From contig NZ_SKBP01000004.1 of NCBI RefSeq assembly GCF_004634195.1, forward strand, positions 124,001-188,000: a stretch of 64,000 bases of DNA, written 5' to 3'. The translations under genes were made by a program, and so were the position numbers. Numbering within the stretch: position 1 is the stretch's first letter; each line of letters begins with the position of its first letter. Positions 1-64,000 of the stretch are shown here, one piece after another. The stretch comes from Flavobacterium salilacus subsp. salilacus (GTDB lineage: Bacteria > Bacteroidota > Bacteroidia > Flavobacteriales > Flavobacteriaceae). Below the pieces are notes generated by a model that was not told where the DNA came from, did not search any database, and saw only the letters and a program-made list of their open reading frames with translations.

Positions 1-1
1 T

Positions 2-418
2 GATGGCATTAGCAAAATAACAGTGCTTGATGAAAATGTAACAATATCCGATACTATTCACACAGAATTGCAGGAAGCTGTAAACCAACTGGAAGAATAT
101 TTTTCGGGTAGCCGAAACCATTTTACCTTTAAAATCAACCCACAGGGAACTGATTTTCAGAAAAAAGTATGGAATGCTTTATTGCAAATACCCTATAGCA
201 AAACCACATCTTACCAACAATTATCAATACAACTGGGCGATGTAAAAGCCATACGTGCCGTAGCATCGGCAAACGGCAAAAATCCGCTTTGGATAGTTGT
301 GCCCTGCCACAGAGTAATAGGCTCTGACGGTTCGCTTACAGGCTACGCGGGCGGACTTTGGCGCAAAAAATGGCTGCTGGAACACGAGAGCCCACCCATA
401 CAACAAAGTCTTTTTTAG
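2..418 (+). CDS. ogt: methylated-DNA-[protein]-cysteine S-methyltransferase (5' end outside window)
   Basis: This enzyme removes O6-alkyl groups from guanine by transferring them to its own cysteine. The C-terminal half is diagnostic: the helix-turn-helix stretch IPYSKTTSYQQLSIQLGD, then the alkyl-acceptor motif VPCHRVIG, then GYAGGLWRKKWLLEHE. The reading frame is open back to base 2 without a stop. The only internal start near the edge is a GTG at 23, so the gene very likely begins upstream of the window and what is seen lacks part of the N-terminal domain. The acceptor Cys and flanking His/Arg are intact, so the protein should be active. It ends 55 bases before the serine hydrolase gene. 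Confidence 0.93.
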   Translation, partial: DGISKITVLDENVTISDTIHTELQEAVNQLEEYFSGSRNHFTFKINPQGTDFQKKVWNALLQIPYSKTTSYQQLSIQLGDVKAIRAVASANGKNPLWIVVPCHRVIGSDGSLTGYAGGLWRKKWLLEHESPPIQQSLF

Positions 419-473
419 TCTATTCAAAATAAATTTTGATTAAATTCGTAGCATATCCTTTTAACCGCTGATT

Positions 474-1661
474 ATGAAATTCATTAAAAAATTCCTGCTT
501 TGGTTTGTTATTGTGCTTACGGGCATCATTATGCTCATGTATATTTTTGATGTCGATTACCTGCTGCGTGCCATGCGCACCATCTACTTCAGGGGAGAAA
601 CCACCGCATTTTTAGATGATTATAAAGAATTTCCTAACCGCACTATAGAAAAAGGCACACCGCAACCTTGGGCTATCCATAACGATTATAACACTGTAGA
701 GCCTACAAAAAGATTACAAGAAGTACATGAAAAACTGGAAACTGTAGCCTACCTCATCATAAAAAATGACAGTATATGGCATGAAAGCTATTATGACGGT
801 TATGATAAAGACAGTAAATCCAACTCCTTCTCTATGGCAAAAAGCGTCGTTTCGGCAGCACTGTTTAAAGCCATTGAAGAAGGAAAAATAAAAAGCCTCG
901 ACCAAAAAGTCAGCGACTTCTACCCTCAGTTTAGCGAAGGGCTTGGTGCTGAAATGACGGTGGGCGACCTCTCGTCTATGGCATCAGGGCTAAGTTGGGA
1001 TGAACGCTACTACAGCCCGTTCTCCATAGTAACCCGTGCTTATTTTGACGATAATCTTGAAAAAGTAATACTGGGGCTTGAAGTGGTAGAAGAACCCGGC
1101 ACAGCATTTAAATACCTTAGCGGTGCTACCGAGTTACTGGCTATGGTAATAACCAAAGCCACAGGGCAAACCCTTTCGAGCTATGTGTCAGAAAAATTTT
1201 GGAAACCTATGGGCATGGAAAATGAAGCCCTTTGGCAAACCGATGACCCTGACGGTATCGAAAAAGCCTATTGCTGTATTGCCAGTAATGCGCGCGATTT
1301 TTCACGATTTGGTAAACTTTTTGAGCATAGCGGTAACTGGAACGGAAAGCAACTTTTGGAAAGCACATCTGTACAAAAAATGATAAGTCCCCGATTTCCC
1401 GAAGCCCCATTTTACGGCTACGGTTGGTGGATACACAACTACTTAGGCAAAAAAATGTTTTATATGCGCGGGCACTTAGGGCAGTTTGTAATTGTGATAC
1501 CCGATGACAAAGTTGTTATTACACGACTGGGACACCTGAAAGGACTGCAAACCGACACCGACAGGCACAGTAACGACTTTTATGTATATGTAGATGAAGC
1601 CTACAAAATGATGGGCATGATGCAGGATAACGAAGGAGACGGCAACGGAAAAGAAATGTAA
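474..1661 (+). CDS. serine hydrolase, class C beta-lactamase/DD-peptidase fold
   Basis: The 395-residue protein has an N-terminal membrane anchor (about residues 5-24) followed by a periplasmic hydrolase domain. The family's three active-site elements are visible: SxxK as SMAK (Ser120, Lys123), a Tyr element as YLSG (Tyr214, where many relatives have YxN or YSN) and a C-terminal HxG element within RGHLGQ (332-337). Family members include beta-lactamases, esterases and DD-peptidases acting on peptidoglycan, so the substrate cannot be read from sequence. The ATG at 474 places the hydrophobic anchor at the extreme N-terminus, which supports this start. It is followed after 15 bases by an exonuclease gene on the same strand. 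Confidence 0.85.
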   Translation: MKFIKKFLLWFVIVLTGIIMLMYIFDVDYLLRAMRTIYFRGETTAFLDDYKEFPNRTIEKGTPQPWAIHNDYNTVEPTKRLQEVHEKLETVAYLIIKNDSIWHESYYDGYDKDSKSNSFSMAKSVVSAALFKAIEEGKIKSLDQKVSDFYPQFSEGLGAEMTVGDLSSMASGLSWDERYYSPFSIVTRAYFDDNLEKVILGLEVVEEPGTAFKYLSGATELLAMVITKATGQTLSSYVSEKFWKPMGMENEALWQTDDPDGIEKAYCCIASNARDFSRFGKLFEHSGNWNGKQLLESTSVQKMISPRFPEAPFYGYGWWIHNYLGKKMFYMRGHLGQFVIVIPDDKVVITRLGHLKGLQTDTDRHSNDFYVYVDEAYKMMGMMQDNEGDGNGKEM

Positions 1662-1676
1662 ACCCAACCGCTACAA

Positions 1677-2390
1677 ATGCTCGAAAAAATAAGGCTCGAC
1701 AATATACTATTCCTCGATATAGAAACGGTTCCCGAACAGGAACATTTTGACTTGCTGGATGCGGAAACGCAGCAGCTATTTGACCTTAAAACGCAATACC
1801 AACGCAGAGACGGCGAAACGCCTAATGAGTTTTACGAACGTGCCGGCATTTGGGCAGAGTTTGGTAAAATAATATGCCTCTCCGTTGGCTTTTTCACCTT
1901 TAAAGGCGATATACGCCATTTTAGGGTAACCTCATTTCATGGCGATGAGCCTAAAATTTTAAAAGATTTTAATAACCTCATCAATAATCACTTTAGCCAG
2001 CCACAGCATATCATGTGCGGGCATAACGCTAAAGAGTTCGACTTTCCCTTTATAGCCCGCAGAATGATTATTAATGGTATAGCATTGCCCAACAAGCTCA
2101 ATCTGTTTGGTAAAAAACCTTGGGAAGTACCCCATCTGGACACTATGGAGCTATGGAAGTTTGGCGATTATAAAAGCTATACCTCGCTAAAACTGCTTAC
2201 CAAAATACTGGGCATAGCCTCGCCCAAAGGCGATATAGACGGCAGCCAGGTAGCGCATGTATATTATGTAGAAAAAGATATAGACCGTATTATAACCTAC
2301 TGCGAAAAAGATGTTGTTGCCGTAGCGCAAGTGCTATTGCGCTTCCGCAGAGAAGATTTATTGATTGAGGATGAGATTATACATGTATAA
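1677..2390 (+). CDS. predicted PolB-like 3'-5' exonuclease (DEDDy, DnaQ fold)
   Basis: The 237-residue protein carries the three exonuclease motifs of the DEDDy ribonuclease H-like superfamily: Exo I as LFLDIETVP (Asp14, Glu16), Exo II as GHNAKEFDFPFIARR (Asp122) and Exo III as YCEKD (Tyr208, Asp212). This matches the stand-alone bacterial family of predicted 3'-5' exonucleases related to the proofreading domain of B-family polymerases. No polymerase domain is attached. The likely role is DNA or RNA 3'-end trimming during repair; the specific substrate is unknown. The coding region starts 15 bases after the serine hydrolase gene and is followed by two palindromic repeats. Confidence 0.85.
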   Translation: MLEKIRLDNILFLDIETVPEQEHFDLLDAETQQLFDLKTQYQRRDGETPNEFYERAGIWAEFGKIICLSVGFFTFKGDIRHFRVTSFHGDEPKILKDFNNLINNHFSQPQHIMCGHNAKEFDFPFIARRMIINGIALPNKLNLFGKKPWEVPHLDTMELWKFGDYKSYTSLKLLTKILGIASPKGDIDGSQVAHVYYVEKDIDRIITYCEKDVVAVAQVLLRFRREDLLIEDEIIHV

Positions 2391-2393
2391 TTT

Positions 2394-2469
2394 GTCATTC
2401 TGAATGCAGCGCATCGAAATGAAGAATCTTATTTAAACAAGCATTAGGTTCTTCCTTCGTCAGAATGAC
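2394..2469. repeat. dispersed imperfect palindrome, copy 1
   Basis: Begins GTCATTCTGA and ends with its reverse complement TCAGAATGAC. Internal words GAAGAATCT and TTCTTCCTTCGTC extend the inverted similarity. It lies between the exonuclease gene and the ABC transporter gene, directly before copy 2 in the same orientation. Confidence 0.85.
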
Positions 2470-2484
2470 AAAACATACGCAACT

Positions 2485-2561
2485 GTCATTCTGAATGCAG
2501 CGCAGCGAAATGAAGAATCTTACTACAAACAGGTATTAGATTCTTCCTTCGTCAGAATGAC
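2485..2561. repeat. dispersed imperfect palindrome, copy 2
   Basis: Nearly identical to copy 1 (2394-2469): GTCATTCTGAATGCAGCGCA at the left and CTTCCTTCGTCAGAATGAC at the right. The two copies are tandem, separated by 15 bases. Divergence is concentrated in the loop region. Confidence 0.87.
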
Positions 2562-2584
2562 AGAATTGCCTAACTTTACCCTGA

Positions 2585-4270
2585 ATGAACACACCCTTAC
2601 TCCACATACAAAACGTTACTATTTCCGCCAAAAAAGAAGGCGAATGGACTCCCATTGTAAAAGGGAGCGATTTTGTATTGCATCAAAATGAGATACTGGG
2701 CATTGTGGGCGAATCAGGTTCCGGTAAGTCCGTTACATCTCTTGCCGTAATGGGGCTGTTACCCAAAGGCATTCTGGAAGTAACCGAAGGTAAAATTGAC
2801 TTTGAAGGCAGTAATATTGCAATGCTTTCGCAAAAAACACTCCGAAAAATACGCGGTAACGCCATCAGCATGATATTCCAGGAACCGATGAGTTCCCTGA
2901 ACCCATCGCTGAAATGCGGTTATCAGGTTGCTGAAATATTAAAGGAGCATACCAATTTATCACAAAAAGAAATTAAGGAAACGGTACTTTCACTATTCGA
3001 AAAAGTAAAACTCCCTAACCCCGATAAAATATACAACCGCTACCCGCACGAAATATCAGGCGGGCAAAAACAACGGGTAATGATTGCTATGGCGATAGCC
3101 TGCAAACCCAAAATACTGATTGCTGACGAACCCACTACCGCACTGGATGTAACCGTACAAAAAGAAATTATACTACTGCTGAAAGAACTGCAACAAGAAA
3201 CGGGGATGAGCATTATTTTCATTTCGCACGACCTGTCGTTGGTTTCGGAAATTGCCAACAGGGTATTGGTAATGTACAAAGGCGAAATTGTAGAACAGGG
3301 CGAGGTACGGCAAATTTTCAACAATCCGCAACATCTCTATACCAAAGCACTTATCAGTTCGCGTCCGTCGCTGGATGTGCGCCTGAAACGGCTGCCCACG
3401 ATACAGGATTATCTCACAGAAAATGTAAATACAACCGAAGTAACCCCCAACCAACGAAAGGCTGCGCACGAAAAATTATACAGCCAACCGCCATTACTGG
3501 AAGTGGTTAATGTAGAGAAAGAATATATTTCTTCGGCAGGATTGTTTGGAAAAGAGATAAAATTTAAAGCCGTAGATAACGTTAGCTTTACAATATACGA
3601 GGGTGAAACACTGGGGCTGGTAGGCGAATCAGGTTGTGGTAAATCAACACTTGGCAATGCCATATTACAACTGGATAAACCCACAGCAGGCAAAATACTA
3701 TACAGGGGCACTGACCTCACACAATTACCAACAAAACAAATACGTGAGCTGCGAAAAGAGATACAAATCATTTTTCAGGATCCTTATTCTTCTTTAAACC
3801 CTCGCATTACCGTAGGCAAAGCCATTCTGGAACCTATGCAGGTGCATGGCTTGTATAAAAACAATAAAGAGCGAAAAGAAAAAGTACTGGAAATACTCAA
3901 CCGTGTGGGGCTTAACGAAGAACATTACAACCGCTACCCGCATGAGTTTTCGGGTGGGCAAAGGCAGCGTATCGGCATAGCCCGAACCATAGCCCTGCAA
4001 CCGAAACTGATTGTATGTGATGAATCCGTTTCCGCGCTGGATATTTCGGTACAGGCACAAGTGCTTAACCTGCTGAATGAGCTAAAAGAAAACTTTGGGT
4101 TTACGTATATATTTATCTCCCACGATCTTGCGGTGGTTAAATATATGAGCGATCAGGTACTGGTAATGAACAAAGGTAAAATTGAGGAGATGAATGAAGC
4201 CGATGCGCTGTATGAACATCCGCAAAGGGAATATACCAAGAAGTTGATTGCTGCTATACCGAATAAGTAG
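2585..4270 (+). CDS. ABC transporter ATP-binding protein with two fused ATPase domains (oligopeptide/nickel type, YejF-like)
   Basis: The 561-residue protein contains two complete ABC ATPase domains. Domain 1 has Walker A GESGSGKS (42-49), signature SGGQK (158-162) and Walker B ILIADE (177-182). Domain 2 has GESGCGKS (347-354), SGGQR (456-460) and LIVCDE (475-480). Each is followed by a short C-terminal segment of the DppD/DppF oligopeptide type ([20 protein letters not shown]). This is the arrangement of YejF, which energises an oligopeptide-type importer. Both sites look catalytically competent. No permease or binding protein gene is adjacent, so the partners must be encoded elsewhere. Palindromic repeats flank it on both sides. 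Confidence 0.9.
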
Positions 4271-4274
4271 TTGG

Positions 4275-4393
4275 CAGTCGCAGTTTTCAGTTAATTATCT
4301 TTTGTCATCCTGACGAATTGAAGAATCTTTTCTGAGATTCTTCAATTCGCTTCGCTACTTTCAGAATGACACAATCATTGAAAACTGCAACTG
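4275..4393. repeat. nested palindromic element (dispersed repeat, copy 3 with outer arms)
   Basis: Inner element 4304-4370 starts GTCATCCTGA and ends TCAGAATGAC, the same family as 2394-2469. It is enclosed by an outer 15-base inverted repeat, CAGTCGCAGTTTTCA at 4275-4289 and TGAAAACTGCAACTG at 4379-4393, with one mismatch. It sits between convergent gene ends and might also act as a transcription barrier. Confidence 0.8.
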
Positions 4394-4408
4394 TAAACTG
4401 AATACTGT

Positions 4409-5062
4409 TTAAATTGCCATTTCAGGAATATCGCCTTCTATGATAAGGTTTCCTTCGGTGGCTTTTTGTATTTCCTCAACGGTTACACCCGGAGCGCGTT
4501 CCAAAAGCTTAAAACCTTCGGGAACAATTTCCAGCACGGCAAGCTCAGTAACTACTTTCTTCACACAGCCCACACCTGTTAAGGGTAGTGTACAACGCTT
4601 TAATAGTTTACTTTCGCCTGCTTTGTTTACATGCATCATGGCTACAATAATATTCTCGGCAGAAGCTACCAAATCCATTGCCCCGCCCATACCTTTTACC
4701 ATTTTACCCGGAATTTTCCAGTTGGCAATATCGCCGTTTTCGGCAACTTCCATAGCGCCCAGTATGGTAAGGTCAACATGCTGCCCGCGTATCATTCCGA
4801 AGCTGGTAGCCGAATCAAAAAATGAAGCTCCCGGCAGTGTTGTTATCGTTTGTTTCCCTGCGTTGATGATGTCGGCATCTTCCTCTCCTTCAAAAGGAAA
4901 AGGTCCCATACCCAACACACCATTCTCACTTTGAAATTCTACCGATATATCATCGCGAACAAAGTTAGCTACCAATGTAGGAATACCTATTCCTAAGTTT
5001 ACATAATATCCGTCTTTAACTTCTTTCGCTATTCTTTTTGCGATACCTTCTTTATCTAACAT
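4409..5062 (-). CDS. scoB: 3-oxoacid CoA-transferase subunit B
   Basis: The 217-residue protein is the beta subunit of succinyl-CoA:3-ketoacid CoA-transferase or an acetate/acetoacetate homologue. It transfers CoA from succinyl-CoA to acetoacetate in ketone-body and leucine catabolism. Diagnostic stretches are GIGIPTLV near residues 24-31 and the catalytic motif SENGVLGMGP, in which Glu46 is the predicted covalent nucleophile. Length matches the bacterial ScoB/AtoA subunit. The alpha subunit is encoded upstream on the same strand (5521-6219), but a four-helix-bundle gene and short repeats now lie between them. SCOT and the Ato enzymes cannot be told apart from sequence alone. Confidence 0.92.
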   Translation of the reverse strand: MLDKEGIAKRIAKEVKDGYYVNLGIGIPTLVANFVRDDISVEFQSENGVLGMGPFPFEGEEDADIINAGKQTITTLPGASFFDSATSFGMIRGQHVDLTILGAMEVAENGDIANWKIPGKMVKGMGGAMDLVASAENIIVAMMHVNKAGESKLLKRCTLPLTGVGCVKKVVTELAVLEIVPEGFKLLERAPGVTVEEIQKATEGNLIIEGDIPEMAI

Positions 5063-5077
5063 AATGTATTAATTTAA

Positions 5078-5117
5078 CAATGTAGCAATGTAGCAATGTA
5101 GCAATGTAGCAATGTAG
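5078..5117. repeat. tandem octamer CAATGTAG x5
   Basis: Five exact head-to-tail copies of CAATGTAG, followed by CAATTG. The last unit plus this tail, CAATGTAGCAATTG (5110-5123), recurs exactly in reverse complement at 32907-32920. It lies 3' of the four-helix-bundle gene, between it and scoB. Confidence 0.95.
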
Positions 5118-5132
5118 CAATTGGGCTTCACG

Positions 5133-5480
5133 TTACTTGTTATTTTTGCTGCTACTTAATATTTTATAAACTATTAACCCGAGTTCTGTTATTCTTGGTT
5201 TAAGACTTTCATCAAAAGGATAAGTTGGTGCTTTTTCACATAGCAAAAGCCAATATTTTGTTTCTTCGATTTCCTTTGCTGCAATTTTAACTTTATGAAT
5301 AAAATCGGCTCGGCTTTCTGCATTTTGAGCTTCATGAATATTTGCTCCTATACTTGTCCCTGATTTTAGCAACTGCTTGGCTACAACATATTTTTTGTTG
5401 TTTTCTAAAACCTCACAAAAAGCAATTATGTCTATAGCAAAACTAACCGACTTAGTAACAACCACATTTTCACGCTCCAT
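5133..5480 (-). CDS. four-helix-bundle protein (S23 / 23S rRNA-intervening-sequence family)
   Basis: The 115-residue all-helical protein carries the family signature: an N-terminal SFAIDII helix, then QLLKSGTSIGANIHEAQ, then DFIHKVKIAAKEIEETKYWL. This family was first described from 23S rRNA intervening sequences and is structurally related to the Avd accessory protein of diversity-generating retroelements. Its stand-alone function is unknown. The gene interrupts the scoA-scoB pair. It is bordered on its 3' side by a tandem octamer (5078-5117) and on its 5' side by related AT-rich words (5486-5520). No reverse transcriptase or template repeat is visible, so a retroelement is not supported. 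Confidence 0.88.
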   Translation of the reverse strand: MERENVVVTKSVSFAIDIIAFCEVLENNKKYVVAKQLLKSGTSIGANIHEAQNAESRADFIHKVKIAAKEIEETKYWLLLCEKAPTYPFDESLKPRITELGLIVYKILSSSKNNK

Positions 5481-5485
5481 ATCTT

Positions 5486-5520
5486 CAATTGTTACATTAA
5501 TGAATTGCTATATTATATAA
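5486..5520. repeat. AT-rich flank of the four-helix-bundle gene, related to the 32888-32935 element
   Basis: Contains CAATTGTTACATT (5486-5498) followed by AATTGCTATATTATATAATT. These words resemble CAATTGCTACATTG and AATTGTTATATTAAATAATT in the atpA-atpG intergenic element. The similarity is approximate here, in contrast to the exact 14-mer on the other flank. Confidence 0.55.
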
Positions 5521-6219
5521 TTATTTCTTCCTTACGGTTCGTTGCTCAATTCTCTTTTCGTACTGCTCTCCTTTAAAGATACGCTTTACAAATATACCCG
5601 GTATGTGTATCTCGTTCGGGTCAAGTTCTCCCGCGGGTACAAGTTCTTCTACCTCGGCAACGGTAATGGTTGCAGCACCCGCCATACAGGAATTAAAGTT
5701 ACGCGCCGTTCCTTTAAATATAAGGTTTCCGGCTTCGTCACCTTTCCATGCTTTTACTATGGCAAAATCCGCTTTGTAGGCCTCTTCCAGTATGTGCATT
5801 TTACCGTTCCACTCACGTGATTCTTTACCTTCGGCTACTTCTGTACCATAGCCGGCTGGTGTATAAAATGCAGGAATACCTGCCTGTGCCGCGCGGCATT
5901 TTTCGGCAAGCGTACCCTGTGGCGTAAGCTCCACCTCAAGTTCGCCGCTAAGCATTTGTCTTTCAAATTCGGCATTTTCGCCTACGTATGAAGAAATCAT
6001 TTTTTTTATTTGCTTTTTTTGCAGCAACAGCCCAAGACCAAAGTCATCAACCCCGGCATTGTTAGAAATACAGGTAAGATTGGTAATCCCTTTTTTAACC
6101 AACTCGTTAATACTGTTCTCCGGAATACCGCAAAGACCAAAGCCGCCCAGCATTATAGTCATACCGTCTTCTACCCCTTGTAAGGCTTCCTCAACGTTTT
6201 GTACTTTTTTATTAATCAT
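5521..6219 (-). CDS. scoA: 3-oxoacid CoA-transferase subunit A
   Basis: The 232-residue alpha subunit pairs with ScoB to form the CoA-transferase. It shows the glycine-rich CoA-binding segment [10 protein letters not shown] (25-34) and [20 protein letters not shown] typical of AtoD/ScoA. The open frame extends upstream to 6282, but those 21 residues are Arg/Lys/Phe-rich and unlike family N-termini. The ATG at 6219 ([12 protein letters not shown]) is the expected start. The PBP1A terminator lies just upstream, so scoA probably has its own promoter. Transcription towards scoB must cross the inserted four-helix-bundle gene, which is co-oriented. Confidence 0.92.
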
Positions 6220-6251
6220 ACAATTTATTTTAGTTTTCGTGCATAAATATA

Positions 6252-6279
6252 TAAAAAAACGCCTTCTTTTGAAGGCGTT
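6252..6279 (-). terminator. rho-independent terminator of the PBP1A gene
   Basis: Stem AACGCCTTC/GAAGGCGTT with a TTTT loop (about 6258-6279). On the minus strand it is followed by a run of T (6252-6258). It lies immediately after the PBP1A stop codon. Confidence 0.85.
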
Positions 6280-6284
6280 CATTA

Positions 6285-8591
6285 TTAAAAGTCAAATTGT
6301 TTTAAATTGAGGTCAACCTCCGTACTGTCTTTTTCAATAACCATATTGCAATCCACTTTTATAGAAAGATTCTCGGGTCGTTCAAAATCTTTCTTCGACA
6401 CGTTGAGTTCTTTATCTCCATAACATTTTTTCATAAACATTCCCCATATAGGTAGCGCCATAGTAGCGCCCTGTCCATAGGTAAGACTCCTAAAGTGTGC
6501 CGAACGATCCTCATTACCTACCCAAACACCTGTGGCAAGGTTAGGCACCATACCCATAAACCAGCCATCGCTTTGGTTTTGTGTTGTTCCGGTTTTACCG
6601 GCAATAGGGTTGGTAAGTGCATACGGGTAACCCGTCATGCGGTTATAGGCTGTACCACCGGGACCGCCCCATCTTAACCTTCCGCCCGAGCCTGTTTCTG
6701 TAACCCCCTGCAGCAGCTTTATTACTGCATAAGCAATGTCTTTACTCACAACCTCTCGAGTAACGGAGGTATTGCGGAAAAGTTCTACTCCGTTTTTATC
6801 TTCTATACGGGTAATTACCATCGGTTTTATATACATCCCTTTATTGGCAAAGGCACTGTATGCCGCTACCATTTCCCGTACTGTAATTTCGGCTGCTCCC
6901 AAGGCTATGGCAGGTTGCTCCGGTATATTAGATGTTATGCCCAGTTTCTTGGTAAGATCTACCACTGCTTTTGGTCCCACCTGGTCTATCAGCTTGGCCG
7001 AAACAGTGTTTATAGAGTGTGCCAGTGCATATTTAAGGGTAACAGGTCCTTCAAACTTACCATTAGAGTTTTGCGGATGCCAGTCGGCATCAATACCGTA
7101 TTTGCCTTTTGGCATACTGAAAGGAGAGTCTATTATAGTATCGCATGGCGTATAGTGCAACTGCTCTATTGCCGTAGCATATACAAACGGCTTAAAGGTT
7201 GAACCTACCTGCCTTGCGCCCTGCTCTACGTGGTCGTATTTAAAATGCTTGTGGTCTATACCGCCCACCCATGCCTTAACCTGCCCGGTTTCGGGATCCA
7301 TACTCATAAGCCCTGCCTGAAGAAAATGCTTATAGTAACGGATAGAGTCCATCGGGGTCATGATGGTATCGCGTTCTCCTTTCCAGCTAAACACTGTCAT
7401 TTTTGCTTTTTTATTGAACGAAGCGCGTATTTCTTTCTCCGTTTTACCTGCCTGGCTCATTATTCTCCAGCGTTCGCTGTTTTTCATGGCACGTTCCAGA
7501 ATACGGGTGGTTTCGTCTTTAGAGATCCTTACAAAAGGGGCATTTTCATTTTTTTTCTGACCGATAAAAAATTCTTCCTGCAGGTTTGCCAAATGGCTGT
7601 GTACGGATTCCTCCGCATATTTTTGCATACGAGAATCTAACGTAACGTATATTTTGAGCCCGTCGCGGTATATATCATACTCCGTACCGTCTTCTTTAGG
7701 GTGCTCTTTAACCCATTTTTTCATAAAATCCCTCAGATACTCCCTGAAATAAGTGGCAATACCTTCGTTATGGTCTTCCGGGTTAAAGTTGAGTTTTATT
7801 TCTTTCTTTTCTAATTCAGCCTTCAGTTCCGGTTTTAAAAAACCGTTTTTTACCATTTGCCCTAATACCACATTTCTTCGTGCCAGAGAACTTTCCGGGT
7901 GCGATTTGGGATTTAGCTGCGAAGGGTTTTTAAGCATCCCTACTATTACTGCTACCTCTTCAACGGTTAACTCTTTAGGTTCTTTTCCAAAATAGGTTTT
8001 TGCTGCCGAACGGATACCCACTGCATGGTGTACAAAATCTACCGTATTGAGATACATGGCTATAATTTCCTGTTTGGTATATTGTCTTTCCAGCCTTATG
8101 GCAATAACCCACTCCTTAGCTTTTTGTGCAATACGTTCTACTATATTTTTAGAACCCTCTCCATGAAAAAGGTTTTTAGCTAACTGCTGACTTATTGTAC
8201 TTGCTCCTCCGCTGCCTCCGAGTGTTAATGCAGCACGAAGTGTACCGCGGGCATCAATACCCGAATGTTCAAAAAAACGTTCATCTTCAGTAGCTACAAG
8301 GGCATCTACAAGATGCTGGGGCAAGTCGGCATACTTTACAGGGGTACGGTTTTCAAGGTAAAATTTACCTATCGTTACTCCGTCAGACGATATTACTTCG
8401 GTAGCGACATTAGAGTCGGGGTTTTCTAATTCGTCAAATGTGGGCATTTTACCAAAAACACCCCATGATGCCATAAGGAAAAACAGCACTACAGATACAA
8501 GCCCTATTAAAAAAATCAACCAAAAGGTTTTTATGTACCTAAAAAAGCCATCGTTGCTGTTTCCGCTTTTAGTATTCTTTCCTGTTGCCAT
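6285..8591 (-). CDS. penicillin-binding protein 1A, bifunctional transglycosylase/transpeptidase
   Basis: The 768-residue class A PBP polymerises and cross-links peptidoglycan. It has a short cytoplasmic tail, one membrane segment (about 22-44), and a GT51 glycosyltransferase domain with EDERFFEH (catalytic Glu102) and [10 protein letters not shown] (131-140). The transpeptidase domain carries STFK (Ser464/Lys467), SIN (526-528) and KTGT (666-669). All key residues are present. It is the last gene of a minus-strand group ricT-gldH-PBP1A with only 8 bases after gldH, and a strong terminator follows. Length is normal for Bacteroidota PBP1A. Confidence 0.95.
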
Positions 8592-8599
8592 TTATATTA

Positions 8600-9091
8600 T
8601 TATTCTGTTGTCTCTATCCTGAAACCTACTTCGGTAACACCTTCCAGTTCCTGTATGCCGGGCACTTTATCTACTTCGCGCACGGCTTGCTGAATGTTTA
8701 CTTTATAGTTACCCAATGCAGGAAATTTTACTTTTTCTCTATACCAAAGTTTACTTTCTTTAACATCGCTAAAACCTTCCCCCATAAGTGTTCCGTCAGG
8801 GTATGCCATTTGGTATTCTAATGTATCTACTACGGCAAAATCGGCATCCGGTTGTTGCATTTCCACTATCAGGAAAATATTACTGTACGGGTAATCATTA
8901 TTATTCCTGATATTAATGAACATATTGTACAAACGGGTTGTATCCTGCTGCTCAAACTCAAACGAAACAATACTGTCTTTATTCCACACACCGTCAAATG
9001 ACTTGTATTCGTCAAACACCCTTTTTTCATCGCAAGAGCAAAAAAGGAGCAGTAATGCGCCAAAAATAAAAATGCTATTTCTTATCTTCAT
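8600..9091 (-). CDS. gldH: gliding motility lipoprotein GldH
   Basis: The 163-residue protein has a lipoprotein signal peptide (MKIRNSIFIFGALLLLF then a Cys at 18 or 20). The body (VFDEYKSFDGVWNKDSIVSF, FLIVEMQQPD, YREKVKFPALGNYKVNIQQAVR) matches GldH of Flavobacterium-type gliding machinery. GldH is required for gliding and efficient type IX secretion, but its biochemical role is unknown. The frame is open further upstream to 9235, but the signal peptide fixes the start at 9091. The first 17 bases overlap the end of ricT. The ricT-gldH-PBP1A order is typical of flavobacteria. Confidence 0.87.
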   Translation of the reverse strand: MKIRNSIFIFGALLLLFCSCDEKRVFDEYKSFDGVWNKDSIVSFEFEQQDTTRLYNMFINIRNNNDYPYSNIFLIVEMQQPDADFAVVDTLEYQMAYPDGTLMGEGFSDVKESKLWYREKVKFPALGNYKVNIQQAVREVDKVPGIQELEGVTEVGFRIETTE

Positions 9092-10427
9092 TACCACCGG
9101 GCTTAGCGTTTCGGTTATTGTTATTATTCCTGTTATTCCTGTTCTTATTGTTGTTTCTTCCCGAATTATTCCTGCCTCCCTGTTTTGGAGCATCGGGGTT
9201 CGCATTAGCTTTCGGATTGGCATTCGTGTTACCACCCTTTGCTTTTACAGCGGTGTTTGGCTTGTTGCCATCGTTGGCGGCAACTGCTGGTTTTTTCTTT
9301 TTGTTACCCGGTCTTTTCTTACGTTTAGGGGCGTCAAAACGGGTAAGGCTGTCCTGCCCTACTGCATTTTCAAAATTCTTTTCTACCGCTTCGTGCGCTG
9401 CTGTTTCTTCCGTAACATATTCTTCCAGCGATACAGCACGTTCTTTGCGTTTGTTAAGTTCCAGTATTTCTTTTACCTGGTCGGCATGTATCATGTGCCA
9501 GTGCGCTGTATCATTTGCGTAGGCAAACCACATATTGCCTTTAAAAATATCTACCTTTTGGCAATAGGCATCGCCTTTTTCGGTATATAATTTTGTGTCA
9601 AGATCGGGCAGTTCCTTAAGCGCATCCAAATACGTGTCTAACTCATAGTTAAGGCAGCATTTGAGTTTACCGCACTGTCCTGCCAGTTTTTGCGGATTGA
9701 GCGATAGCTGCTGGTATCGTGCTGCCGAAGTGTTTACACTCCTGAAATCAGTAAGCCAGGTAGAACAGCATAGCTCGCGACCGCAAGACCCAACACCGCC
9801 CAAACGGGATGCTTCCTGACGGAAGCCTACCTGTTTCATCTCAATACGGGTGCTGAACTCTCGTGCAAAATCTTTAATAAGCTGGCGGAAATCCACTCGG
9901 TCATTCGCTGTATAATAGAACGTAGCTTTTGATGCATCGCCCTGAAACTCGATATCGGATATTTTCATTTCAAGGTTAAGGCGTATTGCCAACTCCCTTG
10001 CTATAACTTTCATGGGTTCTTCGCGGTCGCGGGCTTCGCGCCATATATCAATATCCCTTTGCGAGGCTTTTCGGTATATTTTTGCAATTTCGCCATCATC
10101 CTTTACACCTTTCTTTTTCATCTGTATTTTTACCAGTTCGCCGGTTAGGCTGATGATACCAATATCATGACCGGGCGAAGCCTCGGTAGCCACAATATCG
10201 CCAATGCTAAGGGTAAGATTCTCTGTATTTCGGTAAAACTCTTTACGTCCGTTTTTAAAACGCACCTCAACACAATCAAAAGGTGCCTGACCTCCGGGGA
10301 GGCTCATATTCGAGAGCCAGTCGAAAACCGTAAGCTTGTTACAGCTATCCGTTCCGCACGTCCCGTTATTTTTACATCCTTTGGGCGATCCGTCTTTAGA
10401 GCCCGTAGAACAATTTGTACATGCCAT
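9075..10427 (-). CDS. ricT: PSP1-domain protein, RicT (YaaT) homologue
   Basis: The 450-residue protein has a Cys-rich N-terminus (Cys 3, 6, 18, 24, 29). Its central PSP1 region contains two conserved cysteine clusters, GSCGRELCC (Cys215, 220, 221) and QCGKLKCC (Cys252, 257, 258). In Bacillus, RicT belongs to the RicAFT iron-sulfur complex that affects RNase Y-dependent mRNA maturation; RicA and RicF are not seen here. Residues from about 368 to the end form a Lys/Arg then Asn/Gly-rich low-complexity tail that could bind RNA (inference). The C-terminal codons overlap the gldH start. It is the first gene of the ricT-gldH-PBP1A group. Confidence 0.88.
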   Translation of the reverse strand: MACTNCSTGSKDGSPKGCKNNGTCGTDSCNKLTVFDWLSNMSLPGGQAPFDCVEVRFKNGRKEFYRNTENLTLSIGDIVATEASPGHDIGIISLTGELVKIQMKKKGVKDDGEIAKIYRKASQRDIDIWREARDREEPMKVIARELAIRLNLEMKISDIEFQGDASKATFYYTANDRVDFRQLIKDFAREFSTRIEMKQVGFRQEASRLGGVGSCGRELCCSTWLTDFRSVNTSAARYQQLSLNPQKLAGQCGKLKCCLNYELDTYLDALKELPDLDTKLYTEKGDAYCQKVDIFKGNMWFAYANDTAHWHMIHADQVKEILELNKRKERAVSLEEYVTEETAAHEAVEKNFENAVGQDSLTRFDAPKRKKRPGNKKKKPAVAANDGNKPNTAVKAKGGNTNANPKANANPDAPKQGGRNNSGRNNNKNRNNRNNNNNRNAKPGGNEDKK

Positions 10428-10617
10428 AATTTAAAATATATATAGTGGTTGCAGCCTGTAGCCGCTACTCTGTTGTAATAACGATTTTGTGGGTAAAGAT
10501 AGTATATTTTATGGTAAAAGCTGCAAAAGCCGCGTTGAAGCTCAGCAGCAGAAACAATCTTGAAAATCAAGCAGAGTATCAATACTTTATCCTTTAACAG
10601 GTTTAGTATTACTTTCA

Positions 10618-10646
10618 TAAAAAAACCTGCACTTGCGTGCAGGTTT
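10618..10646 (-). terminator. rho-independent terminator of trhO
   Basis: Stem AAACCTGCA (10623-10631) / TGCAGGTTT (10638-10646) with a 6-base loop. On the minus strand it runs into a T tract (10618-10625). It lies 25 bases after the trhO stop. Confidence 0.88.
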
Positions 10647-10670
10647 CGGTACATAACAAGCGGTATGGCT

Positions 10671-12017
10671 TTATTCCTGTGGTAATTTATACAGTTTATC
10701 CGAAAGGCGTATCCTGAACGGTACATGCATAGTAAGCCTGTCGCCTTTTTGGGCAACATCGGCAGGTTCGCCGTTTACACGCATATTGGTTACCACCAGT
10801 TCCTCCCTGCCTGTGGTAGGGCCTGTAATCAGTATCCTGTCGCCGGTTTGTAACTCTTGCTCTATGGTAAACTGAGCAACTTCTGCTTTCGGGTAATAAT
10901 GTTCTCCCTTGCCTACCAATATTTTACGCTCTCTTTTGCGCGTGCCTTTTACTTTGGCAATAGCAACGGGCGAAACGGCATCGCCGGATTTTTTAAACTT
11001 CAAGGCATCCGATTTTCCTTTCCTGAAAATCATATTCCCTTTCATAATACCCCTGCGGCGTTCGCGCTGCTCGTTTTCGGGCAGGTGAATCACATCAACA
11101 CACGCTGCCGAACAGCAGTTTTCCATACTGGCGGCACACTCTTCACACTGAATAAACAGCAGGTGGCACGCCTCGTTGGCACAATTGGTATGCGTGTCGC
11201 AGGGCTTACCGCACTGGTGGCACTGCGCAATAATATCGTCGGTAATGCGCTCGCCCAAACGGTGGTCGAACACAAAGTTTTTACCTATAAATTTGCTTTC
11301 CAGCCCTTCGGCTTTTACCTGACGGGTATATTCTATAATACCGCCCTCAAGCTGATATACATTTTTAAAACCCTTGTGCTTAAAGAACGCCGATGCTTTT
11401 TCGCAACGGATTCCGCCCGTACAGTACATCAACAGGTTTTTATCCTCTTTATGGGCTGCAAGGTCGCCTTCTATAATGGGTAACGACTCTCTGAATGTTT
11501 CTACATCGGGGGTTATGGCATTGCGGAAGTGCCCTATTTCGCTCTCGTAGTGGTTACGCATATCGACCACAATAGTGTTTGGGTCTTCCAGCATTTTGTT
11601 AAAATCCTTAGCCTTTAGGTGAATACCTTTGTTCGTAACGTCAAACGTGGCATCGTTAAGCCCGTCGGCTACAATTTTGTTACGTACTTTTATGGTGAGT
11701 TTGAGAAACGAAAGGTCGTCCTGCTCTACCGCTACATTCAGGCGTATGCCTTTCATAAAGGGGTAAGTTTCTATATGGTCTTTAAATGCGTAGAAGTTGT
11801 CGGCGGGCAGCGAAAGCTGGGCGTTAATACCTTCGGTCGCTACATAAATGCGCCCCAGTACCTCCAGTGGGTTCCAGGCAAGGAATAATTCGTCGCGAAA
11901 TTGTTTTGGGTCAGTAATGTTTGCGTAGGCGTAGAAAGACAGCGTTAACCGTTGCTTACCGGATTGGTCGATAAGCTCTGCTCTTTCTTCTGCGCTTAAG
12001 GTGTTGAACAGTTGCAT
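10671..12017 (-). CDS. trhO: tRNA uridine hydroxylase TrhO (rhodanese-like, YceA family)
   Basis: This protein (448 residues from the ATG at 12017) belongs to the TrhO family, which hydroxylates uridine 34 to 5-hydroxyuridine in tRNA using molecular oxygen. It has the N-terminal acylphosphatase-like domain (SFYAYANITDP, EGINAQLSLP), the rhodanese domain with MYCTGGIRCEKASAFF (predicted catalytic Cys199), then a Cys-rich segment (CHQCGKPC ... CHLLFIQCEECA) and a C-terminal extension common in Bacteroidota. The frame could begin at 12059, but family members begin near MQLFNTLSAEERAEL, so 12017 is preferred. A -7 element lies at 12082-12089 and a terminator follows the gene. Confidence 0.9.
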   Translation of the reverse strand: MQLFNTLSAEERAELIDQSGKQRLTLSFYAYANITDPKQFRDELFLAWNPLEVLGRIYVATEGINAQLSLPADNFYAFKDHIETYPFMKGIRLNVAVEQDDLSFLKLTIKVRNKIVADGLNDATFDVTNKGIHLKAKDFNKMLEDPNTIVVDMRNHYESEIGHFRNAITPDVETFRESLPIIEGDLAAHKEDKNLLMYCTGGIRCEKASAFFKHKGFKNVYQLEGGIIEYTRQVKAEGLESKFIGKNFVFDHRLGERITDDIIAQCHQCGKPCDTHTNCANEACHLLFIQCEECAASMENCCSAACVDVIHLPENEQRERRRGIMKGNMIFRKGKSDALKFKKSGDAVSPVAIAKVKGTRKRERKILVGKGEHYYPKAEVAQFTIEQELQTGDRILITGPTTGREELVVTNMRVNGEPADVAQKGDRLTMHVPFRIRLSDKLYKLPQE

Positions 12018-12081
12018 GCTATACAATTTTAAGTGAGAAATTTTTTCAGTATGTACCAACCCCTATTGGCGGGATTGGGTG

Positions 12082-12089
12082 CAAAGGTA
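12082..12089 (-). promoter_or_regulatory. Bacteroidota -7 element upstream of trhO
   Basis: Reads TACCTTTG on the minus strand, an exact match to TAnnTTTG. It would start transcription about 60 bases before the 12017 ATG. No clear -33 TTG is seen. Confidence 0.55.
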
Positions 12090-12117
12090 GAAATTTTTAG
12101 GAAATGTGGAAATTGAA

Positions 12118-12393
12118 TTATTCTTTAAGCCAATCAGGGTCTGATGCTTTTAATTCCTCATTTGATATTAACCTTCCTGCTTTTATATCTTCTTCTGCCA
12201 TTTTTAGCATTTCGATTTGTACGGGAGTGAGTTCCACTATGCCCGATTGCTTTAATTCATATTCTTCAATTAACTTCCCTAAAGCTTCGAGTTCATCACC
12301 TTCGGGAGTTCCCTTTTTAGCATCAAAAATTACTTCGAGCCGCTCCATTGCCATGTCATAATCCTGCTCTGTTTTAATAGGTTTGATGCTCAT
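12118..12393 (-). CDS. orphan antitoxin-like protein (HigA-type N-terminus, RelB/Phd-like tail)
   Basis: This 91-residue acidic protein looks like a hybrid. Residues 1 to about 46 (IKTEQDYDMAMERLEVIFDA ... GDELEALGKLIEEYE) match the helical N-terminus of HigA-type antitoxins, which is normally followed by a helix-turn-helix. Here the helix-turn-helix is missing. Instead residues about 54-91 (LTPVQIEMLKMAEEDIKAGR then LISNEELKASDPDWLKE) resemble the toxin-wrapping tail of short RelE/ParE-type antitoxins. No toxin gene is adjacent on either side. It may be a remnant, or an orphan that acts on a toxin elsewhere. It lies 18 bases downstream of the DGQHR gene on the same strand. Confidence 0.65.
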   Translation of the reverse strand: MSIKPIKTEQDYDMAMERLEVIFDAKKGTPEGDELEALGKLIEEYELKQSGIVELTPVQIEMLKMAEEDIKAGRLISNEELKASDPDWLKE

Positions 12394-12411
12394 ATTACAT
12401 AGTGAATTGAT

Positions 12412-13512
12412 TTATAGTATCTTTTGATTTTTTTCATCCTGTTTTTTGACTAAGCTTATCATATCAAGGTACAATTCATTTGAAGCTTTGAGTCCAGATG
12501 CTCCATAGTTTCTAGAATTTATGGATCCGTTTAACTCTTTCAAATTTTTCAACTTACTTAAAAAGAAATTATCCGATAAATCTCCAATATTAATTCCTTC
12601 AATTATTAAGTCTTTAAATAGTTTCATTATTGCATTGTATCCCGTCGTTTTATTAAGAACAGATTCGTTATTTAACCAGTCATCAGACAATAATAATTTT
12701 AGTGTAGAAAAATAATTTAGTAGTATTTTGTATAATACATTTTTTTCCTTACTTATATAAAAAGCCCAAAGGGGGTATCTTTTGGCATCGTAATCAAAGT
12801 CGAAATTTATAAATTCTTTTTTTTCTTTAATTAAATTATTTTTAATTAAGTAATAATCCTTTTCTGGAAAAGTTAAGTTTATCAATGGGTTAACAAAAGC
12901 TGATAATGAAATTATCCCCTTATTTCCCGAGCCTAATAGCCTTATATTATTATACCATGGCGAATCTTTGGCAAAATGAAACATTTGTGCGATTTCAATC
13001 ATCATTTTAATAGGAGTATAAATCTTGCTATCTAACTCTAAACTTAAATTATGGGAAGCATCAACTTTTGTTTGCTGTGAATTTATTGTAGAAAAGATAT
13101 TAGCTTGTTGGTCTATTTTTAAATCCTTAAATATTGCTATTATAAGCTCGAAATTGTTTTTTAAATTGTCTCTAAAACCCTCAACTCTATGTTGTCCGTC
13201 AATCAAGGTAAATGTTGAGTCATTAACAATAAGCTGTAGAATATCGTCTGTCTCATCACTAACATATTTTGACTCTGTATTTACAATAATTGAATTAGGA
13301 AATGTAGCATCAGTGGTTGTTAGATATGCTTTGATTTGGTTAACTTTTTCAGCTTTTAATTCTCTTTGTATTCCCAGCACCTGTTCATCATCCTGAATTT
13401 TTCTTCTATCTACTCTGGACATTTGCAAAAGTAAATCAGGCGAAATCTTTCCAACATATATTGTACCTATCGATTGGTGGACTTTTATAACTTTTATATC
13501 TATAGTATTCAT
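12412..13512 (-). CDS. DGQHR-domain protein (DndB/DpdB-like)
   Basis: The 366-residue protein carries the DGQHR signature in TLIDGQHRVEGF (105-109) and the downstream family motif IFSTINSQQTKVD (about 139-151). DGQHR proteins include DndB, the regulator of phosphorothioate DNA modification, and DpdB of the 7-deazaguanine DNA system. Others occur alone on mobile elements. The fold resembles ParB/sulfiredoxin nucleotide-binding domains. No dnd, dpd, restriction or tRNA-guanine-transglycosylase gene is nearby. It overlaps the upstream membrane-protein gene by 4 bases (ATGA), so the two are translationally coupled. The region is conspicuously AT-rich and reads like an acquired cassette between housekeeping genes. 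Confidence 0.78.
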   Translation of the reverse strand: MNTIDIKVIKVHQSIGTIYVGKISPDLLLQMSRVDRRKIQDDEQVLGIQRELKAEKVNQIKAYLTTTDATFPNSIIVNTESKYVSDETDDILQLIVNDSTFTLIDGQHRVEGFRDNLKNNFELIIAIFKDLKIDQQANIFSTINSQQTKVDASHNLSLELDSKIYTPIKMMIEIAQMFHFAKDSPWYNNIRLLGSGNKGIISLSAFVNPLINLTFPEKDYYLIKNNLIKEKKEFINFDFDYDAKRYPLWAFYISKEKNVLYKILLNYFSTLKLLLSDDWLNNESVLNKTTGYNAIMKLFKDLIIEGINIGDLSDNFFLSKLKNLKELNGSINSRNYGASGLKASNELYLDMISLVKKQDEKNQKIL

Positions 13513-14042
13513 ACTTTTAAATCTTTATCGCCGATAGTAGCTTTATTTATTTTGCTGGCTTTTTCCGCACTTTGTTGACTTATAGCTTCTTCCTCATCAT
13601 ACTTGCTTATTAACCCAAGTAAAACAGCAATTATTAAAGTAATTAATGCAATTTTTCTATATAATGCCAACGAGAATATTTGCATCTCCTTCTCAATTTC
13701 AACAATAACTAATGAAAATGTTACTATACTTATAACAAAAGCACATATATTAACCATAGTGAGTAGTTTTCTCTTCTTAGATTGACTGAATGTCATAAAA
13801 TATAGCGATGTATAAAGACAGGCATTAGTAACAATTATTATGCTTATAATGCTTAGTGTAAAAGCAAACTCGCTTTCTTTTTCTTTAATTCCCCAAATTA
13901 TTCCAATATTTATTAGAGGAATAAGATAAGAAAAAAATAGCCATACAAATGTTTCCTTTATAATACTTGGGATTCTAGTTATAAATAACCAAATTTTATT
14001 TAAGTATGGTTTAGCTACTTCAAAATTTAAAAAATCATTCAT
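13509..14042 (-). CDS. unrecognised four-helix integral membrane protein, coupled to the DGQHR gene
   Basis: I do not recognise this 177-residue protein. It has four predicted membrane spans at about 32-51, 60-82, 93-115 and 129-147. The N-terminus is short and cytoplasmic-looking, and the acidic/Lys-rich tail (about 148-177) is probably also in the cytoplasm. No catalytic motif is visible. Its stop overlaps the start of the DGQHR gene (ATGA), implying co-expression and probably joint function. A small membrane protein paired with a nucleic-acid-associated sensor is reminiscent of effector/sensor pairs in defence cassettes, but that is inference. Codon use is as AT-rich as its partner's. Confidence 0.75.
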   Translation of the reverse strand: MNDFLNFEVAKPYLNKIWLFITRIPSIIKETFVWLFFSYLIPLINIGIIWGIKEKESEFAFTLSIISIIIVTNACLYTSLYFMTFSQSKKRKLLTMVNICAFVISIVTFSLVIVEIEKEMQIFSLALYRKIALITLIIAVLLGLISKYDEEEAISQQSAEKASKINKATIGDKDLKV

Positions 14043-14185
14043 TTATATAATTTATTGGATATAAATTAAAGGAATTTTATTTTATTAATTAAATTTAGTT
14101 AAGAAATAATAATTTATAAGATTATTTTCTTACATTGCACTATCAAATAAAAGCAGTATTTTTACTAAAAAATAAGACGATAATA

Positions 14186-15190
14186 ATGAGTGCAGATAAA
14201 GAAGCAAAGCTAAAAGCATTACAACTTACATTAGATAAACTGGATAAATCATACGGTAAAGGTGCCGTTATGCGCCTGGGCGACAAAGCGGTAGAAGAGG
14301 TGGAAAGCATCCCTTCGGGTTCGCTTGGCGTTGACCTTGCACTGGGTGTAAACGGTTACCCACGTGGCAGGATTATAGAAATATACGGCCCGGAATCGTC
14401 AGGTAAAACCACGCTTACGCTGCACGCCATAGCCGAAGCACAAAAAGCGGGCGGTATTGCCGCTTTTATTGATGCCGAGCATGCTTTTGACCGTAATTAT
14501 GCCGAAAAACTGGGTGTAGATGTAGAAAATCTTATTATATCGCAACCCGATAACGGGGAGCAGGCTTTGGAAATTGCCGAAAACCTTATCCGTAGCGGGG
14601 CTATAGATATTGTGGTTATCGACTCGGTTGCGGCACTTACCCCAAAAAGCGAGATTGAAGGCGAAATGGGCGACAGCAAAATGGGGCTTCATGCCCGCCT
14701 TATGAGTCAGGCACTAAGAAAATTAACGGCTACTATCAGCAAAACCAACTGTACGGTATTCTTTATCAACCAGCTTCGTGAAAAAATAGGTGTTATGTTT
14801 GGTAACCCCGAAACGACTACGGGTGGTAATGCCCTGAAATTCTATGCTTCGGTTAGGCTCGACATCCGCCGTTCATCACAGATAAAAGATGGTGAAAATG
14901 TAATTGGTAACCGCACGAAAGTAAAGGTGGTTAAGAATAAAGTCGCACCCCCGTTTAAAACGGCAGAGTTCGATATTATGTATGGCGAGGGCATAAGCAA
15001 AACAGGCGAAATTTTAGACCTTGCCGTAGAGTTTGAAATTGTAAAAAAATCGGGCTCATGGTTTAGCTACGGCGATACCAAGCTGGGGCAAGGGCGCGAT
15101 GCGGTAAAGGCATTGATAAAAGATAATCCGGAACTTGCCGATGAACTCGAAATCAAAATAAAAGAAGCTATAAAACAAGGCATGGCGTAA
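14186..15190 (+). CDS. recA: recombinase RecA
   Basis: The 334-residue RecA forms filaments on single-stranded DNA and catalyses strand exchange in recombination and repair. Walker A is GPESSGKT (68-75). Also seen are [20 protein letters not shown] (Walker B), [17 protein letters not shown] (L1 region) and [19 protein letters not shown] (L2 region). The open frame reaches back to 14135, but the family N-terminus ([20 protein letters not shown]) sets the ATG at 14186. The start follows an AT-rich 143-base gap that separates it from the divergent accessory cassette. A rho-independent terminator lies just after the stop. No clear SOS box is visible. Confidence 0.97.
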
Positions 15191-15196
15191 CACTAT

Positions 15197-15226
15197 AAAA
15201 AACCCGAAATGAATCGGGTTTTTTTA
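15197..15226 (+). terminator. rho-independent terminator of recA
   Basis: Stem AACCCGA (15201-15207) / TCGGGTT (15214-15220), extended by A/T pairs, followed by a T run to about 15225. It lies 6 bases after the recA stop. Confidence 0.9.
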
Positions 15227-15298
15227 TATCCGAAATACGCAACCTTTTGCCGAATTTTGTATCTGTAAAGTATGTTATGTATTGACTGAGGACATTTT

Positions 15299-15730
15299 AT
15301 GAAAAAGCTGTTATTGTTATTAATTGTATTGACGGGTATAAGTTCCTGCTCGTTTGATGAGGATAATCTTGATTTTCAGGTAGAATTTATACCTATAGAG
15401 CGTATTGATTTTCCTGAACATTTGGAGAGCGGGCAAACCTATCAGATAAAAGTGTATTACAGAAGACCGAGCGATTGCTATTATTTTGACGGATTTTATA
15501 CGGAAAAAGGGCAGACGTCTGAAGTATTGGCGGTGCAAACACTGGTAATACAGGATGCCAGATGCGAATCGTTGGAATATGGAGAGCCTGAAATAGGGCT
15601 TTATGAATTTACCTGCCCGGTATATGAAATAAATACTGCCGGCAATAGTTATTCGTTTGAAATTTATAAAGGAGTTGACGGCGAGGGTAATATGATATTT
15701 GAAACGGTACAGGTACCCATTGGGCAATAA
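15299..15730 (+). CDS. putative lipoprotein of unknown function upstream of an ECF sigma gene
   Basis: The 143-residue protein starts with a lipoprotein signal peptide (MKKLLLLLIVLTGISSC, predicted lipidated Cys17) followed by an acidic segment SFDEDN. The mature part has three further cysteines (in SDCYYF, ARCESL and FTCPV) and looks beta-rich. No family is recognised with confidence. It precedes the sigma factor gene by 20 bases on the same strand, so the two may be co-transcribed. It could then be an envelope component of the same regulon or a stress sensor; this is inference. It starts about 70 bases after the recA terminator. Confidence 0.75.
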   Translation: MKKLLLLLIVLTGISSCSFDEDNLDFQVEFIPIERIDFPEHLESGQTYQIKVYYRRPSDCYYFDGFYTEKGQTSEVLAVQTLVIQDARCESLEYGEPEIGLYEFTCPVYEINTAGNSYSFEIYKGVDGEGNMIFETVQVPIGQ

Positions 15731-15750
15731 TAATTAAATAATGAAAGTCA

Positions 15751-16296
15751 TTGGGTATAGAACAGCTCATAAAAGATTGCCAGAAGAACAACATAAAGGC
15801 ACAGGAACAGTTGTACAGGCTTTTTGCCCCGAAACTGTTTGCTGTATGCCTAAAGTACTCACGCAATTATGAGGATGCCCAGGATAACATGCAAGATGGT
15901 TTTTTATTATTGTTCCGAAAAATAGAGCAGTTTCAGTTTAAAGGCTCTTTTGAGGGCTGGGCAAGGCGGTTGATGGTAAACAACGTACTGCAAAAATACC
16001 GCTCGGAAGGTGTTTTTGAACTGGTTAGCGAAAATATGCCCGAAGGGGCAGAGGTAGAAATTGAAAGTGACAGCGTGAGTATGGATTTTTTGCTGTCGAT
16101 AATACAGGAGTTGCCGGACAGGTACCGGATGGTGTTTAACCTGTATGTAACCGATGGTTACTCGCACAAAGAGATAGCCGAAATGCTTGGGATAACGATA
16201 GGAACGTCTAAATCGAACCTATCGAGGGCACGATTAATATTAAAGGAAAAAATTGAAGCGCAGGAAGGTAATTCTAAAAATACCTACAGCAGATGA
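15751..16296 (+). CDS. ECF-type RNA polymerase sigma factor
   Basis: The 181-residue sigma-70 family factor contains region 2 (LFAPKLFAVCLKYSRNYEDA, then GFLLLFRKIEQF) and region 4 (LPDRYRMVFNLYVTDGYSHK, then EIAEMLGITIGTSKSNLSRA). The likely start is TTG at 15751. An in-frame TGA at 15742 blocks extension, and the nearby ATG at 15741 is in another frame. The stop overlaps the start of the next gene by 4 bases (ATGA), so sigma factor and downstream membrane protein are translationally coupled. That is the usual arrangement for a sigma factor with a cognate membrane partner in Bacteroidota. Confidence 0.92.
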   Translation: MGIEQLIKDCQKNNIKAQEQLYRLFAPKLFAVCLKYSRNYEDAQDNMQDGFLLLFRKIEQFQFKGSFEGWARRLMVNNVLQKYRSEGVFELVSENMPEGAEVEIESDSVSMDFLLSIIQELPDRYRMVFNLYVTDGYSHKEIAEMLGITIGTSKSNLSRARLILKEKIEAQEGNSKNTYSR

Positions 16297-17966
16297 GTGA
16301 GAAAAAAAACATAGACAGGCTGTTTCAGGAAAAGTTTAAGGACTTTGAAGCCGCTCCGCCCGAACATGTATGGGAAAACATTGAGGCGGAACTGAAAAAG
16401 AAGAAAAAAAGGAGGGTTGTACCACTGTGGTTTAAACTAAGTGGGGCTGCGGCTGTATTGCTTATCGGGATGTGGTTAATCAATCCTTTTGGTAATGAAT
16501 TTGAAGTGAAAGATAATCCGGTTGTAAACAGCAACAAGGGTAACGGTACGGTACATGATGATGCTACTGACCTGAATAATAAAGGTAATGGTAACAACAG
16601 GGTTACTCCCCCCATACAAAACAATCAAGGTTTTAATGCTAATGACGCTGTGGCATCGGGTAATGAGGATAATCCGGCTGATGCCAACGGAGAAAAAACT
16701 TCACATTCCGGCAAAAACGGAAATAATGTTATTACTAACCCGAAAAACGGTTTTGGTAATACTAACGATGCCGTAGTAAACAACAATGACACCAACAATA
16801 AAGGGAAAGCGAAAAATATTAGCCCCCTAAATGGCGGTAAGCAGAAAAACAACAGTGATGAATCTTTTTATAATAAAGATGCTGTTGTTTACAGCCCTAA
16901 AGCAGAAAACAGCGATAACCACAATAATATTGGTAACGAGCAGAATAGTAATAGTATTGAGAACGGGAATAACAATGCCGTAAACACTGATGCTGAGATT
17001 ATTCCGAATGAAAAATCAGCGGTTGCACAAAACGAAGATTATAACGAAAATACAAATGCCATAAAAGAAGGCACAGCGCAAAACAGTGATTATATTATCT
17101 CAGATAAAGAGGTTATAATAGACGAAGCCGTTGCTGAAACCGTTGTTGATACTGCCGCTACAGAGGTGCCTGAAAATGAACTGGAAAAGTTACTACAGGA
17201 AAAACTAAACGGGGAGAAAGAAGACAAAGACAAAATGCTGGCAGAAAACGGTAATGACAAAAAATGGAATATTAAACCGCAAATAGCTCCTGTGTTCTAC
17301 AATTCCCTATCAGAAGGCTCACCCATAGATGCCCAGTTTGCCGGTAACAGTAAAGATTATAACAATAACCTGAGCTATGGCGTAGGGGTTAACTATGCCG
17401 TGAGCGACAGGGTTTCCATACGCTCGGGTATCAATACGGTTAATCTTAGTTACGCCACACGAGGTATCGAGTTTTATGCTTCCATGTCCGAGCAAACCAG
17501 TAATATAAGCGGTAACAATGCTGCCCGCGCTGCAAATTTAGTTGTGCAAAGTCAGGCTGTCTCTGATGGCAACTTTAGCCAGGCTGCTCCCGAACAAACA
17601 TTCAATGGCTCTATGCTACAGGAAATGGGCTATATAGAAGTACCCGTAGAAATGTCGTATGCATTGATAAACAAAAAGTTCGGCATCGATGTTATAGGCG
17701 GTTTCAGCACCCTGTTTTTAAATAATAATAATGTAAGTGTAGTTACTACACAAGGGTTAAGCTCATCGCTTGGCGAGGCAGAAAACCTTAATAATATCCA
17801 TTTTAGTACCAATGTAGGTATCGGGTTTAAATACAGGTTCTTCAAATCGTTCCAAGCCAGTTTCGAGCCTACGTTTAAATATCAGGTTAATACATTCAGT
17901 AATAGTTCGGGTAATTTCAAACCCTATTTTATAGGCTTATATTCCGGTATAAGTTTCAATTTTTAG
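16293..17966 (+). CDS. inner-membrane-anchored, Asn-rich, beta-barrel-like protein (putative anti-sigma partner)
   Basis: The 557-residue protein has three parts. Residues 1-40 are a cytoplasmic segment (IDRLFQEKFKDFEAAPPEHV then WENIEAEL) common to sigma-linked proteins in flavobacteria, ending in a Lys run, with a membrane helix at about 45-65. Residues about 70-310 are a low-complexity Asn/Gly/Asp-rich stretch. Residues about 325-557 resemble a porin-like beta-barrel domain (YGVGVNYAVSDRVSIRSGIN, FGIDVIGGFSTLFL, VGIGFKYRFF, IGLYSGISFNF). Coupling to the ECF gene suggests the N-terminus binds the sigma factor. A helix that stays in the inner membrane joined to an outer-membrane barrel would bridge the periplasm, which is unusual. 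Confidence 0.8.
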   Translation: MSEKKNIDRLFQEKFKDFEAAPPEHVWENIEAELKKKKKRRVVPLWFKLSGAAAVLLIGMWLINPFGNEFEVKDNPVVNSNKGNGTVHDDATDLNNKGNGNNRVTPPIQNNQGFNANDAVASGNEDNPADANGEKTSHSGKNGNNVITNPKNGFGNTNDAVVNNNDTNNKGKAKNISPLNGGKQKNNSDESFYNKDAVVYSPKAENSDNHNNIGNEQNSNSIENGNNNAVNTDAEIIPNEKSAVAQNEDYNENTNAIKEGTAQNSDYIISDKEVIIDEAVAETVVDTAATEVPENELEKLLQEKLNGEKEDKDKMLAENGNDKKWNIKPQIAPVFYNSLSEGSPIDAQFAGNSKDYNNNLSYGVGVNYAVSDRVSIRSGINTVNLSYATRGIEFYASMSEQTSNISGNNAARAANLVVQSQAVSDGNFSQAAPEQTFNGSMLQEMGYIEVPVEMSYALINKKFGIDVIGGFSTLFLNNNNVSVVTTQGLSSSLGEAENLNNIHFSTNVGIGFKYRFFKSFQASFEPTFKYQVNTFSNSSGNFKPYFIGLYSGISFNF

Positions 17967-18029
17967 AAGAGAGTTTTGGTTGGTTAGCTAATTCTTCTTT
18001 ATACTAGGTAGTCCCGTAGTGGGATGAAT

Positions 18030-18066
18030 AAGGCGCCCGTGCACATATTAGGGCGCTTTATTTTTT
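18030..18066. terminator. bidirectional terminator between converging genes
   Basis: Stem GCGCCC/GGGCGC (within 18031-18057), extended by AA(G)/CTTT, with a 10-12 base loop. A T run follows on the plus strand at 18058-18066. It serves the plus-strand barrel-protein gene and possibly the minus-strand plsC. Confidence 0.7.
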
Positions 18067-18801
18067 TATATAGCGTAACAAACTATGATAAATAACCTGC
18101 CTTGTTTCATCTTTCAGCACTTTTTTATCATTAAGTGTTAACCCTTCTGTAGTTATAAAGGGCAATACTTTGGCACGCATTAAACCCGGACTTCCGCTAA
18201 AAAAAGTATATGAAAATCGTTTTTTATTGTCAGGAAACACCATAGGTACTATCGGTATTTGGTGCTCTATTGCCAGCCGGAATGCACCGTCTTTAAATTC
18301 ATCAAGCACCACAGTTTCATCGTCCGGGACACCGCCTTCGGGAAAAATACAAATACTAAGCCCTTCGCTGAGTCTTTTCTGCGCACGCACAAATACTTCA
18401 TGCCTGCTTTTGGGACTGTTTCTGTCTACCAATATACTGGTACGTTTGTAAAAGAACCCGAAGATGGGTATGTTGGCAAGTTCTTTTTTCCCTACAAAAA
18501 CAAACGGATTTTTAGATACAATGAGCATCAGCATAATATCTGCCATCGAGGTATGATTTGCCACCAGCATATAGCTCTCGCCCTTTTCCATTTGCTGCTC
18601 GCGCTCTATTTTATAATAAAAACCCATGCCCAGCACTATAAACTTTGCCCAAAGGCGTGCCAGGAAAAAAAATTGCGGATAGGTTTTGGAAGAAAGTATT
18701 GACAGTATCAGTACCGGCGAAAACACAATAATGGGTACACCCATCAGGATGTAAAACCATATGCGCCACAGTATCCATAAAAAGTACTTGATTATTTTCA
18801 T
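18058..18801 (-). CDS. plsC: 1-acyl-sn-glycerol-3-phosphate acyltransferase
   Basis: The 247-residue membrane enzyme acylates lysophosphatidic acid to phosphatidic acid in phospholipid synthesis. The acyltransferase motif HX4D is NHTSMAD (His83, Asp88). The substrate-binding motif is FPEGG (153-157), and RTSILVDR matches the third family motif. A hydrophobic N-terminal region (about 5-38) anchors it. The ATG at 18801 lies only 5 bases after a TACATTTG -7 element on the minus strand, so the mRNA may be nearly leaderless. It diverges from trpS with 74 bases between starts. Confidence 0.92.
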   Translation of the reverse strand: MKIIKYFLWILWRIWFYILMGVPIIVFSPVLILSILSSKTYPQFFFLARLWAKFIVLGMGFYYKIEREQQMEKGESYMLVANHTSMADIMLMLIVSKNPFVFVGKKELANIPIFGFFYKRTSILVDRNSPKSRHEVFVRAQKRLSEGLSICIFPEGGVPDDETVVLDEFKDGAFRLAIEHQIPIVPMVFPDNKKRFSYTFFSGSPGLMRAKVLPFITTEGLTLNDKKVLKDETRQVIYHSLLRYIKK

Positions 18802-18806
18802 TATGC

Positions 18807-18814
18807 CAAATGTA
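18807..18814 (-). promoter_or_regulatory. -7 element of plsC
   Basis: TACATTTG on the minus strand (TAnnTTTG), ending 5 bases before the plsC ATG. A TTTG on the same strand at 18842-18839 is 24 bases upstream, slightly long for the -33 element. Confidence 0.5.
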
Positions 18815-18847
18815 AGGATTAGCTAATTATCTTTTTGCCAAAACCGT

Positions 18848-18855
18848 TACCTTTG
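18848..18855 (+). promoter_or_regulatory. -7 element of trpS
   Basis: TACCTTTG, an exact TAnnTTTG match, 20 bases before the trpS ATG. This implies a short leader of roughly 14 bases. No good -33 TTG was found. Confidence 0.55.
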
Positions 18856-18875
18856 CAAAAAATTTATACGGAATA

Positions 18876-19847
18876 ATGGCAAAAATACTTACAGGCATAC
18901 AAAGTACAGGCACCCCCCATTTAGGCAACCTATTAGGTGCTATATTACCCGCCATAGCAATGGCGAACCAACCTGAAAATGAATCATTCCTTTTTATAGC
19001 CGACCTGCATTCTGCCACACAAATAAAAGATGGCAACGAGCTTCGCGAAAATACCTACAGCGTTGCTGCTACCTGGCTGGCATGTGGTTTGGATATTAAC
19101 AGGGTAGTATTTTACCGCCAGAGCGATATACCCCAAGTAACCGAATTATCTTGGTATTTGAGCTGTTTTTTTCCATACCAGCGGTTAACGCTGGCACACT
19201 CATTTAAGGATAAAGCCGACAGGCTGGACGATGTAAACGCAGGACTGTTTACCTACCCCATGCTAATGGCTGCCGATATACTGCTGTATGACGCGGAGTT
19301 TGTACCCGTAGGTAAAGACCAGTTACAGCATATAGAAATTACCCGCGATGTAGCTTCGCGCTTTAACCACCAAATGGGCGATACTTTTGTACTGCCCGAA
19401 GCCATTACCAGCGATGTTACCAAAATTATTCCCGGAACTGACGGGGAGAAGATGAGTAAATCGCGTAACAACTTTATAAACATATTTCTGGAAGATAAAC
19501 CATTACGCAAACAGGTAATGAGTATAGAAACCGACAGCACCCCGCTGGAAGATCCTAAAAACCCCGATACGTGTAATGTATTTGCCATATACAAACTACT
19601 GGCAAGTGATGAGCAAACAGAGCAAATGCGCGCTAACTATGTGGGCGGTAACTATGGTTACGGTCATGCCAAGCAAGCATTGTTTGAACTGATAGTTGAA
19701 ACCTTTAAAACTGAAAGGGAGAAATACAGCTACTATATGGCTAACCTGAACGAAGTAGATGCTGCCCTGAAAGTAGGCGCCGAAAAAGCGACAACAATAG
19801 CCAATAGTGTACTGGCAAGAGTGAGAGAGAAACTGGGATATTTATAA
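18876..19847 (+). CDS. trpS: tryptophan-tRNA ligase
   Basis: The 323-residue class I aminoacyl-tRNA synthetase charges tRNA-Trp. The HIGH-like signature is PHLGN (14-18) and the KMSKS signature is exact in GEKMSKSRNN (192-196). Also typical are FLFIADLHSAT, VFYRQSDIPQV and LLYDAEFVPVGKDQLQHIE. Length fits bacterial TrpS. It is monocistronic and followed by dispersed palindromes rather than a clear intrinsic terminator. No trp leader or T-box structure is visible upstream. Confidence 0.96.
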   Translation: MAKILTGIQSTGTPHLGNLLGAILPAIAMANQPENESFLFIADLHSATQIKDGNELRENTYSVAATWLACGLDINRVVFYRQSDIPQVTELSWYLSCFFPYQRLTLAHSFKDKADRLDDVNAGLFTYPMLMAADILLYDAEFVPVGKDQLQHIEITRDVASRFNHQMGDTFVLPEAITSDVTKIIPGTDGEKMSKSRNNFINIFLEDKPLRKQVMSIETDSTPLEDPKNPDTCNVFAIYKLLASDEQTEQMRANYVGGNYGYGHAKQALFELIVETFKTEREKYSYYMANLNEVDAALKVGAEKATTIANSVLARVREKLGYL

Positions 19848-19885
19848 TTTTCAGTTAACAGTCACAATTTGTTTTAACATGCTAC

Positions 19886-19949
19886 GTCAGCGTGACAAAA
19901 GAAGGATCTAAACAAATAGTTTTAAAGATGCTTCGTGCCTCAGCATGAC
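19886..19949. repeat. divergent member of the dispersed palindrome family, copy 4
   Basis: Bounded by GTCAGCGTGAC and TCAGCATGAC, with AGGATCT and AGATGCTTCGTGCC inside. The right arm read in reverse complement starts GTCATGCTGA, one base different from the GTCATTCTGA core. Arms are less complementary than in the other copies. Confidence 0.55.
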
Positions 19950-19987
19950 AATACACCCCTTCTATTTGCTTTATCACAAAAATTACT

Positions 19988-20054
19988 GTCATTCTGAAAG
20001 TAGCGAAGTCGGATTGGAGCATCTCTAAAAAAATTCTTCCTTAGTCAGAATGAC
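19988..20054. repeat. dispersed imperfect palindrome, copy 5
   Basis: Starts GTCATTCTGAAAGTAGCGAA and ends TTCTTCCTTAGTCAGAATGAC. Together with copy 4 it fills most of the 276-base gap between trpS and the secreted protein gene. Confidence 0.85.
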
Positions 20055-20123
20055 AGCGTGACTAAATTGATGCTTTATATTCTAATTTTTACTACTTTAG
20101 CATTACTAACTAATAATTAGCAT

Positions 20124-20663
20124 ATGAAAACTATTGGCTTATTCTTACTATTTGCTGTATCGTTTATTACCGGAGGCAACAATGTTCCTGCTGCTGTTGA
20201 TTATGACATTGCTAAAAAAATAGACATTGCCATAATAGAAAAAGGCAATATAAAAGTTCTTATTGACGAAAAAGCCTTTATTGAGGCGGTAAACAATTCT
20301 TCATTGGTTACTAAAGAAAACCGTGTGCATACCTTTAGTGTATTGAAGGGTATATCTCAGGGAGAAGCCGAAAAAGAGTTTTACTATATCCTGTTATCCT
20401 CTAAAGAAAAAAACTTTAACCTTGTGCGCGTACTATACAATCGTAACGGCAAGTTGGTTATGGATCAGGATGATTTTGAGAAAGAATATTATACTTACAG
20501 CTATTTTGTAAGCTGCGAAGGTGTTGATGGCTGCACACCGCAAATGTTTTATACAGACTCTCAATTAATGTGGTCCTGTTCAGATAAACCGGTATGCGTT
20601 TCGCCCGAAGAAGCGAAAAAGAACCCCTGCACAAAATCGACAAGTCTTATAACGGAGGACTAA
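20124..20663 (+). CDS. secreted protein of unknown function with Cys-rich C-terminus
   Basis: No family was recognised. The 179-residue product has a probable signal peptide (MKTIGLFLLFAVSFITGGNN, cleavage near residue 24). A mixed alpha/beta middle follows, then a C-terminal segment with five cysteines (SCEGVDGC, SCSDKPVC, NPC) that could form disulfides or bind metal. The start at 20124 is supported by the position of the signal peptide. The last 4 bases overlap the convergent end of dprA. Two palindromic repeats lie directly upstream, where its promoter should be. No operon partner is evident. Confidence 0.72.
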   Translation: MKTIGLFLLFAVSFITGGNNVPAAVDYDIAKKIDIAIIEKGNIKVLIDEKAFIEAVNNSSLVTKENRVHTFSVLKGISQGEAEKEFYYILLSSKEKNFNLVRVLYNRNGKLVMDQDDFEKEYYTYSYFVSCEGVDGCTPQMFYTDSQLMWSCSDKPVCVSPEEAKKNPCTKSTSLITED

Positions 20664-21763
20664 ATTGCTTCAAACATTTTACCGGGTAACGGTCGGATCA
20701 CGCCTTTGAGTTCCATAGTAAGCAATAGTGACGATAGCTTAAACACAGGCATACCGCATTGCAGGGCTATAATATCCATGAGTTCCTTACCATTCTTCTG
20801 TAAGTAGTCATATACTTTTTGTTCCTCTGCTTCAAGGGTTATAAACAATTGCTTTTGCACAGGTTTTTGTTTCTTCTCCTCCAGTTCCCAGTTCAGCATA
20901 TAAATCAGGTCGGCAGCACCGGTAAGCAGGTTTGCTTTTTGGGTTTTTATCAGGTTGTTGCACCCCTGGCTGTATTTATCGGTAATGCGCCCGGGCACGG
21001 CGAACACATCTCTGTTATAATCGTTAGCAATATTGGCTGTAATTAAAGAGCCTCCCTTATCGGCGCTTTCTATAATTACAGTAGCTTCAGTAAGCCCCGC
21101 CACAATGCGGTTACGGCGCACAAAGTTTTCCTTATCGGGGTTGGATGTACTCCAAAACTCGGTCATAAAACCGCCGTTCTCCTCCATCTTAGCTACATAC
21201 TTTTTATGTGTTTTGGGGTATATCTGGTTCAGCCCGTGTGCTACTACACCTATAGTTTGCAGGTTGTGCTGCATAGCCACACTATGGGCATGAATATCTA
21301 CACCATAGGCAAAACCACTCACAATAACAGGGTTTAACGGCACAAGGTCTTCAATAAGTTTTCGGGTAAAGTCCGCACCGTATGATGTCATTTGGCGTGT
21401 GCCCACTATACTGATCATTTTTCTGTCGTGCAGGTTTATATTTCCTGAACTGAACAATAAAACAGGACCGTCTATACAATGTTTCAGCCTTTCGGGGTAG
21501 TTGCTGTCTAAGTAAAAACTAACATTGATTCCGCTGTTTTTTATAAACTTCATTTCGGCTTCCGCCAAATGAAAAACAGCCTTATCCTGAAGGTTTTTGT
21601 ATAATATTTCACCTACGCCTTCTATGGCAAGCAATGCTTTTCGGGTTGCCGAAAATACAGCTTTGGCACTACCGCAGTGGTGTATCAGCTTTTTCGCCAC
21701 AATATCGCCTACACCCTCTATGCGAAGCAAGGCAAGTGTGTTAAGTAATTCAAAATCAGTCAT
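20660..21763 (-). CDS. dprA: DNA-processing protein DprA
   Basis: The 367-residue DprA/Smf loads RecA onto incoming single-stranded DNA during transformation. It has N-terminal helix-hairpin-helix repeats (LLRIEGVGDIVAKKLI, LLAIEGVGEILYKNL). The Rossmann-like DprA core contains SIVGTRQMTSYG, SGFAYGVDIHAHSVA and RNRIVAGLTEATVIIESADK, and a small winged-helix domain ends the protein. All hallmark segments are present. It is single-gene, convergent with the secreted protein and divergent from the HU/SPOR gene. No other competence genes are in the window. Confidence 0.94.
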   Translation of the reverse strand: MTDFELLNTLALLRIEGVGDIVAKKLIHHCGSAKAVFSATRKALLAIEGVGEILYKNLQDKAVFHLAEAEMKFIKNSGINVSFYLDSNYPERLKHCIDGPVLLFSSGNINLHDRKMISIVGTRQMTSYGADFTRKLIEDLVPLNPVIVSGFAYGVDIHAHSVAMQHNLQTIGVVAHGLNQIYPKTHKKYVAKMEENGGFMTEFWSTSNPDKENFVRRNRIVAGLTEATVIIESADKGGSLITANIANDYNRDVFAVPGRITDKYSQGCNNLIKTQKANLLTGAADLIYMLNWELEEKKQKPVQKQLFITLEAEEQKVYDYLQKNGKELMDIIALQCGMPVFKLSSLLLTMELKGVIRPLPGKMFEAI

Positions 21764-21819
21764 TAAAAAATAAAATATACTGTTGTGTGTGAGTTGTTAA
21801 TAAAATTTGTGAATAAAAT

Positions 21820-21849
21820 TTTGCTTTCGCTCCCGAATAGTTAATTTTG
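21820..21849 (+). promoter_or_regulatory. Bacteroidota promoter of the HU/SPOR gene
   Basis: TTTG (21820-21823), then 18 bases, then TAATTTTG (21842-21849), fitting the Bacteroidota -33/-7 layout. The -7 box ends 5 bases before the ATG at 21855, so the transcript may start at or next to the start codon. Confidence 0.68.
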
Positions 21850-21854
21850 TGTCT

Positions 21855-22793
21855 ATGATGATAGAGAAATACATATCGGTGCTATTATACCGTTACCAGT
21901 GCGTTACTGTTCCCGGCTTTGGTGCATTCCTTGCCGAAACTACTTCGGCACAACTGGATAATAATACGCATACTTTCTATCCTCCTAAAAAGCTTATTTC
22001 GTTCAACGCGAATTTAAAGAATAATGACGGGCTTTTGGGCAACCATATTGCTTTACAGGAAAAAATTTCTTACGAAGAAGCAATTGCTGAAATGGGCAGA
22101 GCAGTAAACCATTGGCTTACTGAGTTGGAGAACAACCAAACCCTTGTGCTTAAAAACTTAGGAAGCATTACAAACAATGCCGAAGGCAGCCTTGTTTTTA
22201 CTCCTGATACTCCTGTAAATTATCTTACCGACTCTTTCGGATTAAGCTCTTTTGTGTCACCTGCCATCAGGCGGGAAGAATATAAAGCTGTTGCCGAAGC
22301 GGCAGAAGAAAAAGCACCTATTGTATTTACTCCCGAAAGGAAAAAGAATTACAGCTACCTTAAATATGCCGCTATATTTGTTGTGGCTCTTGGTGCGGGC
22401 AGTGTTGGTTTTAAATTTTACAGAGAGAACGAAGTGGCAACCGAAACGCTGTTAGTACAACAACAGGCGCAGGAAGAGGTGCAACAAAAAATACAGGAAG
22501 CTACCTTTTTTATAGATAATCCTTTTGCGGTAACACTACCCGTAAAAGAAGAAGTTACCAACTTGCCCTATCATGTGGTGGCAGGCGCTTTCCGCAGTGA
22601 AGAAAATGCTGCTGCGGCAGTAACACAACTTATCGGCAAAGGGTATAAAGCTAAAAGTATAGAGAAAAATAAGTTTGGGTTATATCCTGTTATATACGGC
22701 AGCTATGCCACACACGACGAGGCACAAGAGGCACTCAACAAGATACGACAACAGGAAAATGACGAAGCCTGGCTTCTCATAAAAGAATTATAA
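21855..22793 (+). CDS. CCDC81-like HU domain plus SPOR domain envelope protein
   Basis: The 312-residue protein begins with tandem domains of the prokaryotic CCDC81-like HU type (IEKYISVLLYRYQCVTVPGF then GAFLAE; LKNNDGLLGNHIA; LVLKNLGSI). A membrane helix follows at about 173-190 (YLKYAAIFVVALGAGSVGF). The C-terminus is a SPOR domain (PYHVVAGAFRSEENAAAAVT then YPVIYGSYATHDEAQEAL) that binds denuded glycan strands at division sites. This places the HU-like part in the cytoplasm and SPOR in the periplasm, which could link nucleoid or cytoskeleton to septal peptidoglycan (inference). ATG 21855 is preferred over an upstream GTG at 21849 because a -7 element occupies that position. Confidence 0.85.
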   Translation: MMIEKYISVLLYRYQCVTVPGFGAFLAETTSAQLDNNTHTFYPPKKLISFNANLKNNDGLLGNHIALQEKISYEEAIAEMGRAVNHWLTELENNQTLVLKNLGSITNNAEGSLVFTPDTPVNYLTDSFGLSSFVSPAIRREEYKAVAEAAEEKAPIVFTPERKKNYSYLKYAAIFVVALGAGSVGFKFYRENEVATETLLVQQQAQEEVQQKIQEATFFIDNPFAVTLPVKEEVTNLPYHVVAGAFRSEENAAAAVTQLIGKGYKAKSIEKNKFGLYPVIYGSYATHDEAQEALNKIRQQENDEAWLLIKEL

Positions 22794-22797
22794 AACC

Positions 22798-22821
22798 ATC
22801 CTCCGCTACGGAGGATTTTTT
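22798..22821 (+). terminator. rho-independent terminator of the HU/SPOR gene
   Basis: Perfect stem ATCCTCCG (22798-22805) / CGGAGGAT (22809-22816) with a CTA loop and T run to 22821. It lies 4 bases after the stop. Confidence 0.92.
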
Positions 22822-22831
22822 ATTTCTGTAG

Positions 22832-22839
22832 TATCTTTG
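22832..22839 (+). promoter_or_regulatory. -7 element of the acyl-CoA thioesterase gene
   Basis: TATCTTTG, an exact TAnnTTTG match. It lies between the upstream terminator and the ATG at 22855 and predicts a leader of about 9 bases. Confidence 0.55.
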
Positions 22840-22854
22840 CCGAAAAATAATAGT

Positions 22855-23364
22855 ATGCAGTCAAAATATCCTTCAGATTCGGTGTGTATAATGACCGACC
22901 TTGTGCTACCCGGAGAAACCAACCCTCTTAATAATCTTTTTGGCGGCGAACTACTGGCACGTATGGATCGTGCAGCCAGTATTGCTGCACGCAGGCACTC
23001 GCGTCGCATTGTGGTTACCGCATCTGTAAACCATGTGGCTTTTAACAGGGCTGTACCACTGGGCAGTGTGGTAACGGTAGAGGCTAAAGTATCGCGCACT
23101 TTTCGTACCTCTATGGAAATTTTTATAGATGTATGGATAGAGGATAGAGAATCGGGTACAAAATCGAAAGCTAATGAGGCTATTTATACCTTTGTGGCGG
23201 TAGATGAAACAGGACGCCCTGTAGAAATACCTACCATAGAGCCACAAACCGAGCTTGAAAAACAGCGGTATGAGGCTGCCCTGCGCCGAAAACAACTGAG
23301 CTTAGTGCTGGCTGGTAAAATGAGTCCTGCCGATGCTACCGAGTTGAAAGCATTATTTATGTAA
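22855..23364 (+). CDS. acyl-CoA thioesterase (hotdog fold, YciA/BACH-like)
   Basis: The 169-residue hotdog-fold enzyme hydrolyses acyl-CoA thioesters. Family-defining segments are MTDLVLPGETNPLNNLFGGE (with the catalytic Asn/Asp region), ARMDRAASIAARRHSRRIVV, and VAFNRAVPLGSVVTVEAKVS. Chain-length specificity cannot be read. A TTG at 22837 would add six residues, but the ATG at 22855 follows a -7 element and matches family N-termini. It is a single gene bounded by terminators on both sides. Confidence 0.9.
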   Translation: MQSKYPSDSVCIMTDLVLPGETNPLNNLFGGELLARMDRAASIAARRHSRRIVVTASVNHVAFNRAVPLGSVVTVEAKVSRTFRTSMEIFIDVWIEDRESGTKSKANEAIYTFVAVDETGRPVEIPTIEPQTELEKQRYEAALRRKQLSLVLAGKMSPADATELKALFM

Positions 23365-23393
23365 GATAGTAAGATAAATATAGAGCAATAATA

Positions 23394-23420
23394 AAAAAGG
23401 GAAGCTAATGGCTTCCCTTT
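23394..23420. terminator. bidirectional terminator between thioesterase and EnvC-like genes
   Basis: Strong stem AAAGGGAAGC/GCTTCCCTTT with a short TAATG loop, flanked by A and T runs on the two sides. It can therefore act on both converging transcripts. Confidence 0.9.
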
Positions 23421-23431
23421 TTTTATCGGTT

Positions 23432-24679
23432 TTATAGTGGTGTTATCCAACTCTCCGGGTTAAGGTGGGTAGTGTTTTGCAGTATCATGAGTTTTACTAC
23501 CGTTTTGCCGGTAACAGGATTGGTATATACTTTTCCTAAACTCTGTTTTATATTCACTTTTTCGCCTACTCTCACGTTTACCGAGCTAAGGTTACTATAT
23601 ACTGTTATATAATCTCCGTGAACTATAAATACTGATTTTGTTCCTGATACAATTTGTACGTCCAATACTTCACCGCCAAAAACAGCACGGGCATCGGCAT
23701 TCTCCTCTGTCGTAATTTCTATCCAGCTATGGTGTATCTCGATAGTTTTAAGCACCGGGTGGGGTTGTGTGCCATAGCGCATAGACATATACCCCTTTGC
23801 TACCGGCCAGGGTAACTTGCCTTTATTTGCCTTAAAGTTATCGGCAACTATTTTGGCTTCTTTAGTAAGCACTATTTTATTGGGTGCTGCTGCTGCAGAT
23901 GCTGAGCCTTTACTTGCAGAGGTTGCTCCGGATGCGGCAGCCGCTTTCTTGTTGGCAGCCGCAATAGCATCTCTTACTATCTTGTCTATTTTACGTTCTA
24001 TTTCTTTTGCCTCATTTTGCTTTTTCTTTATATCGGCAGTATATTTTTTCTTGTCTTTTTGTATGAGTTTTACCAGTTTTTCCTGCTCTTTTTTCTCCTC
24101 TACCAGTTCTGCTTTTACTTTAAGGTTTTCGGCAAGCAGTTGTTCTTTTTCTTTCTTCTGGTTATTCAGTTTTACGGCGAGCTCTTCCAGCTCGGTCATT
24201 TTTGTTTTTATTGCCTCGCCTTGTATTTTTCTGAAACTTGCATACTGTTTCATATACTGCATACGCTTGTATGCCTGTAAAAAGTTTTGGGAAGATAGTA
24301 TAAACATAATACGGCTTTGTTGCGAACGGCTTTTGTATGCCTTGAGAATCATGGCGGCATAATCTTCTTTTAACACCTTGAGTTCGCGATTCAGCTTATT
24401 TAGCTTAAGCTGATTGAGGTAAATTTCGTCGGTAAGTATTTTGGTTTGTTTTTGGGTATTGCTAATAAGTTTTTCGCTAAGCTTTATCTTAGTATCATTA
24501 TCGGCAATTTTAGTCATTACCGATTTTTCCTTGCTTTTCTCTTGGCTAAGCAGGCTTTGAAATTCCTTAATTTCTTTAAGTATTTCGGCTTTTTTTTGCT
24601 CCAGTTGCTTTTTGTCTGGTTGCGCTGCGACAAACGTAGTGAAGCTTAAAAAAAGAATGGTAAGGACTGCTCTTATCAT
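23432..24679 (-). CDS. EnvC-like murein hydrolase activator (coiled coil plus degenerate LytM domain)
   Basis: The 415-residue periplasmic protein has a signal peptide (1-19, ending TFVAA), long coiled coils over about 20-230, an Ala/Ser linker (about 240-270) and a C-terminal M23/LytM domain. The zinc ligands of active M23 peptidases are missing: where HxxxD is expected the sequence has IEIHHSWIEIT, and where HxH is expected it has VHGDYITVYSNL. This matches EnvC, which activates amidases rather than cutting peptidoglycan. It is the last gene of the operon with the nucleotidyltransferase, TPR protein and DUF4292 lipoprotein, and a bidirectional terminator follows. Confidence 0.87.
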   Translation of the reverse strand: MIRAVLTILFLSFTTFVAAQPDKKQLEQKKAEILKEIKEFQSLLSQEKSKEKSVMTKIADNDTKIKLSEKLISNTQKQTKILTDEIYLNQLKLNKLNRELKVLKEDYAAMILKAYKSRSQQSRIMFILSSQNFLQAYKRMQYMKQYASFRKIQGEAIKTKMTELEELAVKLNNQKKEKEQLLAENLKVKAELVEEKKEQEKLVKLIQKDKKKYTADIKKKQNEAKEIERKIDKIVRDAIAAANKKAAAASGATSASKGSASAAAAPNKIVLTKEAKIVADNFKANKGKLPWPVAKGYMSMRYGTQPHPVLKTIEIHHSWIEITTEENADARAVFGGEVLDVQIVSGTKSVFIVHGDYITVYSNLSSVNVRVGEKVNIKQSLGKVYTNPVTGKTVVKLMILQNTTHLNPESWITPL

Positions 24680-24694
24680 GTTCTAAATATTCAG

Positions 24695-25465
24695 TTAATC
24701 AAGAAATACCTGATCGAACCCCGATGGTACATCATAAGGGAACGAAAAATCTTCGTCAAAGGTAACAGTATTATATTCAATATGTATCGTAACCCTGTCT
24801 TTTTGCTCAGCATCAATCTTCATTTCTGCCGGCAATACTGCTTTGGGGTACTCCCTGTGGGCAGGATATTGTATATCAAGGCTACGCGCATCAAGACCGC
24901 CTTGTGATATCAGTTCTTTTTTCAACAAATAGTTTGAGCCTTCAAATAAAAATGATTTCATTATACCTCCCGAATTTGAGCTTAACCTGTATAACCCATT
25001 TTCTATTTTGGCAGTATAGGCATCGTCTTTAAGGTTGTATATTGCTTTGCCCAAAATAAGGTTTTGCACTTTATTGTAATCTAAATCTGCCCCCAGCCAT
25101 TTGCTCAGCATAGCATAGTTCCCGTCAAAATAGGTATTGTTGAGCTTTTCATAATAGCTCACATTATCGGGGGTTATTAATGCCTTTGCCATAGTAATGC
25201 CTAAAAACTTGAGGCTCACTAATATCTTCTCATCTTTTTTTATTCTTATGTCTGCCGATAGTTTTTGAGACGTGTTACTGTCAGTGTAACGAGCATCGGC
25301 TTTTATAAAGAGGGTTTTAAAGCTTTTCTCGTTGGCATAATGCCCGTTTACAATTTGGGCTGTTGTTTTCGCCTCATCCGCGCTTTGCTCGTTTAGTACC
25401 GCCTGTTTGGGTTTACACGATGCCAAAAGTATTATCGTGAGCATCAATGCTGTTATTTTTTTCAT
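24695..25465 (-). CDS. DUF4292 lipoprotein
   Basis: The 256-residue lipoprotein has signal peptide MKKITALMLTIILLASC with predicted lipidated Cys17. The body fits DUF4292, a Bacteroidota family with a LolA/LolB-like beta architecture (ADIRIKKDEKILVSLKFLGI, KALITPDNVSYYEKLNNTYF, IHIEYNTVTFDEDFSFPYDV). The resemblance to outer-membrane lipoprotein carriers suggests a role in lipid or lipoprotein handling; that is inference. It overlaps the TPR gene by 4 bases and precedes the EnvC-like gene by 15 bases, so the three are one transcription unit. Confidence 0.82.
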   Translation of the reverse strand: MKKITALMLTIILLASCKPKQAVLNEQSADEAKTTAQIVNGHYANEKSFKTLFIKADARYTDSNTSQKLSADIRIKKDEKILVSLKFLGITMAKALITPDNVSYYEKLNNTYFDGNYAMLSKWLGADLDYNKVQNLILGKAIYNLKDDAYTAKIENGLYRLSSNSGGIMKSFLFEGSNYLLKKELISQGGLDARSLDIQYPAHREYPKAVLPAEMKIDAEQKDRVTIHIEYNTVTFDEDFSFPYDVPSGFDQVFLD

Positions 25466-26826
25466 TTTGTTTTTTTCGATTTAAGCAATCCCTCCGTCCT
25501 TTGTTTATACACATCTCTTTTCTTGGTATCTCCTAAACCTTCATATGCTTTGGCAAGTTGTGTGCTGAACCCTGCTTCCAGTTCCGTATCTTCAACGACA
25601 AAATCAATGCCTGTTTCCAGCCAGTCCTTCGCCTTTTTAAACTGTCCTAAATTATTAGCTGCCAGCCCTGCAAAATAATACAATCGAGCATGGGTAGGAT
25701 ACAAATCTATATAACCCGATGCTTTTTTAAGCAATATATCGTTTTGTTTATTACCCTCATAAGCATATAGCAAAAGCTCTATGGTTTCTATATCATCACT
25801 ATTGGCTGCTAAACTTTTTTCAAAATATTCTCCTGCACGGGTATAATCTTTTTTGCTGAAAAAGAATTTACCTACCTCTTTAGGTACATTTACTTCTTTA
25901 TCATCTTCAAAATAATTGGCCGCTTTGGCAAGATCATTATTAAACTGGGGATTGTTGTTTACAAAAATAAGAAACTCATTAAAGGCGCGGTGCTTTATCT
26001 TAAGGTCTATTTTTTTGCTGTCCAGTACTCTGAAAAGTGATTGTGCCGCCTCATTACCTTCTTTATTATTCAGGTGGAATTTGAAAAGGCTTACCTGTGC
26101 CCAGTCAGAATTTGGTATTTCTTTTTCGAGTTTTTTGGCTATTTCTTCAGCCTTACCTTCCTGGTTACTTTCGGAATACAAATAAATCAGTTCCAGATAA
26201 TTCGACTCTTCTTTCGGGTTTTTCTTTATGGCTTCTTCCAGTGCTTCTTTTTTAGGTTTCCTGAAACGGTCTTCCTTCATAATTTGCATCCTGTACATCT
26301 CTCTTTTTTCTGAGTGCCCTACCTTATCATCAAGCGAATCGATAAGCACGAGGGCTTTGTCATACTGCATGGTGTACATATATAGTGACACTAAGTCTTC
26401 TTCATAAAACTCTTTACGCCACTCGGTAAGTTTTTGTACTATGGGTATTGCCTTATTCCAATCTTGTACGGCATAATATACATCATACAAACCTTGCCAA
26501 TACCAGCGGTTTTCGGGGTCAATCTGTGTTGCTTTCAGATAAGCCCTTTCGGCATCGCCAAAACTTTTCAGGGCAAGCTGGTTTTTACCTATTTCGTTAT
26601 ATACCGCAGCATTATCGGGCTGTAAGGCTACACATCGTTGTAATGATTGTATTGCCTTATCATAATTTTCGATTCCTTTTTGCTTTAAGGCTTCATAAAA
26701 ATTGTTTTCAAATTCGTTATTTGCCAATGCAATTTCGTCCGGTTCCTGCTGCTGTGCCTGTATAACTACAGGGTACAGCAACAAGCCGGAAAGCGTTAAT
26801 GTGCTAAAAAGAATCTTTATATTCAT
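25462..26826 (-). CDS. periplasmic tetratricopeptide-repeat protein
   Basis: The 454-residue protein has a signal peptide (1-24, ending VIQA) followed by tetratricopeptide repeats throughout, such as QPDNAAVYNEIGKNQLALKS and DPENRWYWQGLYDVYYAVQD. TPR arrays scaffold protein complexes; here the partner is probably in the envelope. It starts 5 bases after the nucleotidyltransferase and overlaps the DUF4292 gene by 4 bases, so translation is probably coupled. The gene order flippase-dut-nucleotidyltransferase-TPR-DUF4292-EnvC is common in flavobacteria. Confidence 0.83.
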   Translation of the reverse strand: MNIKILFSTLTLSGLLLYPVVIQAQQQEPDEIALANNEFENNFYEALKQKGIENYDKAIQSLQRCVALQPDNAAVYNEIGKNQLALKSFGDAERAYLKATQIDPENRWYWQGLYDVYYAVQDWNKAIPIVQKLTEWRKEFYEEDLVSLYMYTMQYDKALVLIDSLDDKVGHSEKREMYRMQIMKEDRFRKPKKEALEEAIKKNPKEESNYLELIYLYSESNQEGKAEEIAKKLEKEIPNSDWAQVSLFKFHLNNKEGNEAAQSLFRVLDSKKIDLKIKHRAFNEFLIFVNNNPQFNNDLAKAANYFEDDKEVNVPKEVGKFFFSKKDYTRAGEYFEKSLAANSDDIETIELLLYAYEGNKQNDILLKKASGYIDLYPTHARLYYFAGLAANNLGQFKKAKDWLETGIDFVVEDTELEAGFSTQLAKAYEGLGDTKKRDVYKQRTEGLLKSKKTK

Positions 26827-26831
26827 ATTTT

Positions 26832-27842
26832 TTACTCTAAAACCGAATAGTCGCCAATACTGACGCTGGTAAACTTACCATCAAAACGGGCATTATTGCC
26901 TATCATGGCATTATCAAGGTTGGCATTTTTTATTGTTGTATTGGTTTGCACCAAACTGTTTTTAATGGTGCTGTTTTCTACTTTAGTGTTGTTCCCCAAC
27001 GATACATTTGGTCCTACTTTGGCATTTTTAAGCACTACATTTTCGCCTATATAACACGGCGGTATTATTTCGCTGTTTTCCAGCACTGCCGATGCTGATA
27101 CCAGATTTTCTCCGTCGGCATGCAAAAAGCCAAGCATTCTGTTATTAGTATCAACGGTTACATCTTTGTTACCGCAGTCCATCCATTCATCTACTTTACC
27201 TGGAACAAATTTCATGCCCTTTTGCTTCATGTTCTCCAAACCATCGGTAAGTTGGTACTCGCCACCTTTTACAATATTGTTATCTAACAGGTATTGCAGT
27301 TCGCTGCGCAATGTTTCTCCGCTTTTAAAGTAGTATATGCCTATAATGGCGAGATCGGACACAAACTCTTTTGGTTTTTCTACAAAGTCAACAATTTCAT
27401 TTTTATCATTAAGCTGCACTACACCAAATGCGCTTGGGTCTTCTACTTGTTTTACCCATATTACGCTGTCGGCTGTAGTATCTAACGTAAAATCGGCACG
27501 GAATAGTGTGTCGGCATACGCAACTACTATCGGCCCGCTCATCGATTCTTTAGCGCTCATAATGGCATGGGCTGTGCCCAGTGGTTGCTCCTGGTAGTAT
27601 ATAGTACCTTTTGCACCCAGTTTTTCGGCTATGGCAACAAGGTCTTTTTCTACCTGTATTCCAAAATCAATATGGATAACAAAGGCTATTTCGTCTATTT
27701 TTTGGTTGATTACGGCGGCAATGTCTTCCACAAGTCGATGCACTATGGGTTTGCCGGCAATAGGGATTAATGGTTTTGGTACTGTTAGCGTATGCGGGCG
27801 AAGGCGCGAACCGCGACCTGCCATGGGGACAATAATTTTCAT
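26832..27842 (-). CDS. sugar-phosphate nucleotidyltransferase
   Basis: The 336-residue enzyme activates a sugar 1-phosphate with an NTP to make a nucleotide sugar for polysaccharide synthesis. The N-terminal pyrophosphorylase motif is MAGRGSRLRPHTLTVPKPLI (about 7-26), with the lysine of the PKPLIPI element. The C-terminal part (about 245-336) consists of left-handed beta-helix hexapeptide repeats (VLKNAKVGPNVSLGNNTKVE). Sequence style is between glucose-1-phosphate thymidylyltransferase and mannose-1-phosphate guanylyltransferase, so the sugar is uncertain. It is 34 bases downstream of dut. Confidence 0.86.
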   Translation of the reverse strand: MKIIVPMAGRGSRLRPHTLTVPKPLIPIAGKPIVHRLVEDIAAVINQKIDEIAFVIHIDFGIQVEKDLVAIAEKLGAKGTIYYQEQPLGTAHAIMSAKESMSGPIVVAYADTLFRADFTLDTTADSVIWVKQVEDPSAFGVVQLNDKNEIVDFVEKPKEFVSDLAIIGIYYFKSGETLRSELQYLLDNNIVKGGEYQLTDGLENMKQKGMKFVPGKVDEWMDCGNKDVTVDTNNRMLGFLHADGENLVSASAVLENSEIIPPCYIGENVVLKNAKVGPNVSLGNNTKVENSTIKNSLVQTNTTIKNANLDNAMIGNNARFDGKFTSVSIGDYSVLE

Positions 27843-27876
27843 GATTAGAATAGTGTTGTATTGGTGTTGTTGTTTT

Positions 27877-28311
27877 TTACTTTACTCCGGTACTGCCAAA
27901 ACCGCCTTCGCCACGCGAAGTTTCGGTAAGTTCTTGTACTTCCTGCCACTCGGCACGTTCGTGTTTGGCTATAACAAGCTGGGCTATCCTTTCGCCATTT
28001 TCTATTGTAAAAGCCTCATTGGATAAATTTACTAAAATTACGCCTATTTCACCTCTATAATCGGCATCTATTGTACCGGGACTGTTTAGTACCGTAATAC
28101 CCTTTTTGGCAGCAAGTCCGCTACGAGGGCGCACCTGGGCTTCATGCCCTATGGGGAGTTCTATAAACAGTCCTGTTTTTACAATGGCTCTCTCTAAAGG
28201 GTTTAATACTACCGGTTCGTCAAGGTTTGCTCTTAAGTCCATACCTGCCGAAGCAATCGTTTCGTAGTTGGGCAACGCGTGTTGCGAACGATTTATAATT
28301 TTAACTGTCAT
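27877..28311 (-). CDS. dut: dUTP diphosphatase
   Basis: The 144-residue trimeric dUTPase hydrolyses dUTP to dUMP, preventing uracil incorporation. All five family motifs are present: [27 protein letters not shown] (catalytic Asp), [11 protein letters not shown] and [10 protein letters not shown] (the P-loop-like C-terminal motif). The frame extends to 28332, but the ATG at 28311 ([14 protein letters not shown]) matches family N-termini. It sits between the flippase and the nucleotidyltransferase on the same strand. Confidence 0.95.
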
Positions 28312-28381
28312 GGGTGTGTATTTATAAATCAAATATCAAAATAGTATTACTAATAACCAAACCTTTAGTTTGATTAATTTG

Positions 28382-29839
28382 TTACCGTTGCTTTATAATA
28401 CGCAGCAATGTCGCCTTTTCATTACTGTAAATAAACCCGGCATACAGGGCAATAGCACTTATCCCTACAAAGTAGTTTTCTCTGAAATAATAAAAACATA
28501 CCAATGATAATGCAATGGAAAGCCCTAAGTAACCACCTATTTTTTTCATATCATACGGAATAGGGTAATGCTTGTTGCCTAAAACGTATGATATAACCAT
28601 CATAGTGCTGTAGGCAGCTATAGTGGCAATAGCCGAACCCATATAGCTATACTGTGGTATGAGGGCAAAGTTTAGCCCCAGTGTAACGGCTGCGCCTACT
28701 ATCGAGATATAGGCTCCCATTTTAGTCCTGTCAGAAAGTTTATACCAAACGGAAAGGTTATGGTAGATACCCAAAAAGAAGTTTGCCATAATAATAAGCG
28801 GTACCACTTTCATGCCTTCCCAGTAGCCTTCTTTTCGGATGATGAGTACTTTGAGTAAATCGGCAAACACGATTACTACCAACAGGATAACCGACCCGAA
28901 GATTACAAAATATTTAGTAATCATGGCATAGGTTTGCGGTGCATTTTCGTTTTTAGCATGACTGAAAAAGAACGGCTCGATACCCAAACGGAATGCGGTA
29001 GCAAAAAGCGTCATGAATATGGCGAGCTTATAACAGGCAGAATAAATACCTACCTCTGTTTCGGCTATATTTTCGGGAAGTATTTTTTGGAGTAATATCC
29101 TGTCAAACGTTTCATTGATAGCAAAGGCAATACCGGCTACCAGTACGGGCAGGCTGTAACGCATCATTCGGCGCCATAGCGCTTTGTCCATTTGCCATGA
29201 GATACGGAAGTAATGCGGTAGGAGTACCAAAAACGTAAGCAAACTCGCTATAACATTGGATATAAAAATGTAACCAATCTGGAAATTTTCAATATACATT
29301 GTGCCTACTAAACCGTTGGGGTATGCATCAGCCAGTTTTGGTAAATAGAGCAGGAAAAACACGTTAAGCCCCAAGTTGACCGCTACATTACCGATTTTTA
29401 CTATGGCGTAAAACATGGGTCTGCCTTCGGCGCGCAGTTTGGAAAATGGTATGATAACCAGTGCATCGAGTACCAATATCCAAATGGTATAGGTAATATA
29501 CTCAACGTCTATCTCGGCAGCTTTGGCAAGGTAATTACGGCTTACCAGTGCCGCACCCAGAAAAACTACAGAGGTCCAGAATATAGATACGGTAGATGTT
29601 GACTGTACTTTTTTGGAATCTTCGTTGGTATAAAACCTAAAAAAAGCGGTTTCCATACCATAGGCAAGCACTACATTAAAAAGTACCATCCACGCAAAAA
29701 TAACCGAAACCTCGCCATACTCGTCCTCAGGCAAAAGCTCGGTATAAAGCGGTGTGAGCAAAAAACTGAACATGCGCGGTACTACCGTAGCAATACCATA
29801 AATGGCAGTTTGTTTAAAAAGATTTTTATACAGGCTCAA
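28382..29839 (-). CDS. polysaccharide flippase (MATE/Wzx-like, PST family)
   Basis: The 485-residue integral membrane protein has about 14 hydrophobic segments. Its N-terminal signature (LFKQTAIYGIATVVPRMFSF then LLTPLYT) is typical of lipid-linked oligosaccharide flippases. It probably translocates undecaprenyl-linked sugar units for cell-surface polysaccharide. It is far from the main polysaccharide locus (49.5-64 kb), so it may serve a different glycan. A TACTTTTG -7 element is 29 bases upstream of the start, so it likely heads the operon running down to the EnvC-like gene. Confidence 0.87.
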   Translation of the reverse strand: MSLYKNLFKQTAIYGIATVVPRMFSFLLTPLYTELLPEDEYGEVSVIFAWMVLFNVVLAYGMETAFFRFYTNEDSKKVQSTSTVSIFWTSVVFLGAALVSRNYLAKAAEIDVEYITYTIWILVLDALVIIPFSKLRAEGRPMFYAIVKIGNVAVNLGLNVFFLLYLPKLADAYPNGLVGTMYIENFQIGYIFISNVIASLLTFLVLLPHYFRISWQMDKALWRRMMRYSLPVLVAGIAFAINETFDRILLQKILPENIAETEVGIYSACYKLAIFMTLFATAFRLGIEPFFFSHAKNENAPQTYAMITKYFVIFGSVILLVVIVFADLLKVLIIRKEGYWEGMKVVPLIIMANFFLGIYHNLSVWYKLSDRTKMGAYISIVGAAVTLGLNFALIPQYSYMGSAIATIAAYSTMMVISYVLGNKHYPIPYDMKKIGGYLGLSIALSLVCFYYFRENYFVGISAIALYAGFIYSNEKATLLRIIKQR

Positions 29840-29867
29840 AGGGTTATGGGTTACTTTTTATTTAGTA

Positions 29868-29875
29868 CAAAAGTA
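29868..29875 (-). promoter_or_regulatory. -7 element of the flippase operon
   Basis: TACTTTTG on the minus strand (TAnnTTTG), 28 bases before the flippase ATG at 29839. Confidence 0.5.
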
Positions 29876-29907
29876 GAGAATATTTTGGGTCGCATATTAA
29901 AAAGAAG

Positions 29908-30453
29908 CTATTCAATTTTGATCCAACCCTCTTCTTTAAAGATATATCCTATCCATTCAAATCCGTTTTTATAACCGAAAATTAAAAGGAAACTCTCATT
30001 TTGTGAAATCTCCATCGACTTGTTAGACCCTTTAATTATTAAATGTAAATACTCCAGTTCCTTAGCTTCTATTGAAGCTCCATTTGGATACGTTACTAAA
30101 ACCCTTAGATGGCAACTAGTAATAAGAAGATGTGATACCTCTTTAAATAATCCACTATTAAAGTTATTTTCATGCTCAAATGCTACCCTAATATCCCTGA
30201 ACCAAAACCAATCATCTCTTAAATTTGGAACTAAATTTTCTTTTGTATAAAATATAGCATCTAAACAATAATAATCTTTTTCATAACATATTAAATTCAA
30301 CTTTTGAGCTACGTTATTTAATACCGAGTTTTCGTTACCTATAATTTGATGAGTAAAATTAATATTCTCTTCCCAAATTTTTTTCAAATATTTCCTTTGA
30401 TCATTAACTACTTCTTTCCATGCAGTAAAAAAATTTCTCGCATTTACTTCCAT
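29908..30453 (-). CDS. orphan protein of unknown function, possible PD-(D/E)XK nuclease fold
   Basis: No named family was recognised for this 181-residue protein. It begins with an amphipathic helical region (1-60). A core then reads CLDAIFYTKE (Asp65), later IRVAFEHENN (Glu93, Glu95) and HLRVLVTYP. An acidic residue on one strand, an ExE on the next and then a hydrophobic LRVLVTYP strand resembles the central sheet of PD-(D/E)XK nuclease-like proteins. A catalytic Lys is not clearly placed. The gene is AT-rich compared with its neighbours and stands alone between two operons, as acquired genes often do. Confidence 0.62.
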   Translation of the reverse strand: MEVNARNFFTAWKEVVNDQRKYLKKIWEENINFTHQIIGNENSVLNNVAQKLNLICYEKDYYCLDAIFYTKENLVPNLRDDWFWFRDIRVAFEHENNFNSGLFKEVSHLLITSCHLRVLVTYPNGASIEAKELEYLHLIIKGSNKSMEISQNESFLLIFGYKNGFEWIGYIFKEEGWIKIE

Positions 30454-30482
30454 AAGAATATTCTATACTAACTAAGATAAAC

Positions 30483-30508
30483 AAAAAAAGCCACCCTTCG
30501 GGCAGCTT
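30483..30508 (-). terminator. terminator of the NmrA-like oxidoreductase gene
   Basis: Stem AAGCCACCC (30488-30496) / GGGCAGCTT (30500-30508) with one mismatch and a TTC loop. A T run follows on the minus strand (30483-30489). Confidence 0.78.
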
Positions 30509-30532
30509 TATGTCAATCATTCAATAATACTA

Positions 30533-31408
30533 TTAATTACCGTAAACTCCTTTTAAATATTCGGCTACTGTTTCCGGCTTTCTGCCTAGTATTGTTTCTA
30601 TTTTGTTATTAACAGCATCAAATTCATTCTGCTTAAATGCTTCGGCAAAACCGGCAAACATATGTATATATCCGGCAGGAACACCTGCTTTGGTAAGTGT
30701 ATCGATATATTCCTCACTGCTTGGCGAAACATAAGTAATTTCCTTACTTGTAATTTTGGTAATAACATTCGTAATGTCCTGAAACGTTACTGCTGTTTCA
30801 TTCGTTATGTCATATACCTTATTTTCATGCCCCCCTGTAGTAAGCAGTACCGATGCAACTTCTGCCATATCGTTACGCGAAGCAAATGCAACTTTTCCAT
30901 TTCCAGCAGGTAAATAGGCTATACCTGTTTCAAGCAGTTTATCGCCTAAGAAAACCGGAATCATATCAGTATAAATAGTATGTTTTAATATGGTATAATT
31001 TACCCCTGATGCTTCCAGCCACTGCTCTGTTTTAAGGTGAGATTCAGCTATTGAGGCAATAGGCGAAGTTTCGGTTTCATTTTTCCTTACAAAACTGGTG
31101 TATAAAACGTGTTTTACACCCGCTTCTTTAGCCGCATCAACAACATTTTTGTGCTGGCTATTTCTGTTTTCAATGTCACTGCTCGATACGAAATACAATT
31201 TATCAATTCCTTTAAAAGCCTTTACTAATGATGCATAATCATTATAATCGCCTTCCAATAGTGTAACGCCTTTCGATTTTAAATCGGCTGCTTTTGCTGC
31301 ATCCCTTACTAAAACCAAAATATTAGGCGCATCTGTTCGCTTCAATAAAAAATCTACTGTTGTTCCGCCTAAACTTCCTGTTGCTCCTGTTACTAAAATA
31401 GTACTCAT
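30533..31408 (-). CDS. NmrA-like NAD(P)-binding oxidoreductase (QorB-type quinone reductase family)
   Basis: The 291-residue atypical short-chain dehydrogenase has the dinucleotide-binding motif VTGATGSLGGTTVDFLL (about 5-21). The extended NmrA/QorB pattern follows: LVRDAAKAADLKSKGVTLLE, GIDKLYFVSSSD, GVKHVLYTSFV. QorB reduces quinones with NADPH; other members are redox sensors without activity. It diverges from an HxlR-type regulator, an arrangement seen in E. coli for qorB and ytfH, so the regulator likely controls this gene in response to electrophiles or quinones. Confidence 0.86.
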   Translation of the reverse strand: MSTILVTGATGSLGGTTVDFLLKRTDAPNILVLVRDAAKAADLKSKGVTLLEGDYNDYASLVKAFKGIDKLYFVSSSDIENRNSQHKNVVDAAKEAGVKHVLYTSFVRKNETETSPIASIAESHLKTEQWLEASGVNYTILKHTIYTDMIPVFLGDKLLETGIAYLPAGNGKVAFASRNDMAEVASVLLTTGGHENKVYDITNETAVTFQDITNVITKITSKEITYVSPSSEEYIDTLTKAGVPAGYIHMFAGFAEAFKQNEFDAVNNKIETILGRKPETVAEYLKGVYGN

Positions 31409-31462
31409 AATTATATTGTTTTAAATTAATGAATTATATTTACTCTCTAATAAATACTTAGT

Positions 31463-31470
31463 TACTTTTG
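31463..31470 (+). promoter_or_regulatory. -7 element candidate for the HxlR gene
   Basis: TACTTTTG in the divergent intergenic region, about 97 bases before the ATG at 31567. It leaves room for an operator between promoter and gene. Confidence 0.4.
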
Positions 31471-31566
31471 TAGAGTAAAAGTATTAAAGTTTAGTAAACC
31501 AAACAAGAAGGCACTTTTTTGTTTGATACTTACCGGAAAGTAATTATTACTGTAAATCAGAACATT

Positions 31567-31938
31567 ATGAATAAAAATAATTCAAATAAAAGTAAATGGA
31601 GTCCTGAGGACTGCCCCATAAGAGGTATATTAGACCGGTTTGGAGATAAATGGTCGATACTGATAATACTGATACTCGGTGAGAATGAAAAGATGCGCTT
31701 TAGCGAACTGAATAAGGAAATAAGCGACATCTCTCAAAAAATGCTGACCGTTACCCTGCGCACGCTCGAAGCTGACGGACTTGTAAAACGTACTATATAC
31801 CCCGAAGTACCGCCAAGGGTTGAGTATGAAGTTACAGTACTGGGAAAATCACTGCTTCCACATATTTCAGGACTGTCGCAATGGGCTGTTAAAAATGAAG
31901 TTGCCATAAAAAAATCTAGAGCAGCATTTCAACAATAA
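31567..31938 (+). CDS. HxlR-family winged-helix transcriptional regulator
   Basis: The 123-residue regulator has the HxlR pattern CPIRGILDRFGDKWSILIIL, then MRFSELNKEISDISQKMLTV then TLRTLEADGLVKRTIYPEVP. The single Cys in CPIRG (residue 14) is the conserved redox- or electrophile-sensing cysteine in this family (YodB, HypR, QorR). A TTG at 31519 would extend the protein by 16 residues, but the ATG at 31567 matches family length. It diverges from the NmrA-like reductase and probably represses it until oxidised. Confidence 0.88.
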   Translation: MNKNNSNKSKWSPEDCPIRGILDRFGDKWSILIILILGENEKMRFSELNKEISDISQKMLTVTLRTLEADGLVKRTIYPEVPPRVEYEVTVLGKSLLPHISGLSQWAVKNEVAIKKSRAAFQQ

Positions 31939-31953
31939 CTCAAATAAAAAGCA

Positions 31954-31981
31954 TAAAAAAAGCTACCCTTTCAGGTAGCTT
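31954..31981 (-). terminator. terminator of the ATP synthase operon
   Basis: Perfect stem AAGCTACC (31960-31967) / GGTAGCTT (31974-31981). A T run follows on the minus strand (31954-31960). It lies 27 bases beyond the atpG stop. Confidence 0.85.
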
Positions 31982-32007
31982 CTCTATTTATGTTTGTTTG
32001 TCTGTTC

Positions 32008-32868
32008 TTAGCTGTTCAAAGCCTCGGCACCACCAACAATCTCAAGGATTTCGTTGGTAATTGCAGCCTGGCGGGCTTTGTTGTAGGTAAGTTTTAACTG
32101 GTTTCTCAGGTCGGTAGCATTATCGGTAGCTTTGTGCATTGCCGTCATACGTGCCCCATGCTCTGAAGCAAAAGAGTCGCGTATGGCTTTATACAACTGT
32201 GTTTTTAACGATAGCGGTATAAGCTGTGCTACAATTTCTTCTTTAGAAGGCTCAAAAATGTAATCAACGTTAGTGTTTACATCAGCACTGTCTAAAGGCG
32301 CTAATGGTAAAAACTGCTCGGTAAGTACCAACTGTGTTGCAGCATTTTTAAAATGATTGTACACCAGCTCTATCCTGTCATACTCACCCGCAACAAACTT
32401 ATCCATAATGCTTTGGGCTATATCGGCAACATTTTCGAATGTAAGGTTGTCAAAAATATCACTTTGGTTTGCTGTAATCGTACAGGTTTTCCTCAGCACA
32501 TCGTTACCTTTTTTACCAATGGTTAAAACATCTACTTGCTTGCCGGCATAGGTTGCCTGCAATACTTTTACCTGTTTGATAACATTGGTGTTAAAGGCTC
32601 CGCACAACCCTCTGTTGGAAGTAATGGCTACAACCAAAACTTTGTTTATCGGGCGTTGCTCGGCAAATGCACCTCCGTTGTCGCCCTCCATAGTGGCACT
32701 CAAGTTTTGCAATAGCTCAGTAAGCTTTTGGCTATAGGGGCGCATTGCCGTTATAGCATCTTGCGCTTTTTTAAGCTTGGCTGCCGATACCATTTTCATC
32801 GCACTCGTAATTTGCATTGTCGATGAAACGGAAGCAATCCTGTTACGTATTTCCTTTAAGTTTGCCAT
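32008..32868 (-). CDS. atpG: ATP synthase F1 subunit gamma
   Basis: The 286-residue central-stalk subunit couples c-ring rotation to catalysis. The N-terminal helix LKEIRNRIASVSSTMQITSA and the C-terminal helix (LRNQLKLTYNKARQAAITNE then ILEIVGGAEAL) form the rotating coiled coil. GLCGAFNTNV is the conserved core. It is the last gene of atpBEFHAG on the minus strand and is separated from atpA by 73 bases containing an unusual inverted-repeat element. A terminator follows. Confidence 0.96.
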   Translation of the reverse strand: MANLKEIRNRIASVSSTMQITSAMKMVSAAKLKKAQDAITAMRPYSQKLTELLQNLSATMEGDNGGAFAEQRPINKVLVVAITSNRGLCGAFNTNVIKQVKVLQATYAGKQVDVLTIGKKGNDVLRKTCTITANQSDIFDNLTFENVADIAQSIMDKFVAGEYDRIELVYNHFKNAATQLVLTEQFLPLAPLDSADVNTNVDYIFEPSKEEIVAQLIPLSLKTQLYKAIRDSFASEHGARMTAMHKATDNATDLRNQLKLTYNKARQAAITNEILEIVGGAEALNS

Positions 32869-32887
32869 TTCTAATTTAAAAATGTAT

Positions 32888-32935
32888 CAATTAGTCAATA
32901 ATATAACAATTGCTACATTGACTAATTGTTATATT
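32888..32935. repeat. interleaved inverted-repeat element between atpA and atpG
   Basis: Two perfect 12-base inverted repeats interlock: CAATTAGTCAAT (32888-32899) with ATTGACTAATTG (32917-32928), and AATATAACAATT (32900-32911) with AATTGTTATATT (32924-32935). The right arms overlap, so only one hairpin can form at a time. The centre, CAATTGCTACATTG (32907-32920), is the exact reverse complement of 5110-5123 beside the four-helix-bundle gene. Confidence 0.88.
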
Positions 32936-32941
32936 AAATAA

Positions 32942-34516
32942 TTAATATTTTGCCGATATTTCTGCTGCTGCTTTTTCAAGCACGTCTGTAAGTTCGTCTG
33001 TAAATTTACCTGCTTTAAGCGCATCCAGAGTGTCTCTGTGTTTTGCGTTAAGGTACTCCAGGTAATCTCTTTCAAACTCTTTTACTTTGCTTACAGGTAC
33101 TTTTTTAAGCAAGTTTTTTGAACCTGCATAAATAATAGCTACCTGATTTTCTACTGTAAACGGGTCGTTAACTGCCTGCTTTAATATCTCAACGTTTCTT
33201 CTTCCTTTTTCAATTACATTTAATGTTGCAGCATCAAGGTCAGAGCCAAACTTAGCGAAAGCTTCAAGCTCACGGAACTGTGCCTGGTCAAGCTTAAGTG
33301 TACCCGCTACTTTTTTCATTGATTTAATCTGAGCGTTACCACCCACACGCGATACCGAGATACCCACGTTAATTGCAGGACGTACACCTGAGTTGAATAA
33401 ATCGGACTCCAGGAATATCTGACCGTCTGTAATCGAAATTACGTTGGTTGGGATATATGCCGAAACGTCACCCGCCTGTGTTTCGATGATAGGAAGCGCC
33501 GTAAGCGATCCGCCACCTTTTACAATTGGTTTTAACGAATCCGGAAGGTCGTTCATGTTCTTCGCAATATCATCATCGGCAATAACTTTAGCCGCACGCT
33601 CTAACAATCTTGAGTGAAGGTAGAAAACGTCCCCTGGGTAAGCCTCACGTCCCGGTGGTCTTCTAAGCAAAAGCGACACCTCACGGTATGCAACCGCCTG
33701 TTTAGACAAATCATCATAGATGATAAGTGCCGGACGACCTGTGTCACGGAAATACTCACCAATTGCAGCACCTGCAAAGGGAGCGTAAACCTGCATCGGG
33801 GCAGGGTCAGAAGCATTTGCAGCAACAATAACGGTATAAGCCATTGCGCCTTTTTCTTCTAATGTTTTTGCAATACCTGCTACTGTAGAAGCTTTTTGCC
33901 CAACAGCAACATATATACAGAATACAGGCTTGCCTGCGTCATAAAATTCTTTTTGGTTCAGGATGGTGTCGATACAAACGGTTGTTTTACCGGTTTGACG
34001 GTCACCAATTACAAGTTCACGCTGACCGCGTCCTACAGGAATCATGGCATCGATAGCTTTAATACCTGTTTGTAACGGCTCGGTTACCGGCTGACGGAAG
34101 ATAACACCCGGTGCTTTACGCTCCAAAGGCATCTCATACAGGTCGCCACCAATAGGACCTTTACCATCTATAGGGTTACCCAGTGTATCTACCACACGTC
34201 CTACTATTTGCTCGCCTGTTTTTAGGGAAGCAATACGCTGTGTTCTTTTTACGGTAGAACCTTCGCTAACGCCAACAGAAGGCCCTAACAATACTACGCC
34301 CACATTGTCTTCTTCAAGGTTCAATACAATACCTTCTAACCCGCTGTCGAATGCTACTAACTCACCATATTGTGCGTTAGATAATCCGTAAACACGGGCA
34401 ATACCGTCACCTACCTGAAGTACTGTTCCTACTTCTTCAAGGGTAGCACCCGATTCAAAACCGGACAATTGTTTCTTTAATATTGCTGAAATTTCAGCAG
34501 GTTTAATTTCTGCCAT
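32942..34516 (-). CDS. atpA: ATP synthase F1 subunit alpha
   Basis: The 524-residue subunit forms the alpha3beta3 head with the beta subunit, which is not encoded in this window. The P-loop is GDRQTGKT (171-178). The alpha-type stretches [40 protein letters not shown] and the terminal [19 protein letters not shown] are present. The arginine finger lies in the [15 protein letters not shown] region. Length is normal. It is 40 bases downstream of atpH. Confidence 0.97.
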
Positions 34517-34556
34517 AATAATTGTTTATAATTTAAACACTTACGTGTGGTATATA

Positions 34557-35090
34557 CTAGTTACTAAGTTCTCTTTTTAATGTTGTAAGGCTGTTGGCTA
34601 CAGAGGCATTAAACTGCTTGTCGCCCACTCTTAATATAAATCCGCCTATTATTGCCGGATCTACTATGTTTTGAAGCATCAATTTTTTATCTGAAAGTAT
34701 TTTTGCTTTTTCCAGCACTTTTGCCTCAAGCTCCGGTGTTATAGGGAAAGCTGTTGTTACTACAGCAACTTCTCTGCCGTTTAGCTCGTCAAACTGAATG
34801 CCGTATTGTATTGCAACCTGCTCCAGTATACCGAACCTTTTGTTTTCATGCAGTAGTCTGAATAATCCTTGAGTAATGTTTTGCGAACCCGCAAATACTT
34901 CTTTAAGGGTTGATTCTTTAACCTCTGCTTTTATAGTAGGGCTGGCTATAAAATCGCATAGCTCTTGGTTTTCTTTTAGCGTATTTGCAATTTGGCTCAT
35001 ATCGCCGTTCACCTGCTCTGCATTGCCTGCTGCATGTGCCATTTCGAGTATTGCCTTTGCATAACGTATTGCGGCTCTTGAACCTGTCAT
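34557..35090 (-). CDS. atpH: ATP synthase F1 subunit delta
   Basis: The 177-residue subunit links the peripheral stalk to the top of F1. Pattern: SRAAIRYAKAILEMAHAAGN at the N-terminus, LRLLHENKRFG-like helix (LFRLLHENKRFGILEQVA) and the C-terminal PAIIGGFILRVGDKQFNASV conserved in delta/OSCP. It starts 7 bases after atpF and precedes atpA by 40 bases. Confidence 0.95.
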   Translation of the reverse strand: MTGSRAAIRYAKAILEMAHAAGNAEQVNGDMSQIANTLKENQELCDFIASPTIKAEVKESTLKEVFAGSQNITQGLFRLLHENKRFGILEQVAIQYGIQFDELNGREVAVVTTAFPITPELEAKVLEKAKILSDKKLMLQNIVDPAIIGGFILRVGDKQFNASVANSLTTLKRELSN

Positions 35091-35097
35091 AACCGTA

Positions 35098-35598
35098 TTA
35101 GTTTAATTTTACATCATCAAGCATTTTCTCTACCAGGTTGGTTTGAGCTGCTGAGTCAGATAGTTGGGTTTTAAGGATTTTTTCGGCAATCTCTACTGAT
35201 AGTGTAGATACTTGATTTTTAAGCTCAGCCATAGCAGCATTTTTCTCGCTCTCTATAGAAGCTTTTGCCTGCTCAATCATTTTTTCGCCTTGTAGCTGCG
35301 CTTCGGTCTTAGCATCAACTATCATTTTCTCTTTTATCTCTCTTGCCTCTTTTATCATGGCATCTCTTTCGGCTCTTGCCTCTTGCAGTATCCTTTGGTT
35401 ATCTGCCTGTAGGTTTTGCATTTCTTTGCGTGCAGCCTCAGCAGCAGCAAGTGCACCGGCAATACCGGCTTCTCTTTCGGTAATTGCTGTCATTATAGGT
35501 TTCCATGCAAATTTTACAAGAAGTAATACCAGCACTACAAAAATTATTGCCTGCCAGAAAAATAATCCGAATGAAAAATCATTTACTAACTTTTCCAT
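35098..35598 (-). CDS. atpF: ATP synthase Fo subunit b
   Basis: The 166-residue peripheral-stalk subunit has an N-terminal membrane helix (FSFGLFFWQAIIFVVLVLLL, about 8-27) and a long charged helix rich in Ala, Glu and Lys (about 30-140) that dimerises and binds delta. FAWKPIM after the helix is typical. It lies 93 bases downstream of atpE. Confidence 0.95.
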   Translation of the reverse strand: MEKLVNDFSFGLFFWQAIIFVVLVLLLVKFAWKPIMTAITEREAGIAGALAAAEAARKEMQNLQADNQRILQEARAERDAMIKEAREIKEKMIVDAKTEAQLQGEKMIEQAKASIESEKNAAMAELKNQVSTLSVEIAEKILKTQLSDSAAQTNLVEKMLDDVKLN

Positions 35599-35691
35599 TA
35601 TATCTTAAGTATAAATAGTTCTTTAATTAAATCAATTTGTCAAAAACAACACCTGCAGCCAACCGCTGCAGGCAGTGTCTTATTCTTTTTA

Positions 35692-35895
<204 letters not shown>

Positions 35896-35920
35896 TTAAA
35901 TTAATTAAAAGTATTACGTT

Positions 35921-37093
35921 TTATATTATTATCGGTTCTTCCTCTGTATGGGCGTCATGGTCTTCTTCATGATGATGTTCCTGTACTGCCATACCGATGA
36001 ACAGTGAAGACAGCATGGTGAATACAAACGCCTGAAGAAAGGCAACCAGGATTTCTATAATAGAGATGAACAATGTTAACCCAAAGAATGATGGACCGGC
36101 GATCCAGTTTTTAAACACAAATATTAAACCTATAAGGCTCATTACCACAATGTGTCCTGCCGAAATATTGGCATAAAGACGTATCATCAATGCAAATGGC
36201 TTTGTAAGTGTACCCAGTATTTCGATTGGTATTAATGCTATTTTCATTAATACAGGTACATCGGGCATCCAAAAGATGTGTTTCCAGTAATCTTTATTAG
36301 CACTAAATTGTGTGATAAAGTAGGTTATAAGTGCAAGACAAGCCGTAATAGCAATATTACCTGTTACATTTATACCCAGCGGTGTAAGCCCAAAAAGGTT
36401 AAGGATAAGGATAAAGAAAAATACTGTAAGCAGGTAACCCATAAACTTTCTGTATTTGTCTTTTCCAATGTTAGGTATTGCCACCTCATCGCGAATGAAT
36501 AGTACAAGAGGCTCTAATATTCTGCCCATACCTGTTGGTATTGGTCCTTTTTTGTATGATTTTGCAAGACCCGTAAACAACAGGAACATTATTAATGCTG
36601 TTATAAGCATAGCCATCACATTTTTAGTGATAGACATATCTAAAGGCATTGCGTTTGTTGGGTGATGATGCTCGTCAAAGGTTAAAGTACCTTGGGCATC
36701 TGTTTTATATATTTTATCGTGGTAAAGCGCATAGTGTTCTCCTCCGGCTTCAACAATTTTTTCCCCATGTTCAAATTCCGATGCAGAGAAAAATTTAACA
36801 CCGTTATCTATTAAGATTACAGGAAGTGAAAAACCATAATGTTTACCCGTCTCTTCATCAGAGAAAAAAATGAAATCATGAGAGTCCTGAAGGTGATGGT
36901 TTATAAATGCTTTGATTTGTGATTTTTTATCCGCCGGCTCATGCGTTTCTGAATGAGCGTTTTCTGCAGCATGAGCTTCAGTTTCGGGATGTCCCGACTG
37001 GGTCTCATCAGAGACGTTGGCGGTGCAAAGCAAAGGAAATACAGCAAAGAGGGCTGTTATTGTATTCTTAATTAATTTTGTGGAAAACACCAT
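35921..37093 (-). CDS. atpB: ATP synthase Fo subunit a with long histidine-rich N-terminal extension
   Basis: The 390-residue subunit carries the ion half-channels. The essential arginine is Arg305 in KPFALMIRLYANISAGHIV. About 150 residues precede the first core membrane helix: a probable signal peptide (1-25), then a His/Glu-rich domain with roughly 14 histidines, including HHH at 142-144. The C-terminus is again His/Asp/Glu-rich (EHHHEEDHDAH, 372-382). Extended N-termini are known in Bacteroidota AtpB, but the histidine density at both ends is notable. It is the first gene of atpBEFHAG and has a well-formed promoter. Confidence 0.94.
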   Translation of the reverse strand: MVFSTKLIKNTITALFAVFPLLCTANVSDETQSGHPETEAHAAENAHSETHEPADKKSQIKAFINHHLQDSHDFIFFSDEETGKHYGFSLPVILIDNGVKFFSASEFEHGEKIVEAGGEHYALYHDKIYKTDAQGTLTFDEHHHPTNAMPLDMSITKNVMAMLITALIMFLLFTGLAKSYKKGPIPTGMGRILEPLVLFIRDEVAIPNIGKDKYRKFMGYLLTVFFFILILNLFGLTPLGINVTGNIAITACLALITYFITQFSANKDYWKHIFWMPDVPVLMKIALIPIEILGTLTKPFALMIRLYANISAGHIVVMSLIGLIFVFKNWIAGPSFFGLTLFISIIEILVAFLQAFVFTMLSSLFIGMAVQEHHHEEDHDAHTEEEPIII

Positions 37094-37133
37094 CTTATTA
37101 AATATCTTAATTTTACAGTCCTAAAATTTTGTG

Positions 37134-37162
37134 CAAAGGTACATTTTTAATTAATATTCCAA
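37134..37162 (-). promoter_or_regulatory. promoter of the atpBEFHAG operon
   Basis: On the minus strand TTG (37162-37160), 18 bases, then TACCTTTG (37141-37134). This is a textbook Bacteroidota -33/-7 pair. It lies in the 119-base gap before atpB, showing that atpB can be transcribed independently of the upstream atpZ group. Confidence 0.75.
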
Positions 37163-37212
37163 GATGATTGGATAAAAATTTTTAAGATAATTTCAGCCGT
37201 ATTAAATGTTTG

Positions 37213-37602
37213 TTACTTATTGTTTAATAAACGTGCTGTATAATAGGCCTCTATTGCCAAAAACAAAATAAACACTATAAAAAAGTTTATTTTCTCTGTT
37301 GGGTCATCAATCGTTTTCGCCAGTATTGGTCTTGCAAAAAGATAACTAAGCCCCATCTTGGCTGATGTTAAAAAAAGGAAGATATACCCCAACTGTTCGT
37401 TTCTTTTTTTTCCTATTATAACAAGAACTCCTAAAATTATAATGGTAAAAACAAAGAAAAAGAGATATACTACGGGCAGTGTGTAGATAAAATTTTTCGC
37501 GGCACCCTCAAGTCCGGGTAACCTATAAATAAACAAGTTGGCAACCAGCAAAACAACTGCTATAATAGCGGTAACAATAAAAATACCTATATGCTTTTTC
37601 AT
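37213..37602 (-). CDS. small four-helix membrane protein next to ATP synthase genes (AtpI-like position, DUF6168-like)
   Basis: The 129-residue protein has four predicted membrane spans (about 5-27, 39-62, 70-90 and 105-123). It occupies the position of AtpI-type accessory proteins, between atpZ and atpB, and resembles the flavobacterial family DUF6168. A role in c-ring assembly is plausible from context only. It starts 2 bases after the atpZ stop, so it is co-translated with atpZ. Confidence 0.75.
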   Translation of the reverse strand: MKKHIGIFIVTAIIAVVLLVANLFIYRLPGLEGAAKNFIYTLPVVYLFFFVFTIIILGVLVIIGKKRNEQLGYIFLFLTSAKMGLSYLFARPILAKTIDDPTEKINFFIVFILFLAIEAYYTARLLNNK

Positions 37603-37604
37603 AA

Positions 37605-37826
37605 CTATTTATTCAGGTCGTTTACCTGCCTTATCACATTGTATAAAGCGATAAAAACACCCAAAAGTGTAAAAATTATAAGATTTGTGTTTTTTGTATT
37701 AAGATACCTCTCATCGAGCCAACCGCCAAACCAGGAAAATAAAAAAATTATTATCCCCATTTGCAGTGGTATATTGATGAGCGCAATCCACTTATTGCGG
37801 TTGTTATTATCCCGCTTGCTGCTCAC
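37605..37826 (-). CDS. atpZ: AtpZ/AtpI family protein
   Basis: The 73-residue protein has two membrane helices (about 13-32 and 46-64) with the family motif SWFGGWLDERYLNTKN between them. AtpZ/AtpI proteins help assemble the ATP synthase c-ring or supply Mg2+ to it. Its first 20 bases overlap the 3' end of the bactofilin gene, and the 129-residue membrane protein follows directly. Confidence 0.88.
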   Translation of the reverse strand: MSSKRDNNNRNKWIALINIPLQMGIIIFLFSWFGGWLDERYLNTKNTNLIIFTLLGVFIALYNVIRQVNDLNK

Positions 37827-38205
37827 TTACTTTAGTTATTTGTTTTACTCCGTTTTTCATAGAACACGTTGCTGTAAAGGAAGCTCCCGGCTCTACAGAA
37901 AGTTTGCCTGTTATAACTTCGCCTACAATGCTGGCACTCGATTTAAGGCTAAGCAACTCCTCTACCTCCATCTTTCCTTTAAACTTACCTTCTATATCAG
38001 CATTTTTACACTTAATGTCACCTATTACTTTACCGCTTGGTCCTATTACTATTTTTCCGCTTGAAATAAAGTTTCCTTCAAGCTCACCGTCAAGCCTGAA
38101 ATCGGCTTGTGATGTAATGTCGCCTTTTATTATAGTTCCTTCTACTATCCGGTTGGTTTTCCCTAAATCGGGACTTCCTGCTTTGGGTGATTTTTTGTCA
38201 AACAT
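37807..38205 (-). CDS. bactofilin (polymer-forming cytoskeletal protein)
   Basis: The 132-residue bactofilin assembles into filaments without nucleotide. The core is a right-handed beta-helix with repeating units (IVEGTIIKGDITSQADFRLD then GELEGNFISSGKIVIGPSGK; IKCKNADIEGKFKGKMEVEE). The N-terminal tail (MFDKKSPKAGSPDLGK) could contact the membrane. Bactofilins organise peptidoglycan synthesis and cell shape. It is located between sprE and atpZ on the same strand. Confidence 0.92.
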   Translation of the reverse strand: MFDKKSPKAGSPDLGKTNRIVEGTIIKGDITSQADFRLDGELEGNFISSGKIVIGPSGKVIGDIKCKNADIEGKFKGKMEVEELLSLKSSASIVGEVITGKLSVEPGASFTATCSMKNGVKQITKVSEQQAG

Positions 38206-38241
38206 TTTTTAAGTATGTGTATGTGATTATGAATTGTGCTT

Positions 38242-40899
38242 TTATTTTACGGCTGAATATTCAGTAAAATTCTTTTTAATCTGAACCACTTTGTAATCTT
38301 CGCTTGATATAATAATCGGTGTCTCGGCTATTTTATACTTCTTATAGTCTTTTAGTACCGACACCGCATCCTCTGCCGCCAGTTTACTGCTGAAACCGTG
38401 TATTACTAAAAAGTCAGACCCTGTTGTATATATATCCTGAGACAGTGTGATATTGTTATTAAGCCCCTCTTTCATATACTTCTGTATTTTCTCTGTAAGC
38501 GGTTTTATTTTCGGATCGTTAGGATTGTCAAATTTAAATACTATCTTCCATGACATAGCGGGTTCGCCAAAAGCGAGTTTTTCCAATGCGGGTATATCCG
38601 TTTTCAATATAACCTCCGCTTTTTTACCCTCTTCGCTGTTGGGGTAGTTAAGGGCAACAAAGTTTAATGTCTTTTTATACTCCTCTACTCCTTCCAGCCT
38701 TCCGTCAATACCGGCTTTCAATAATTCGAATTTAGAAACAATAGGCTCTCCAGTATAGCGATCTATATACTCCCTGACCAATGCGTCTGATTCCCTTATT
38801 TCACCATTTTCATATTTTTTAAATAAGGTTGCATATACTGCTTCGGGGCTTTGGTTGTCCTCAGCGTCAAGCGTAGGATTTCTTATAATCTCTGCATATC
38901 GGCTGTCCGGATACTCCGCAAGTATTTGCTGTTTGTACAGCTCTGCCCTTTCAGGATTTATAATTTGGTATATTTTGTATAAATTATATTTTGACGGCAG
39001 TACCAAACGCTCTTCAGGGTTATTTTGTAATAATTTTTCCAACTTGTCGGCAGCACGCTGATATTCTTTAAACTTCTCCTTATATATAGTACCAAGCTGG
39101 TAGTAGGCAAAATTGCGCTCTTTGGCAAGGCTGTCTAATACTTTTTGCGAGGTGGGCAATTGAGTAATGTAAAACTCCGGTGTAAAGCGAGGGTCAAGCT
39201 CATCTTCATTTTTGCTTTCTACACTCAGGCTGTCCGCATCTGCCCCTTGTTCCGCAGCAACGTTTCTCAAATCCGATGCCCAGCGCCAGTTATCCGCAAG
39301 CGGGCGTTTGCCCCATCTTCTGGCAAATTCCAATTTACCATAAGATACGGTGGAAGGGGTGTAAAAGTAAAATTTACCGGGTGTAGCACCACTGCCGAGC
39401 TGACCGGGGGCGTTTATTGAGCCACTCTGATTGAGTGGGTTTTTTACTTTTTCTTTAGAAATTGAAGGGTCAAATTTCATTGGGCTATCTGAGCCAAGCG
39501 CAGGTTGCATTGGCTGTATAGCTCCTGATGCTGCCATGTTTTCCTGTCTCCTTGCTTCTTTTTCAAGTCTTTCACGCTCTGCAGCTTCTTTTTCTTTCAG
39601 TATTTCTATATAATCCTGATAGTATTCCTTTTTAGCTTCATCTGATAATGAAACAACGTGCAATATGCTGTCATTAACTCTGGCTATGGCTTCATATTTT
39701 ATAACGTCTTCAAGATTATCTCTTTTCTTTTTAATGTTTTTAAACTCGCGCGACCGCTTGTCTAAATACACCATTGTACTGTCATAATACAGCCCTGCAA
39801 CAGGATATTTTGCCTTTTCAAAATTTATTTCGGCAATGTTGCGGTAGTTGGATGCTTTCAGGTAGGGGTCTTTCGAGTCTGTTTTGGCACGAAGCGATTT
39901 GTTGTAGTACTTCACCGCGTTTTCATCGAGGTTTTGCTTATCATAAAATAATCCTACCTGATGGTTTATAACATCAAGGTAAGGACGGTTCTCTCTGTCT
40001 TTAAGCAAGTCGTTATATTTTTCCATAAATACCAGCGTGTCGCCGTTTTTATAGTCAAACTGGGCTGCCTGCTGGGCATGTGCCTGTATTACATAACGTC
40101 TTGGCGACTTTCGCTTCATATCTATTACCTGCTGAAAGGCAGCAAATGCGCTGTCAGGATAATTAAGCCTCTGGTAAAGCTGACCTGTTATAAAATAGTA
40201 TCTTGCTCTTTCTTCTTTCTGCGTTGTATATTCGGCTGCTTTTTTAAGCACTACCAAGGCACTGTCCAGGTATTCTGTTTTTATATAAGCCTCGGCAAGT
40301 ATTGCATTGGCATCAGCATATACTTGGTCACTTAATTTAGTTTTACCTTCCAGCAAAAGTTTAAGGTTTTTTATGGCAGTACCTTCACTTTCCAGCCTTA
40401 TATTGGTTTTTGCGCGCCATACTTTGGCTTCGCCAATTTTATCGCTGTTAGGGTATTTGTATAATATGTAATTAAACGCCTCCAGGGCAGGTATGTATCT
40501 GTTATCATAATAGCGTGATTGTCCCAGCAGTAAGTGGGCTTCATCTATTTGCGGATTCTTTTCGCTTCCGCCCATGTACATAGAGTGTTTTTGTATGGCT
40601 TTGGTAGCCTTTTCCTCCGCGCGCTCAAAGTTAGGGTTTCGCTTATCGTTGGGAGTCATCTCCTCTTCGGTAAGCTGCATCCTTTCTACAGGGAGCAGTT
40701 CCCAAAAGTTATCGTTGTAGGTAGTTTTCAGTTCGTTAACTCCGGCATCAAGCGCCAGGTTACCGTTATACAAAACATTATATTCGGTAGTAACCGCATG
40801 GTAGTTGCGGTTAATAAATTTGTTTTTTTTGGTAGAGCAGGCTATTAAAAAACCAACCAAACCAAAAAGAAGAAAATATTTATACGTACTGGTTTTCAA
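38242..40899 (-). CDS. sprE: gliding motility / type IX secretion TPR lipoprotein SprE (PorW)
   Basis: The 885-residue lipoprotein begins MKTSTYKYFLLFGLVGFLIA then Cys21 (lipidation site). It continues with NRNYHAVTTEYNVLYNGNLA and multiple TPR units (YIPALEAFNYILYKYPNSDK), plus a C-terminal SPOR-like segment (GSDFLVIHGFSSKLAAEDAV). SprE/PorW is needed for type IX secretion of gliding adhesins and links outer-membrane PorK/N rings to the secretion machinery. The start codon is TTG at 40899: an in-frame TAA lies just upstream and no ATG fits the signal peptide. An AAAGGA sequence about a dozen bases upstream may help initiation. Confidence 0.87.
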   Translation of the reverse strand: MKTSTYKYFLLFGLVGFLIACSTKKNKFINRNYHAVTTEYNVLYNGNLALDAGVNELKTTYNDNFWELLPVERMQLTEEEMTPNDKRNPNFERAEEKATKAIQKHSMYMGGSEKNPQIDEAHLLLGQSRYYDNRYIPALEAFNYILYKYPNSDKIGEAKVWRAKTNIRLESEGTAIKNLKLLLEGKTKLSDQVYADANAILAEAYIKTEYLDSALVVLKKAAEYTTQKEERARYYFITGQLYQRLNYPDSAFAAFQQVIDMKRKSPRRYVIQAHAQQAAQFDYKNGDTLVFMEKYNDLLKDRENRPYLDVINHQVGLFYDKQNLDENAVKYYNKSLRAKTDSKDPYLKASNYRNIAEINFEKAKYPVAGLYYDSTMVYLDKRSREFKNIKKKRDNLEDVIKYEAIARVNDSILHVVSLSDEAKKEYYQDYIEILKEKEAAERERLEKEARRQENMAASGAIQPMQPALGSDSPMKFDPSISKEKVKNPLNQSGSINAPGQLGSGATPGKFYFYTPSTVSYGKLEFARRWGKRPLADNWRWASDLRNVAAEQGADADSLSVESKNEDELDPRFTPEFYITQLPTSQKVLDSLAKERNFAYYQLGTIYKEKFKEYQRAADKLEKLLQNNPEERLVLPSKYNLYKIYQIINPERAELYKQQILAEYPDSRYAEIIRNPTLDAEDNQSPEAVYATLFKKYENGEIRESDALVREYIDRYTGEPIVSKFELLKAGIDGRLEGVEEYKKTLNFVALNYPNSEEGKKAEVILKTDIPALEKLAFGEPAMSWKIVFKFDNPNDPKIKPLTEKIQKYMKEGLNNNITLSQDIYTTGSDFLVIHGFSSKLAAEDAVSVLKDYKKYKIAETPIIISSEDYKVVQIKKNFTEYSAVK

Positions 40900-41017
40900 A
40901 TGTATAGATTTTTATTCCTTTAACTGTCAAAATTGCTTTTTAGTATAAAAGAGGGGTAAAAATACACTTCTTTTCGTTAAGAGAGAATACTTTTAGGTCA
41001 AAAAATTGAATACAAAA

Positions 41018-41044
41018 AAAATCCCCTCGTTAAAGTAAGGGGAT
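41018..41044 (-). terminator. terminator of the ABC exporter operon
   Basis: Stem ATCCCCT/AGGGGAT (within 41020-41044). On the minus strand it is followed by eight T. It lies just after the ABC ATPase stop at 41051. Confidence 0.87.
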
Positions 41045-41050
41045 AGTACA

Positions 41051-41746
41051 TTATACTGCAAAAAACGCTTCGAGTTCCTTGAGTGTTTCTTCGGATGTTT
41101 TTATGTCTTTTACCACTTCGCCATGCTGTAATGCTACTATGCGGTTGCTCACCTCTATAGTATGGGCAAGGTCGTGACTGGATACCAGTATGGTTACCTG
41201 CGGGTCTTCGGCAAGTTCTTTAATTATTTTTTTGAGCCTGAACTGTGTGGTAGGGTCTAAGTTGGCAAACGGCTCGTCGAGTATAATAACTTCGGGGTTG
41301 CCTATAAGGGCTGCAATAATGCCTACTTTTTTCTGGTTTCCTTTAGAGAGGTCGCGCAGGTATTTTTTTCGTTGCAATATCTCGCCATTAAAAAAATCTT
41401 CATGTTTAGCCAGCAGTACATCAACATCTGCTTTATTCAAACCGCGAAGTTCACCTATAAAATAAAAATACTCTTCGGGTGTGAGGTAGCCTATCAGGAA
41501 ACTCTCATCTATAAATGCCGATGTAAAGGGTTTCCATGCTTCGCTTTCGTTTACCTTAATATTGTTACTGGTTATATACCCGTTTGATGGTTCTATAAGG
41601 TCGAGCAGGAGGCTGAAAAATGTGGTTTTGCCCGCACCGTTATTCCCTACCAGCCCAAAGCTTTCGCCTTTGGGTATTTCAAGATTTTCTATATTTAAAA
41701 CGGTTACTCCGTTGTATGCTTTTTTTAAATTCTGTACTTGTATCAT
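41051..41746 (-). CDS. ABC exporter ATP-binding protein
   Basis: The 231-residue ATPase has Walker A GNNGAGKT (34-41), a signature variant LSKGNQKKVG and Walker B VIILDEPFANLDP. The degenerate LSKGNQ signature is usual for ABC-2-type exporters such as multidrug or membrane-modifying systems. Its partner is the DUF5687 membrane protein encoded 12 bases upstream on the same strand. The substrate is unknown. Confidence 0.9.
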   Translation of the reverse strand: MIQVQNLKKAYNGVTVLNIENLEIPKGESFGLVGNNGAGKTTFFSLLLDLIEPSNGYITSNNIKVNESEAWKPFTSAFIDESFLIGYLTPEEYFYFIGELRGLNKADVDVLLAKHEDFFNGEILQRKKYLRDLSKGNQKKVGIIAALIGNPEVIILDEPFANLDPTTQFRLKKIIKELAEDPQVTILVSSHDLAHTIEVSNRIVALQHGEVVKDIKTSEETLKELEAFFAV

Positions 41747-41758
41747 GTGCCGTATATT

Positions 41759-43228
41759 TTAGTTTTTTTGTTTGTAAGATGCTAATGTTTTATACTTTTC
41801 GGTTTTATATATCTTCTCTATCATCGAGAACACGCTGTTGCGGAAAGCAAAACCTGCTACACCTGCAATTATAACAAGTATAACACCCCAGTTGTTACCT
41901 ATAAGCTGACCAATGGAGTAGAGTGCCATAGGAATAAGCATTTTGGGTAGTGACAACAGCATGGTTTTTACATTAAATGCCTTTTTATCGCCAAAGGCCT
42001 GCTTGCTCGAAGCAAGGTCTATCGGGGTTTTTATATAAGCTCCGCCCAGTAGTACTAAATGTGAGTTTACACCTATGTTGTATATTCCTGCCGCAAGTAT
42101 CATCAAATATATATTGACGCCAAAATACAGATAAAATGAAGCAAGCAGGGTACTGGCAACCGTACCGATAACTATGAGCCACCATTTTGACGAGATGTAC
42201 TCGCGATACTGTATGTTTTGGCTCATCATAAGCGGGTAGTAGGCACTGTCCCAACTGGGTACAAACTGCCCGAAGGTAAACAGGAAGCCTCCCGTAATAA
42301 ATATAGCTGCAAACATGTGCATAAAGCTGTTATCATACATTTCCAACATTCCCGTAAAGAAGAATAATCCGTAGAACAGAAACACCACACTCATAATTAC
42401 AGTGGTTTTAGAGCGTTTGTTTCTCCGTATCAGTTTAATATCATTTTTGAGGAAAGTACCCAGTATGCCATAGCGGTTAAGCCATGTATAATCTTCGGTA
42501 GAAACGTCTTTTTGCTTGCGCGAAAGCCCTGTATCCAGATACAAATGTGAACGGAAGTACCTGAAACAGGAAATCCATACAGCAACAAGTGCTGCCAAAG
42601 GGAGTATAAACGTATATGCCGTAGTGTACATCCCTTGGAAAAATATTCCTGTATATTCGGTAATATCAAAAACCTCATAGTATTGCAATCCTGCCGCTAT
42701 ACTGAGAAATACGATGAAACCTACAAAAAGCCCGTCTTTATTATTAAGCAGTATGTTTAGGAAATTGTTGACATAGATGAGCGACAAAATACCCAAATGC
42801 CAAAACACCACATGCAACGGATCATATCCTTCAACCAATAATATTATAGAGAAAGGAATAAAGAAGAATGAATGTATTACATTGAAGAATGATATTGCTG
42901 TTTTAGCCAATGCGAAGTTTACAATAGTACCGCGCTTTATGGGCAACGTGAGTAACGGTCTTATATTGATAATGGGAATTTTTTGCAGGAAAAGGCGCAC
43001 CAGTAAATCGGAAACCAAGTAATATATCATATACCTGTTTACCAGTAACAATGGGTCTTCATCTGTAGCGTCTTTTATAATATGGTAACTCCCGAAACCT
43101 AACAGCAGAAACATGCCTGTAAAGTATATAGCTCCGATTATCATAAAAACTTTAAGAACCATATTGCTCGCAAAAGCAGATGACCTGAAAAAGGCTTTCC
43201 ATTCGAGGGCGATAAATTTCCTGAACAT
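41759..43228 (-). CDS. DUF5687 membrane protein, predicted permease of the adjacent ABC ATPase
   Basis: The 489-residue protein has about 11-12 membrane spans. The N-terminal signature MFRKFIALEWKAFFRSSAFA is typical of DUF5687, which replaces ABC-2 permeases in Bacteroidota. The open frame reaches back to 43342, but the first 38 residues of that extension do not fit the family and the ATG at 43228 is preferred. It is the first gene of a two-gene operon with the ABC ATPase. Confidence 0.83.
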   Translation of the reverse strand: MFRKFIALEWKAFFRSSAFASNMVLKVFMIIGAIYFTGMFLLLGFGSYHIIKDATDEDPLLLVNRYMIYYLVSDLLVRLFLQKIPIINIRPLLTLPIKRGTIVNFALAKTAISFFNVIHSFFFIPFSIILLVEGYDPLHVVFWHLGILSLIYVNNFLNILLNNKDGLFVGFIVFLSIAAGLQYYEVFDITEYTGIFFQGMYTTAYTFILPLAALVAVWISCFRYFRSHLYLDTGLSRKQKDVSTEDYTWLNRYGILGTFLKNDIKLIRRNKRSKTTVIMSVVFLFYGLFFFTGMLEMYDNSFMHMFAAIFITGGFLFTFGQFVPSWDSAYYPLMMSQNIQYREYISSKWWLIVIGTVASTLLASFYLYFGVNIYLMILAAGIYNIGVNSHLVLLGGAYIKTPIDLASSKQAFGDKKAFNVKTMLLSLPKMLIPMALYSIGQLIGNNWGVILVIIAGVAGFAFRNSVFSMIEKIYKTEKYKTLASYKQKN

Positions 43229-43367
43229 ATAATTGGTGGTTTTGTTTATATAGTTAGTATATAATAGCCCAAGAAAGTTACAGTTTTTATATACAAATGC
43301 AAACTTTTCAATATTTAAACAACGTATAAATGTTTCTCTCAAATTTTATTTACCTGTAAGTAATGCT

Positions 43368-43375
43368 TAATTTTG
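43368..43375 (+). promoter_or_regulatory. -7 element of the ferredoxin reductase gene
   Basis: TAATTTTG matches TAnnTTTG and lies 20 bases before the ATG at 43396. No -33 TTG at the expected distance. Confidence 0.5.
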
Positions 43376-43395
43376 CAGTTAAATCATAAAAAAAC

Positions 43396-44448
43396 ATGTC
43401 AACATTTCACCCATTAACCATACAAGATGTTACAAGGGAAACCCCCGGAGCTATATCAGTAGCTTTTGCAATACCCGATCATCTTAAAGATGCATATAAA
43501 TTTACAGCAGGGCAATATATAAACCTAAAAACCCAATATGAAGGGCAAGAGGTGCGCAAAGCCTACTCTATTTGCTCATCGCCAAACGGAGGTGAACTTC
43601 GTGTGGCTATAAAAGCGACAACAAGCGGAGGATTTTCGTCCTTTGCCAATGAAAATCTTGCAGTAGGAGATATGATGGAAGTAGGTACACCCGAAGGTAA
43701 ATTTACCTTTGAACCTAAGCCCGAAAGGCAAAGCAACTATGCTGCTTTTGCTGCCGGTAGTGGTATAACGCCTATACTCGCTATTATACACTCGGTACTG
43801 CAAGGCGAACCAAAAAGTACTTTTGTACTGGTGTATGGTAACAAGACACCCGAAGACACCATTTTCCATCAGCTATTGCACGACATGCAACTGGAATATG
43901 TAGGTCGGTTTTTTGTACATTTTGTATATAGTAAAGCCAGAGCCGAGGATGCGCTGTTTGGAAGGATAGAACGCTCTACCGTAAACTTTGTGATAAAAAA
44001 CAAACATAAAGAAAAAGAGTTTGCCAAATTTTACCTGTGCGGTCCTGAAGAAATGATAAAAACGGTAAGCGAAGTACTGAAAGAAAGCAACATACCCGAA
44101 AAAGATATTAAGTTCGAATTGTTCTCTACACCTATTGCCGAAAAGAAAATTGAGGAAAACTTAGATGGTCATACCAAAATTACAGTACTGGTAGATGATG
44201 AAGAAATGACTTTTGATATGTCGCAAAAAATGACCATTCTGGATGCTGCACTAAAACAAGGTATTGATGCGCCTTACTCCTGCCAGGGGGGTATATGCAG
44301 CAGTTGCATGGCACGCATAACCAAAGGTAGTGCAGAGATGAAAAAGAATGCTATACTTACCGATGGCGAAATTGCCGAAGGGCTTATACTTACGTGCCAG
44401 GCACACCCCACATCGTCAGAAATTTATATAGATTATGATGATGTATAA
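43396..44448 (+). CDS. PaaE-like FAD/NAD(P)H oxidoreductase with C-terminal 2Fe-2S ferredoxin domain
   Basis: The 350-residue electron-transfer protein has an FAD domain (RKAYSICSS, 54-62), an NAD(P)H domain (AAGSGITPILAI, 119-130) and a plant-type 2Fe-2S domain with Cys296, 301, 304 and 334. This order is that of PaaE, the reductase of the phenylacetyl-CoA epoxidase, and of related ferredoxin-NADP reductases. No paaABCD genes are present, so it may serve another oxygenase or desaturase. It is a single gene followed by a nested palindromic repeat. Confidence 0.87.
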   Translation: MSTFHPLTIQDVTRETPGAISVAFAIPDHLKDAYKFTAGQYINLKTQYEGQEVRKAYSICSSPNGGELRVAIKATTSGGFSSFANENLAVGDMMEVGTPEGKFTFEPKPERQSNYAAFAAGSGITPILAIIHSVLQGEPKSTFVLVYGNKTPEDTIFHQLLHDMQLEYVGRFFVHFVYSKARAEDALFGRIERSTVNFVIKNKHKEKEFAKFYLCGPEEMIKTVSEVLKESNIPEKDIKFELFSTPIAEKKIEENLDGHTKITVLVDDEEMTFDMSQKMTILDAALKQGIDAPYSCQGGICSSCMARITKGSAEMKKNAILTDGEIAEGLILTCQAHPTSSEIYIDYDDV

Positions 44449-44478
44449 ATCTGAAATAAAGTAATTGAATGTAAAAAC

Positions 44479-44599
44479 GGGGCTGTCTCAGCGGTGTCAT
44501 TCTGAACGAAATGTAATGGAGTGAAGAATCTCAATTAAAGATTCTTCCTTCGTCAGAATGACAAAATACTTACTTAGTAAGTGCTTTTGAGATAGTCCT
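44479..44599. repeat. nested palindromic element, copy 6 of the dispersed family
   Basis: The inner element 44496-44562 starts GTCATTCTGA and ends TCAGAATGAC. It is enclosed by GGGGCTGTCTCA (44479-44490) and TGAGATAGTCCT (44588-44599), imperfect inverted arms. As in copy 3 (4275-4393) a second pair of arms surrounds the core, but with different sequence. Confidence 0.82.
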
Positions 44600-44612
44600 G
44601 TTTTATTTACTG

Positions 44613-45662
44613 TTACAGCCTGTTGTAGTTTAAATAGCCATCTACCGCATTTACCACATCTTTTGGGTTTATGGTGCGCATGGCATCTTCATAACCCTCT
44701 ACTTTTTTATTACCGTATATAGAGGTAGGCAGCTTTGGATATTTTTCCCTGTCAGAAACCAATTGATTTTTCTCAGGTTGGTTAAAGGGCGCAAAGCCCG
44801 CATAGGGGTGCGTTGCTCCCCAAAGCGTTACTACATTTACGCCATACATAGCGGCAATGTGGGCGTTACCACTATCCATACTAAGCATTACATCAAGATT
44901 GCTTATGAGTTGCAGCTCCTGCTTAAAGCTCATTTTGCCTGCCGTAATAATTATGTTATCATGCCCGGCGGCAAAATCTTCGAGCTTCTTCACCTCGCTT
45001 CGTCCTGCGCCAAAAAGAAATATTTTAGTATCGGGTTTTGCCGCAAGTTGGTTAATAACTTCCTGCATTAAATCTTTAGGATATATTTTTGATTTGTGTT
45101 TGGCAAAGGGAGCTATGCCTATCCAGTTTCTTATACGATTTCCGGTAAATGCCACCACATCAGCAGTAAGGCTCTGTTTTTCCGGAAATTTAACTTTGCT
45201 GAGATTTATAGGAAATCCGAGTTTTTCAAATACATCGGCATACCTTTCAACTACGGGTATTAACGGTTCAAACACCTTGTTTTCTGGTCTTATAAGAGCC
45301 GTTCGTTGGCTTCGGGCTTTATTAAGGGTTGCCGTTTTTTTACTTTTCAGCCTAAATAGTGTCGTTATTACCTTACTTCGCAATACATTGTGCAAATCGG
45401 CAACACCATATACATGAATCTTTTTAAGCTCGGTATATAGTTTCAATAACCCTAAAAAGCCTTTGTGCCTATTGTTAGGGTCGGCTGCAAAAAAATCTAT
45501 ATTAGGTATCCCGTTAAAAAAAGGCTTAAAAAAAGCTTTTGAGACTACCGTAACCTTTACTTTCTTATGTTGTTCTGTAAGTGCCCTTAATACCGGTACC
45601 ATCATGGCTACATCGCCCATGGCGGATAGCCTTATTACCAAAATATGTTTTCTTCTCCCCAT
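44613..45662 (-). CDS. glycosyltransferase family 9 (heptosyltransferase-like)
   Basis: The 349-residue enzyme has the GT9 N-terminus HILVIRLSAMGDVAMMVPVL and the family core (WIGIAPFAKHKSKIYPKDLM, SMDSGNAHIAAMYGVNVVTL then WGATHP). Family members add heptose or related sugars to the lipopolysaccharide core. It lies 7 bases downstream of the DUF4254 gene; the same pairing occurs in other flavobacteria and suggests a common envelope role. Confidence 0.88.
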   Translation of the reverse strand: MGRRKHILVIRLSAMGDVAMMVPVLRALTEQHKKVKVTVVSKAFFKPFFNGIPNIDFFAADPNNRHKGFLGLLKLYTELKKIHVYGVADLHNVLRSKVITTLFRLKSKKTATLNKARSQRTALIRPENKVFEPLIPVVERYADVFEKLGFPINLSKVKFPEKQSLTADVVAFTGNRIRNWIGIAPFAKHKSKIYPKDLMQEVINQLAAKPDTKIFLFGAGRSEVKKLEDFAAGHDNIIITAGKMSFKQELQLISNLDVMLSMDSGNAHIAAMYGVNVVTLWGATHPYAGFAPFNQPEKNQLVSDREKYPKLPTSIYGNKKVEGYEDAMRTINPKDVVNAVDGYLNYNRL

Positions 45663-45669
45663 TAGGGTC

Positions 45670-46281
45670 CTATTTTTTATTTTGGTATAAAACAGGATTC
45701 AATTCTTCGTCATTATACATTTTCATCTGCTTATAGACTTTCATATATTTATCACCGTTCTCAATATCAATAAGTAAATCGTCTATAGCCGTAGATAAGT
45801 CTTTTTTCTGCTCCAGCAGTACATTAAGCTTCTCTGTACATTTTTGGCGGTGTTCTTCAGATGCATTTTCACGAGTAGCCTCTTCGTGCATATGGTATAT
45901 TTTCAGGGCAAGTATGGATAGCCTGTCCAGTGCCCATGCAGGGCTTTCGGAGTTTATTTTGGCGTTATCCTTAACCTGTACACCGGCATATTTTTGTAAA
46001 AAATAGCTGTCTATATACTCCACCATATCCGTACGCTCCTGGTTAGAGGCATCTATACGTCTTTTCAAAGCCAATGCTGCTACAGGGTCTATTTCAGGAT
46101 TACGAATGATGTCTTCCAGGTGCCATTGCACGGTATCTATCCAGTTTTTGGCATAAAGCAAATGCTCTATTTTACCTTTATCAAAAGGATTGTTTACAGG
46201 TTGGTCAACATTATCAAACTTATGGTAGTCGTTAATGCTTTGTTCAAAAACGGGAAAAGCTATTTCGGAAAACATATTCAA
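45670..46281 (-). CDS. DUF4254 protein
   Basis: The 203-residue, mostly helical soluble protein of the DUF4254 family (FEQSINDYHKFDNVDQPVNN, WIDTVQWHLEDIIRNPEIDP) has unknown function. Start could be 46281 or the Met two codons later. It is immediately upstream of the glycosyltransferase 9 gene and diverges from upp. The neighbourhood hints at a link to lipopolysaccharide core assembly. Confidence 0.83.
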   Translation of the reverse strand: MNMFSEIAFPVFEQSINDYHKFDNVDQPVNNPFDKGKIEHLLYAKNWIDTVQWHLEDIIRNPEIDPVAALALKRRIDASNQERTDMVEYIDSYFLQKYAGVQVKDNAKINSESPAWALDRLSILALKIYHMHEEATRENASEEHRQKCTEKLNVLLEQKKDLSTAIDDLLIDIENGDKYMKVYKQMKMYNDEELNPVLYQNKK

Positions 46282-46293
46282 ATTTTTAGTTTA

Positions 46294-46301
46294 CAAATAT
46301 A
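46294..46301 (-). promoter_or_regulatory. -7 element of the DUF4254-GT9 unit
   Basis: TATATTTG on the minus strand, 13 bases before the DUF4254 start. It lies in the short divergent region shared with upp. Confidence 0.45.
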
Positions 46302-46342
46302 GTTTTAATACTTTTACGTTGCTAATACAAATATTTTTTAGA

Positions 46343-46996
46343 ATGCATATTCATTATATTTCCGATAACAACAGCATACTCAACCACTTCCTTGCGCAAC
46401 TGCGCGATGTATCGATACAAAATGACAGTATGCGTTTTCGGAAAAATGTGGAACGAATAGGGGAAATAATGGCTTATGAACTTAGCAAAGTATTAGATTA
46501 TAAAGAAATTGACGTTACTACCCCTTTAGGTATTAAAAAAACAACCGCTATTAAAGACGGCGTGGTACTCTGCTCTATACTAAGGGCGGGACTGGCAATG
46601 CATACCGGGTTTATGAATTTTTTTGATGATGCCGAAAATGGTTTCGTTTCGGCATACAGGCATCATCCTAATAATGATGATGATTTTGAAATACTGGTAG
46701 AATACCGTGCAGCACCCTCTTTTAACGGTAAAACACTTATACTGGTTGACCCGATGCTGGCAACAGGGCAATCGTTAGTAGCCGTATTCAAGCAACTTAT
46801 GGAAAAAGAAACACCGAAAGAAATACATATTGCCGTAATAATAGCTGCGCCCGAAGGTGTGGCATACCTTAAAGAGCAGTTGCCTGATTATTGCCATCTA
46901 TGGATAGCAACGCTTGACGACGGACTTAACGAAAAGAAATATATTGTGCCCGGACTGGGCGATGCCGGCGACCTTGCCTATGGCAGTAAGTTATAA
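46343..46996 (+). CDS. upp: uracil phosphoribosyltransferase
   Basis: The 217-residue salvage enzyme makes UMP from uracil and PRPP. The PRPP-binding motif is LILVDPMLATGQSLVAV and the uracil-binding C-terminus is VPGLGDAGDLAYGS. Further hallmarks are SILRAGLAMHTGFM and EYRAAP. An upstream open frame from 46235 exists, but the ATG at 46343 (MHIHYISDNNSILNHFLAQL) matches Upp N-termini. Its last 6 bases overlap the convergent DUF6427 gene. Confidence 0.95.
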   Translation: MHIHYISDNNSILNHFLAQLRDVSIQNDSMRFRKNVERIGEIMAYELSKVLDYKEIDVTTPLGIKKTTAIKDGVVLCSILRAGLAMHTGFMNFFDDAENGFVSAYRHHPNNDDDFEILVEYRAAPSFNGKTLILVDPMLATGQSLVAVFKQLMEKETPKEIHIAVIIAAPEGVAYLKEQLPDYCHLWIATLDDGLNEKKYIVPGLGDAGDLAYGSKL

Positions 46997-47920
46997 TTGC
47001 ATTACAAATAATATAACAGACACAATTACTATAGCTGCCAAAACAGTTTCTTTAACCCAGTAATTTTTTTGGCTCTCTAAATAATTAGCCCCCATTATGG
47101 CAAGCGGTGCAAAGGTAAAGGCAAGAAAACTGTTGTTCTTTGCATCCGAAAGTACATAGATGCCTACGCCTATTAAAAACGAAAATAATATCTTTTTGTG
47201 CGATACCTGTAAGTTGAGCGGTTTGGAGCTTATGGAAAAAATATAAGGGAAAAGAAACAACACCGTTACCGATGCGAAAAAGGCTATAGCTATATTTTGG
47301 TATATATTTTCGAAATAAGTAAAGTCAAAACTAACATGGATTTCGCCCATAACATGGTTAAAGAAACTTTTGTCTATAACAAGCACTGCCATAAAATAGA
47401 GTACCGTTACCGCAAAAAAGGCGATAAAGGGTATAATCCAGTTCCTGTAATCGCGCGATACATGAAAAATTATAGAGATAAATACCAAGACTATATATAT
47501 AATGCTCCAAAAGTGAAAAATGGCAGCAGCAAATATCCAAAAGGATGCATCGAATATTTTTTCTTTCGGGGTAATTAACGATTGTAATGATATGAGCCTC
47601 CTTAGTGCCAAAAGCAGGAAAAAGTTGGATATAATAATATTGGTGTTTACTATTATAGTGGGGAACAATATTAAAAACACCATGAAAAGAAACATGGCAT
47701 AGGTGTTATCCTTAGTAAGCCTGTTTTTGTGCGTAATAAAGTTTACAAGAAACAGTGAACCCGCTAAAAGAAAAAGCAATCCTGTTTTTTGGAGTATTAA
47801 ATAAAAATAGGCTGTCCACGAATCGTCTTTAAAAAGATACAGAAAATAGAACGATACAAGTGTAACGGCTATCATTACATAATTTATTGGCCGCGATTTA
47901 TTAAAAACACTTGCTAACAT
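46991..47920 (-). CDS. DUF6427 integral membrane protein
   Basis: The 309-residue polytopic protein (about 8-9 spans) begins MLASVFNKSRPINYVMIAVT, typical of DUF6427 in flavobacteria. Function is unknown. It is convergent with upp (6-base overlap) and divergent from the small DUF6341 gene, with about 50 bases between starts. Confidence 0.8.
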   Translation of the reverse strand: MLASVFNKSRPINYVMIAVTLVSFYFLYLFKDDSWTAYFYLILQKTGLLFLLAGSLFLVNFITHKNRLTKDNTYAMFLFMVFLILFPTIIVNTNIIISNFFLLLALRRLISLQSLITPKEKIFDASFWIFAAAIFHFWSIIYIVLVFISIIFHVSRDYRNWIIPFIAFFAVTVLYFMAVLVIDKSFFNHVMGEIHVSFDFTYFENIYQNIAIAFFASVTVLFLFPYIFSISSKPLNLQVSHKKILFSFLIGVGIYVLSDAKNNSFLAFTFAPLAIMGANYLESQKNYWVKETVLAAIVIVSVILFVMQL

Positions 47921-47942
47921 TTGGAAAATTTATATACTTTTG
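47911..47942 (+). promoter_or_regulatory. promoter of the DUF6341 gene
   Basis: TTG (47911-47913), 21 bases, then TACTTTTG (47935-47942), a Bacteroidota -33/-7 pair. It precedes the ATG at 47971 by 28 bases. Confidence 0.6.
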
Positions 47943-47970
47943 TGGATGTAAATATAATACTTGTTTAAAA

Positions 47971-48201
47971 ATGAAAGCATTTTTTGAAGCGATAGGTTAC
48001 CTTTTTACCGATATACTGTTTATACCTATGAATTTCTTCCGCGCATTGGAGTTGGAAAACTGGTGGACGGCTAATATAATAACTTGGATTTTCATCATTA
48101 TTTGCTGTGCAGCTACATGGTACTGGATTAAGCAATTGAGATTGTTTAAAGCAAACAACGAAGATACGCAAGATACTACGGCTCACTCCTTTTTATCATA
48201 A
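47971..48201 (+). CDS. DUF6341 small membrane protein
   Basis: The 76-residue protein (MKAFFEAIGYLFTDILFIPM, one strong helix ANIITWIFIIICCAATWYW) resembles DUF6341. Such small genes next to upp may be mislabelled as uracil phosphoribosyltransferase in databases; this one has no PRPP motif. A start upstream at 47911 would lie within the promoter, so 47971 is preferred. Its end overlaps purD by 6 bases (convergent). Confidence 0.78.
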   Translation: MKAFFEAIGYLFTDILFIPMNFFRALELENWWTANIITWIFIIICCAATWYWIKQLRLFKANNEDTQDTTAHSFLS

Positions 48202-49467
48202 GTCAAAGCCGATATCTTTTCTAAAATACATCTTATCAAAATGTAGCTTATCTATATTTTGGTAAGATTTTTTTATGGCTTCATCCCAACTGTCCCCGTA
48301 AGACGTTACGGCTATTACTCGACCGCCATTGGTTACTATTGCACCATTATCCTGCTTAGTACCTGCATGAAAGGCAATAGAACCCTCAACTTTATCAAGC
48401 CCGGTAATTACTTTTCCTTTTTCATACCCTTCAGGATACCCGCCGGCTACCAGCATTACAGTAGCTGCGCTTCTTTCATCAATTTCCAATACGGCTTCAT
48501 CCAGCTTTTGGTTTGCTACGGCTTCAAACAGGGTTACAATATCGCTTTTCAGCCTTGGTATTACAACCTCTGTTTCCGGGTCGCCCATCCTTACGTTATA
48601 TTCTATTACAAACGGGTCGTTACCCACTTTTATAAGCCCTATAAATACAAAGCCTTTATAATCTATAGCATCATTTTGCAAACCCGCTATGGTAGGTTTT
48701 ACAATGCGTTCTTCTATTTTTTGCATAAACTCCGCATCTGCAAACGGAACGGGTGATACTGCCCCCATACCTCCGGTATTAAGCCCTGTGTCGCCTTCGC
48801 CTATGCGCTTATAGTCTTTTGCCATAGGCAATAATTTATAACTCTTGCCATCGGTAAGCACAAAACAGCTTAGCTCTATACCATCCAAAAATTCTTCTAT
48901 TACTACTTTACTGCTGGCATTGCCAAACTTAGCATCTACAAGCATATTTCTTAACTCCTGCTGTGCTTCTTTCAGGTCTTGCAATATCAATACACCCTTG
49001 CCTGCGGCAAGCCCGTCAGCTTTTAGTACATAGGGTGGTTGTAGTGTTTCCAGAAACTTACAGCCCTGCTCTACCGTATCTTTGGTAAAGCTGTCATAAG
49101 CTGCTGTAGGTATATTATTTTTTACAAGGAATTTTTTGGCAAACTCTTTACTGCCTTCCAGCTCCGCCCCATGTTTTGATGGTCCTATTACGGGTATATC
49201 GGCAAGCTCGGTGTCATTTTTAAAAAAATCGTATATCCCGTTTACCAGCGGGTCTTCGGGTCCTACCACAACCATTGTTATCTGCTCGGCAAGTACCCAC
49301 TTTTTTACCGCATCAAAATCGTTAGGGTTTATTGCTACATTAGTAGCTATGATTGCTGTGCCTGCATTGCCCGGCGCTACAAAAAGCATGTCGCACTTTG
49401 GGCTTTGTGTTATTTTCCATGCCAGTGCGTGTTCTCTCCCTCCTGATCCTAATAGTAAAATTTTCAT
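48196..49467 (-). CDS. purD: phosphoribosylamine-glycine ligase
   Basis: The 423-residue ATP-grasp enzyme performs the second step of purine synthesis, joining glycine to phosphoribosylamine. Motifs: ILLLGSGGREHALAWKI at the N-terminus, KADGLAAGKGVLI (ATP-binding lysine), VLTDGKSYKLLPMAKDYKRI and NVRMGDPETEVVIPRL. It is full length. It lies 24 bases downstream of the sugar transferase on the same strand, so it may be read through from the polysaccharide locus. Confidence 0.96.
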   Translation of the reverse strand: MKILLLGSGGREHALAWKITQSPKCDMLFVAPGNAGTAIIATNVAINPNDFDAVKKWVLAEQITMVVVGPEDPLVNGIYDFFKNDTELADIPVIGPSKHGAELEGSKEFAKKFLVKNNIPTAAYDSFTKDTVEQGCKFLETLQPPYVLKADGLAAGKGVLILQDLKEAQQELRNMLVDAKFGNASSKVVIEEFLDGIELSCFVLTDGKSYKLLPMAKDYKRIGEGDTGLNTGGMGAVSPVPFADAEFMQKIEERIVKPTIAGLQNDAIDYKGFVFIGLIKVGNDPFVIEYNVRMGDPETEVVIPRLKSDIVTLFEAVANQKLDEAVLEIDERSAATVMLVAGGYPEGYEKGKVITGLDKVEGSIAFHAGTKQDNGAIVTNGGRVIAVTSYGDSWDEAIKKSYQNIDKLHFDKMYFRKDIGFDL

Positions 49468-49491
49468 GTGTGTGTTGTGCTTACTTAGTAG

Positions 49492-50859
49492 TTAATATGC
49501 TTTTTCGTCGCCCATTATTATATTGGTTACCGTTTGCAATATAATTTTTAAATCCAGCAGTAGCGACCAGTTTTCTATATAAAACACGTCATACTTTATA
49601 CGGTTTATCATATCTTCATCGGTACTTATCTCACCTCGGTAGCCTTTCACTTGGGCAAGCCCCGTAATTCCGGGTTTTACATAGTGGCGTATGCCATATT
49701 TTTTTATTCGTGAGCTGTATAATCTGTTTTGAGACCAAAGGTTGGGTCGAGGTCCTACTACCGACATTTCGCCTTTAAGTACATTTAAAAACTGAGGCAT
49801 CTCGTCAAGGCTCGTTTTTCTGATAATTTTACCTACACGTGTTACCCTTGGGTCGTTTTTTACTACTGACTGCTCTGTAGTTTTATTAATTTTCATAGAG
49901 CGGAACTTATAACAAAAAAATTCTTTCTCACCAATGCCAGGGCGACTTTGCAGAAAAAAAACAGGTCCTTTAGATTCCAGCTTTATCAATATAGCCATTA
50001 ATGGCGTAAACCACGATAGTATAAAAATAATTACAAACAGCGAGAAAACAATATCAAATCCTCTTTTAACTATTTTGGCAATTGGCTCATGCAGCGGTGT
50101 TTTGCGCAACGACAGTACCGGGAAAAACTCATAATAATCTATCCTCAGGTTTTTAGAGAATATATGTTTGGTATCCGGTATAAATTTAATGATTTTGTTA
50201 TTTGCCTCCGCAAACTCTACAAGGTCTTTCATTTGCAGGTTGTCCAGCTCATTCATAGAGCAGTATATGTCGTCAATTTTTTTGGTTGTCACAAAATCTT
50301 TTACTTCATCTATCTTTCCCACTATCTGCGGGTTTTTCTTTTTATCTGAAAAATAGCCGTAAAAATTATAGCCGTAGTCAGCCCTGGTGTCAAATAACTC
50401 TTTAAGGTTTATTGCCTGAGGGGTATAGCCTATTATTATTACATTTCTTTTATTGCTGCCTGTAGATAGCCTGTATTGCTTTAGGTAATAGAACAGTAGG
50501 AACTTGAAGGAGGTAATGGCGGTAAAGGTAACCACTATATATTCTGCCATAGCCTGACCGCTAAAAATGGTTTGCTTGGCAAACGGAAAAAAGGCAATTA
50601 TTGACAGTAGGAAAAGTATGCCCTGACGGAATAGTTTAGAGAATATTTGTACTGCGGTAGTGTAGCGGTACACCTCATAAAATCCTGAAAAATAGGATAT
50701 AATAGACCAGCAAACTATTTGATAGGCCGTAAAGTGCAGGTCGTTTACATTGAGTTCGCTAAAAAAGAATCGATAGGCTATACTGATAAGAAGCACATCG
50801 AAAGATATATTGATTGGTCTTAAATATTTTGAGTACCTACCCCTACTGAATGAATTCAT
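49492..50859 (-). CDS. exopolysaccharide polyprenyl glycosylphosphotransferase (initiating sugar transferase)
   Basis: The 455-residue protein has an N-terminal membrane region (about 4 spans, 15-130), a Rossmann-like middle and a C-terminal bacterial sugar-transferase domain. The catalytic domain contains KRGFDIVFSLFVIIFILSWF, ILIKLESKGPVFFLQSRPGI, KFRSMKIN, DEMPQFLNVLKGEMSVVGPR and KPGITGLAQVKGYRG. It transfers a sugar 1-phosphate to undecaprenyl phosphate, the first step of repeat-unit synthesis. It starts 1 base after the decarboxylase gene ends. Confidence 0.92.
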   Translation of the reverse strand: MNSFSRGRYSKYLRPINISFDVLLISIAYRFFFSELNVNDLHFTAYQIVCWSIISYFSGFYEVYRYTTAVQIFSKLFRQGILFLLSIIAFFPFAKQTIFSGQAMAEYIVVTFTAITSFKFLLFYYLKQYRLSTGSNKRNVIIIGYTPQAINLKELFDTRADYGYNFYGYFSDKKKNPQIVGKIDEVKDFVTTKKIDDIYCSMNELDNLQMKDLVEFAEANNKIIKFIPDTKHIFSKNLRIDYYEFFPVLSLRKTPLHEPIAKIVKRGFDIVFSLFVIIFILSWFTPLMAILIKLESKGPVFFLQSRPGIGEKEFFCYKFRSMKINKTTEQSVVKNDPRVTRVGKIIRKTSLDEMPQFLNVLKGEMSVVGPRPNLWSQNRLYSSRIKKYGIRHYVKPGITGLAQVKGYRGEISTDEDMINRIKYDVFYIENWSLLLDLKIILQTVTNIIMGDEKAY

Positions 50860-50860
50860 A

Positions 50861-51844
50861 TTAATGTATAAATCCTGAAAAATCTTTATGCTCTTCTTTT
50901 AGCAGCTCTTCTTTTGAGAGGGATTTAAAATAATCGTATGTTATTTTCATCCCTTCCGCACGACCTACTTTTGGCTCCCACCCTAATAATTCTTTTGCTT
51001 TTGCAATGTTGGGCTGGCGCTGTAAAGGATCATTTTCAGGAAGTGGTTTGTATATTATCTTTTGGTTTGTTCCTGTGAGTTTGATAATCTCCTCGGCAAA
51101 ATCTTTAATAGTTATCTCGTCAGGGTTACCAATATTTACAGGATATACATAATCAGACTGTAATAACCTGTATATCCCCTCTACCTGATCATCTACATAA
51201 CAAAAAGAACGGGTTTGCATACCATCGCCAAATACCGTCAAATCTTCGCCTCTGAGTGCCTGACCTATAAATGCCGGTATTACCCTGCCGTCGTTCAGCC
51301 TCATACGGGGACCATAGGTGTTAAATATTCTTACTATTCTTATATCTACTTTATGAAAGGTGTGATATGCCATAGTGATGGACTCCTGAAAACGTTTTGC
51401 CTCATCATATACCCCTCTTGGCCCTATGGTGTTTACATTGCCATAGTAATCCTCAGTTTGGGGGTGTACCAAAGGGTCGCCATATACTTCGGATGTTGAT
51501 GCTATCAATATTCTTGCGCCTTTTACTCGTGCCAGTCCAAGCAGGTTGTGTGTTCCTAACGAACCTACTTTTAGGGTTTGAATGGGTATTTTTAAATAAT
51601 CTATAGGGCTTGCGGGCGATGCAAAGTGCAGTATATAATCTAAATTACCCGGAACGTGTACAAACTTGGTTACATCATGATGATAAAACTCAAAATTTTC
51701 GAGCTTAAAAAGGTGTTGTATATTCTTGAGGTCGCCCGTTATAAGGTTATCCATGCCTATAACATAATAGCCCTCTTTAATAAACCTGTCGCAAAGGTGT
51801 GAGCCTAAAAAACCTGCCGCACCGGTTATAAGTATTCTTTTCAT
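50861..51844 (-). CDS. UDP-glucuronate decarboxylase-like SDR (UDP-xylose synthase)
   Basis: The 327-residue extended SDR has NAD-binding motif [10 protein letters not shown] (8-17) and active-site YDEAK (Tyr146, Lys150) in the context [11 protein letters not shown]. The combination with [34 protein letters not shown] and [14 protein letters not shown] is characteristic of UDP-glucuronate decarboxylases that form UDP-xylose. A UDP-4-keto product or related activity is possible. It overlaps the O-antigen ligase-type gene by 4 bases. Confidence 0.87.
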
Positions 51845-53160
51845 ATCTTTTGTTTATCAGTAGCTCCCGGCAGCAAAGCCGTATTAAAAATGCAGTAGAA
51901 CATAGTAAAGAAAACTACTCCTCTTTGCCTCCACAGAAATGATTCGGTCAAAAATAAACTTATCATAACAATTGCGAAAGCAATATGTACAAAATCTTTT
52001 TTATGGATGCCCTTTTTAAGATTTATTATGAGCATAACAATAACTATCAAAAAGCCGAAAATTCCTAAATCGGCAAACACTTGTACATACTGGTTATGGA
52101 AATTGAGCTTATTATAAAACAATCCATCTTTATCGCCATGAACAAGGTTATGTTCTATGCCCTGTTCTTCTACTTTATCATCTGAGGCGTTAAGACCGTA
52201 GCCGGTAAACAATACAGGGTCTTCTTCCAGCATTTCGGTAAATATTCTTATTTGATAGAGCCTGAATGATGTTCCGTTAAGGAAATCATTACCGTTAAAG
52301 TCGTTTCTCGACCAAGCCTCCTGTAAGGTAACATAATGCACTCCGCCTTCTGCCTCATTCTGTTGTTTGTTATTGGTAAACTCGGCTGCTATGCGCTCAT
52401 TTATTTTACCGTAATAGCCCAGTAATCCTGCCATTATGCATAGCAGTGTTACGGCAGCAACGCGTCCTCTTACCGTCATGCCCGAATAGAAAATGTAATA
52501 TAGGGCTATAAGCAGTACATTGGTAATTATAATTACTTTGGAGGAAAGCAGGAAAAGAAAAACGAGCAGGAACAGCATCATAACATGCCCCCAAAAGGTT
52601 TTCTTTTTTTTACATAAAAAATACATTAACGCCATAGATACCAGTACTGAAAGGTATATGGCATTAACATCGTTAGTGGCAAGCTCATGGTAAAAGAAAA
52701 CATCTGTACCGGCGCCTTCTCCGTAACGCATAATTGCCCTGCCCAAAAGGATGATGCCGAACAGGATAATACCCAAACTGTAGTTTTCGAGTATCTTATT
52801 TAATGATTTGTATGAAAGTGTCTGATTAAAACAAAAAGTAACGGGTATAAACAGCAACGGTGCCTCGCGGCTAAGGGCTTTGAGGGTACTTTTAAAATCT
52901 ACCGACCACAGTAGTGACAGTGCCATGAGCATAAAAAGCAACATTAGCGGCAGCAGGGGTAACCGCAGCTTTATATTTTGCTTGTTGTAGGAAAGAAATG
53001 TATATAATACAAACAGTATAAGGGTAATACTGTTATATACATAGCTGAGCGGTATGGTTAATAACGCTGCCGAAATGAAAAAAATAAGCATTTTTTTACC
53101 CGGCGTGAGTCCTATTCTTTTTAGTAAAGCATGCCTCGAAAAATTGTAAATATTTGCCAT
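51841..53160 (-). CDS. O-antigen ligase/polymerase family protein (first of two)
   Basis: The 439-residue polytopic protein (about 11 spans) has the long periplasmic loop (roughly 270-370, [40 protein letters not shown]) typical of WaaL/Wzy. FHNQYVQ contains the conserved His. The start at 53160 overlaps the upstream glycosyltransferase by 65 bases. The alternative ATG at 53091 avoids overlap but removes the first 23 residues, which contain no membrane segment. A second protein of this class is encoded at 55416-56708, so one may polymerise and the other ligate. Confidence 0.82.
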
Positions 53161-54211
53161 TTATTTTTTCCCAGTTAAAGTCGTTTTCTATTGCTTGTAT
53201 GTTATTTTCTATAATTGCCTTGTTTTTTTCTTTATCCAAATTCGCTATCAGGTGTGCCACCTCATCAGGATTGGAAAAATAAAAAGCATTGTCTTGTAGA
53301 ACGCCTCTGTTAAAAGCATTATTGTGGGCTGCTATAAGTGCGCCCGATGCCATTGCCTCAAGCAACGAAGGGTTAGTGCCCCCTACTGAATGCCCATGAA
53401 AATAAATTTTAGAAAACAATCGTAAATTATTAAGATGTTCTAAGTTATAAAGCCCTCCTATAAACCGTATGTTTTTATAGGATTTGTACTTTTCGGTAAG
53501 GTAATCTCCATGCTTGGTTTTATAGTTGCCTACTACCAGTATGGGGGTATCATTTTTTGTGTTTGCCACGCCCTGTAATACCATATCAATATTATTTTCG
53601 GGCTCAAAGCGTGCCATAATCATGTTGTAGCCATATTTTTCAACATCATATTCCTTCAGGATATTTTCGTCAGGATTAGTAAAGGGCGTTGCGCCATAGG
53701 CTATATATTCAGATTCTTTATTATATAATCTTTTCAACGATTCCTGTATGCCCAAAGAGTCGGCAACAAGATAGTCGCTTTTTACGGCTGCAAGCTTTTC
53801 GGCAAATTTTAAAAACTTTTGTACCGGTTTGGAGTATTTAGAGCGTTTCCATTCCAAGCCATCCATATTGGTAATAATTATGGGCTCTTCAGGCAGCATA
53901 AAATACCATACAGAGTTGCTGGTATAGCCCAGTTGCAGTATAATATCAAAATTGCGTTTGCGGCTGTCTTTTATACAATTATAATCGTAAATAAACTGCC
54001 CTGCCGTACCCATTTTATATTCCGGGTCATAGCAATGGATGATGTTTACTCCGTTAAATATTTTTTCCTGATAGGGGTGGTTGTGCGAGTTGTAAACATA
54101 TACTTCATGCCCTTTATTAACAAGGTAAACCGAGAAAAATTCGGCAAACTGTTCAAAGCCTCCATAATAATTGGGCACACCTCTTGTTCCTAATATCGCA
54201 ATCTTCATCAA
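53096..54211 (-). CDS. DUF1972-type glycosyltransferase (GT4-like)
   Basis: The 371-residue glycosyltransferase has the DUF1972 N-terminus KIAILGTRGVPNYYGGFEQF and a GT-B C-terminal half (NMIMARFEPENNIDMVLQGV, HSVGGTNPSLLEAMASGALI). Members include rhamnosyltransferases of surface polysaccharide loci. The donor is unknown. Its C-terminus overlaps the annotated start of the O-antigen ligase-type gene. Confidence 0.87.
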   Translation of the reverse strand: MMKIAILGTRGVPNYYGGFEQFAEFFSVYLVNKGHEVYVYNSHNHPYQEKIFNGVNIIHCYDPEYKMGTAGQFIYDYNCIKDSRKRNFDIILQLGYTSNSVWYFMLPEEPIIITNMDGLEWKRSKYSKPVQKFLKFAEKLAAVKSDYLVADSLGIQESLKRLYNKESEYIAYGATPFTNPDENILKEYDVEKYGYNMIMARFEPENNIDMVLQGVANTKNDTPILVVGNYKTKHGDYLTEKYKSYKNIRFIGGLYNLEHLNNLRLFSKIYFHGHSVGGTNPSLLEAMASGALIAAHNNAFNRGVLQDNAFYFSNPDEVAHLIANLDKEKNKAIIENNIQAIENDFNWEKINGKYLQFFEACFTKKNRTHAG

Positions 54212-54285
54212 AGTTCTTTTTCAAGGGCATAAAAATAGGCTTTAATTTGTATATGAAAAAATGTATTTGGATATAATAAAGTGTA

Positions 54286-55383
54286 TTATTTTAAATGCGT
54301 GTTGAGTGCAGTTGCCGATATTTCCCAATCATATTTTTGCCTGATGTTGTTGCTTATTGCCTGAGTATCTGTATCTGAAACAGCATTTTGTATTGCTTTG
54401 TGCATTGCCTCTTCATCGTTTGGGTTGAAAAGCGTATTACCAAAGAAATCGAAATCGCCCATAGCGGTTGCAGAGGAACAGGCTGTAGGGACTCGTGCTG
54501 CTGCCGACTCTAATGGCGGAATGCCGAAACCTTCGGCTATGGAGGGATATACAGATACATCGGCTCCTCTTATTAACAGCAACAAATCGTCAAAACTGAC
54601 TTTGTTAAGTATCAGTATTTTGGCGGTAACTTCGGCAGGTAATGATTGATAGAATGCGTCAAATTTTGGGTTGGCAATAGCAGGTTGTCCCACAAATACC
54701 AAACTATAATTTTTATAGTATTGTTTTTCTACAAAAACTTTTAGCAACATATCGTGGTTTTTACGCGGTTCCCAGCGGCTTACAAAGAGTAAATAATTAT
54801 TAAGTGCATATTTTTTTGCAATGGCATCCTTAACCGTTTTTTTATCATATTTTTCAAAAAAGGCTGCATCTACTGCATTGGGGGTAATAATTATGTTTTG
54901 AATGTTATAATGGTGCTCTATTTGTGTTTTTGAATAGGGTGAAACCGTTAATACCAAATCGGATAGTTTTGCACTATACCTGAAAAAGAAGCCTTTTACC
55001 AGCCTGTATGATAGTGGAAAATATTGCGGATAGTCTAAAAAAAGCAGGTCGTGTATGGTGTTAATATACTTACAATATTTAAATAGCGGGGTTATATATT
55101 GAAAATGGGCATAATCAATATTATTTCTTTTAATAATACGCGGAATATCAATAAGCAAGCGATAAAACTTTCCTGACGATGTGTAGCGTATGTATTGTAT
55201 ATTCTCGGCATTGCCAAAAACAGTTTTCAGCTTATCAATATCAGATGCTCCAAAAAAGAACTCTTTGGTTTGGTCTTTAATCAGCGTAGTATAAAGCCCT
55301 TTCAAATAAGTTGTTGTTCCCTGAAAGCCATCGTCAAAAACATGACAATCTACAAAAATTTTTATTTTCTTATTTTCGTGCAT
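54286..55383 (-). CDS. GT4-family glycosyltransferase
   Basis: The 365-residue GT-B enzyme shows LLFVSRWEPRKNHDMLLKVF and the donor-binding EX7E-type stretch SIAEGFGIPPLESAAARVPT. N-terminal residues (KKIKIFVDCHVFDDGFQGTT then TYLKGLY) form the acceptor domain. It extends the repeat unit; the sugar is not predictable. It sits between the second ligase/polymerase-type gene (32 bases upstream) and the DUF1972 enzyme. Confidence 0.87.
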   Translation of the reverse strand: MHENKKIKIFVDCHVFDDGFQGTTTYLKGLYTTLIKDQTKEFFFGASDIDKLKTVFGNAENIQYIRYTSSGKFYRLLIDIPRIIKRNNIDYAHFQYITPLFKYCKYINTIHDLLFLDYPQYFPLSYRLVKGFFFRYSAKLSDLVLTVSPYSKTQIEHHYNIQNIIITPNAVDAAFFEKYDKKTVKDAIAKKYALNNYLLFVSRWEPRKNHDMLLKVFVEKQYYKNYSLVFVGQPAIANPKFDAFYQSLPAEVTAKILILNKVSFDDLLLLIRGADVSVYPSIAEGFGIPPLESAAARVPTACSSATAMGDFDFFGNTLFNPNDEEAMHKAIQNAVSDTDTQAISNNIRQKYDWEISATALNTHLK

Positions 55384-55415
55384 ACTCTTAATCTGGAGTA
55401 AGGGTTTTGTTGTGG

Positions 55416-56708
55416 TTATGGCAAAGCATTGCTCTTTTCCGATTCGCGAATATAGGTTTTGGATGTATAATACAGCAATGCACCCAATATAAAAATAATT
55501 ACATCTCTGGTATTATAAATCCCCGTAATGGTTAGTGTAGAAAACAAGTATATTGCCCCGATGCCCGATACCATAAGGGTGCTCATACTACGTTTTTTAT
55601 ATACATAAGCATACCACCTCAATACCAGCAGCAGGTATATTATGAGCCCTATTGCCCCTGTTTTATAAAAAACATACATATACCCGTTGTGCAACTCCGA
55701 GATGTAGCGTACTCCCTTATTGGGGTCGTTTAAAAGCGGGGCTTCAAATTTAAGGTTTACTAAGGAGCCATGACCTGTGCCTACTATATAGCTGGAGGGG
55801 TTTTTCTCCATAAGCGAATAGGCTCTCATGGCTTCATAGCCTCGCCAGTGATCCCATAAATCTCTGTGGTTTTCACGATTTACTCTTGTAGTGAATATTT
55901 CTTCGGGGGCTACTTTTATTTTGTATAAAAACCCCTCAAGTCCGGGTTTTCCGCGTCTTATGGTTGTGTTATTTAAATAGGCATAAAACAGCAATAAGGC
56001 AACTATAAATGCACCTCCCACTAAAATGGTTTGCTTGGTTATTTTTGTAAAACCATATATTGTAAGTAACATTATGGCTGTCATAACCATCGTAGCTCTG
56101 GAAAAATACAAAATGCTTGATAATACTATTGTTATAAGCACTACTTTGTAGTATGTTGAATTGTTAATCAACGAACGTCCTTCCAGCTTTTTGTAAAACC
56201 ACAAAAAGAAAATGGCGAATAGTTCCAGAAAATTATCTTTTGTATAGTACCGGATATTTGATATTGAGCCACTTGCAAAATCTACTTTAAAAAACAAAAC
56301 GTAAAAATGTATAATGGCAGATATGAACCCCGCAACAACTACAACTTGTATAAAAAGCCTGAAATTATTTATTTTTCTAAAAAAGAGGTAGCCTATAAGA
56401 ATACCTACTAAAGGCTTTATGAAATGGAAAATGTCTTTAATGATGTTAAAAGGTTCATATTCATGAAGTATGGTTCCTATAAACCCTAACAGCAACAGTA
56501 AAATTAATGTTATTACCTGTGCTGAAAATTTTATTGAAAGTACTGTTTTTCTTTCTATAAACACAAAAAACAGCAATGCGGCAAGCTGTAAGGCTATATT
56601 GGCTTTAAAAGAAGGCAGATAGAGCTGTAATAGCAACAGCAGCACAAAAAGAGGTGCGTATATTGTTTGGGCTTTTATTTTAATGTGTGTATTTTGTGTT
56701 TGTGCCAC
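55416..56708 (-). CDS. O-antigen ligase/polymerase family protein (second of two)
   Basis: The 430-residue polytopic protein has about 11 spans and the periplasmic stretch YIVGTGHGSLVNLKFEAPLL, then YISELHNGYMYVFYKTGAIG. The ELHNGY motif is the conserved His region of the Wzy/WaaL fold. Together with 51841-53160 the locus encodes two such proteins. It lies 16 bases downstream of a GT2 gene. Confidence 0.82.
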   Translation of the reverse strand: MAQTQNTHIKIKAQTIYAPLFVLLLLLQLYLPSFKANIALQLAALLFFVFIERKTVLSIKFSAQVITLILLLLLGFIGTILHEYEPFNIIKDIFHFIKPLVGILIGYLFFRKINNFRLFIQVVVVAGFISAIIHFYVLFFKVDFASGSISNIRYYTKDNFLELFAIFFLWFYKKLEGRSLINNSTYYKVVLITIVLSSILYFSRATMVMTAIMLLTIYGFTKITKQTILVGGAFIVALLLFYAYLNNTTIRRGKPGLEGFLYKIKVAPEEIFTTRVNRENHRDLWDHWRGYEAMRAYSLMEKNPSSYIVGTGHGSLVNLKFEAPLLNDPNKGVRYISELHNGYMYVFYKTGAIGLIIYLLLVLRWYAYVYKKRSMSTLMVSGIGAIYLFSTLTITGIYNTRDVIIFILGALLYYTSKTYIRESEKSNALP

Positions 56709-56724
56709 TTATCAAAATATTAGT

Positions 56725-57537
56725 TTAGTCCAGTTTAAAAGTGCTTTTTAGGCGTTTAACCAAAGCGTTTATGGTTAGTGCAAACTTAAGCTTTATTGCG
56801 GTTATACCTGTATAATGTTTTTTTATATAGCGTTTAAAACCTTGTATCAACAATGGGTTTCTGGCTTTATTAAACCCTACAAAATGTATGTAGCTGTATT
56901 TTGATAAAAAAACGCGCCTGTAGCCCTTGTAGTATATCCTCCGACTCAAATCTATATCTTCAACATACATAAAATAATCTTCATCAAAGCCTCCTACCGC
57001 GTCGTAAACTTTTTTTGGCATTAACAGGAATGACCCGCTAAGCCAGTCAACCTCATAAGCTTCTTTAGAGAAATGTCCCGTTTCTATATCCCTGCCTGTT
57101 TTGCTGAGATTTTTTAACCGTAGCATTGCGCTAAAATCAGGAAACTTGCCTGTCGAGATGGTGTATTCCTTATCAGCGTTAAGCATTTTTATAGTTAGTA
57201 CTCCTATAGTATCATCTGCTTTTATATAGTTTAGCACCGGGGTTAAACTATCCAGTACTATGGTATCATTATTTATGAGCAGTAAATAATTGCCTTGGGC
57301 GTGTTTTACCGCTTCGTTATTCCCTTTACCAAAGCCAAGATTATCGGGGCTTTCTATAAGTTTTATATCAGGATAGTTTTCGCGTATATAACCGCAACTG
57401 CCATCGCCCGATTTGTTATCTATAACAATAATCTCATAAGCTATACCGTGTAGTGTTTTATATAAAGAGTCAAAACACCCCTTCAGGTATTTTAACCCAT
57501 TATAATTTACTATTATTACAGAGAGTTCCGGTTTCAT
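56725..57537 (-). CDS. GT2-family glycosyltransferase (WbbL-like)
   Basis: The 270-residue GT-A enzyme contains SVIIVNYNGLKYLKGCFDSL, VIDNKSGDGS, PDNLGFGKGNNEAVKHAQGN, the DxD-like LLINNDTIV, and FDEDYFMYVEDIDLSRRIYY. This is the rhamnosyltransferase-like (WbbL) branch of GT2. It is 10 bases downstream of the FkbM gene. Confidence 0.9.
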   Translation of the reverse strand: MKPELSVIIVNYNGLKYLKGCFDSLYKTLHGIAYEIIVIDNKSGDGSCGYIRENYPDIKLIESPDNLGFGKGNNEAVKHAQGNYLLLINNDTIVLDSLTPVLNYIKADDTIGVLTIKMLNADKEYTISTGKFPDFSAMLRLKNLSKTGRDIETGHFSKEAYEVDWLSGSFLLMPKKVYDAVGGFDEDYFMYVEDIDLSRRIYYKGYRRVFLSKYSYIHFVGFNKARNPLLIQGFKRYIKKHYTGITAIKLKFALTINALVKRLKSTFKLD

Positions 57538-57547
57538 GTACTTACAG

Positions 57548-58363
57548 TTATATCCAGAAATGGATTAACACAGGTTTTGGCGTTTCTTCATATATCCCCT
57601 TCACATAATAGTTATATTCCGGTACAAAACCTTTTATAATCCTGATGATTTCTTTTGGGTCGTTCTGGTCATGGTAGGTAGTTATGGCTATTTTCGGTTT
57701 ATTTCGTTTAATAGTCAACTCAGCCCCTTTCAGCATCTCCTCTTCAAAACCCTCAATGTCGGCTTTCAGATAAGTAATTTTTTCGTTGTTTGATAATAGT
57801 GTATCTATTTTTCGTAAATCTATTTTTTGAGCATTTGCTTCGTTACCCTCAACAATTTTTCCGGTAAGGGAATCGTCAGAAAACATTATCTCAGTATCCT
57901 CATTACCAACAGCAACATTAAAAATTGTAACTTTATCTTTATAGGGTATAAATGTTTTTTGCAGGCTTTTGTAAAATTTCTCTCCGGGTTCAACCATATA
58001 AATATGGCTACACTTGTCTATCTCTAAAAGCGATAACAGCCCTTCGGCAGTACCTATATCCAGTAAAATTTCTCCGGGTGCTATAATAGTGTGTTGCTTT
58101 TGATAATAATGCCAGTCTGATGTGTCAAACGTTTCGCATATTACCTGGTCAAGCCTGTTTAGCGGAAATGATTTTGGCCAATACAGCACTTTATCGGTAT
58201 CCTTAAAAGAAACCTGATAATCGTCGGTTTCAATTATTTTATCAATATAGTTTTTGGCAATGCGGTGAATTTTTGGTTTTGTTAAAAACTTAAGCATTTC
58301 GATAAAACCAACATTGTTTTTATTGACAAACAACCAAAAAAAAAGAATTTTTAATCTTCTCAT
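57548..58363 (-). CDS. FkbM-family methyltransferase
   Basis: The 271-residue SAM-dependent methyltransferase has the FkbM pattern GEILLDIGTAEGLLSLLEID (motif I), then IYMVEPGEKFYKSLQKTF and KIDTLLSNNEKITYLKADIE then GFEEEMLKGA. Such enzymes O-methylate sugars in polysaccharide loci. A -7 element lies at 58410-58417, suggesting a promoter for this and downstream genes. Confidence 0.87.
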   Translation of the reverse strand: MRRLKILFFWLFVNKNNVGFIEMLKFLTKPKIHRIAKNYIDKIIETDDYQVSFKDTDKVLYWPKSFPLNRLDQVICETFDTSDWHYYQKQHTIIAPGEILLDIGTAEGLLSLLEIDKCSHIYMVEPGEKFYKSLQKTFIPYKDKVTIFNVAVGNEDTEIMFSDDSLTGKIVEGNEANAQKIDLRKIDTLLSNNEKITYLKADIEGFEEEMLKGAELTIKRNKPKIAITTYHDQNDPKEIIRIIKGFVPEYNYYVKGIYEETPKPVLIHFWI

Positions 58364-58409
58364 GCAGAAAAATTTTAAAGGGCATAATAGCTCCTCTTTA
58401 CGATAAAAA

Positions 58410-58417
58410 CAAAAGTA
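58410..58417 (-). promoter_or_regulatory. -7 element candidate before the FkbM gene
   Basis: TACTTTTG on the minus strand, 47 bases before the FkbM ATG. It sits in a weak AT-rich hairpin (ACAAAAGTA/TACTTTGT, 58409-58432) that might also terminate the upstream gene. Confidence 0.4.
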
Positions 58418-58471
58418 TAAAAACGTACTTTGTTTTTGTCTTATAATGTGGTAAATAATGCCCTTAGTCGA

Positions 58472-59134
58472 TTATACGTTTTTTACCCTGAAAAAATATT
58501 GTACTGAGAAGAACTCTTCAAAAACTCCAAAGGTTAGCTTGTTTAGAAGTTTTACAAACGATTTCCCTTTATAGTTCTTTACAGAGCCTTCGCTATACTG
58601 TACCTTGAAACCTGATGCCTCTAAAAGCTCTTTGATATTTTTCCTGCAATAAAAACGCATATGAGTATAGTCGAATATACCACTCTCCTCGTATCTGAAA
58701 TCGCCTTTAAATACAATTTTCTTTATTGCGGAATAATGCCGGATGTTGGGCATACTTACCAGCACCTCTCCGTCAGGATGAAGGTATTTTTGTACTTTGG
58801 CAAGTACTTTTTTGGGTTCTACCAAATGTTCCAACACGTCGGGCAATAAAATAATATCAAAATAGCCCTCATATTCCGGGAAATCGGTTTCCTCAATATT
58901 GGCAAATATAAACCTGTCCAGCGGCTTATAATTTTCTTTATTTTTAACATCTTCATAAAGCTCTACGCCCACAGCTTCTGCCGCAATTCCCTGCTGTTTT
59001 AAAAAATATAGTGTTTCGCCATAAGCTGCCCCAATTTCTAAAACCTTTAGCCCCGGTTCTTTTTTGCTTATCAGGCTAATAAGGTCATGCCTTATATTGG
59101 CATAATAGCTGGATGTTTTGTCACTGTAATTCAT
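58472..59134 (-). CDS. class I SAM-dependent methyltransferase
   Basis: The 220-residue enzyme has motif I LKVLEIGAAYGETLYFLKQQ, acidic VGVELYEDVK and post-motif FDIILLPDVLEHLVEPKKVL, the UbiE/WbyY-like pattern of small-molecule or sugar methyltransferases. Its start is 1-base coupled to the stop of the DUF6311 gene (TAATG). A 108-base gap follows. Confidence 0.88.
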   Translation of the reverse strand: MNYSDKTSSYYANIRHDLISLISKKEPGLKVLEIGAAYGETLYFLKQQGIAAEAVGVELYEDVKNKENYKPLDRFIFANIEETDFPEYEGYFDIILLPDVLEHLVEPKKVLAKVQKYLHPDGEVLVSMPNIRHYSAIKKIVFKGDFRYEESGIFDYTHMRFYCRKNIKELLEASGFKVQYSEGSVKNYKGKSFVKLLNKLTFGVFEEFFSVQYFFRVKNV

Positions 59135-61578
59135 TATCTCTTTGTAAAAGTTTTATCTGTCATTTGTAACGATTCTTCGCCATTTAGCTTGTTGCGTACT
59201 AATAAACCTATTTTATAGCTGCCTTGCGGTATATCTTTTTTATTAATCAATACTTCACAACCTGAATTGTCATAGTTATGCCCGTCATTATAATACTGCG
59301 TAACATCGGGTCTCAGTACAAGTTTGGCAGGGAATATATAGGCCTGATCATTCCCCACAAAAACAATTTCTATTTCATTGTCCGTTGCATCCTTATCTTT
59401 TAAAAATGTCCAGCCTTTTATTTTTACTGTATTTGGCTGCTCCAAAATTTCATCAATAAAGCCAAGCTGTGGTTTTTGTGCCGGCAGCTCATCTTTTTTA
59501 ACCGATCGGGTCGTTTTCTCTATCTCTGCCAGTCTGCCTATTTTTTTATAAAGCCACTTGCCCGAATATTTCTTTATTGCTATGCCCAGCGTAAGACTGT
59601 CTGGCTCAAAACCGTTTGTAAATATAATGGATGAAAAGCCTAATCCGGCATTACCCTCTTGCATTATCTGTTTGGTTTGAGTGATAAATACTTTACTACC
59701 ATCTGAAACGGTTATAAATACAGAATCTTTACTACTACCGGCATCATTTTCCACAAATACATTTCCTGCCGTTATAATACTGTTTTCATTAGTAATAAGC
59801 CTCTCCAGAGTAACTGTTATTTTATCATTATTCAGATTTTCAGCTTCCTGTGGTTTGACGTATCTGATATTATTTTCAGAGTCCATTTTATATAGTACAG
59901 AACCCTCGCGGTCAAATTTTATTTTATTTTGCTTTGCCTTGTCATACAGTAAATAATAACCGTTCAGATAATCTATGGCTAACTTATTATCTTTTAAAAG
60001 AGTACTAAAAACATCCAGGTGTTCCTGAGTTGTAATATACAGTTCGTCAGAAGAAAAGTTACCGCCCTCCAACAATGTCCTTAGTGAATCGGTATATTTT
60101 TTAATCTCTTTATAATTGTCTCGCGCAGAATATCCTACACTTATTTTTTTATGGTTTTTTAATGCCAAAAAGCTTAAGTCCTGATAGTCCATCCCGTTAA
60201 GTAAATGATTATTGAATGGAGGAAAGGTTATCATAGCATCAAATTCAGGGATTATGGCATTCCATTTTTCTTCGGTAAGAGGATTGTTATATTCTCCGTA
60301 AGCAAAATTTTTGGGAGCATACAGTTTTTTAAGCTCATAGCCCTGTATAAAAATAATAAACAGTAGTAACAAAGCCTTAAACCATTGCGAAAGTTTACTC
60401 TTTATAAATACCAGCGTAAAGAATAACATTATTACATAGTAAGGAATCCAGAAAACCCTGCCACAGGCACGAAAAGTATCTCCCAGCTTTAAAATAATTT
60501 TGGGCAGCCAGTACTCAAACAATACCCGGTCGTTATAAGTAACCCTGTTGGATACAGCAAAAAATGCTGCTGCAATCATGAAAATAAACAGCAGAAAGAG
60601 AAATTTATTTCTATCATTAAAAACAACTTTCCTGCCTTTTATTAAAAAGTACACGAATGATACAATAATCAATAGTCCCATGCCTATTCCCAGATACATA
60701 TAACCCTCGTATTGATAAGGAGATGCCCAGCCCATAGATGGAAAATAGGTGGAAAAACCGCCGGAGTTTATCAATCCGTTAAGGTTTATGCCATATAATT
60801 GATAACCATCCTTCACAGCAAGATTGGTACTACTGCTAAAAGACAACATGCCTAAAATAAACCATACTACAAGTACAGCAGCAACAGAAGTGGTGATATA
60901 GGTAAAAGCTTGTCTTTTGGTTAAAAGCTTACTGTAGAGTGTGTGTTTCAGGGGCAAGATAACATTGAATCCTGCTACCATAAAGGTAAGGTAAGGGTTA
61001 ACCAGCCCGCTTATTACCAACAGGAATATCTGTTTTTTATTCAGGCTCTTTACATTATCTTCCGACGCGGGTTTTAAATAATAGTATAAAGAGGCTAACA
61101 ATAACCAGTGTGCACACAAAGCAGGATGAAAAGCCCTGTAAAATAAAACCGGATTACAGGTAATGAGCAAAGTGCCTAATATTATAAAAACAGGCTTTGT
61201 ATGGTATAACCTGAATATTTTTATACAATAGTGTGCCGTTAGTAAAAAGCATAACAGTAACCAAATGCCAAAGTACTGGAAATCATCAGGCAACAGGGGA
61301 GAAAACAGTTTAAGAGGCAGGGCCATCAACGGTATAGAATCTGTAAAACCTACGTTAGTGCCTATAGGGTATATGTAACTGTCTATTTCGCCTAAAGGAA
61401 ACGTCCAGGGTGCATCTCTGTAAAACCCCCAGCCCAGGTAATGCGTACCCCAGTCGTGCCGTGCATCCATAAGCCAGCTGATATTGGTAGGGATAAGAAT
61501 TTCTAACCCGTAGCTATAACCAAAAATAGATACTATTAGCAGTAGTACTAAACCGTTTGTAATCCATTTTTTATCCAT
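59134..61578 (-). CDS. DUF6311-like multispanning membrane protein (GT-C-like)
   Basis: The 814-residue protein has about 10-12 membrane spans in its first 430 residues. A large periplasmic part (about 430-814) ends in small beta-rich modules. The first loop WLMDARHDWGTHYLGWGFYR has the acidic residues common in GT-C glycosyltransferases. This fits DUF6311, a family in polysaccharide loci. It likely transfers a sugar from a polyprenyl donor in the periplasm (inference). It heads the minus-strand part of the locus and diverges from a second GT-C-like gene. Confidence 0.76.
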   Translation of the reverse strand: MDKKWITNGLVLLLIVSIFGYSYGLEILIPTNISWLMDARHDWGTHYLGWGFYRDAPWTFPLGEIDSYIYPIGTNVGFTDSIPLMALPLKLFSPLLPDDFQYFGIWLLLCFLLTAHYCIKIFRLYHTKPVFIILGTLLITCNPVLFYRAFHPALCAHWLLLASLYYYLKPASEDNVKSLNKKQIFLLVISGLVNPYLTFMVAGFNVILPLKHTLYSKLLTKRQAFTYITTSVAAVLVVWFILGMLSFSSSTNLAVKDGYQLYGINLNGLINSGGFSTYFPSMGWASPYQYEGYMYLGIGMGLLIIVSFVYFLIKGRKVVFNDRNKFLFLLFIFMIAAAFFAVSNRVTYNDRVLFEYWLPKIILKLGDTFRACGRVFWIPYYVIMLFFTLVFIKSKLSQWFKALLLLFIIFIQGYELKKLYAPKNFAYGEYNNPLTEEKWNAIIPEFDAMITFPPFNNHLLNGMDYQDLSFLALKNHKKISVGYSARDNYKEIKKYTDSLRTLLEGGNFSSDELYITTQEHLDVFSTLLKDNKLAIDYLNGYYLLYDKAKQNKIKFDREGSVLYKMDSENNIRYVKPQEAENLNNDKITVTLERLITNENSIITAGNVFVENDAGSSKDSVFITVSDGSKVFITQTKQIMQEGNAGLGFSSIIFTNGFEPDSLTLGIAIKKYSGKWLYKKIGRLAEIEKTTRSVKKDELPAQKPQLGFIDEILEQPNTVKIKGWTFLKDKDATDNEIEIVFVGNDQAYIFPAKLVLRPDVTQYYNDGHNYDNSGCEVLINKKDIPQGSYKIGLLVRNKLNGEESLQMTDKTFTKR

Positions 61579-61647
61579 AAATAATCCCTGTCGGTTGTTG
61601 TGCGCAAAACTCCTTCTTAAGTAAACGCTTTTTTGTATTTTATCCTA

Positions 61648-61655
61648 CAAATATA
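61648..61655 (-). promoter_or_regulatory. -7 element of the polysaccharide operon
   Basis: TATATTTG on the minus strand (TAnnTTTG), 69 bases before the DUF6311 ATG. It is the likely start of the long minus-strand unit; no clear -33 was found. Confidence 0.4.
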
Positions 61656-61814
61656 GTCCTATTTTTATATCCCCCCGGTTTTGAACCCTCACCCGGCATA
61701 ATGTGTGGTTTATTTCAGGTTATATGGCTCAATTTTATTATCTACACAACTTGAATTTGTATTTTAAGAAAATAAACCGAACGTTAAAAAGCAGTCATCC
61801 ATTTTTAAAATTTT

Positions 61815-61822
61815 TACCTTTG
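61815..61822 (+). promoter_or_regulatory. -7 element of the GtrII-like gene
   Basis: TACCTTTG, an exact TAnnTTTG match, 20 bases before the ATG at 61843. Confidence 0.5.
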
Positions 61823-61842
61823 GCCGAATCTTTTTATAAAAA

Positions 61843-63324
61843 ATGAAGCATATACTATCATCCAACTATTTTAAACTATTTTCTTTTTCTTTTCTTATCA
61901 CTTGTATTGCTTACGGATTTGCATTAATCAATTTTTCCCTGAGTATAGACAGCGAACAGGTAATTTACGAGGATATTTTCCTGCCTTTGGGCAGGTGGGG
62001 AGCTAATTTAATCCGCTACCACATTTTTGGGGATATCATTCCGCACTTTACACTATTGGTTTCGTTATTTTTCCTGAGTTTAACGGCTGTTGAGTTGAGT
62101 AGGCTGTTAGGTTTTAAAGGCATTATGGGTTATTTTTTTTGCGGGTTGTTTTTAACGTTTCCGCAAATGGCATATCAGCTCATATTTACGCTCCAGGCCG
62201 ATGCTATTACTATAGGCTTTTTATCCTCTGTATTGGCAATGAGATTTTTCATTAAATCACTTGATCACTTTTTCAGTTTAAAATTCGCTGGCTATTTTAC
62301 ACTGTCTGCCCTGCTTTTTATGTTTTCAATTGCGGTTTATCAGGCTTTAGCATTTATTCCTGTATTGATATACCTGATTATTTTTTTTAAGAATACCTAC
62401 ACCGAAAACTATAATTTTAAAACCGAATTTAAAAAAGGATTGATATTTATCGGTTTAACCATCGCTTCGGTCGTACTGTATTTTATTTCTACAAAAATTT
62501 TCTGCCCCAAAAGCAGCAGCGGGTTCTTTTCTGCTTATACACAGGACAATCCCGGAAATATTTTTACTGATTTTTTCGACAGGTGGAAGATACTCCTTAA
62601 AGGAAATGCCTACTACGGCAATAAAACTTTTATAATTGCAACTGTGCTGCTGGCAGTAATTATGATTAGAATCTTTTTTCAAGAAAAGAAAAAGCTGTTG
62701 ATACGTTTTATTACACTGCTCTCTATAATGATTGTACCCTTTATAATATCGTTGTTTATTACTAACGGTATCCACCCCCCAAGGTTATATGTTGCTTCGG
62801 GTATTGCGTTTGCATTTATAATCATATATTTTATTACAACCGTAAAATTTCAAAAAGTATTCCTAGCTTTAGCCTCACTGGTTATAGTTGCCAATATCTA
62901 TTATATAACAAAGCTGTTTTTATCGCACTACAGGCTGTATAATAATGATATTAAAGTTGCCCGGAATATAGATTCGTCTATCCGCACAAAATATCCTGAC
63001 TTTGACCCCGCTAACGATTATGTTTACTTTTTTGGCAGCCTGCCTTACAGTGAAGGGAATGAGCACCGATTACCAAATGCAGAAATTTTTGGCGGATCAT
63101 TCTTTATATGGGATAATGGCAGTAACGACAGGATTATAAACTTTATGAAGTTTAGCGATGTAGCCCATTATCGTATAATTGATAATAAGGAGACATATCT
63201 GAAAATTAAAGACTCTATCAACCCTATGCCCACATGGCCAAAAGATGGTTATATAAAGCGTCTTGATAATGTTATCGTGGTAAAACTGGGAGTAACCAAA
63301 GGGGCTAACCTATGGGTGGAATAG
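61843..63324 (+). CDS. GtrII-like membrane glucosyltransferase (GT-C)
   Basis: The 493-residue polytopic protein (about 11 spans) resembles the glucosyltransferase-II family. The first periplasmic loop SLSIDSEQVIYEDIFLPLGR then WGANLIRYHIFG contains the conserved acidic residues and GRW motif. GtrII-type enzymes add a side-chain sugar to O-antigen from a polyprenyl-linked donor. It is the only plus-strand gene of the polysaccharide region and runs head-on into a GT2 gene with 10 bases between stops. Confidence 0.8.
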   Translation: MKHILSSNYFKLFSFSFLITCIAYGFALINFSLSIDSEQVIYEDIFLPLGRWGANLIRYHIFGDIIPHFTLLVSLFFLSLTAVELSRLLGFKGIMGYFFCGLFLTFPQMAYQLIFTLQADAITIGFLSSVLAMRFFIKSLDHFFSLKFAGYFTLSALLFMFSIAVYQALAFIPVLIYLIIFFKNTYTENYNFKTEFKKGLIFIGLTIASVVLYFISTKIFCPKSSSGFFSAYTQDNPGNIFTDFFDRWKILLKGNAYYGNKTFIIATVLLAVIMIRIFFQEKKKLLIRFITLLSIMIVPFIISLFITNGIHPPRLYVASGIAFAFIIIYFITTVKFQKVFLALASLVIVANIYYITKLFLSHYRLYNNDIKVARNIDSSIRTKYPDFDPANDYVYFFGSLPYSEGNEHRLPNAEIFGGSFFIWDNGSNDRIINFMKFSDVAHYRIIDNKETYLKIKDSINPMPTWPKDGYIKRLDNVIVVKLGVTKGANLWVE

Positions 63325-63334
63325 CTTATACAGG

Positions 63335-64000
63335 TTATCTTCCTTTTGTGTACAACAAATATAATTCTCTGAGTATTTTAAATGAATCTTTCCAATTTAG
63401 TTTAGAACCATCTACGTCCCTCCAGCTCTGCAAAGGTATTTCTTTACCGGTGTGCATCAGGTTATTTTTTTTGAGCCTTAAAAAGATTTCCATATCAAAC
63501 AACCAGGAGGTACGGAACGGTTGGGAAAAAGCAATTTTTGCTATAGCTACCGGGAACAGCTTTGCGCCACATTGCGTGTCATACACACCCAACTTGAATT
63601 TTAAATTTACAAGGGTTACTATAACACGCCCGATAATGTGCCTGTAAGTTTTTCTTTTTATCTGCGAATTGAGCAGCATAACTCTCGAACCCATGATAAA
63701 ATTTTCAAGGTTTTGATGCTGTATATCCAGCAGTTTCACGATTTCCTCAACAGGGGTTGAAAAATCTGCGTCAAAATAGCCTATGTGTGTGTATTCTCCT
63801 CGGTTTAGTATATCATTAACCGATTTATATATAGTATTTGCCTTGCCCGCGTTTTTTGCATAATGTATTACAACGCAACGGTTGCCTATCTGCCCTGCTA
63901 TGTCATTAAGCACCTGCAATGTATTATCGGTACTGCCGTCATTGCATAAAAAAATATCCGCTTCCGTGAGCGATACTAACAAGGACAGCATGGTTTTATC
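63335..64000 (-). CDS. GT2-family glycosyltransferase (5' end beyond window)
   Basis: The visible 221 residues belong to a polyprenyl-phosphate-mannose/glucose synthase-like GT2: FLCNDGSTDNTLQVLND, the DxD motif GYFDADFSTP, and the acceptor-side TQCGAKLFP and WLFDMEIFLRL. The frame stays open to base 64000 (DKT before the first Met at 63991), so the true start lies outside. Such enzymes make polyprenyl-P-sugar donors, which fits a supplier for the GtrII-like transferase encoded opposite it. Confidence 0.88.
   Translation of the reverse strand, partial: DKTMLSLLVSLTEADIFLCNDGSTDNTLQVLNDIAGQIGNRCVVIHYAKNAGKANTIYKSVNDILNRGEYTHIGYFDADFSTPVEEIVKLLDIQHQNLENFIMGSRVMLLNSQIKRKTYRHIIGRVIVTLVNLKFKLGVYDTQCGAKLFPVAIAKIAFSQPFRTSWLFDMEIFLRLKKNNLMHTGKEIPLQSWRDVDGSKLNWKDSFKILRELYLLYTKGR

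Follow-up and report, generated by a model that had tools for sequence, protein, structure and literature searches.

The 23S rRNA genes of Coxiella, and those of other organisms as well, can contain intervening sequences (IVS) that carry an open reading frame (ORF) of the S23/IVP type. In Coxiella, this PF05635 ORF lies within a stem of terminal inverted repeats, the whole measuring ~430-450 nt, and RNase III cuts the IVS out of the 23S rRNA precursor (PMC4990558). Both the origin and the mobility of the IVS are described there as still unclear. The stretch of Flavobacterium salilacus subsp. salilacus DNA analyzed here (64,000 nt, hereafter the window) contains a gene for a four-helix-bundle (4HB) protein of the same family, positioned between scoA and scoB, two genes of fatty-acid metabolism. 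Together with its flanks, this gene has three features of the 23S rRNA IVS: a PF05635 ORF, terminal inverted repeats that form a predicted stem, and a similar size. Unlike the IVS, however, the 4HB element lies between protein genes of an operon, its neighbors being scoA and scoB rather than rRNA; each arm consists of an array of 7-8-nt words, and these vary between copies; and such elements are often present several to a genome, in addition to word-only relatives. It is in one tested feature, location in 23S rRNA, that the 4HB element falls outside the 23S IVS.

A related four-helix-bundle fold is also found in Avd of diversity-generating retroelements (bAvd; PMC10053308). Unlike Avd, the 4HB gene of the window has no reverse transcriptase (RVT_1) nearby; the single RVT_1 (PF00078) match in its own genome is on contig C9, and the window is on C12. 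Dependence on a reverse transcriptase of the RVT_1 family was considered and rejected, as RVT_1 matches are present in 49 of 101 genomes of the genus but absent from such 4HB-rich ones as G097 and G028. Other members of the family have been reported from cas loci (18 PF05635 genes; PMC3936711), and a four-helix gene of F. columnare, between the genes for guanylate kinase and nicotinic acid mononucleotide adenylyltransferase, is tabulated among phage elements in an article whose available part says nothing of repeats (PMC5524665). Within the accessible portion of the open-access PubMed Central literature, no description of word brackets around 4HB genes was found. The window 4HB protein has no PADLOC match and its best PHROG match has an E of 0.1, so these searches place it in no known anti-phage defence or phage family.

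In the REP/BIME system with its RAYT, a gene is positioned between inverted short repeats, gene-less derivatives exist, and REP sequences are common genome-wide. The 4HB element resembles this system both in having a gene between inverted short repeats and in having gene-less derivatives; it differs in that 4HB copies have their own words and in the family of the protein. Heptamer arrays are also known as the STRR/heptanucleotide repeats of cyanobacteria. Arrays of the TAACTGA heptamer have been described in Beggiatoaceae, cyanobacteria, and five Bacteroidetes (PMC4679880). Like the words considered here, these are heptamers in intergenic gaps, also in some Bacteroidetes, but they consist of one direct-repeat word, and the available part of PMC4679880 describes neither a 4HB gene nor an inverted bracket nor words particular to one copy. 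The 11-subunit protein TRAP, which binds 11 short (G/U)AG repeats (PMC4027176), provides only an analogy for the recognition of words that a 4HB protein might perform; TRAP is a different protein. As regards a classical transposon or IS, there is no other ORF of at least 80 aa within 5063-5520 and the terminal repeats are not fixed.

The 4HB gene between scoA and scoB

The protein encoded by the window 4HB gene (Table 1) matches both PF05635 (E 1.7e-21, 76.9 bits, cut-off 33.8) and TIGR02436 (E 2.2e-24, 85.7 bits, cut-off 24), and 2rld is the sole solved chain that matches it (E 2.4e-24). The relatives 2rld and 2gsc have five chains each; together with the title of a reference cited in PMC3936711, these chains are the basis on which the family is referred to as pentameric.

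Table 1. Coordinates of the features in the window
Feature	Position	Strand	Basis
scoB, 3-oxoacid CoA-transferase subunit B, TIGR02428, downstream operon neighbor	4409..5062	-	profile search
3' word arm: five exact CTACATTG (= CAATGTAG on +), degenerate words, CAATTG	5063..5123	-	sequence, TRF, RNA fold
4HB ("23S IVP") gene, PF05635/TIGR02436, 115 aa	5133..5480	-	profile search
5' word arm: degenerate CAAT words, inverted orientation	5481..5523	-	sequence, RNA fold
scoA, 3-oxoacid CoA-transferase subunit A, TIGR02429, upstream operon neighbor	5521..6222	-	profile search
Word-only hairpin without 4HB gene, CAATTAGT / CAATGTAG words	32882..32945		picked by eye

A sequence-only reading of this DNA had placed five octamers plus CAATTG on one side of the gene and related words on the other, and both observations hold. 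Direct reading of the sequence (5078-5123) gives five exact copies of CAATGTAG at 5078-5117, followed by CAATTG at 5118-5123, and TRF reports an 8-nt unit in 7.4 copies over 5063-5121. The scoA-side words (5481-5523) are an imperfect inverted copy of this array, with 36-nt arms that are 75% complementary, and the element's 5' arm overlaps the scoA stop codon TAA (5521-5523). Because the other flank carries the inverted word family, a single stem that surrounds the window ORF is predicted for the transcript; its minimum-energy RNA fold has 31 arm-arm base pairs and encloses the ORF. The doubled octamer, allowing up to two mismatches, has 4 matches in the window versus 0.05 expected from shuffles. 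The inverted flank score of the locus is 27, a value that exceeds the 99% point of 23 over 6343 sliding positions and that is also reached elsewhere; by this score the 4HB gene ranks second among 56 window genes, behind one that lies between dispersed palindromes. No Rfam family is present in the window at gathering score.

The 3.01-Mb genome to which the window belongs has 8 4HB genes, and these copies were compared by reading 250 bases on either side of each gene. The sequence-only reading had asked whether the other four-helix-bundle genes carry the same words. Many do carry bordering repeats, but these are made of their own words: TAGATAA at L003, AATTAGA at L006, AATTTGAAAAT at L007, AAAGTCAT at L002, GTCTGATG at L005, and CTAAGAAT at L001, with the words of L004 unclear by eye. 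Thus, the architecture recurs and the literal word CAATGTAG does not. The latter is private to the window copy, and a genome-wide CAATGTAG repeat family was rejected because the doubled octamer has only 1 match outside the locus, with two mismatches. The word AATTGCTACATT has 6 sites versus 3 in a reversed control, which is too weak for a family claim. In a 464-kb sample of this genome that includes 6 of its 8 4HB genes, an inverted flank score of at least 26 is seen for 4 of the 6 versus 8 of 392 control genes; the low scores of L004 (15) and L001 (19) do not stand out from those of the controls. L007 and L002 (G000 C12:249836-251340), two unlike 4HB genes that each have separate words, occupy successive gaps of a single operon, which we take to be suf (sufB-sufC-sufD).

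Words that flank 4HB genes across the genus and the phylum

PF05635 genes are present in 232 of 296 genomes drawn from the phylum, and 99 of 101 genus genomes have between 1 and 17 4HB copies. To score their flanks, the 100 nt upstream of a gene were compared with the reverse complement of the 100 nt downstream, the flanks of other copies serving as the null. The genus set consists of 123 of 130 unique copies (flanks of at least 120 nt, protein of at least 95 aa); the phylum draw, of 68 copies from 68 loci, among which there are still a few from genomes of the window's genus (e.g. L188, L191); and the named-genome set, of 76 copies from 80 loci, these being the best 80 of 586 confirmed loci, picked by similarity to the query. 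Pooling the three sets gives 267 copies, or 264 after removal of duplicates and N-rich flanks. (It should be noted that most of the genus and phylum loci in these sets match PF05635 strongly, which leaves weak relatives under-represented.)

Inverted flanks reach the 95% point of mismatched flanks in 75 of 123 genus copies (15 of 18 representatives, taking one per protein cluster), 42 of 68 copies of the phylum draw, and 57 of 76 copies from named genomes, the last among the best 80 of 586 loci. In the direct orientation, the same point is reached by 31 of 123 genus copies (7 of 18 representatives), 15 of 68 in the phylum draw, and 18 of 76 in the named genomes (again among the best 80 of 586). 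About 25-40% of 4HB copies fail the inverted test. Eight named loci among the best 80 of 586 lie outside the Bacteroidota (L256, L280, L282, L298, L304, L308, L310, L311). Seven of these are usable, and 5 of the 7 pass with scores of 35-55, from Chlorobiota, Ignavibacteriae, Verrucomicrobiia, Lambdaproteobacteria, and Pontiellaceae; SAR324 L282 (17) and Treponema L311 (16) fail. Matching inverted word flanks are seen around the 4HB genes of L280, L298, L308, L310, and L256. Since the non-Bacteroidota loci are mostly from metagenome bins, binning errors are possible.

Within the arms, there are often four or five words, which are 7-8 nt long and degenerate. A strong 7- or 8-nt period is found in 175 of the 264 copies versus 1 of 264 when shuffled, with a lag match of 0.393 at 7 and 0.339 at 8 versus ~0.30 after shuffling. 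Tests on word columns used those copies whose word arrays are long enough, 111 for heterogeneity and 120 for register. With both arms pooled, variation is concentrated in some columns in 58 of 111 copies (combined p 1.9e-52); a first core-column test done arm by arm, which has low power, gave p<0.05 for 18 of 240 arms (combined p 0.0005). In the register test, in which letters are shuffled within word columns, the variable columns of the two arms show no in-register pairing beyond column composition (11 of 120 with p<=0.05, combined p 0.90). Because these columns are unpaired in register, the arms appear to be a common core in opposite orientation rather than an exact hairpin copy; exact hairpin copying or template switching between the arms was rejected on the same result. 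Predicted RNA folds have at least 15 arm-arm pairs in 165 of 264 cases, versus 56 of 264 when the downstream arm is taken from another copy.

How the words relate to the protein can be seen by comparing copies at loci with non-homologous flanking genes. When the proteins are at least 65% identical, the words match in sense in 46% of 136 pairs (antisense, 13%). In 500-pair samples from non-homologous loci, the match in sense is 11% at 55-65% protein identity, 2.2% at 45-55%, and 0.8% below 45%. Permuting word sets among copies gives a mean sharing of 4.4% and a maximum of 11% in 40 shuffles. The cross-locus match is present in 6 of 11 protein clusters, one of which gives 86 of the pairs. Since words are shared by related 4HB genes even when their loci are unrelated, gene and repeats seem to travel together. 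To that extent, the earlier proposal that the gene was inserted as a passenger of a short repeat element is borne out; its other part is not, as there is no single repeat family, CAATGTAG being private and the words of the other copies different. The best reading is that the words belong to the element of the 4HB gene, rather than the gene being carried as a passenger by one fixed repeat. In G040 (contig C17), two 4HB proteins that are 96.6% identical (L051 and L075) are encoded in neighboring gaps of one beta-oxidation-type operon, separated by a gene that is presumably for 3-hydroxyacyl-CoA dehydrogenase; the main block of DNA homology between the two loci begins at the start codon and continues for 52 nt beyond the stop.

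Of 129 copies in 14 clusters of orthologous loci, 91 have a higher score for their own, matched flanks than their mean score against the flanks of orthologues. This is true of more than half of the members in 9 of the 14 clusters, of half in 2, and of fewer in 3 (L149, 1 of 7; L144, 1 of 5; L175, 2 of 5); in the L210 cluster the medians are 31 matched versus 16 cross. Statistically, then, if not in every copy, the words at orthologous loci change and yet the match between the two sides tends to be retained. The same holds for the words as a whole, which by these statistics are copy-specific, periodic, inverted between the sides, and conserved in part, again not in every copy.

Both neighbors are in sense with the 4HB gene in 203 of 211 resolved cases, counted before duplicate removal on the three sets (99 of 101 in the genus, 47 of 50 in the phylum, and 57 of 60 in the named genomes, among the best 80 of 586); among control genes of the window's own genome, 172 of 392 are codirectional with both neighbors. 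A median of 66 nt separates the 4HB gene from the stop codon upstream (measured in 243 of 264 copies), and the start codon that follows is a median of 45 nt away (measured in 246 of 264).

The explanation that we favor, and regard as probable, is that the window locus represents a family of ~450-bp elements, in which a 4HB ORF core with inverted arms of 7-8-nt words is carried in sense within operons, much as an IVS is carried in rRNA. Such an element would be co-transcribed with its host operon, and its arms would pair with each other to enclose the ORF in a stem, like those of the 23S rRNA IVS. Cleavage of the stem, which is carried out by RNase III in the rRNA case, would then separate the 4HB message from the operon, and for this reason an insertion between operon genes could be tolerated. 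More speculatively, the 4HB protein, whose relatives have five chains, might bind its own words, one per subunit; this would explain both the similar cores at fixed spacing and the linkage of the words to the protein. Word-only hairpins would be products of internal deletion, comparable to non-autonomous derivatives. That many 4HB genes across the phylum are bracketed by their own words suggests that a family of mobile mini-elements has gone largely unnoticed. A broader proposal is doubtful, though worth stating: that these mini-elements are phylum-wide, each pentameric protein reading and co-evolving with a private word, and that they reside in operons as excisable RNA hairpins accompanied by gene-less satellites. 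Copy-specific inverted words provide the PF05635 family with a visible anatomy and a home at the level of the operon, and 4HB elements would explain some of the degenerate 7-8-nt intergenic arrays in these genomes.

The scoA-scoB junction in relatives and the origin of the element

ScoB is found in 98 of 101 genus genomes, 6 of which are outside the sample, and 91 of the 92 scoA-scoB junctions were resolved (L342 is unresolved). Sorted into classes by simple patterns, 28 of the 91 Flavobacterium junctions are bare, with 6-14 nt between the genes. A further 8 contain a 4HB gene, always in sense (that of L035 is frame-broken); 24 contain AATTAGAT-type word arrays without a 4HB gene, with L022 apparently misplaced among them; 12 are of a CAGT type; 8 are of a AATTTGAA type, L344 and L388 apparently being misplaced there; and 11 are other. 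Empty sites, which the sequence-only reading had suggested looking for in relatives, are thus present. Its description of the two subunit genes as normally adjacent is true of part of the sample, the 28 bare junctions. Given a site that can be bare, filled, or word-only, and the anatomy of the words, both mobility and RNA recognition are directly testable.

The 4HB genes in the gap are of two unlike types, which have CAAT words in one case and AATTTGAA words in the other. Orthologues of the CAAT type are present in G000, G007, G055, and G044, with proteins 71-78% identical to that of the window. These have kept CAAT words on both sides, with letters that differ. Five identical octamers are seen in just one of the four, the window copy, and therefore look like a recent expansion. 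The dN/dS is 0.06-0.11 in five of the six orthologue pairs, with dS near saturation, and is not computable for one pair; with such values, the window-type protein appears to be kept rather than decaying, and the 4HB ORF at scoA-scoB is under purifying selection. In L357, L361, L371, L373, and L385, where scoA and scoB are 229 to 1193 nt apart, AATTAGAT hairpins seem to be repeated, four of these five loci having been seen at their ends only. A long, near-perfect array of GAGACTGAAAACT-like units, without a 4HB gene, lies between the two genes in L354 (G056).

Word-only hairpins raise the question of which came first. In the 464 kb of the window's own genome there are about 4 of them, as judged by eye, versus 6 4HB copies. 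That of the window has CAATTGCTACATTG in common with the 3' arm of the window's 4HB element; it is positioned in a co-directional gap, by eye beside an ATP synthase gamma gene. A strict AATTAGATAATT hairpin pattern is found in 17 of 101 genus genomes and 0 in the reversed control. Hairpins of AATTAGAT and 4HB genes of the MTFNEKY type (E<=1e-40) occur in 17 of 101 and 8 of 101 genomes, respectively, with both in 4, a comparison that is confounded by clade. Inspection by eye suggests that L038 and L349, both of the AATTTGAA type, retain the arms and remnants of a 4HB gene; they are absent from the 4HB profile-search matches at E<=1. These apparent remnants suggest that word-only arrays can be what is left of 4HB elements, and therefore the gene seems to form the core, with the repeats as its termini.

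The opposite order of events, which corresponds to the model of the sequence-only reading and in which word hairpins arose first as a mobile repeat element and the 4HB gene was inserted into or captured by the loop, is unlikely. It would account for gene-less hairpins at many sites (the window, L327, L330), for the 24 junctions classed as word arrays without a gene, and for the strict hairpin in 17 genomes with its empty reversed control, but it does not sit well with the greater number of 4HB copies than of word-only hairpins in the own-genome sample, with the apparent loss of the gene in L038 and L349, or with words that track protein type across loci, mainly in sense. We also think it improbable that the element is simply resident, non-mobile, and vertically inherited, with the 4HB protein as an RNA-binding autoregulator or operon insulator and the words as its binding sites. 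The 4HB gene occupies scoA-scoB in only 8 of 91 Flavobacterium species, in two different types, and close protein relatives are found at loci without homologous flanks; these facts argue against strict residence, even though purifying selection at scoA-scoB, the retention of orthologous loci across species (14 clusters), and the sense orientation of 203 of 211 copies are all in its favor. Very unlikely is an origin without function, by slippage of 7-8-nt units and quasi-palindrome template switching with 4HB genes lying where drift is tolerated, for although the window octamers seem to have expanded recently from degenerate words such as those of the orthologues L135, L136, and L137 and long (GATAATT)n arrays exist (e.g. 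L152), column-concentrated variation is unexpected under neutral duplication, the in-register variable positions that template switching predicts are absent (p 0.90), and such arms are rare in control genes.

Other repeats were seen in the same DNA. At 4271-4408 of the window, inverted CAGTnnn arms surround a palindromic TGTCATCCTGACG... repeat, and similar palindromes are present at 2391-2584. Because the palindromes on its two sides resemble each other, the gene at 2585-4270 scores highest for inverted flanks in the window (64). Elsewhere in the genome (L315, 17444-17826), a tandem CATTTTGTAATA array, unrelated to 4HB, is positioned shortly before a tRNA-like gene.
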